Source of the DNA: a virus
IMG/VR virus record: IMGVR_UViG_3300020445_000066
Location: 1-25,272 of that record
Strand: one strand, 5' to 3'
DNA: 25,272 nt
Shown: one piece after another, positions 1 through 25,272 of the stretch
How positions within the stretch are numbered: position 1 is the first letter of the stretch
How the letters are laid out: each line of letters begins with the position of its first letter
Translations under genes and position numbers: made by a program
Notes under the pieces: generated by a model
The model's input: only the letters and a program-made list of their open reading frames with translations
What the model was told of the DNA's origin: nothing
The model's database searches: none

Positions 1-537
1 CTCTGTCTCCAGTATAGTATTAATCCTCTTAAGAAATGCTGACGCTAACTCTGCCTTCTCTCTACCTTTGATATGAAAATCAACCACAGAGCACCTAGAG
101 TGCAGTGGTTCTATGATTTTATTCTTATAGTTACATGTGAAGATGAACCTACAGTTCTTCTGGAATTCCTCAATCGACGCACGGAGTAAGAGTTGTACAT
201 CGGGGGTTGTATTATCTGCTTCATCAACAATGATAATCTTAGTACCTGCTGAAGATGTAAGAGAAACAGTAGAAGCAAAGGTCTTTGCCTTATTGCGTAC
301 AGTGTCCAAGAATCTACCTTCATCCGATCCATTAATGACATAATAGTCTGCTCCTAACTCCTTACACAATGCTTTTGCAATGGTTGTCTTACCAATACCT
401 GCTGGACCAGAGAGTAACAAGTTAGGTATCTGACCCTGTTCCAAGAAACCTTTAAACATTTTCTTGGATTCTGCAGGTAGGATACAATCATCCACCGTCT
501 CAGGTCTATACTTCTCCACCCATAAGAAATCGTTCAT
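1..537 (-). CDS. 44: Sliding clamp loader large subunit gp44 (partial, C-terminus outside window)
   Basis: This is the N-terminal 179 codons of the AAA+ ATPase that, with gp62, opens the gp45 ring and loads it on primer-template DNA. The frame stays open to base 1, so the C-terminal part of the gene (T4 gp44 is 319 aa) lies outside. Visible motifs are the start MNDFLWVEKYRP, Walker A GPAGIGKT (residues 44-51), Walker B IIIVDEAD (101-108) and the SRC motif of clamp loaders (147-149) carrying the trans-acting arginine. The ATG at 537 overlaps the TGA of the upstream methyltransferase as ATGA, so translation is probably coupled. In T4 the gene directly follows gene 45; here a methyltransferase sits between them. 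Confidence 0.95.
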   Translation of the reverse strand, partial: MNDFLWVEKYRPETVDDCILPAESKKMFKGFLEQGQIPNLLLSGPAGIGKTTIAKALCKELGADYYVINGSDEGRFLDTVRNKAKTFASTVSLTSSAGTKIIIVDEADNTTPDVQLLLRASIEEFQKNCRFIFTCNYKNKIIEPLHSRCSVVDFHIKGREKAELASAFLKRINTILETE

Positions 538-1421
538 TTGACATACTCCTCATGAAGTTCACAACCAATATAATGCCTGTTAAGAGATTTGGCAACCCTT
601 GCAGTAGTACCTGATCCCATGAAAGGATCCAATATGATATCACCTTCCTTACTACCTGCTCGTATGCATGGTTCTATAAGGTCTGGTGGGTACACAGCGA
701 AGTGAGTCTTCATCTTACTAGGTTTATTAGTAACAGACCATACACTACGCTTATTCTTCTTAGGATAACTCTTAGTCAATCCAGTGTGAGGGTTGAGTCC
801 AGTACCAGGATTATGATACTTACCACTCTTTCTATTCCTAGTTCCCCAATCCTTAGCAGGTTCTTTTATTGCTTCATTATCATAGAAATATTTCTTATTC
901 TTACTGAGTAAGAAGATATACTCATGTGATTTTGTGCAACGATCCCTTACTGATTCTGGCATCGGGTTTGGTTTGTGCCATATAATGTCTTGACGTAGAT
1001 ACCACCCATCAGCACGGAGAGCAAACGCAAGCATCCAAGGAATACCGATGAGATCTTTTTCTTTGAGTCCATCTATCTTGTTACCTCTTCTAGGGCAATT
1101 GGTTGGGTGGTCTTGATCGCTAGTAGCAAGTGTTTGTCTTGCTAATGCTTGACCCTTACCAGGTCTATAGTTGTAATAACTATCACCTATGTTAACCCAT
1201 AGTGTACCATCGTCAGTTAGAACATCTCTAACTGATCTGAATACTTCCACCAACTGTTGTATATATTCTTCTGGTGATTGTTCTTGACCTATCTGATTCT
1301 CTTCATCCCCATAATTTCTCAGTCCATAGTAAGGAGGTGAGGTTACACACATCCTTACTTTCTCATCGATTGTCTTGAGTGTATCTCGACAATCTCCAAC
1401 TAACGTGACATCAATACTCAC
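534..1421 (-). CDS. DNA methyltransferase (N6-adenine / N4-cytosine type)
   Basis: An S-adenosylmethionine-dependent amino-methyltransferase of the N6_N4_Mtase family. The catalytic motif TSPPYYG lies near the N-terminus (residues about 27-33) and the AdoMet-binding motif DPFMGSGTT near the C-terminus (about 265-273), the beta-class order. TSPPY occurs in both m4C and m6A enzymes, so the target base is undecided. Start choice: the frame runs up to a TTG at 1439, but a GTG at 1421 is preceded by TGGAG at a good distance, so I prefer 1421 (295 aa). It overlaps the end of gene 45 by 11 bases (29 from the TTG) and joins gene 44 by ATGA. No restriction endonuclease is visible, so it is an orphan enzyme, perhaps for protection against host restriction. 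It is tightly embedded in the replication operon. Confidence 0.9.
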   Translation of the reverse strand: MSIDVTLVGDCRDTLKTIDEKVRMCVTSPPYYGLRNYGDEENQIGQEQSPEEYIQQLVEVFRSVRDVLTDDGTLWVNIGDSYYNYRPGKGQALARQTLATSDQDHPTNCPRRGNKIDGLKEKDLIGIPWMLAFALRADGWYLRQDIIWHKPNPMPESVRDRCTKSHEYIFLLSKNKKYFYDNEAIKEPAKDWGTRNRKSGKYHNPGTGLNPHTGLTKSYPKKNKRSVWSVTNKPSKMKTHFAVYPPDLIEPCIRAGSKEGDIILDPFMGSGTTARVAKSLNRHYIGCELHEEYVK

Positions 1422-2112
1422 TATCTGGCTCCAATGCAATGAGGTACTCTAATGATGAGACATTATCCTCTGCACTTTTGCTGATTATACCTGTGAACTT
1501 GGCAACCTTACACTGGAATATGTCTAACTTATATGCTGTACATAGTTTATTAGGTCTGATAACAGTTAGGTTCTCAATCTTAAGGCAGAAACAAAAATCC
1601 TTTTCGACAGAACCTAACTCTATCTCCAGTGAGTTTGACGCACTATTACGCTTATCAGTTACGATAGCAGATAGTTTACCCTTATCACCTGTAAAGCATA
1701 TGTCTGGCAACTGATAGGTAGATGCAATCCTCTGAATCTGATTAAGGTCAGATACATCTAACGTAGTTGACACAACTGGATCACCCATGTCCTGTATAGT
1801 CTCAGGAGGTTGTGTAACCATACGCTCTTCAGCATAGTAATACTTAATAAGACTACGCTTAGATGTGATGTCTACACGTTGCTCTTGGAACTCAACATCC
1901 CCATTGTCCAACGTCTTAATACTGTTAATCAGGTTACCTAGATCATAGATCGGTGCCTGTTTCTTAAAAGTAAACGCAGGAAAATCTGCAACAGCAAGTA
2001 TGTTCTTGTTGTTTGAGATCGTGGAGACCTTGTTGCCTGGTTTAAACACAATAGATGGATTGATCTCTCTAAAAGAAGTCAATACTTCCATCTCATAATC
2101 TGTAAATTTCAT
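1411..2112 (-). CDS. 45: DNA polymerase sliding clamp gp45
   Basis: The trimeric ring clamp that holds the phage DNA polymerase on DNA; in T4 it is also the mobile activator of gp55-dependent late transcription. The protein is 233 aa against 228 in T4. Recognisable are the N-terminal region with 'LTSFREINPSIVFKPGN', the 'IYDLGNLINSI' segment matching T4 'AIYDLNGFLGIL', and the C-terminus 'LIALEPDSEY' matching T4 'VVALEADSTHDF'. I start at the ATG at 2112; a TTG one codon upstream is less likely. The ATG overlaps the stop of the DUF3310-like gene by one base (TGATG), so the two are probably coupled. Its product is the partner of the downstream gp44. Confidence 0.93.
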   Translation of the reverse strand: MKFTDYEMEVLTSFREINPSIVFKPGNKVSTISNNKNILAVADFPAFTFKKQAPIYDLGNLINSIKTLDNGDVEFQEQRVDITSKRSLIKYYYAEERMVTQPPETIQDMGDPVVSTTLDVSDLNQIQRIASTYQLPDICFTGDKGKLSAIVTDKRNSASNSLEIELGSVEKDFCFCLKIENLTVIRPNKLCTAYKLDIFQCKVAKFTGIISKSAEDNVSSLEYLIALEPDSEY

Positions 2113-2420
2113 CAATAGTTTAACTCCTGAGAGGGGATGTCGTTGATTTGCTTGTCGTCAGGATAAGTTGTTCCTGAGAAGTAATATAATAGTATAGCAT
2201 AGTGGATGATTTTTAGCACGTCCTGCTTATGCTGATTCTTTTTCTTGTAACGAGATGCATACTTAATGATATTGGATTGACAGAAGTGCTCTGCTGATCC
2301 TATTGCCTCAAGGAGGTCTAAAGTCTGCACATCTTTTTCCTCGTTAGAGTAATGAGATCGGTAGGTAGAAGAAATGTAATCTTGTACCACCTTGATCGTT
2401 TCGTCTTCTCTATACTTCAT
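2112..2420 (-). CDS. DUF3310-like small protein
   Basis: A 102-residue soluble protein. The central segment, with 'LLEAIGSAEHFCQSNIIKYASRYKKKN' character (residues about 38-64), matches the pattern of DUF3310, a family common in phages and related to the T7 gp1.7 nucleotide kinase region; the present copy is short and I see no P-loop, so no activity can be assigned. The start at 2420 overlaps the stop of the oxygenase gene as ATGA and its own stop overlaps the gp45 start. Placement in the replication operon next to the clamp is consistent with a nucleotide- or replication-related role, but that is inference only. Confidence 0.75.
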   Translation of the reverse strand: MKYREDETIKVVQDYISSTYRSHYSNEEKDVQTLDLLEAIGSAEHFCQSNIIKYASRYKKKNQHKQDVLKIIHYAILLYYFSGTTYPDDKQINDIPSQELNY

Positions 2421-2974
2421 TGTGAAAATCTTTCTAGTTGAGTGAGGTAAACATCGTCAGTAACCACATGCGAGAGAGCATCTCTTATGAATGGGTTCTG
2501 AACGTTGGACTGGTTCCACCAATGGACTACTTGTCTTGATCCCTTAGTGACTGGGTGTACTCTGTGTACTATACCAGTTGGGTAGGATACTGCCCACCCC
2601 ATAGGTAACCTAGTATACACTGAGTAATCACCTAGTTTTAACTCCAATTCACCACCCTCATAATCATCATTAAGAAATAGAGTAGTAGAGACATCGAGTC
2701 TCTTATCATCGAGGTTAGTGATCTCGTCTGAGTGCCAGTCATAACTATCTCCTTCGAGATATTCTTTATAAGTATAACCTGATCTGTAATTGCTGCAAGT
2801 GATAATGTCATGATCACTTTCATCAACATAAGAATCAAGCACACCGTCCCTATGACTGAAACCCCTGATCTCTAAGCAAGATTTGAGGTGGTTCTTGACC
2901 ACCTCAAAGTCACCTGCAAAGGATTTAATATGATTGATTTGTTTCGGATGGAGTATCCTGATCTTGTGCAGCAT
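2417..2974 (-). CDS. 2-oxoglutarate/Fe(II)-dependent oxygenase (prolyl 4-hydroxylase-like)
   Basis: A 185-residue member of the double-stranded beta-helix dioxygenases that couple 2-oxoglutarate decarboxylation to substrate hydroxylation. The iron triad is visible as H81-x-D83 (in YDWHSDE) and H137 (in IVHRVHPV), and R147 (in GSRQVV) sits ten residues after H137, where the 2-oxoglutarate carboxylate is bound. The segment 'DDYEGGELEL' (103-112) is typical of the P4H-like group. Such genes recur in marine T4-like phages; the substrate (protein, nucleobase or metabolite) is unknown. The ATG at 2974 lies inside the end of cobS, an overlap of 50 bases, and I see no good Shine-Dalgarno sequence there; the 3' end joins the next gene by ATGA. 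Confidence 0.88.
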   Translation of the reverse strand: MLHKIRILHPKQINHIKSFAGDFEVVKNHLKSCLEIRGFSHRDGVLDSYVDESDHDIITCSNYRSGYTYKEYLEGDSYDWHSDEITNLDDKRLDVSTTLFLNDDYEGGELELKLGDYSVYTRLPMGWAVSYPTGIVHRVHPVTKGSRQVVHWWNQSNVQNPFIRDALSHVVTDDVYLTQLERFSQ

Positions 2975-4100
2975 AAGGTGTGTCTGATAGGTCTACTTTA
3001 GCATCAATCTTGCTATAGAGTTCTAAGAATGACTCTTTAGTCTCATCGTCAAAGCGGTTGAGACATACTTTAAGTGCCTTGATGCGATCCTTAAAGATAG
3101 CAAATGCACGAATTACATGAACCAGTCTACGAGTTGAGATAACTTCATCCACTCCTCCTTCAGCGAAGGTCTTACGGATGATCTCTGCCCATGTAGTAAG
3201 ATTCTCAGTGTACTCATCGTCACAGCAGTTTAATTCTGAACAATAGTTGTTGAGGATCTTCTTCTCATAACTTACATTAGGATACTCTTGCTCAAATGTC
3301 AAGGGGAATCTTTCTAAGAATGCTTCGTTCAGTACATTAGTACCAACGAACCTACCGTCATCGGATCCTTTACCCTTAGTGTTAGCAGTTGCGATAACTG
3401 TAAACCCTGCTGCAGGTTTTACATACTTACCAATCTTTTTGAGGAATACACCCTTCCCTTCGAGAATAGATTGTAAGCATAGGATCTTGTTAGAGGCGAG
3501 GTCAAGTTCATCGAGTAAGAGAACTGCTCCACGTTGGAGTGCCTCGATGACAGGACCGTTGTGCCAGACAGTGCTACCGTCCACGAGACGAAAACCGCCA
3601 ATAAGATCATCTTCATCTGTTTCTACTGTAATGTTTACACGAATAAGGTCTCTACCTAACTGAGCACATGCTTGCTCTACACCGAAGGTCTTACCATTAC
3701 CTGATAAACCAGTGATGAATATAGGATAGAAGATCTTTGATTTTACAACCTTCTTAAGGTCATTAAATGTACCGAATGGAACATAGTTTGGATCCTTATC
3801 AGGTACTAAGTCCTTACCTGCTAGGTATGCAGGATCAAATGAATCAACAAGTGCAGTCTTTGGTTGTGTAGATTCTTTATAAGTCTTTTCTAATGCTTCT
3901 CTTACTGTGAATGTCCAGTTACCTTTACTTGTTTTCTGAACTAGGTTGGAACATGATCTAGTAAGTCTTGCATATATGCTAGGAGTCTTTACTCCGAAGT
4001 GTTGTGCTGCTTCCGAAACTCTCTTACTTGTAAAGTCACCCTTATCTGGGGATAGGAAGTTTAGCAGATCGTCATTGCTGAATGTTGATGTGAAAGGCAT
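2925..4100 (-). CDS. cobS: CobS/MoxR-type AAA+ ATPase
   Basis: A 391-residue AAA+ ATPase of the CobS/MoxR group, annotated cobS in many cyanophages after the small subunit of aerobic cobaltochelatase. Motifs: Walker A GLSGNGKT (131-138), Walker B LLLDELD (194-200), sensor 1 ATAN (237-240), an arginine-finger candidate in FLERF (261-265) and sensor 2 STRRL (322-326). Residues about 8-75 look like an added DNA-binding-type winged helix ('AAQHFGVKTPSIYARLTR'), unusual for bacterial CobS. It lies 78 bases after the VWA protein gene, its expected partner: CobS/MoxR ATPases work with VWA proteins. No CobN is present here, so either it complements a host CobN or it remodels something else. The structured gap upstream may regulate it separately. 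Confidence 0.85.
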   Translation of the reverse strand: MPFTSTFSNDDLLNFLSPDKGDFTSKRVSEAAQHFGVKTPSIYARLTRSCSNLVQKTSKGNWTFTVREALEKTYKESTQPKTALVDSFDPAYLAGKDLVPDKDPNYVPFGTFNDLKKVVKSKIFYPIFITGLSGNGKTFGVEQACAQLGRDLIRVNITVETDEDDLIGGFRLVDGSTVWHNGPVIEALQRGAVLLLDELDLASNKILCLQSILEGKGVFLKKIGKYVKPAAGFTVIATANTKGKGSDDGRFVGTNVLNEAFLERFPLTFEQEYPNVSYEKKILNNYCSELNCCDDEYTENLTTWAEIIRKTFAEGGVDEVISTRRLVHVIRAFAIFKDRIKALKVCLNRFDDETKESFLELYSKIDAKVDLSDTPYAAQDQDTPSETNQSY

Positions 4101-4117
4101 TGGATGTTTGTTTCTTA

Positions 4118-4125
4118 TATAATAA
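4118..4125 (-). promoter_or_regulatory. Possible promoter -10 region upstream of cobS
   Basis: Minus-strand TTATTATA, about 18 bases before the cobS ATG, in a very AT-rich stretch. The same octamer occurs before the VWA gene at 6372-6379. No convincing -35 element is visible; the assignment is tentative. Confidence 0.35.
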
Positions 4126-4126
4126 T

Positions 4127-4151
4127 GATATAGCCATATGGCTACGATATC
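4127..4151 (-). repeat. Perfect 14-base palindrome with extended inverted repeat
   Basis: The 14-base palindrome TAGCCATATGGCTA occupies 4131-4144. GATA on one side and TATC on the other extend the symmetry to 4127-4151, with a three-base asymmetry. It lies in the cobT-cobS gap just upstream of the AT-rich promoter-like element, where an operator would be expected; it could equally form an RNA hairpin. No T tract follows directly, so it is not an obvious terminator. Confidence 0.6.
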
Positions 4152-4159
4152 AAGGGTTA

Positions 4160-4182
4160 GTGGACACTAATCTGAGTGTCAC
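4160..4182 (-). repeat. Hairpin overlapping the cobT stop codon
   Basis: Inverted repeat GTG-GACACT / AGTGTC-AC with a six-base loop and one bulged base. The TGA stop of the VWA gene (4179-4181) is inside one arm. Together with the palindrome at 4127-4151 it makes the 78-base gap highly structured. It lacks a downstream T run; it may stabilise the 3' end of the upstream message. Confidence 0.45.
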
Positions 4183-6338
4183 GCTATCTGTCCTGCGAAG
4201 GCAGATAGCAGTCTTCTGTTTGCTCCTTTACCTTTAAGAGACTTCTTAAAAGCACTGGTTAACTGACGCTTTGTGGCATCTGCAGCAACTTCCATGGTGG
4301 TCTCTTCGTTCTTACCATTGGCAATGACATAGAGTTCAGAGTATGCTGCTGTTTTTATTACAGCAAGTCTGTCTTTCTTCCATTGCTTTTTGTACTCATC
4401 TTGCTCCCAGATACCCATGCGTGACATGTAGGATGAAAACTCTCTTGGTGGGCATAGTCTGAAACCAAGTACGTTGCACCATGTATATCTGTCTCTAATA
4501 ACTCTGATTAGAGCAGCAGTCATAGAAGGACCACCATTTCTAATGTCACTGTAGTATCTTCCAGTCTTCTTATCTCTAAGTATAGATCTGTAATTTAGAT
4601 GATACTCATACTTTCTATTGATGTATTCAGTTTTTGCATGAACCTGACCAATTTGTTGTGCTTCACCATCAGTTAGAACAACTAGGTGGCACTTCTCTAC
4701 ACCTTGCTTTGTTTTCCACTTAGGAAGTAGATCTATACAGGTTGATAGACCTTCATTAAGTGGAGTACCACCTAGTCCTAAGAAGTGTGGGGGTGCAGGT
4801 ACTCTTGCATTATCGTAACTCCAGTTGTGGTGTGCATCGAAGTACTTTGCAACTCTGAATAGATTTCTTGTCTGTCTAGTGAAGTCCTTAGAATTACCTT
4901 CACTTGTTAGAAGGTTATACATTCTGAATCTAGGGTCGATCCATAGGTCATCCACATTTTGATCAGAAGTTTTATCAAGAGCATCTTCATCCCCATAATT
5001 GTATCCCCATGAACCCTCATGTAAGAATGCATATACATCAAATGGGATGTTAACTTTCTTACAGAACTGAGTTAGGTTGATCAATTGCTTAACAGTATCA
5101 AAGATTTCTCTACTCATGGAACCAGACCAGTCTAGTAGGAAGACAAGACCATGGTTCTTACCCTCAGGTATTGATGTAATCTTCTTAAAGATGTCCTCAG
5201 AGAACTTATACTGATGAAGTTTAGTTGTGTCTAGTGTACCAGTCTTAGACTCAGATGATCTAGCATAAGATGTTGCTGCTTTCTTACACTCAAACTCCTT
5301 TACAAGATAGTTAACATCTTTCTGTGTATCCTTTGACCATTGTCTGTAAAGTTCATCAACCCATTCCATTCTCTCAGGGTAGTCTCTAGTCTCTTCTCTC
5401 CAGTGATTTTCTGCTCTTTCCCAGATGGACTTGTTATCCACGATAACCTTATCTGCATATACATTAGGTACGTTAACGTATGATGGAACATGTGCTTCTA
5501 AGTCTGCAAGATCTTTTGTCTTACTATCGAAAGCATTTTGAGTAGTAACTTCCATGTACTCCTCCTCAGTCTGTCTTCCATAGTCAGGTAGTTCACCTGC
5601 TGCTTGATTCCCACCAAACTCTTGATCTCCATCGCTATCTGAGTTACCTTCCTCATCCTCTCCTTCTATCTCTTCTCCCTGTGCATTTGGAGATGGCATT
5701 TCCTGACCATTATTATCCATTTTCTCACCTTCACCTTGTCCTGCTTCCATCTCCAGTGAGAAGTCTGACTGTGACTCACCTTCTTCCTTTTGCTTCTTCT
5801 CAAATTCTGCTTTCATAAACTTAAATATATCCTTAGCAACCTGTAATGCTTCTTCGAATGTTTCTGTGACCCCTGCAGCGTCTTTTAGAGGGGTCTCAGC
5901 AGCAGTAAATGGTACCATTGCATATGAACCAATCTTATAGTGGAGGTTGATTCTGTCTACAAGTGTCAACTCTGTAAGATCTTTGCCATCTATCTCGAAG
6001 AAATCATTATCAGTTAGTTGACTGTATGCTTTATGAAAATCCTTCTGAAGACCAGGAAACTTACGCTTCATTAACTTCTCGATACGAGCATCCTCTGTCA
6101 CGTTAATGAAGGACATTGGTACTCCAAGTGTTGCAGGGTCTTCGTTAGGTGTGTATAGTGCGTGCCCAACCTCATGACCCACGAGCATATTATATACGTC
6201 ATTGCTTGTCTTCCAGATTGGAAGTGTCAAAACTCTATTCTGAACATCAAAGGATGCTGTCTCCACTTTCTTGTGCTCTACAAGAAGGTTCTCTGTGGCG
6301 AGGAGTTTTGCAAGGTTTCCTTTGATCTCGATGTTCAT
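4179..6338 (-). CDS. cobT: CobT-like VWA protein with N-terminal HExxH metallopeptidase motif
   Basis: A 719-residue protein with three parts. The N-terminal third holds HEVGHALY (H55-E-x-x-H59) followed by NVTEDARIE (about 79-87), which looks like a gluzincin-type zinc site with a downstream acidic third ligand. Residues about 185-265 are a very acidic, Gly/Gln-rich linker. The C-terminal part is a von Willebrand A domain with a complete MIDAS: DWSGS (403-407), Thr in GGTPL (about 525) and LTDGE (about 557). VWA proteins of this type pair with CobS/MoxR ATPases, and the ATPase gene follows. In bacteria CobNST inserts cobalt into hydrogenobyrinate diamide; whether the phage pair does so is unproven. 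Start: the frame extends to an ATG at 6371, but that codon overlaps a -10-like element, so I use MNIEIKGN at 6338. Confidence 0.85.
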   Translation of the reverse strand: MNIEIKGNLAKLLATENLLVEHKKVETASFDVQNRVLTLPIWKTSNDVYNMLVGHEVGHALYTPNEDPATLGVPMSFINVTEDARIEKLMKRKFPGLQKDFHKAYSQLTDNDFFEIDGKDLTELTLVDRINLHYKIGSYAMVPFTAAETPLKDAAGVTETFEEALQVAKDIFKFMKAEFEKKQKEEGESQSDFSLEMEAGQGEGEKMDNNGQEMPSPNAQGEEIEGEDEEGNSDSDGDQEFGGNQAAGELPDYGRQTEEEYMEVTTQNAFDSKTKDLADLEAHVPSYVNVPNVYADKVIVDNKSIWERAENHWREETRDYPERMEWVDELYRQWSKDTQKDVNYLVKEFECKKAATSYARSSESKTGTLDTTKLHQYKFSEDIFKKITSIPEGKNHGLVFLLDWSGSMSREIFDTVKQLINLTQFCKKVNIPFDVYAFLHEGSWGYNYGDEDALDKTSDQNVDDLWIDPRFRMYNLLTSEGNSKDFTRQTRNLFRVAKYFDAHHNWSYDNARVPAPPHFLGLGGTPLNEGLSTCIDLLPKWKTKQGVEKCHLVVLTDGEAQQIGQVHAKTEYINRKYEYHLNYRSILRDKKTGRYYSDIRNGGPSMTAALIRVIRDRYTWCNVLGFRLCPPREFSSYMSRMGIWEQDEYKKQWKKDRLAVIKTAAYSELYVIANGKNEETTMEVAADATKRQLTSAFKKSLKGKGANRRLLSAFAGQIA

Positions 6339-6516
6339 TGTATTTGGTCGTATTCGTTTGTATATACACATTATAATAAGAAACCCTCCGCTTGGGAGGG
6401 TTGAGTAGACACTTCTTTAAGTGGCTCCTTCTGGCTTTTGCTTGTCGCAATGCCTGTGGTTTAAGCTTTCGTTTGGGTGGCTTCCCTGAGTTGTGTTGCC
6501 AGTTAGGGGTGTTCAT
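6247..6516 (-). CDS. Doubtful small basic protein
   Basis: An 89-codon frame starting MNTPNWQH, five bases after the stop of the preceding small gene and preceded by AGGA close to the ATG. The first 45 residues are extremely basic (many K and R), which could suit a nucleic-acid-binding peptide. Against it, a terminator hairpin (6382-6402) lies inside the frame, the second half overlaps the start of the VWA gene by 92 bases, and the C-terminal composition looks random. It may be a real start with a short conserved N-terminal part, or an accidental frame. I do not recognise it. Confidence 0.3.
   Translation of the reverse strand: MNTPNWQHNSGKPPKRKLKPQALRQAKARRSHLKKCLLNPPKRRVSYYNVYIQTNTTKYNEHRDQRKPCKTPRHREPSCRAQESGDSIL
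6372..6379 (-). promoter_or_regulatory. Possible promoter -10 region upstream of the VWA (cobT) gene
   Basis: Minus-strand TTATTATAAT spans 6370-6379, directly after the terminator hairpin and about 32 bases before the preferred cobT start at 6338. It contains TATAAT and shares the octamer TTATTATA with the cobS upstream region. No -35 box is evident because the expected place is the hairpin itself. Confidence 0.4.
6380..6402 (-). terminator. Intrinsic terminator after the gp46 operon
   Basis: Perfect 8-base-pair stem AACCCTCC / GGAGGGTT (6395-6402 with 6382-6389 in transcript order) around a five-base loop, followed on the minus strand by TCTTATTATAAT, a moderately T-rich tail. It would end transcription coming from gp47-gp46 and separate that unit from the cobT gene. 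Confidence 0.7.
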
Positions 6517-6520
6517 TGTC

Positions 6521-6685
6521 CTAGAAGGATGCTTCTGCTAGTGTACCAGTCTCTGCTGCGTCAAATTCCACATAGGTTAACTCATCATTGTAAACCCATC
6601 TGATTTTATCCCAGATCCAATAGAAATCATCCTCATCTAGGTCTAAAAAGAGTGCTCTCTCGTTCCAATAGATGTGATAGGTCAT
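6521..6685 (-). CDS. Conserved small protein after gp46 (54 aa)
   Basis: Starts MTYHIYWNERALF and ends TLAEASF, 54 codons. The ATG at 6685 overlaps the gp46 stop as ATGA, the same coupling seen throughout this operon, which is the main reason to call it. It is acidic and aromatic-rich (DLDEDDFYWIWDKIRW, residues 15-30), soluble, with no cysteine or membrane segment. Small proteins of this type follow gene 46 in other marine T4-like phages as far as I recall; function unknown. The next stop-start gap leads into the terminator at about 6390. Confidence 0.75.
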   Translation of the reverse strand: MTYHIYWNERALFLDLDEDDFYWIWDKIRWVYNDELTYVEFDAAETGTLAEASF

Positions 6686-8400
6686 GCGTCGTCTTGGATT
6701 TTAAGGGTGGAAAAGTCAGACTGCTTATCAAATGAGATAATCCGTTCGAATTTATCCAATAGTATATCACCTTTGTGTGATATGACAAATAGATTAGTAT
6801 TAAGACCCAATCCCCTTAGTATCTTAAGTAGTTCATCAGTACTACCTTGGTCTAGGGAGGAATCAAATACCTCATCAAGGATTAGTAAATTTGTACTAAC
6901 ACTGTTTTTCATCTTGGCGATTTCTCTCCAAGTAAAGAGCAATGCTAGGTCAATTTTCTGCTTCTCACCCTCTGAAAACGATGCATATGAGAAGGAATCC
7001 CTGTACCTAGACAGTATATTCTCATTAAAGTTCTCGTCAAGGGTGAAATTGACGTAGAAGTCCATGCTTTGCAGATATTTATTGATCTTATTGTTTATAA
7101 CAGGTACAAACTTAGAAACTATCTTCGACTTGATACCATCATCTCTTAGCAATCCAGACACTACCTTAAGGTTGTCTGCCTGTTTGTTCACGTTGGAACA
7201 AAACTTCTCCTTCTCCTCCAATTTCCACTCAAAATGCACTAATTCCTGCTTTTCTGCCTCTAAATTGGTTGCTTCACTCCCTACTTCGGTCATCAACCTA
7301 GTATTCTCCTTTAGAATACGCATCTCTTCCTTGGTTAAAGACTGGATTGCATACCTATGGGAGTTAATAACAGCAGCTTTTGCCCTGAGATCCTCCACCT
7401 CAGTACTCATGCTAGTAATATGCTCTGTGATCTGTGAATGAGCAATGTTTAACTCATCCACCTTCTGTTTGAGGGAGGTAACTTTACTTTCCTTTAGTTC
7501 AGCACCTATATTTTGAGTACATACTGGACATGTATCGTTTTTCTGGAAGAAATCTACATCTTTATTAGATGCTTTCTTCTTCACGTTGAGTTTGGTCTTC
7601 ATGACCTTTAACTGTTCGTGTTTCTGTACTGCCTTATCAAGTTCTAAAACCTGTGGAGTGATCTTATCTATCTCCTTTTCCTTATCTTTGATCTCTTTCT
7701 TGATCTCTTCTACTCTCTTCTCATTATCATCAAACTTTTTCATCATAGTACCAGTAGTTCTCTGGTCTACCTGCTCTAGGTTCTCTATATTTTTTCTCTG
7801 CATCTCAACCTTCTGTTGAGCAATCTCTAATTCATACTCACATTGATTCTTTTCGTCTCTTATATCCTTTATCCTCTCCTTAAGGAGACCATTCATGAAT
7901 GAGAAGATCTGGATGTCCAATATATCTTCGATAACTTCTCGCCTGTTAGGTGCGGTAAGTTGCATGAAGGGGACAAATGTGGATGAACCAAGTATGACGA
8001 CTTGGGTAAAACTCTTGTAGTTAAGTTTGAGGACTGATTGCTCCAAGTATTTCTGTGTATCCTTGACTGCAGCGTCTTGATCAAGGAGTTCATCGTTTCT
8101 AAAAATCTGAAATACATTGGGTTTCACTCCTCTAATTACTTTGTATTTAATAGTTCCAACTACAAACTCTACCTCTACTCTTAACTCTTTTTCATTAATA
8201 CTATTAATAAGTTGTGATCTGCTGATCTTTCTAAAAGGTTTATTAAACAAAGCAAAGCACAGGGCATCCAACATAGTGGATTTACCTGCACCATTACTCC
8301 CTATAATAAGGGTACTCTGTTTTTCACCCAGTGGAATCTCTGTGAACTGCTGACCTGTGGACAAGAAGTTCTTCCATCTGATCTTCTCAAATCTAATCAT
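6682..8400 (-). CDS. 46: Recombination endonuclease subunit gp46 (SbcC/Rad50-like)
   Basis: The SMC-type ATPase subunit of the gp46/gp47 nuclease, which resects DNA ends for recombination-dependent replication and helps degrade host DNA. The protein has 572 aa (T4: 560). Order of parts: Walker A GSNGAGKS (34-41), a long coiled coil from about 170 to 280 and 300 to 410, the zinc hook CPVC (291-294) at its apex, signature FSEGEK (475-480), and Walker B LLILDE (505-510). All key residues are present. The ATG overlaps the end of the 87-residue gene by 8 bases; the stop overlaps the next small gene as ATGA. Confidence 0.96.
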   Translation of the reverse strand: MIRFEKIRWKNFLSTGQQFTEIPLGEKQSTLIIGSNGAGKSTMLDALCFALFNKPFRKISRSQLINSINEKELRVEVEFVVGTIKYKVIRGVKPNVFQIFRNDELLDQDAAVKDTQKYLEQSVLKLNYKSFTQVVILGSSTFVPFMQLTAPNRREVIEDILDIQIFSFMNGLLKERIKDIRDEKNQCEYELEIAQQKVEMQRKNIENLEQVDQRTTGTMMKKFDDNEKRVEEIKKEIKDKEKEIDKITPQVLELDKAVQKHEQLKVMKTKLNVKKKASNKDVDFFQKNDTCPVCTQNIGAELKESKVTSLKQKVDELNIAHSQITEHITSMSTEVEDLRAKAAVINSHRYAIQSLTKEEMRILKENTRLMTEVGSEATNLEAEKQELVHFEWKLEEKEKFCSNVNKQADNLKVVSGLLRDDGIKSKIVSKFVPVINNKINKYLQSMDFYVNFTLDENFNENILSRYRDSFSYASFSEGEKQKIDLALLFTWREIAKMKNSVSTNLLILDEVFDSSLDQGSTDELLKILRGLGLNTNLFVISHKGDILLDKFERIISFDKQSDFSTLKIQDDA

Positions 8401-8656
8401 GCAATGAAGGAGGGAATACTATATGATCTGGTTGGATGACCGTATAGTGGTACCCAAACTGATTGCAGTTTTCTTTGACCTGATCCTCTTCTATCTCCAT
8501 GAGACGAAGATCTCTACTGTACCCATCAGCAACCAAGTGCTGATGATAACGTTCAGCATCATCAGGGTGCTCAAAAATTTGGACTACTCTCTCTTTGAGA
8601 GTCTCATCTTTGATAGCATACACCCCTCCACTTCTTTTGTCAACTAGAACGTACAT
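8393..8656 (-). CDS. Small protein between gp47 and gp46, DUF3110-like
   Basis: An 87-residue soluble protein starting MYVLVDKRSGGVYAI. The pattern 'VVQIFEHPDDAERYHQHLVADGY' (about 24-46), then 'EIEEDQVKENCNQFGYHYTVI' and a C-terminal 'FPP' resembles, from memory, DUF3110, a family of small proteins in cyanobacteria and plastids. I could not run a profile search, so this is tentative. It is coupled on both sides: its ATG overlaps the gp47 stop by one base and its stop overlaps gp46 by 8 bases. That position suggests co-expression with the recombination nuclease rather than a photosynthetic task, but function is unknown. Confidence 0.8.
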   Translation of the reverse strand: MYVLVDKRSGGVYAIKDETLKERVVQIFEHPDDAERYHQHLVADGYSRDLRLMEIEEDQVKENCNQFGYHYTVIQPDHIVFPPSLHD

Positions 8657-9690
8657 TAAATCCTTTGTGCCTCTACATATAATGATTTAAGGATCCCAAA
8701 AATCTCATCCTTGTTATCAATTTCGCTAACACATTTCTGCAATATCGTTAATGTATCTTCTGCCTCAATAGAATCATCAACATCTTCTAAATGTAAGAAC
8801 TGATCTTCTATGATTTTTAAGTCAGCAATATTGGCATCATTGATCTGCTTTAAAGTCTTGTCAAACAAGACCCTATCTTCTTTCTTCTCAACAATTAGCT
8901 TAACATAGCTACCCTTAAGGGTGTCATATTGTATATCAGAAGTCTCATCATCCTTGTAAATGATCTTGTGAAACATTTTGTTAGGATTCTTATGAAAAGT
9001 TAGCCTCTTTGTTTTAGTATTTAGTGTATGGAACCCACGTTCCTGACCGTAATCATTCCAATAGAGTTGGTACGGGTTGCCAAGGTATCTAATGTTACCC
9101 TTGGTACTCCTCATATGGAAGTGCCCAGTGCATACCATCTCAAACTTGTCAAAAATGGCAGGATCCTGTCCGTGCTCCATGGTGTGTCCAGGAACAGCCT
9201 CAAAACCATTAAGCTCAAGATGCCCAAAACAGACGCTTGCATTACTAGCAGCGATACTTCGAAAGGATTCTTTACGGTTATCATCACATATCCAAGGAAG
9301 AAGAAGTATATCGAGACCGTCAATATTAAGTTCAGTCGGATCAGATATAACGGTGATATTATCGTACTCAGCAAGTAATAATTCTGGTGAGTTGACTCTA
9401 AGAGTATTTTTATAATAGATGTCATGGTTACCTACCATCATGTATTGCTTGACACCTCTCTCCAAGAGAGGATCAAACCACATTTCTTTAGCAGCATCTA
9501 GGGAATAGAAATTGACATACTTCCTTCTATCGAATGTGTCTCCTAGATTGATGATCGTATGGATCTTATGCTTATCAATAAAAGGAAGGACAGTATCCTG
9601 ATAAAAGGATTTGTATTTGTCTATGTAAAATTGGTTATCATTCCTGACCCCGAAATGCTGATCAGTTATCAGTAGAATTTTGGATGTCAT
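8656..9690 (-). CDS. 47: Recombination endonuclease subunit gp47 (SbcD/Mre11-like)
   Basis: The metallophosphoesterase nuclease subunit that acts with gp46. Length 344 aa (T4: 339). The calcineurin-like motifs are all present: ITDQHFG (7-13), NLGDTFDRR (about 46-54), VGNHD (about 86-90), FGHLELNG and TGHFHMR. The C-terminal third (about 245-340) is helical and charged and should contact gp46. The ATG at 9690 lies within the end of the 53-residue gene (29-base overlap). Transcription probably continues from the gp55 promoter region at about 10330. Confidence 0.96.
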   Translation of the reverse strand: MTSKILLITDQHFGVRNDNQFYIDKYKSFYQDTVLPFIDKHKIHTIINLGDTFDRRKYVNFYSLDAAKEMWFDPLLERGVKQYMMVGNHDIYYKNTLRVNSPELLLAEYDNITVISDPTELNIDGLDILLLPWICDDNRKESFRSIAASNASVCFGHLELNGFEAVPGHTMEHGQDPAIFDKFEMVCTGHFHMRSTKGNIRYLGNPYQLYWNDYGQERGFHTLNTKTKRLTFHKNPNKMFHKIIYKDDETSDIQYDTLKGSYVKLIVEKKEDRVLFDKTLKQINDANIADLKIIEDQFLHLEDVDDSIEAEDTLTILQKCVSEIDNKDEIFGILKSLYVEAQRI

Positions 9691-9823
9691 ACTCTATAGT
9701 AACCTTCCGACTTATTCTACCTTGAGAATTGGATGTAGTCAAGTGCTCTATTTTAATGTCGTCTTTCATTGCTGAGATCTCCTGCAACAATTGCCTTAAG
9801 CGTTCCTCTGTTCTGCTACCCAT
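9662..9823 (-). CDS. Small protein between gp55 and gp47 (53 aa)
   Basis: An open frame of 53 codons, MGSRTEERLRQLLQEIS at the N-terminus and ending DIQNSTDN. The first 25 residues form an amphipathic, charged helix. Its ATG overlaps the gp55 stop by 8 bases (ATGGGTAG) and its 3' end overlaps gp47 by 29 bases. Without it there would be an odd 125-base gap in an otherwise gapless operon. Soluble, no cysteines; function unknown. Confidence 0.65.
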   Translation of the reverse strand: MGSRTEERLRQLLQEISAMKDDIKIEHLTTSNSQGRISRKVTIEYDIQNSTDN

Positions 9824-10307
9824 AACGTTGATTAGTCTCCACTCTTGATTTTATGTAGTTCATGTCTGAACTGTTTTCGTTTCCATCTGTGTGGAACACT
9901 TCTTCATATCCCTTACGCTCTAGGATTTTCTCTCTTATACTCTGCTGTCTCTTCTCCTTAGCAATTCTCCTCAGGTATGCATAGTAAACGATCTGAGTGA
10001 AGTAAGCAAAGGGGTTCTTGGATTTCTCTGGATCAAAGTTATGGATATACTGTATACAATTCTCTATACCATCTCCAATCATATCCTCTCTATACATATA
10101 GTTTATAAAATTTGGTCTATATGATAGATGTGTTGCAATCTTTAGGAAGCATTCACCAATGTAGTTAGAGACACGAGGTTTTGGATCACCTGCTTCTGCA
10201 GCAGCAGCAATCTTTTCACGATAAACAATTAGTTCTGCTAAGAACTTCTTATTGTCTACATAGTGTTCTTTCTTTTTAGTTGACTTCCGTGCCATAGTAT
10301 ACGCCAT
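9816..10307 (-). CDS. 55: Late-transcription sigma factor gp55
   Basis: The T4-type sigma-family protein that directs host RNA polymerase to late promoters of the TATAAATA kind. Length 163 aa (T4: 185). The core 'LIVYREKIAAAAEAGDPKPRVSNYIGECFLKIATHLSYRPNF' and 'DGIENCIQYIHNFDPEKSKNPFAYFTQIVYYAYLRRI' show the sigma region 2 pattern, the latter being region 2.3/2.4-like. The first 15 residues are basic (KSTKKK). The C-terminus (KSRVETNQRYG) shows no obvious hydrophobic clamp-binding tail of the kind known for T4 gp55. An ATG four codons downstream (10295) is an alternative start. A sigma70-type promoter lies just upstream. Confidence 0.93.
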   Translation of the reverse strand: MAYTMARKSTKKKEHYVDNKKFLAELIVYREKIAAAAEAGDPKPRVSNYIGECFLKIATHLSYRPNFINYMYREDMIGDGIENCIQYIHNFDPEKSKNPFAYFTQIVYYAYLRRIAKEKRQQSIREKILERKGYEEVFHTDGNENSSDMNYIKSRVETNQRYG

Positions 10308-10329
10308 ACATTAACTCACGGTTAGCATA

Positions 10330-10358
10330 ATTATAGTTCATGGTGCCTGAATTGTAAA
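10330..10358 (-). promoter_or_regulatory. Sigma70-type promoter of gp55
   Basis: Minus-strand TTTACA (10353-10358), a 17-base spacer and a perfect TATAAT (10330-10335). The predicted start lies about 15 bases before the gp55 ATG. This is the best host-type promoter in the window and would let the late sigma factor be made before late transcription starts. Confidence 0.75.
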
Positions 10359-10372
10359 GGGGGCTTGACAAG

Positions 10373-10409
10373 ACCCTTAACAACCGATAGACTCAACACT
10401 GTCAAGGGT
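10373..10409 (-). repeat. Inverted repeat at the end of the Sm-like gene
   Basis: Ten-base arms ACCCTTAACA (10373-10382) and TGTCAAGGGT (10400-10409), pairing over all ten positions in RNA with one G-U pair, around a 17-base loop. The stop codon of the upstream gene (10402-10404) is in one arm. No T tract follows, so it is at best a weak terminator or an RNA-stabilising hairpin just before the gp55 promoter. Confidence 0.45.
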
Positions 10410-10863
10410 TGGAGGGGTCCTTAGGTTCTTTTTTATACATATGCTCTAAGAACAAGCGTGCGTCCTCAACTTTAGATATTAAACCCATGTGAGGACTCAA
10501 TGGAACTTCACCTTTCTCTGACTCTTCTTCGTGTAATATTTCTTTCTTAACCCATCTCTTGTACATTCTTATAGCATCCTTACTCATAGGAGCGATGCTA
10601 ATAACAGACCGTTCTTCTATTACAAAGAATTCTTCGTCTGAAAAATTTACCCATTTAATAAAACCGACTGCGATCTTTTGATCAGTATGATCTTTACCTT
10701 CCATCTCTACGATCTTTGTCTTAGCAGGATGTTGTATGAATAAGAGATCACCTTGTGATTCATCAGGATCTTTAGTCAACAATACCTCACCAAGGATCTC
10801 TTCCCCAGTAACTAATTTAATTGTTCCGTAAAATTGTTCGTCGTGTCGAATGTAATTAATCAT
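10402..10863 (-). CDS. Conserved hypothetical protein, possible Sm-like fold (153 aa)
   Basis: A 153-residue soluble protein in the gap between UvsW and gp55. The N-terminal stretch 'FYGTIKLVTGEEILGEVLL' (11-29) resembles the first strands of Sm/LSm domains, and the following strands (40-100: LLFIQHPAKTKIVEM, FFVIEERSVISIAPM) fit a small beta-barrel; this is pattern reading only. The C-terminal 50 residues are charged and helical. The ATG at 10863 overlaps the UvsW stop by 8 bases. If Sm-like, an RNA- or nucleoprotein-binding role would fit its place among recombination and late-transcription genes. Function unknown. Confidence 0.8.
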   Translation of the reverse strand: MINYIRHDEQFYGTIKLVTGEEILGEVLLTKDPDESQGDLLFIQHPAKTKIVEMEGKDHTDQKIAVGFIKWVNFSDEEFFVIEERSVISIAPMSKDAIRMYKRWVKKEILHEEESEKGEVPLSPHMGLISKVEDARLFLEHMYKKEPKDPSNP

Positions 10864-12313
10864 TTTTTAGTTTAACTTCTTTGATCTCGTAATCAAAATT
10901 CTCTTCCTCATATATCTTTCGTCTTATGACTAAGTGACGAAGAGTATAGTTAAGTTTAGAACCTCTGCTACAGTCATCCGCTATATCGAATAATGTTGCC
11001 TGTGCTTTGTTCTCACCTTTTCGAAGAACCCTACCAATGCTCTGAAGATTCCTGACCCTCGACTTGGATGGACTCGCAAAGATTACATTGTGCAAATTTT
11101 TAATGTTAATCCCAGTAGAGAAGGTTCCATACGACGCTAGTATTATAGCATCCTTCTCCTTCTCACAGATAGAACGTGCTTCTTCACGCTCCATCGCATC
11201 TATACCACCATGTATGAAGAAAATCTTACGATTTTCACTCACCTTACTATTTAGCAATTCCCATAGAGGTTCTCCGTGCTTTTCGACGTAGTTAAAAAGA
11301 ATTAAAGTGTTACCCCGTAGGTCACACGCAAGATTTATGATCAAATTGTTTCGTTTTGGATGGGAAACAAGGTAATCTATCTCTTGGAAATAGTCATCAA
11401 AGGGTACAAACCCATGCTTACACAGTAGGACACACACCTTCAGTGGTGTTAGGTGTCCTTTTTTCATTAGGTCTATGGTTTTAGTGACCTGATCTACCTT
11501 CCCGAACAAACCTTCCAACACTAACTGATGAGTCTCCATTCCGTCAAGGGTACCTGTCAAACCCACTCGGTACTTAGCATCGTGACACTTGGTGAGAATC
11601 CCTGTCAGACTCTTCGCCTTATAAAGGTGTGCTTCATCCCCGATAATGACATCAAAACGTTTAAAGAACTTACGGGGTTCCTTATAAATGCTCTGCCAAG
11701 TACTAATAACGACTGAATGATCCACATACTTTTCTTTACCTGCTTGGATCTTATGAAGGTCATTTGTTTTCCATCCATATGTTTTAAAGTCTTTTGCTAA
11801 CTGTTCTACCAGTGACACAGTAGGTACTATAATAAGTATATTTCTATCAAAACCTAAGTGCCAACGGACTATAGCATAGATGATCAGGGATTTTCCTGAT
11901 CCTGTTGGGGATAGTAGTAGTTTGCGATGGTGCCTAAGTGCTTGATAAATTGCTCGTAACTGGTAGTCTCGTGCTTTAAAAGGTAATCCCAATGATCTAA
12001 CGTAGCCCGCAACACTCTCAGGGCTGATGATAGATTCCCAATCGTCTGGTCTTCCATAGTTACTATCTCCAATCGTAAACTCATACCCCCTCTCCTCTAA
12101 GAAGTCGGTCACATAATCAAAAAGACCCGCATATATTTCACCAGTTGCAGGTGAGTATAAGCGGATCTTACCATCCCATTTCCATTTTTGGTACTGAGGC
12201 ATGTACTTAGCACCTGGAACATCAAAAATAAAATGTTCACTCAGTTCCTTATGGACATGCGGCTCGGCAGTTACCTTAAGATAAACCTCGTTCTTCTTTT
12301 GTATAACTGTCAT
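10856..12313 (-). CDS. uvsW: ATP-dependent helicase UvsW
   Basis: The superfamily 2 helicase that unwinds R-loops and branched DNA and moves replication from origin to recombination mode; a functional analogue of RecG. Length 485 aa (T4: 503). The N-terminal 90 residues form the substrate-binding domain; motif I SPTGSGKS (135-142), motif II DEAH (226-229), motif III TGTLDG (253-258) and motif VI QSIGRVLRKG (about 428-437) are complete. A TTG one codon upstream (12316) is possible, but the ATG at 12313 shares one base with the uvsY stop (TGATG), which points to coupling. Confidence 0.95.
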   Translation of the reverse strand: MTVIQKKNEVYLKVTAEPHVHKELSEHFIFDVPGAKYMPQYQKWKWDGKIRLYSPATGEIYAGLFDYVTDFLEERGYEFTIGDSNYGRPDDWESIISPESVAGYVRSLGLPFKARDYQLRAIYQALRHHRKLLLSPTGSGKSLIIYAIVRWHLGFDRNILIIVPTVSLVEQLAKDFKTYGWKTNDLHKIQAGKEKYVDHSVVISTWQSIYKEPRKFFKRFDVIIGDEAHLYKAKSLTGILTKCHDAKYRVGLTGTLDGMETHQLVLEGLFGKVDQVTKTIDLMKKGHLTPLKVCVLLCKHGFVPFDDYFQEIDYLVSHPKRNNLIINLACDLRGNTLILFNYVEKHGEPLWELLNSKVSENRKIFFIHGGIDAMEREEARSICEKEKDAIILASYGTFSTGINIKNLHNVIFASPSKSRVRNLQSIGRVLRKGENKAQATLFDIADDCSRGSKLNYTLRHLVIRRKIYEEENFDYEIKEVKLKND

Positions 12314-12735
12314 CAATATTCTGCATACTTTTTCAGTTCGATAACGTTCTTAATTTGGAATCCTCTATTGGAGCACTGCTTAAGAATGTTCTCCAAATAA
12401 TTTATACAAGTTTCGAGGTAGTCTATTTTCTGTTTGGTACGGATGAACTCATCATCTGCCCAGATGTATGTATTGAGGTCTCCCTTTAATACTTTAAAGT
12501 TAAAAGGTTTTTCCTGATAGACAGCAGCAGGTGCTTTACCAGAATAGTATTCGAACTTCTCCTTATACATGCGTTTATTCCTTGTCTCAGCATCAGATAG
12601 GAGTAATCTGAAATGTGCCCACAAGTTAAGGTACTTCTCATGGATGACAGTTACCTTAAAATTTTCCGTGTCGAGATCGTTCTGGTCGATTTTACAATCT
12701 TCCTTCCATGCATCACGAATATCATCAAGATTCAT
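12313..12735 (-). CDS. uvsY: Recombination mediator UvsY
   Basis: Loads the UvsX recombinase on gp32-coated single-stranded DNA. Length 140 aa against 137 in T4. The beginning 'MNLDDIRDAWKEDCKID' parallels T4 'MRLEDLQEELKKDVFID', the middle 'KEKFEYYSGKA' parallels 'KARLDYYSGRG', and the end 'NRGFQIKNVIELKKY' parallels 'SRGFAIKHIQDMRAF'. The ATG overlaps the gp3 stop as ATGA; the stop overlaps uvsW. UvsX itself is not in this window. Confidence 0.92.
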   Translation of the reverse strand: MNLDDIRDAWKEDCKIDQNDLDTENFKVTVIHEKYLNLWAHFRLLLSDAETRNKRMYKEKFEYYSGKAPAAVYQEKPFNFKVLKGDLNTYIWADDEFIRTKQKIDYLETCINYLENILKQCSNRGFQIKNVIELKKYAEY

Positions 12736-13304
12736 GCTAAATTAGTCTTTCTCTTACCTAGTGTGTCCTGTATGTCGTATATGTCATAGCGAAAACTCAC
12801 TTGAGCTACAGCATACTCTGTACCATCTATTGTAGCATTAAACTCTAGTGCTGACAAGGAGATAGGGAACATTTCTGAGAAGGTAACAAAGAAATTTGTC
12901 TGAAAATTGCTGTTTAATACTGCTAATGATCCATCAGAACGTATATTAGTCTGCAGTTTACCAGTAGGAAGTTTTTCTTCTGAATCATCCTCTAAGAATA
13001 CTCTCTCTGCTATACTCCGACCAGTTGCCATACCCCTCATCCAGTTATGTAAGATCAAATAGTTTTCTAGATCTTCATCTACAAGAAATTGTAAGTTAAG
13101 GGGATCATAATTAAGTCCATGACCATCCCAACCAAGAGTACGACCCATACCAGTGGGTTGTTCTACCTGATTTATGCTGATAGCAGGTATGTTTGCATTC
13201 TGAGCAAAGTATGTCACCTTAGGAAAGTCTGATAATACAAACTTAAAACCTATAGGAGACAAGAAATTCCTGTTCTCTATCTGACCTTGCCAACTATCTG
13301 CCAT
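12732..13304 (-). CDS. 3: Tail completion and sheath stabiliser gp3 (likely)
   Basis: A 190-residue protein starting MADSWQGQIENRNFLSPIGFKF. Its place directly before uvsY-uvsW and after the capsid block is that of gene 3 in marine T4-like phages, and the length fits (T4 gp3: 176). The sequence 'YFAQNANIPAISINQVEQPT' and the C-terminal 'EYAVAQVSFRYDIYDI' have the character of tail-tube-related beta proteins, which suits a protein that caps the tube and stabilises the sheath. Another tube-like structural protein such as gp54 cannot be excluded from sequence reading alone. Its ATG overlaps the stop of the 92-residue gene by one base. Confidence 0.75.
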   Translation of the reverse strand: MADSWQGQIENRNFLSPIGFKFVLSDFPKVTYFAQNANIPAISINQVEQPTGMGRTLGWDGHGLNYDPLNLQFLVDEDLENYLILHNWMRGMATGRSIAERVFLEDDSEEKLPTGKLQTNIRSDGSLAVLNSNFQTNFFVTFSEMFPISLSALEFNATIDGTEYAVAQVSFRYDIYDIQDTLGKRKTNLA

Positions 13305-13582
13305 TACTCTGTGTCTTTTTGACTATTTAGTTCTTCCATGATCTCGTCATGGTCTTTTGCTGCTCTTCTGAAGGCATCAAACTGTGCTTCTATAGAGGGT
13401 TCTTCCCACTGCATGATAGGAGATAGTGATTTATGTGGAGTCTTCTCTTCGAACTCCAACTGTGGTGTATCTTCCATGTACCAGACTCTACGCAACCACG
13501 CTATGAAACCTAGAGCGAAATACTTAATAGACTTATTCTCTGGGCGGTTTGCCCATCTTTCCATTTTCTCATACGGAGTCAT
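13304..13582 (-). CDS. Hypothetical soluble protein upstream of gp3 (92 aa)
   Basis: Starts MTPYEKMERWANRPENKS and ends EELNSQKDTE. I choose the ATG at 13582 because AGGGG lies seven bases upstream; an ATG at 13612 would add ten residues but has a weaker site. A short hydrophobic run (YFALGFIAWLRRVW, about residues 20-33) might touch a membrane or pack against another protein; the remainder is acidic and helical. It overlaps the 93-residue membrane protein gene by 14 bases and gp3 by one base. I do not recognise a family. Confidence 0.72.
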   Translation of the reverse strand: MTPYEKMERWANRPENKSIKYFALGFIAWLRRVWYMEDTPQLEFEEKTPHKSLSPIMQWEEPSIEAQFDAFRRAAKDHDEIMEELNSQKDTE

Positions 13583-13850
13583 GAGGAATCCCCTTTTTAC
13601 CTTTGTGTCCATGAGCGATACCTAATTCGTGCATCTTTGCATGTTCTGCGATCTCATCTCTAAGATCCTTCCCACCTGTACCAAAAGTCATGTATATTCC
13701 CCATATCAATAGGGCAACAACCAATAGTCCCATGAATACTGCGAACGCAGGTCCAGGTGCTAGATTAAAATGATGGATAAGTGGTTCTTTACACTCTGTC
13801 CAAGTACCAGGTAAATGATATACTGGTGGGCATGATAATAATAAATTCAT
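13569..13850 (-). CDS. Small membrane protein (93 aa)
   Basis: One clear transmembrane segment (about 35-57, FAVFMGLLVVALLIWGIYMTF) follows a 34-residue N-terminal region with two cysteines (7 and 20), and leads into a charged, histidine-rich tail ('HAKMHELGIAHGHKGKK'). The N-terminal MNLLLSC looks superficially like a lipobox but lacks the basic residues of a signal peptide. The ATG overlaps the preceding stop as ATGA. One of three consecutive small membrane proteins after the capsid genes. Candidate roles include lysis or envelope interaction; nothing specific can be shown. Confidence 0.75.
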   Translation of the reverse strand: MNLLLSCPPVYHLPGTWTECKEPLIHHFNLAPGPAFAVFMGLLVVALLIWGIYMTFGTGGKDLRDEIAEHAKMHELGIAHGHKGKKGIPHDSV

Positions 13851-14137
13851 CTTCGTACAATTGCGGGAACATCTCCATCCTTATCATCGTCATCATCTTC
13901 ATCCCATGGATCTTCTATCTCCATGCCATTATGAATCCGATTCTGCAATGATGCATGTAATGGATCTCTAGTGAAGTCAACTACTAACAATTCATCCCCT
14001 TGCTTTACTTCTTCTAACTCTGGATGAATTGGTGTGGGTTTTCTTATAGGTTCATTCATTGCTCCCCACCCAACGGACATTAATCTTAATGCTTGGATGA
14101 AAAGGAATGCTGAAAATACTATAAACAAAAATGCCAC
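13847..14137 (-). CDS. Small membrane protein with acidic tail (96 aa)
   Basis: Starts with GTG at 14137, supported by AAGGA five bases upstream. An N-terminal membrane segment (residues about 2-22, FLFIVFSAFLFIQALRLM) is followed by a soluble domain and a strongly acidic patch (DEDDDDDKDGD, about 79-89). The likely topology is an N-terminal anchor. A late-promoter element at 14158-14165 lies about 20 bases upstream, so it should be made late together with structural genes. Function unknown. Confidence 0.72.
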   Translation of the reverse strand: MAFLFIVFSAFLFIQALRLMSVGWGAMNEPIRKPTPIHPELEEVKQGDELLVVDFTRDPLHASLQNRIHNGMEIEDPWDEDDDDDKDGDVPAIVRR

Positions 14138-14157
14138 TTGTTTCCTTCTTTAAAAAT

Positions 14158-14165
14158 TATTTATA
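14158..14165 (-). promoter_or_regulatory. T4-type late promoter
   Basis: Perfect minus-strand TATAAATA, the consensus recognised by gp55-type sigma factors. Its second TAA is the stop codon of the 104-residue gene (14161-14163). It lies 21 bases before the GTG start of the 96-residue membrane protein. Confidence 0.75.
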
Positions 14166-14475
14166 TCCTCGGTATATATCCTTTATACTTCTCAACCTGT
14201 GGTACAACTTCTAACTTAACCTTCTCCACAATCTGATCGATGATATTAACATCAAGACCTGCGAATGGTGGAATGATACCAAGTATACGAAGTAATCCAT
14301 CTACAAATAATGCTAGACATGTGAATCCAAGGATCATACTAATGATAGTAGCATCCCTGTTGTGTTTACGCATCGACTCTTCATCTATCCTTCTTGCTTC
14401 TGCTACTGCCTCTGCGATTAATATATCGACCTCTTCTTTTGTATAGGAGATCTTTCTGATCATTTCTTCAGTCAT
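14161..14475 (-). CDS. Small membrane protein (104 aa)
   Basis: Starts MTEEMIRKISYTKEEVDIL with GGAG six bases upstream of the ATG. Residues 1-41 form a charged amphipathic helix, 42-69 a hydrophobic stretch (ISMILGFTCLALFVDGLLRILGIIPP) that could be one long or two short membrane segments, and the tail 75-104 is again helical and charged. It lies after the 54-residue gene in the late cluster. Function unknown; a holin-like role is conceivable from size but unsupported. Confidence 0.75.
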   Translation of the reverse strand: MTEEMIRKISYTKEEVDILIAEAVAEARRIDEESMRKHNRDATIISMILGFTCLALFVDGLLRILGIIPPFAGLDVNIIDQIVEKVKLEVVPQVEKYKGYIPRI

Positions 14476-14490
14476 GACTCCATTATAGCA

Positions 14491-14655
14491 CTACATGTAA
14501 TATTCGTCCAGTACGTCAAGTGTTCTATTTAGGTACTCGTCTGCACCTTTACATTCCCACTCTCCTTTCTCTCCGATCTCACACTTGTAGTGTAATTCTC
14601 TTTTGAGTTGCATGAGTTTGTTGGTCATTGCAACCTTGTCTAGCCTACCGTTCAT
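14491..14655 (-). CDS. Small protein after gp23 (54 aa)
   Basis: An open frame MNGRLDKVAMTNKLMQLKREL to EYYM, 54 codons, between the gp23 terminator and the membrane protein genes. It has a late-promoter-like TAATAAATA 22 bases upstream. The sequence is helical and charged, with 'GADEYLNRTLDVLDEYY' at the C-terminus, and has two cysteines (25 and 35). Similar short proteins occur after gene 23 in marine T4-like phages as far as I recall. It fills what would otherwise be a 270-base gap. Function unknown. Confidence 0.72.
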   Translation of the reverse strand: MNGRLDKVAMTNKLMQLKRELHYKCEIGEKGEWECKGADEYLNRTLDVLDEYYM

Positions 14656-14677
14656 GGCTATACCTATTCTACTTAAT

Positions 14678-14686
14678 TATTTATTA
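14678..14686 (-). promoter_or_regulatory. Late-promoter-like element after gp23
   Basis: Minus-strand TAATAAATA, identical to the element before gp18 and one step from the T4 late consensus TATAAATA. It sits between the gp23 terminator and the 54-residue gene, so it probably restarts late transcription. Confidence 0.6.
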
Positions 14687-14696
14687 ATTTTAGCAT

Positions 14697-14723
14697 AAAA
14701 AAAGAGACCCCGCAGGGTCTCTT
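14697..14723 (-). terminator. Strong intrinsic terminator after gp23
   Basis: Perfect nine-base-pair stem AAGAGACCC / GGGTCTCTT with a four-base loop, followed on the minus strand by a run of T (7 in total from the stem end). It begins about 22 bases after the gp23 stop and should end the capsid transcript. Confidence 0.92.
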
Positions 14724-14745
14724 GGTGTGTATATCGTGATACGAT

Positions 14746-16092
14746 TTACATTAGGTTGTCAACAAGAACACGTCTGTAGTAGCGGTTCTTATTAGGATCA
14801 AGATCTCCACCGCCTTGGTCTGTGCCTTCCGCAAATGGGTTAGCAACCATTCCGTAACGAGTCTTAAAGCCAATTTTTGGTTGGAATGTATCCTGACCAA
14901 CGGCTCTGACCATTTGGAGTGGAACGTATGGACAGTAGAACAGTCCAGCGTCATAGGCAGAAGAACCTTTGTATCCAGCAACATAGAAGTGTCTGTCACT
15001 TATGTTTGCTGAGTAAGGGTCAACATAAACCTTGATTCTTCCGTTAAGAGTACCAGCAAGTGTGCTGCTGTTGTCATCAGGAAGTAAGTTTGAGTTTCCA
15101 GCAAGAGCAGGAGTGTAGTCAAGTACACCAGCCATTGATAGAGCAGAAGCTACGTCTGCAGAACATATTAATATGTTCCCTTTTCCACGACGAGTTTCAT
15201 GCCCGATTGCGTTCATGTCTCTTTCGATCTGGAATAGAAGACCTTTAAACTTCTCAACTGACCATCTACCGTTGGAGTCAACGTCTAGGTCAAATATTCC
15301 TGCAGTTGCTGTGTTGTTCTGAGCACCAGGTCTTGCAACCTTGTATACAGATCTTACAACTTCACGGTTGATTTCAGCAAGAACCTCTGTTGAGAGGATG
15401 TTTGCCAATTCTGACTCAGCGTCTAAGCCGTGAACTGCCTTAAGGTCTTGTGCTAGTTCTAAACTGTACTCAGCTTTGAGTGCTCTGGACTTAGCAGTCA
15501 CAGTAACTTTCTCAATACTGAAGTTCATTTCAGCGAACTGGTTTCCAGCAGCATCACCTAATGCTTCAGCTTCTGCTGTAGGCATTCCGTCTGATGTGTT
15601 GTATGTTCCAGATGCGTTTAGAAGTCCTGGGTTAGATCCAGACTGTGCTGTTCTACCTAGGTCACTAGCAGCGTTCTCTGCTGAGAACTCTGTGTCTGCT
15701 TCGTTAAAGAATGCTTCGGATCCAGCTGTACGGTTAGTACCATAGCGTGATCTCATCGCAAAGATAAGACCTGTAGGACCAGTCATTGGTTGGACACCAG
15801 CAATGTCATAAGCAATAAGCTTAGGCATTGATCTCCTGATTAAGGAGATTAAAACTGGGTCGAAACCAGCAACAGGACCAGTTGCTGTAGAACTACCACT
15901 GAAACCTGCAGTACCAGCAGACATTGTAGGAGCAGCTTCGTTAAGAACGCCAGCTTCTTCCTTTAAAAATCTTTCTTGGTTTTCTAGCAGGACTGAGGTA
16001 ACTGCCTTTCTATAACCATCTTTGATATTATCTATCTCAGAGTGCTCTAGAATGGGTTTCCACTTTTCCTGCAATGATTCTGAATTAAACAT
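14746..16092 (-). CDS. 23: Major capsid protein gp23
   Basis: The HK97-fold shell protein; 448 aa against 521 in T4, the shorter form usual in marine T4-like phages. Characteristic segments are 'LISLIRRSMPKLIAYDIAGVQPMTGPTGLIFAMRSRYG' and 'GHETRRGKGNILICSADVASAL'. The N-terminal 52 residues are a charged delta-type segment ending in L-N-E before AAPTM, matching the (I/L)-x-E cleavage rule of the T4 prohead protease, so the mature protein probably begins at Ala53. The gene follows gp22, has an AT-rich late-type element upstream and a strong terminator downstream, fitting very high late expression. Confidence 0.97.
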   Translation of the reverse strand: MFNSESLQEKWKPILEHSEIDNIKDGYRKAVTSVLLENQERFLKEEAGVLNEAAPTMSAGTAGFSGSSTATGPVAGFDPVLISLIRRSMPKLIAYDIAGVQPMTGPTGLIFAMRSRYGTNRTAGSEAFFNEADTEFSAENAASDLGRTAQSGSNPGLLNASGTYNTSDGMPTAEAEALGDAAGNQFAEMNFSIEKVTVTAKSRALKAEYSLELAQDLKAVHGLDAESELANILSTEVLAEINREVVRSVYKVARPGAQNNTATAGIFDLDVDSNGRWSVEKFKGLLFQIERDMNAIGHETRRGKGNILICSADVASALSMAGVLDYTPALAGNSNLLPDDNSSTLAGTLNGRIKVYVDPYSANISDRHFYVAGYKGSSAYDAGLFYCPYVPLQMVRAVGQDTFQPKIGFKTRYGMVANPFAEGTDQGGGDLDPNKNRYYRRVLVDNLM

Positions 16093-16123
16093 TGCGTTTT
16101 TCTCTTGGAAAAAAATAGATTTA

Positions 16124-16130
16124 CTTTATA
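16124..16130 (-). promoter_or_regulatory. Possible late promoter of gp23
   Basis: Minus-strand ATTATAAAG, about 31 bases before the gp23 ATG; TATAAAG differs from TATAAATA at the seventh base. Located between gp22 stop and gp23 start, where T4 has its strongest late promoter. Confidence 0.45.
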
Positions 16131-16145
16131 ATATATGAGTTGTTA

Positions 16146-17186
16146 TCACCTAGCCCAACGGCTTAATGCAGTAGCATATGCACTCATGGCATCGCCAGCA
16201 ATTTCGCCACCTTCGATTGTTACTTCATCGGATTTCTCCTCTGCAGCAGCAGGCTTAGTAGAGAAGTAAGACTCTTTAAGAGTGTTTACTTTATCTCTAA
16301 AGGCATCTTCATCACTAAACTCAACAGCTTCGGCAAGAGATTGTAGTTTCTCCTTCTGTGTGAGGGAGAGTCCCTCGCTCAGCTCGTTCACGATCCCATT
16401 CTTAATATAGCTGCCGACCTCTTTTGCTAGGCCAACGTTCTCTTCGATTTGTTCGTTGAGTTTTGACTCCATAGTATCGAGTTGCTTGGTCATCTCATCT
16501 ACCAAGTCAACTTTTTCGTCGGGAAGATCAATATGATTCTCGACAAAAACTTGTTTGAGACCTGCCATGACAGATTCTGCCATTTCGGTTTTGATTCCGT
16601 GCTCAATTGCGAGTTCGTTATTCTTAATCCAAGAATCCACATGGTATTTAAGAGTCTCGTCAACCTTTTCTGCAAGCTCGGACTTCATAGTCTCGACTTC
16701 TTCGTCTAGGACTTTTGCATAATCCTTATGCATACGTTCTAGTTCTTCGTTGATACGGGAAACAACTGCTGCTTCGAAGATAGTCTTTGCTTTTTCTTTA
16801 AACTCTTCTGATAGGTCTTCACCTTCAGTAAGAGCAGCAACGTCAGCAGAGAGATCTATTTCGATAGTTTCAGTTTCCTGATCAGGTGTTTCAGCAATAA
16901 CCTCACCTTCAGGTTCGTGACCAGCTTGTACATCACCTTTGTCACTAAACTCAGCCTTCTTACCGCTTGCAGCAGATGGTTTTGTTTGTGGAGGTGTTGC
17001 AGTTGGACCGCCACCAGTCTTGTACTTATTGGAATCGTCAGTAGGTTTCGAATTAAATGGTGTTGGACCACCTAAGTCTTGATGACCACCCTGTCCAGGA
17101 GTACCACCTTCCGCTTTAGGTTGTGGATCGCCAGGCTTGGCGTTCTTTGTCACTGCATTTTCATCAATAGTTTGTTCATTAGACAT
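16146..17186 (-). CDS. 22: Prohead scaffold core protein gp22
   Basis: The main internal scaffold around which gp23 assembles; later cut to small peptides by gp21. Length 346 aa (T4: 269). The first 110 residues are low in complexity, rich in Gly, Pro, Lys and Thr, then an acidic, almost purely helical body (about 115-310) follows, with 'LSADVAALTEGEDLSEEF' and 'VNTLKESYFST' typical of gp22. Candidate protease sites of the (I/L)-x-E kind include IAE, LTE and LSE. GAGGGAG lies just upstream of the ATG and a perfect TATAAATA at 17229-17236 precedes it. The extended N-terminal region is the main difference from T4. Confidence 0.92.
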   Translation of the reverse strand: MSNEQTIDENAVTKNAKPGDPQPKAEGGTPGQGGHQDLGGPTPFNSKPTDDSNKYKTGGGPTATPPQTKPSAASGKKAEFSDKGDVQAGHEPEGEVIAETPDQETETIEIDLSADVAALTEGEDLSEEFKEKAKTIFEAAVVSRINEELERMHKDYAKVLDEEVETMKSELAEKVDETLKYHVDSWIKNNELAIEHGIKTEMAESVMAGLKQVFVENHIDLPDEKVDLVDEMTKQLDTMESKLNEQIEENVGLAKEVGSYIKNGIVNELSEGLSLTQKEKLQSLAEAVEFSDEDAFRDKVNTLKESYFSTKPAAAEEKSDEVTIEGGEIAGDAMSAYATALSRWAR

Positions 17187-17228
17187 TGTAGTCTCCCTCT
17201 GTGTACAATTTAGGTTATTTGCTATAGT

Positions 17229-17236
17229 TATTTATA
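17229..17236 (-). promoter_or_regulatory. T4-type late promoter of gp22
   Basis: Perfect minus-strand TATAAATA in the gap between gp21 (stop at 17239) and gp22 (ATG at 17186), leaving a leader of about 35 bases. It matches the gp55 late consensus exactly. Confidence 0.78.
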
Positions 17237-17238
17237 AC

Positions 17239-17883
17239 TTACAGACTTTTTAAGAATGTATCAAATGCGGAAATCTTTCTTTCAGCAATTTGAGATGCGG
17301 CTGCGTTGTTAATTCTGGACTTAATTGCATCCAAAGTAGACTCAGCAACGTTTCCATTGTTCCAAACCCATTCTTTTCCTTCTAGGATACCTTCCACAAA
17401 TGCGTCAGGTGCTGATGGATCTGCAACTATGTCAGCAGCAGTAGCTAGTACGAAGTCATCACATACTACCTTCATTCCATTTGATTCTTTAATAGAACCT
17501 AATCCCCGTGAAGAAACTCCGAGTTTAATTCCTTCATCGAGTAATTCTTTAGTCACACGTCCCATTGGGGTATCAAGTATGCGTGCCTTGCCCACAAAAT
17601 TGTTACCTTCCCTTTGTAATGACGTGATCAAATGTGACACTCTATCTAGGTTGATAGTTGGTCCTTCTGGATGACCGAGTTCACCCATAGCACGACCCTT
17701 CTTAACATAACTTTCGTTATATTTCTGAACCTCTCTTCCGAGAGTTTCTATAGGGTACATACGGCCATTGCGATTCTTAATCGCTCCTTGTAGGAAAACA
17801 CCTTCGATATAGGTCTTGCGTTTGCTGCCTTTACCTTCGGTTATTACCTTAGTATCATGAATTGTTTCCGTTATCAGTCTCAT
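17239..17883 (-). CDS. 21: Prohead core protease gp21
   Basis: The maturation serine protease that cleaves gp23, gp22, gp67 and itself after (I/L)-x-E. Length 214 aa (T4: 212). The catalytic His lies in GELGHPEG (H71) and the Ser in GVSSRGLGS (S124 or S125), the His-Ser spacing and 'SRG' motif of phage prohead proteases. 'NRNGRMYPIETL' (37-48) is another conserved segment. Its ATG at 17883 lies 29 bases inside the end of the gp67 gene, so the core protein and its protease are probably translated together. Confidence 0.95.
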   Translation of the reverse strand: MRLITETIHDTKVITEGKGSKRKTYIEGVFLQGAIKNRNGRMYPIETLGREVQKYNESYVKKGRAMGELGHPEGPTINLDRVSHLITSLQREGNNFVGKARILDTPMGRVTKELLDEGIKLGVSSRGLGSIKESNGMKVVCDDFVLATAADIVADPSAPDAFVEGILEGKEWVWNNGNVAESTLDAIKSRINNAAASQIAERKISAFDTFLKSL

Positions 17884-18145
17884 CTGATGGTTCCTCGGTT
17901 GATGTATCTTCTACAGATGATGGAGTGCCAGGTGCTTCCGCATCATCTTGCTTCTCAGCTTCTGTTTCTTCACCCTCGTCTGGTGTCTCTGGTGTAGGAG
18001 TGAACAATTGTTTACCCACTTCCTGTTTCATGGAGTCAATAGAATCCATGGCCAGTTCTTTCATACGAGAATCAACGTAATCACTAAGATCTTTTCCACC
18101 ACCAAATACGGTGTTTACTATGTCAATCGAACTTTGAGAAGGCAT
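17855..18145 (-). CDS. 67: Prohead core protein gp67-like
   Basis: A 96-residue acidic protein between portal and protease, the position of T4 gene 67 (80 aa). Residues 1-45 are a helical part ('VNTVFGGGKDLSDYVDSRMKELAMDS'), the remainder a disordered tail of Glu, Asp, Thr, Ser and Pro. T4 gp67 is likewise acidic and is degraded during maturation. A separate gp68 is missing, as usual in marine relatives. The gene overlaps gp21 by 29 bases. Confidence 0.82.
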   Translation of the reverse strand: MPSQSSIDIVNTVFGGGKDLSDYVDSRMKELAMDSIDSMKQEVGKQLFTPTPETPDEGEETEAEKQDDAEAPGTPSSVEDTSTEEPSDETDNGNNS

Positions 18146-18151
18146 AATTAT

Positions 18152-18172
18152 AATTTATATAATACTATTTAG
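18152..18172 (-). promoter_or_regulatory. Possible late promoter before gp67
   Basis: Minus-strand CTAAATA (18166-18172) followed by TATAAATT (18152-18159) in the 23-base gap between gp20 and gp67, partly inside the end of gp20. Either could act as a late element; the second would leave almost no leader. Confidence 0.4.
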
Positions 18173-19791
18173 ATATCTCCCTTTTTATAATCTTTAGGAT
18201 CCATAGTTGGCTCCTCTTCCACTGGTTCAGGTTCGGGAGGCATTGCTGCTAATTCCATCTGCATCTTCTCAAGTTGAGCGATTTCTGCGGGTGGAACTAC
18301 AAGACCAGCTTCGATTTCTGCAGTCATCTGTTCGTCTATTTCACCGAATTCAGCATCAGTCTGCTTAAGTATATAGCGTCTCATGTACTCAACACTGAAA
18401 TACTTACCTACGAATGGATCCATTTGAGCAAGAAGTGCCATTCTTTCATTCATCACTTCCTTCTCTTTCATTTCAGAGAAGTAGTTGTCAGCAATAAATG
18501 TATACTGAATGTGCTCCTTAAACTCAGACCATTCATCTATACTAATAACACCCTTAAGAATAAGTTGTGTCTTAAGGAGATCATTAAACAGATCGGTAAA
18601 CTTCTTACGCAGTCTGACTATAAACTTTTGGAATTTAACTTCGTCTCTAGTAATCTCTGCACTACGTCCAATGTTAAATGAACTCTCAGACTCCATGCGT
18701 GACTCAGGGACATTAAGAGAACGGTAAAGTTTCTTTTGGAAATACTTTACATCCTCTAATTCACCTAGGTTTTGTCCACCAGGTAAAGTAGAGATCTCTG
18801 TACCACGGCCACCTTCACGTCTAGGTAACCAGAAGTCTTCCAACATGGACATGAACTTCTTGTCATCACGAATCTCACCAGTGTCAGCGTTATATACTAA
18901 CTTATTCCTATAGCGAGACATGACCTCACGGAGGTACTGTTCTGCCTTCTGCTTAGGAAGATTTCCTACATCAATGTAGAATATTCTACGTTCTGGTGCT
19001 CTTGATAGTCTGTATATAACTAAACTATCCTCAATCATACGCAACTGATTGAGTGCTTTAATTGCTTTATGGAGATGTGATAGCACATAGTTCCGTTGCA
19101 TATCCATCTGTCCAGAGTGGACATATGTAATAGCATCAGGTGCAATCTTAACACCATTGTTCTCGTATCCTTTTAGTCCTTTCGGTGAGTATATGTAATA
19201 CTCTACTGACTTAGGAACGATACTTGTGACCTCAGGATCTACTACTCTCTGTCTATCCTTAGGTTTGTCAAATTCTATGACCTTTTTAATCTTTCTAGGA
19301 TCAATGTACCTGAGTTCCGTAATACCTGCAGATGGATCTTGCACATCAATCATCTTATGATAGAAGAGTCTTCCATCGATATACCATCTACGGAATATAT
19401 CATATGCTTTTCTATCAAAATCTAATAAAACCAAAACGTTTTCGAACTCATCTCGAATAACGTTCTTTAGGTTCTGTGAGATTTTTAAATTTTGTAAGTT
19501 TATATCAACAGGGTGATCGTTTAAATCTCCTGCGATTGCTTCATTAACTACATCGTTAATAGCACTGTCCGCTTCTGGATGAAGAGACATTTCTCTGTAG
19601 CGTCCAATGAGATCAGCTTCGCTTGCCTTATTAGCAGCGTCACCCATCTCAACATACTGACCAAAATAACCACCTGCAACTATTGGACTCGCTGCATCTT
19701 CTGATTCCTTACGCACAAAAGAAGGCTGAGACCCCTGCTTAGGAGCCTTAGCCTTCTTTCTGTCAAGCGAATAACCAAATAATTGAGACAT
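18169..19791 (-). CDS. 20: Portal vertex protein gp20
   Basis: The dodecameric portal through which DNA is packaged and to which the neck attaches. Length 540 aa (T4: 524). Highly conserved stretches are 'YRLSRAPERRIFYIDVGNLP' (about 260-279) and 'MLEDFWLPRREGG' (about 316-328); the region is widely used as a marker for marine T4-like phages. The C-terminal 50 residues are acidic and Pro/Glu-rich. I use the ATG at 19791; the TTG one codon upstream is less likely. A late promoter CTAAATAAATA lies about 30 bases upstream. Confidence 0.96.
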   Translation of the reverse strand: MSQLFGYSLDRKKAKAPKQGSQPSFVRKESEDAASPIVAGGYFGQYVEMGDAANKASEADLIGRYREMSLHPEADSAINDVVNEAIAGDLNDHPVDINLQNLKISQNLKNVIRDEFENVLVLLDFDRKAYDIFRRWYIDGRLFYHKMIDVQDPSAGITELRYIDPRKIKKVIEFDKPKDRQRVVDPEVTSIVPKSVEYYIYSPKGLKGYENNGVKIAPDAITYVHSGQMDMQRNYVLSHLHKAIKALNQLRMIEDSLVIYRLSRAPERRIFYIDVGNLPKQKAEQYLREVMSRYRNKLVYNADTGEIRDDKKFMSMLEDFWLPRREGGRGTEISTLPGGQNLGELEDVKYFQKKLYRSLNVPESRMESESSFNIGRSAEITRDEVKFQKFIVRLRKKFTDLFNDLLKTQLILKGVISIDEWSEFKEHIQYTFIADNYFSEMKEKEVMNERMALLAQMDPFVGKYFSVEYMRRYILKQTDAEFGEIDEQMTAEIEAGLVVPPAEIAQLEKMQMELAAMPPEPEPVEEEPTMDPKDYKKGDI

Positions 19792-19802
19792 CAAATATTC
19801 CC

Positions 19803-19841
19803 GTTTACTGTATCATAACATATTTATTTAGGTTAGTAAAC
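19803..19841 (-). repeat. Inverted repeat flanking the gp20 late promoter
   Basis: Seven-base arms GTTTACT (19803-19809) and AGTAAAC (19835-19841), perfectly complementary, with the late promoter element in the 25-base loop. It could be a protein-binding site or chance in AT-rich DNA. Confidence 0.4.
19821..19831 (-). promoter_or_regulatory. Late promoter of gp20
   Basis: Minus-strand CTAAATAAATA in the 56-base gap between gp19 and gp20. AAATAAATA is a near match to the T4 late consensus TATAAATA, and related forms recur before gp18 and after gp23. Confidence 0.6.
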
Positions 19842-19847
19842 TTGTGC

Positions 19848-20489
19848 CTACTCAGGAGCATCTGCGTTAGATGGATACCAGTATTGTACCTGGAATTCTA
19901 CAGTATACTCTTCAGGAGTATCATTAGTTCCCCAATCAAGATCTAATGCGGATATGTTAGATGGCCAAATGCCTTCTATTATCACTGCCTTAATAGGTTT
20001 ACCAGCTCTAGAGATTTGCTCTACTTTAGCATTACCCATGTAATCTGAAGTTCTACCAGCAGAAGAACTATTAAATCTATACTCTTGTATAGCCTGTGCC
20101 CATGTTTCCAACTTCCTTCTGATTGAGAACTGCTCATCATTAAGAACAGTCACTGACCATGGTTCGAATGTTCTGTCTCCAGCAATCTTAAGTTGACGAC
20201 CTCTGAAAGGTACCTCAACTACTCCGACTGTAGATGCAGGGAAACTCGATGCCTTGACCATGAACCTAGAAAGTTCTGCTGTGCTTCTGCCCTCACCTGA
20301 TGCGTCCTGAGTTGTTGTTTGTGTAGCATTAGATGTTGCAGCCAAGCCTTGTTGTGCTTCGTCTGGTAGACTAAGACTGACTTGGAATAGATTAGGGCGT
20401 GCTAGTTCAGCAAATTGCCCCCTAAAAGTATCAATTGTTGGGATCTTTAATTGATCCTGCGAATTGGATTTTGTAAATGTTTCTGTCAT
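19848..20489 (-). CDS. 19: Tail tube protein gp19
   Basis: The subunit of the inner tail tube. Length 213 aa, clearly longer than T4 gp19 (163). The conserved core is 'FMVKASSFPASTVGVVEVPFRGRQLKIAGDRTFEPWSV' (about 76-113) and 'YTVEFQVQYWYPSN' near the end. Extra length comes partly from a Ser/Thr/Gln/Ala-rich insertion at about 45-73 ('ATSNATQTTTQDASGEGR') that likely forms a surface loop. AAGGAG stands about 12 bases before the ATG. The gene lies between sheath and portal with only 37 bases to gp18, so the two are co-transcribed. Confidence 0.95.
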   Translation of the reverse strand: MTETFTKSNSQDQLKIPTIDTFRGQFAELARPNLFQVSLSLPDEAQQGLAATSNATQTTTQDASGEGRSTAELSRFMVKASSFPASTVGVVEVPFRGRQLKIAGDRTFEPWSVTVLNDEQFSIRRKLETWAQAIQEYRFNSSSAGRTSDYMGNAKVEQISRAGKPIKAVIIEGIWPSNISALDLDWGTNDTPEEYTVEFQVQYWYPSNADAPE

Positions 20490-20526
20490 TTTACTTGATG
20501 CTCCTTAAATTGATAAACGGGATGGG

Positions 20527-23325
20527 TTAAGATACTACTTCTGAGAAACTAGCACCAGTTCTAGTAGCAGTAAACTGGAGTGTAATGAAGTTGATCGACC
20601 TTGTTGGTTTTACAAAGATTTCAGCGAAGAATTCACCACGATCAATAGCATCAGGTGGGTTGTTGGTAGAATCACAAACAACTAAGAAGTCAACAACACC
20701 TCTTCTTGCCTGTACACCACGAAGATAAGGATTAACAATATTCTTAAATCCTTGACGAGTAAACTCATCGTTCATCTCGAATAATTGACCCTTAGCAGCA
20801 ACCGAGATTGCTCTCTCAATTACAAGGAACAAACGACGAACGTTGATTCTATCAAATGCACTTGCTATTCCTTGTGCAGTCTTATCTCCGTAAAGGATGA
20901 TACCTTGTCCAGGGAAAGAACATATTGGGTTGATTCTTGCAGAGTATAAGCGATCTCTATGATCCTTAAGTGGTGAGTATGCTAGTTTAATAGCGTTCCT
21001 CAACTGTCCTCTGTTAAATCCAGCAGGTGAGAACCAAGGCTCTTGGTTAAGAGCAGTGCTCAATGTTAGACCTGCAACGTCAGAGTTACATGCTAACCAT
21101 CTGTATTTATCATTGTACTTGTCATAAATGTACTTATAGTTATTATCAAACACACCGTATGATGTGGAAGATAATGCATTAAAGAACTCAATGACTCTAT
21201 CTACAATAGTATTAACTGAAGGAACTCCGATCACCCTATCTCTTGGAGGTGATATGAATGCCATGCAATCCTTACGAGTAGCAGCAAGATCAAGCATCTT
21301 CTGTGCCTTTGCTGTACTATCTGTTAGGTTACTCATTGCTGGACCTTGGAGAATGTAATCAATCTCTTCTGTCTCTGCGTCAGAGTATAGGTCGTAAGAA
21401 TCGAATAACTTGTCCTTCTCTAGTGTGTATCCATCTACACCACCACGAAGACTGTACTTCACTGTGGAAGAATTCTTAGTGTATAGTAGAGGAATTGCCT
21501 GAGCGTTAGTACCAGTTGGGTCATCCTGTGACAGGATAGCGTAAGTGTTCTTAAATAAATCGAACTTACGGTTAATTACGGTACTACCAATATCACCTGT
21601 AGCATTACTGTCAATATCAAAGACTGTATTTGCTTCGTGTGATCCCCACCAAATATATGTGGAGTTCTGCTTGATAACATCCTTATAATAGATGTTAGCA
21701 CCTTGAGGTGACTTAACGTCAGGTGACTTAGATACATCTAAGAATTTCTCAAGAATAGATCCAGGAACACCAGTGATACCACCGTCACCATCGATGACTA
21801 GGATATGCATTAGGTCTCTGAAACCACCACGGTCTGTTGCGTACTGTGAAGTACCAGGTCTAGGAGCAATTGCTCCCCATTTCTGGTTAGGACCATAGTA
21901 ACGAGAAGTGTACTCTGCCTCGATACCTGTAACTGTTACGTTATCACCTTGGTTCTCTCCAGAAGTAACTGTAGAAGAATCTTTAATAACTTGGTTTGCT
22001 GCGAAGTCTGTAGAACCTTCGTTGTGTGCAACAACCAAACGACGTTTGATCTTCTCTACAACTGCAGTGTCACCTGTAGCAGATCCAGGAGCGTTAGAGT
22101 TGTTTGCTAGTTCTGTGAATGCATCACCAACTTCTAGGTAATCAGAACCAGTATCATCAACTGATAACTCAATAGTACGAGAAGCAGCATCATAAGCAAT
22201 GATACGTCCTGTAACGTTACCTGATACAGCAGTGTAGAAGTTATCTGCTTCGAATCCACCAACGAGGTTAGAACCTGCTTCGAAGGTTACGATCAAAGAG
22301 TAACTATAAACTTTAGAATATGTATTAGTAGCACTTACGCTAACACCTGATCCAGCAGTGAATTTCCACTCATTACCTGCACTAGGTGATGATAACCAAA
22401 GAACTTGGTCAGGACCAGCGTCTGTAGCAACAACACGGATTGAGTTACCGTACTGACCTGGAGTTCTTGCTGCCCATTTCCAGTTATTTGCTGCCTCTTC
22501 CGTAACAGCTTCGTAAGTATCAATGTTCTTAATGATAGGTGGCGTAACACCTGTGGAAGTTTCTTCGTTAATTGTTGTCTTGTTTGCTGTAACTGTCTGA
22601 AGTGTTACCGCACTTCCGTCTGTATGAGCAGCAGCAGTTGTTCCAAGAGCACCACGAGTAACAGTTAAGTTGTTTGTGGAGATTGCAGTGACCTGAAGTA
22701 TCTCAGAGTCTATTAAGATGTAACTGTTATTCTGTACACCCAAAGTAGCAGCAGAAGTAACTGTTAAAGTTGTATCAGCATCACTATAAGTACCACCTTC
22801 GTTAACAGTAGAAGCAGTACCTGCAGGTTCTATCAATGTAATCTGAGAAGATGCAGCGTGAGATACAGCAGATGTACTCCATGCTCCACGAGTAACAGTA
22901 ATGTCTAGACCAGAGATAGCAGTGACCTTAAGGATTTCAGCATCCACTTTGATGTAGTCATTAACATCAAATCCAGTTGCAGAAGTAACTGTCAGAGTTG
23001 TATCTGTAGCACTGAATGTTGTCTGTGTAATCTGTGTAGAATCAATAGAGTTCTTTAGAGAAGCATTGTCTGCACGAACTACTTTAACAGAACCACCATA
23101 AAGGAGGAATTGAGCGATACTAAACCAATACTCGTAGTTAAAGTCATTTGGTTTACCGAATGTAGCGATTAGTTCTCGTTCGCTAGAAATAGTTTGGACC
23201 TCTTCTACTGGTCCTTTCTCAAATGCACCTGCAATAGCAGCTACATTATCCACCGTTGCATTGGTGGTATGAGACAGATCTCTTTCTAGTACGACAACAC
23301 CTGGTGATGCTTGTGTGGATGCCAT
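20527..23325 (-). CDS. 18: Contractile tail sheath protein gp18 with inserted repeat domain
   Basis: The subunit of the contractile sheath. At 932 aa it is much longer than T4 gp18 (659). Conserved ends are MASTQASPGVVVLERD and the C-terminal 'QGFKNIVNPYLRGVQARRGVVDFLV' to 'SINFITLQFTATRTG', the core forming the handshake contacts between sheath rings. Between about residues 100 and 245 lie two tandem copies of a 62-residue beta-rich repeat (TLTVTSATGF, DAEILKVTAI, LTVTRG), followed by more inserted beta-rich sequence to about 470, probably outer protrusion domains. AAGGAG is close to the ATG and a late-promoter-like element lies 41 bases upstream. Confidence 0.96.
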   Translation of the reverse strand: MASTQASPGVVVLERDLSHTTNATVDNVAAIAGAFEKGPVEEVQTISSERELIATFGKPNDFNYEYWFSIAQFLLYGGSVKVVRADNASLKNSIDSTQITQTTFSATDTTLTVTSATGFDVNDYIKVDAEILKVTAISGLDITVTRGAWSTSAVSHAASSQITLIEPAGTASTVNEGGTYSDADTTLTVTSAATLGVQNNSYILIDSEILQVTAISTNNLTVTRGALGTTAAAHTDGSAVTLQTVTANKTTINEETSTGVTPPIIKNIDTYEAVTEEAANNWKWAARTPGQYGNSIRVVATDAGPDQVLWLSSPSAGNEWKFTAGSGVSVSATNTYSKVYSYSLIVTFEAGSNLVGGFEADNFYTAVSGNVTGRIIAYDAASRTIELSVDDTGSDYLEVGDAFTELANNSNAPGSATGDTAVVEKIKRRLVVAHNEGSTDFAANQVIKDSSTVTSGENQGDNVTVTGIEAEYTSRYYGPNQKWGAIAPRPGTSQYATDRGGFRDLMHILVIDGDGGITGVPGSILEKFLDVSKSPDVKSPQGANIYYKDVIKQNSTYIWWGSHEANTVFDIDSNATGDIGSTVINRKFDLFKNTYAILSQDDPTGTNAQAIPLLYTKNSSTVKYSLRGGVDGYTLEKDKLFDSYDLYSDAETEEIDYILQGPAMSNLTDSTAKAQKMLDLAATRKDCMAFISPPRDRVIGVPSVNTIVDRVIEFFNALSSTSYGVFDNNYKYIYDKYNDKYRWLACNSDVAGLTLSTALNQEPWFSPAGFNRGQLRNAIKLAYSPLKDHRDRLYSARINPICSFPGQGIILYGDKTAQGIASAFDRINVRRLFLVIERAISVAAKGQLFEMNDEFTRQGFKNIVNPYLRGVQARRGVVDFLVVCDSTNNPPDAIDRGEFFAEIFVKPTRSINFITLQFTATRTGASFSEVVS
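22597..22785 (-). repeat. Sheath repeat copy 2
   Basis: Encodes gp18 residues about 181-243, with DTTLTVTSAATLG, SEILQVTAI and LTVTRGALGTTAAAH. It aligns with copy 1 over its whole length; at DNA level the stretch around 22750-22775 is nearly identical to that around 22979-23004. Confidence 0.8.
22831..23016 (-). repeat. Sheath repeat copy 1
   Basis: Encodes gp18 residues about 104-165, with DTTLTVTSATGFD, AEILKVTAI and LDITVTRGAW. Such repeats (TLTVTSATGF ... EILKVT ... LTVTRG) are known from structural proteins of several phages and look like small beta-domains. Confidence 0.8.
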
Positions 23326-23365
23326 CTTTAATATCTCCTTGTGGTCATTACTTGGATGCTCTAAT

Positions 23366-23374
23366 TATTTATTA
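23366..23374 (-). promoter_or_regulatory. Late-promoter-like element before gp18
   Basis: Minus-strand TAATAAATA, 41 bases before the gp18 ATG, same sequence as the element after gp23. A weak hairpin (TTTCC / GGAAA) lies just upstream of it and might end the preceding transcript. Confidence 0.6.
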
Positions 23375-23409
23375 AAAGGTACTTTTCCACTGGGGAAACT
23401 TAGCGGAAA

Positions 23410-23649
23410 CTACCAGTCAGGATATAATTCTTCTCTCTCAGGTAACTTCCTATTCCTCATAATCCTAGCAACAGTACAAGGTTTGCACTCATACGAAAAA
23501 GCAGAGGGTATTGCACCTCTGTCTTTACGAGTCATATAAAAATCTTCTAATAAATTCTTTTCTTGTCCACAAGTTTTACATTTTCTCTCTTTAAATAATA
23601 GATGCTCTAATTCTATCTGACGAGAGATATCAGTGAACGCTTCCATCAT
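23410..23649 (-). CDS. Small zinc-finger-like protein (79 aa)
   Basis: Two CxxC pairs, CKTCG (24-28) and CKPC (55-58), separated by about 28 residues, form a likely zinc ribbon: 'ERKCKTCGQEKNLLEDFYMTRKDRG' and 'YECKPCTVARIMRNRK'. The pattern resembles the N-terminal zinc-binding half of phage HNH/endonuclease-VII-like proteins, but no HNH catalytic part is present, so it is either a truncated relative or a stand-alone nucleic-acid-binding protein. The start (23649, or the next codon at 23646) lies inside the end of pyrE. Confidence 0.75.
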   Translation of the reverse strand: MMEAFTDISRQIELEHLLFKERKCKTCGQEKNLLEDFYMTRKDRGAIPSAFSYECKPCTVARIMRNRKLPEREELYPDW

Positions 23650-24178
23650 CTAAATCATCCACTGTGACAAGAGAACGTAGTTTTATACCATTCTCTTTAA
23701 ATAATTCTTCGGCACCTTCCTTACGATCTACTATAGTGACGACACAATCAACCTTATAACCAGTATCACGCAGTACATTGACTGCTTTCATTGCTGAACC
23801 ACCTGTTGTAGTAACATCTTCCAACACTGCTACCCTAGATCCTGATGGTGGTAACGGTCCTTCTATCTGTGATGCAGTTCCATGACCCTTAGGTTCCTTT
23901 CTAATGATAAGACCAGACTCCAACCTCTTATTCCATAGGTTTGACTGTATTATTACACCAGATACTAATGGATCAGCACCCAACGTAAGACCTGCTACTG
24001 CATCAACATTGTCATCTATGTGATCTAACATCATCATTGATACTAAATCCAAACCTTTTGGCATCAATGTGACAGGTTTGCAGTTGACATAGTGTTCAGA
24101 CTCACTACCAGATGAAAGAGTAAACTTACCTTTACGGTATGAATACTTTTGTAACATCTCAATTAAATCTTTCTTCAT
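23630..24178 (-). CDS. pyrE: Orotate phosphoribosyltransferase
   Basis: Converts orotate and phosphoribosyl pyrophosphate to orotidine 5'-phosphate, the fifth step of de novo pyrimidine synthesis. In a 182-residue form (start at MKKDLIEML) the active-site loop IRKEPKGHG (about 92-100) and the PRPP-binding motif VLEDVTTTGGS (118-128) are complete, as are FTLSSG and LTLGADPL near the N-terminus. Bacterial PyrE is around 200-215 aa, so the phage form is compact but has all motifs. The ATG at 24178 overlaps the gp17 stop as ATGA; an ATG at 24193 would add five residues. No other pyrimidine gene is in the window. It probably supports nucleotide supply for phage DNA. Confidence 0.93.
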   Translation of the reverse strand: MKKDLIEMLQKYSYRKGKFTLSSGSESEHYVNCKPVTLMPKGLDLVSMMMLDHIDDNVDAVAGLTLGADPLVSGVIIQSNLWNKRLESGLIIRKEPKGHGTASQIEGPLPPSGSRVAVLEDVTTTGGSAMKAVNVLRDTGYKVDCVVTIVDRKEGAEELFKENGIKLRSLVTVDDLDDGSVH

Positions 24179-25272
24179 GATAAGTATTCCCACATATAAG
24201 AACGGTTTCCATATTCATCCATTGTACCACCTTGGTTGTCTGTTTGCCAAACTTCACCATCTATTACTTCAGTTTCACCACCTAGACCGTCATCAACGAA
24301 TCCAAAGGGTGCCATATCCTGTTCTATACCTTCTCTTTGCTCTTTATACATTCTTGCTCTTACATCGGAGTCGTGAAGTTCTTTAAAATAGTCGGAAGTT
24401 GCCAACCAACTAAAGATAACCAAGCACATAGCAAGATCATCATTACAACCGTCCTCTGCTTCCCATGCTTGTCCTTTTTGGATGAAGGTTGTAAGTTCTG
24501 ATATGATTTCATAGTCATTTAATAATAATTTATCGTCTTCTAACAACTGTTTGAGGTTAGAACACCCTGTTTTCTTGACAGTAGTGGACATTTTGACTCC
24601 CAACTGTACTTTAGTACCAGAGAATCCTTGTCCTATCACCTGTCCTGCCCTACCACGCATGGCAGACATCAATAAATTGTCATATTCTAAGTCAAATTGT
24701 AGAATATCACCTATCTGTGCACCAATATCATTGATTTCTACCAGAATATACGCATGATTGTATGCACATGCCACATCATGTATGATATTTGGGAACAATA
24801 ATGGTTTAATTTCGTTATTTCTATACTTTGCTACCAACTGATAGGGTATTGTGGTCGTATCTATGACCGTAAATGCACTATAATCCTTAGTTACACCCCT
24901 TGCAACGTCAACAGTGATAGTATATTGGTGTTCTGGCTCTGGTTTTATGTAAACATCCAGTCCTTTATTGCTAGTAATAGGATCTTCATACGTCATAGTC
25001 CTCAACTTAGATGCTGAGATCAATGTATCAACAGATCCTAGGAACTCACACTCAAACTCAACTCGAAATTGTTCTTCCGAAGTGTTGGCTATGGTCTGTT
25101 CTTTCCAGTCAGCATCCCTACCAGGTACCTGTGACCAATGAACTTCCGTTGTTGTGTATTCGTTCTTACCTCTCTCTGCATCATGCCAGAGTTTGTAGAA
25201 CATATTCATCCCGTGAGGGGTAGATATGATAATAACTTTAGTTGACTTACCAGAAGATATAGTAGGATAGAC
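24175..25272 (-). CDS. 17: Terminase large subunit gp17 (partial, N-terminus outside window)
   Basis: The packaging motor ATPase and nuclease. The frame is open to the last base, so about 365 C-terminal residues are visible of some 600 (T4: 610); the Walker motifs lie outside. The visible start region 'STPHGMNMFYKLW' corresponds to T4 'TTPNGLNHFYDIW'. Nuclease-domain acids are recognisable: Asp in TITVDVARG, Glu in ILVEIND, and Asp in NDDLAMCLVIFSWLA. 'CSNLKQLLEDDKLLLND' matches T4 'CSTLKDLIEKDKLIIHH'. The stop overlaps pyrE. An ATG at 25209 is internal, not the true start. Confidence 0.96.
   Translation of the reverse strand, partial: VYPTISSGKSTKVIIISTPHGMNMFYKLWHDAERGKNEYTTTEVHWSQVPGRDADWKEQTIANTSEEQFRVEFECEFLGSVDTLISASKLRTMTYEDPITSNKGLDVYIKPEPEHQYTITVDVARGVTKDYSAFTVIDTTTIPYQLVAKYRNNEIKPLLFPNIIHDVACAYNHAYILVEINDIGAQIGDILQFDLEYDNLLMSAMRGRAGQVIGQGFSGTKVQLGVKMSTTVKKTGCSNLKQLLEDDKLLLNDYEIISELTTFIQKGQAWEAEDGCNDDLAMCLVIFSWLATSDYFKELHDSDVRARMYKEQREGIEQDMAPFGFVDDGLGGETEVIDGEVWQTDNQGGTMDEYGNRSYMWEYLS

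Follow-up and report, generated by a model that had tools for sequence, protein, structure and literature searches.

Contractile tail sheaths must rearrange in order to contract, and many large phages add extra domains of unknown use to them. Evseev et al. 2022 (PMC9230969) report that such additions are frequently more numerous in large phages, and that type 3 sheaths possess a conserved core formed from the N- and C-terminal parts together with additional β-rich domains located away from the tube. In gp18 of phage T4, residues 98–188 constitute Domain I, an outward-protruding insertion which is described as binding to the baseplate and to the retracted long fibres and as being free of gp18–gp18 contacts (PMC3004832). 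Another described system is the hub of phage JBD30, whose domain VI, a small barrel of six strands, is reported to touch another domain and to stabilise the baseplate (PMC11445458). Here we analysed a viral DNA stretch of 25,272 nt (IMG/VR record IMGVR_UViG_3300020445_000066, in the following the window). Its gp18 is a multi-domain sheath of the known type, built with a barrel module that is unnamed in the searched libraries. No description of a tandem pair of such modules was found in the accessible parts of the open-access literature on cyanophage sheaths, gp18 domains, accessory domains and the motif.

Architecture of the sheath protein

The tail sheath family phrog_23 matches the window gp18 at 1.3e-128, and two Pfam models exceed their cut-offs, PF17482 (sheath C-terminal; 57.3 bits, cut-off 26.9) and PF04984 (subtilisin-like; 36.5 bits, cut-off 31.4). 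PF22671 at residues 28–84 stays slightly under its cut-off (25.6 bits vs 27). The sheath of the cultured phage P-RSM6 is 89.6% identical. An AlphaFold model of the full-length protein (pLDDT 79.2, pTM 0.60) superposes on the sheath structures 9ev2 (Z 30.9, rmsd 4.4, 478 aligned) and 3foa (Z 27.0, rmsd 2.6, 357 aligned), and by this model gp18 shares the overall fold of the T4-type tail sheath protein. The order and sizes of the window ORFs, compared by size and order alone, fit the annotated P-RSM6 gp17/gp19/gp20 order. Table 1 gives an overview of the features.

Table 1 Features of the window gp18 and of two further ORFs (positions in the window)
Feature	Residues	Position	Strand	Basis
gp18, T4-type contractile tail sheath protein	932 aa	20527..23325	-	phrog_23, PF17482, PF04984, P-RSM6 sheath
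Sheath domain III, N-terminal part, ahead of insert	28-84	23074..23244	-	PF22671
Inserted block containing both copies	96-262 (167 residues)	22540..23040	-	Alignment; block-alone structure
Copy 1, predicted beta-barrel module	102-167 (66 residues)	22825..23022	-	Sequence and structure
Linker between copies	168-177 (10 residues)	22795..22824	-	Structure models
Copy 2, predicted beta-barrel module	178-245 (68 residues)	22591..22794	-	Sequence and structure
Sheath core	481-932	20527..21885	-	PF/T4 alignments
Phosphoribosyltransferase-like ORF	187 aa	23630-24193	-	PF00156 and PF14681, under cut-off
DNA methylase, N6_N4_Mtase family		534-1439	-	2.6e-61

A preliminary description of the window, made from the letters alone, had reported a tandem repeat at 22597–23016 in a gp18 about 270 residues longer than that of T4. 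The repeat is real, and the measured excess over the 659 residues of T4 gp18 is 273. Two adjacent units of 62 residues had been proposed. Their number was confirmed, whereas their size and adjacency had to be revised (Table 1); the long last strand of copy 1 (residues 161–174) extends into the linker, and the period from start to start amounts to 76 residues (228–234 nt at the DNA level). Between the two copies 36 of 66 aligned residues are identical. The alignment score of 152.5 lies so far above that of 1000 shuffled sequences (mean 8.8, maximum 42) that chance similarity is ruled out. At the DNA level identity reaches 60.6% over aligned codons and 72–77% within three ungapped blocks, and Tandem Repeats Finder found no array at the gp18 repeat region. 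The same codon is used at 21 of the 36 identical residues, with 15.2 expected from the codon usage of gp18. The likeness of the DNA, which had also been pointed out earlier, is modest; with codon sharing near the expectation, most of it follows the likeness of the proteins. The 24 diverse copies of the module all share one Glu and one Arg, and nearly all have one particular Thr and one particular His; in copy 2 some members carry Gln in place of the conserved His.

By profile alignment the N-terminal part of gp18 follows T4 gp18 up to about residue 92–97 and resumes near T4 residue 339, the alignment between these two anchors not being reliable. In the alignment, P-RSM1 and Syn33 have shorter sheaths (751 and 750 aa, respectively) that lack the inserted block. 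As the insert starts at T4 92–97, beside Domain I, outward exposure on the tail is likely by homology. The earlier placement of the domains in the outer sheath region thus agrees with the insertion point, the outward direction being taken over from T4; with a pTM of 0.60 the full-length model does not fix the insert firmly against the core and does not prove its orientation. Profile alignment (hhalign) with T4 residues 98–188 gave probabilities of 1.9% (A3) and 0.1% (A4), a missing match that does not disprove homology.

Apart from the sheath gene, the phosphoribosyltransferase-like ORF lies between a terminase-like ORF and gp18, with PF00156 and PF14681 at about 1e-4. P-RSM6 has a 78-aa ORF at this place. 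By its sequence, the window ORF is possibly an auxiliary metabolic gene.

Distribution among related sheaths

Among 228 distinct full-length sheaths 120 have no module, 82 have two copies at residues of about 100 and 180, 16 have one copy near residue 280, four have two matches near 280 and 340–360, and six have three; these loci are the best-scoring 80 per scan (15 in one scan), so that this mixture is not an estimate of frequency. The class of 82 was sorted by the presence of the pair itself and was therefore rechecked by the C-terminal core alone. A core identity to the window of at least 69.5% is reached by 87 sheaths, every one with exactly two copies, and the remaining 147 of 234 distinct N-complete sheaths (core at most 64.6% identical) have no pair at that place. 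A query without the insert returned two copies in 69 of 69 N-complete loci among the best-scoring 80, from which 11 loci cut at the N-terminus had been dropped (five with two copies, three with one, three with none). The pair was found in four cultured phages, P-RSM6, S-SZBM1, S-WAM1 and P-TIM40. Consequently the copy number, which had been suspected to vary between strains, is constant in both samples, and the comparison among relatives revealed two diverged copies in every examined member of the window's clade, i.e. an old fixed architecture in the terms of the preliminary description itself.

More distant sheath clades differ in the number (0, 1, 2 or 3) and place of the module. A tree calculated from 55 representative cores groups the two-copy sheaths of the window's kind into a single clade (100/99) and those with three copies into a separate one (100/100), each adjoining module-free relatives. 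One-copy sheaths are interspersed with module-free ones; pooled with them are four sheaths of the site 3 group in which a second, possibly weak match was counted. The conserved anchors (IKN … DQ) separate insertion site 1, ahead of them, from sites 2 and 3, which lie behind them in a region that aligns poorly between clades. Two entries of the module into T4-type sheaths are well supported, and three entries are the simplest reading, sites 2 and 3 being less firmly distinguished than site 1, which the anchors set apart.

Further arrangements were observed in single groups. A rare 1132-aa sheath (L233 2795-6190; L343), present in a handful of contigs, has three module matches in a different loop, the first of them partial. 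Two 879-aa sheaths (L242, L263) and two related sheaths of about 723 aa (L293, L296) differ by one module and, judged by sequence, are a natural gain or loss pair. The ACG-2014d sheath (L091 501-2903, 801 aa) carries a different extra segment in its outer region, where no Pfam match was found. Sheath loops may accept several kinds of insert.

Age of the pair and constraint on the copies

Orthologous copies are on average 0.65 (copy 1) and 0.63 (copy 2) identical (83 proteins), and the two copies of one protein 0.43 (range 0.32–0.55, 75 proteins). In a tree of the copies they cluster by position, with 3 and 2 changes compared to 26.9 in shuffles; this tree is built from few columns and neither copy group is a single clade. 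Codon sharing between the copies is slightly above the usage expectation (mean z 0.64 over 83 proteins). The preliminary description had considered a recent duplication, or copies kept alike by recombination. Copy tree, ortholog and paralog identity and codon sharing together led us to reject recent duplication and gene conversion: copies cluster by position, orthologs are more alike than the copies within one protein, and shared codons remain near expectation. What speaks for a recent, length-variable and strain-variable tandem repeat of this kind is the window's own pair, which stands at the top of the identity range of the 75 proteins (0.545) and shares slightly more codons than expected (z 1.98). 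This top rank may explain the first impression. Nevertheless, with exactly two copies in all clade members examined, we regard such a repeat as extremely improbable. The pair looks old and fixed in the cyanophage lineage of the window, as far as the sequences tell.

Median dN/dS was lowest in the N-terminal part (0.07), followed by copy 1 (0.09), the sheath core (0.10), copy 2 (0.13) and the middle region 263–480 (0.18), as calculated from 149–156 non-independent close pairs. By these ratios both copies are under purifying selection. They are conserved about as well as the core and better than the neighbouring region 263–480, and the values of close pairs give no sign of overall diversifying selection in either copy.

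This constraint bears on whether the module could be a neutral or selfish passenger, a mobile coding element tolerated in exposed loops and persisting because its removal is rare. In favour of this, the module occupies two or three sites in sheaths and is also found in virion proteins unrelated to them, and related sheaths exist with it (L242, 879 aa) or without it (L293, 723 aa). In the clade of the window, however, loss was seen in 0 of 87 core-defined sheaths and 0 of 69 N-complete loci, and each copy is under purifying selection, which makes a mere passenger improbable.

Predicted fold and relatives of the module

The inserted block alone was modelled by AlphaFold with a pLDDT of 95.6 and a pTM of 0.87 as two similar β units, each of five main strands plus edge strands. 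In VIA-align it matched the Vibrio phage VP1 major capsid protein at 63–153 (9in6; Z 11.2, rmsd 4.0, 79 aligned), the JBD30 tip/hub at 479–558 (8rk3; Z 10.2, rmsd 2.0, 75 aligned), the GP4 tail protein (Z 10.1, rmsd 6.4, 93 aligned), the Mystique tail tube at 103–186 (Z 9.8, rmsd 3.0, 77 aligned), the K1 lyase, a capsule lyase (7w1c; Z 8.9, rmsd 1.9, 73 aligned), and the Chi tail tip (8vjh chain B; Z 8.8, rmsd 1.8, 74 aligned). F1-ATPase barrels rank next (Z about 8). Foldseek alone found no match in the PDB at E 0.001 or better; its best match was a depolymerase (3.3e-3), with riboflavin synthases among the next ranks. Where recognised, the fold matches are barrels or phage domains; the absence of Ig from this list does not exclude Ig.

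A sequence profile of the 24 diverse copies finds 8vjh chain A (1.3e-12), 8rk3 (6.8e-5) and 9in6 (0.0017). For 8rk3 and 9in6 the profile and fold matches fall on the same residues; 8vjh, with its sequence match on chain A and its fold match on chain B, was left out of this count of agreement. According to model and profile, the gp18 module shares sequence profile and small barrel fold with the JBD30 hub and VP1 capsid domains. Residues 479–558 of the JBD30 hub are probably domain VI.

No model above its curated cut-off was found for the 24 copies in Pfam (best E 0.024) or NCBIfam (best E 0.0066; 16.7 bits, cut-off 62.3), cut-offs having been compared for the first member only. PF24149, the Rider domain of K1 lyase, matched two of the 24 copies weakly (0.045). 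A LytR_cpsA_psr match stayed under the cut-off in gp18 (E 0.23) as well as in copy 1 (E 0.025) and was taken as chance. The PHROG profiles of several virion proteins include the barrel module.

Occurrence in other virion proteins

Whole phage records were searched with the module profile at E 0.01. This yielded six matches each in P-RSM6 and P-TIM40, five each in S-SZBM1 and S-WAM1, and two to five in each of six other cyanophages, some of them weak or partial. As controls, the T4 record gave no match and 757 shuffled ORFs none at the threshold used (best E 1.2). The five matches of S-SZBM1 fall in the sheath (_182), a structural protein (_53; 1173-3377, L450) that adjoins a YadA-domain protein, and the baseplate wedge initiator (_205). 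All three proteins are listed in the published virion proteome, and the 924-aa sheath is reported as detected in virions by LC-MS (PMC9146016).

Each of the four cultured phages has two module matches in one open frame of 729–738 aa, whose P-RSM6 counterpart (L449 1967-4150) belongs to phrog_693, tail fibre protein, and exceeds the family profile by about 230 residues. The sheath stabiliser gp15 of P-RSM6 carries one copy. Elsewhere the module was located at residues 84–151 of a SU10-type major capsid protein (L255 3743-4924; PF17236 1.6e-51), in phrog_3287 structural proteins (L224, L250) about 195 residues longer than the family profile, and in a protein (L257) for which no family matched in phrogs or Pfam; names of these other proteins derive partly from one representative each. 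Judged from these searches the barrel module is widespread in virion proteins and without a name in the searched domain libraries, and its profile exposes a domain hidden in proteins annotated only as phage structural proteins.

The fibre family assignment in P-RSM6 and the related fold in the capsule lyase 7w1c are consistent with accessory adhesins, i.e. many weak binding sites along the tail that would hold the phage to the cyanobacterial surface. Adhesion is among the roles that Evseev et al. (PMC9230969) propose for extra sheath domains, Ig-like ones included, and long tail fibres are reported to be missing from all four cultured phages that carry the insert (PMC9146016). Against this stand the constraint on the copies, which is similar to that on the core (dN/dS 0.09 and 0.13 vs 0.10) and shows no sign of overall diversifying selection, and the finding of module or fold in proteins of the capsid and the tail tube, for which an adhesive role is less to be expected. 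We consider an adhesive function, the main alternative to bracing, possible but unlikely.

Discussion

We propose that the insert is a tandem, diverged pair of a small mobile β-barrel module, which one cyanophage clade would have carried in its sheath already prior to its diversification. Both barrels would face outwards from every gp18 subunit, at the chain position of T4 Domain I. There the pair might act chiefly as a rigid brace or cover of the tail surface. Purifying selection would maintain each copy for the contacts that it makes itself with adjacent subunits or further components of the tail. An old, outward-facing barrel pair working mainly in this way is, in our view, somewhat probable. 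We infer the bracing role of the barrels: brace or cover is favoured by the constant copy number, the purifying selection on each copy and the confident compact fold, and also by JBD30, where the six-stranded hub domain, probably the barrel related to the module, reportedly stabilises the baseplate through its contacts (PMC11445458). As gp18–gp18 contacts are absent from T4 Domain I, bracing would not be inherited from the insertion position.

In a broader reading the unnamed barrel family is mobile and supplies cyanophage virions with exterior building blocks in general. It would have entered the sheath independently two or three times, been doubled or tripled there, and reached the sheath terminator as well as baseplate and fibre proteins of the same particle. 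In the window's clade, which is reported to lack long tail fibres, the pair would stand where T4 has its fibre-docking domain and form a new outer layer that takes over adhesion or armouring. We judge this rather doubtful. The fibre binding of T4 Domain I and the reported lack of fibres in the window's clade amount to a single coincidence.

Sheaths with none, one, two or three modules exist, at different sites and with relatives that have or lack them. Due to this variation in number, site and presence, the role of extra sheath domains can be tested by comparison and deletion.

Like the type 3 sheaths of Evseev et al., the window gp18 combines a conserved core with extra β-rich domains. The extra domains described there are mostly Ig-like sandwiches, whereas those of the window are predicted barrels, and the cyanophage sheaths listed have 635, 669 and 731 residues compared to 932 in the window; neither a sheath of this kind nor a tandem barrel pair was found in the accessible text (PMC9230969). 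The VP1 major capsid protein resembles the gp18 module in fold (Z 11.2) and, weakly, in sequence profile (0.0017), but has a single match and is a capsid protein and not a sheath. The JBD30 hub likewise agrees in fold (Z 10.2) and profile (6.8e-5); there, a single match lies in a siphophage tip protein, in contrast to the tandem pair on a contractile sheath. T4 Domain I, described as a six-stranded barrel plus helix that protrudes outward (PMC3004832), shares the insertion point in the chain with the window insert, but is one domain where the window gp18 has two tandem barrels.
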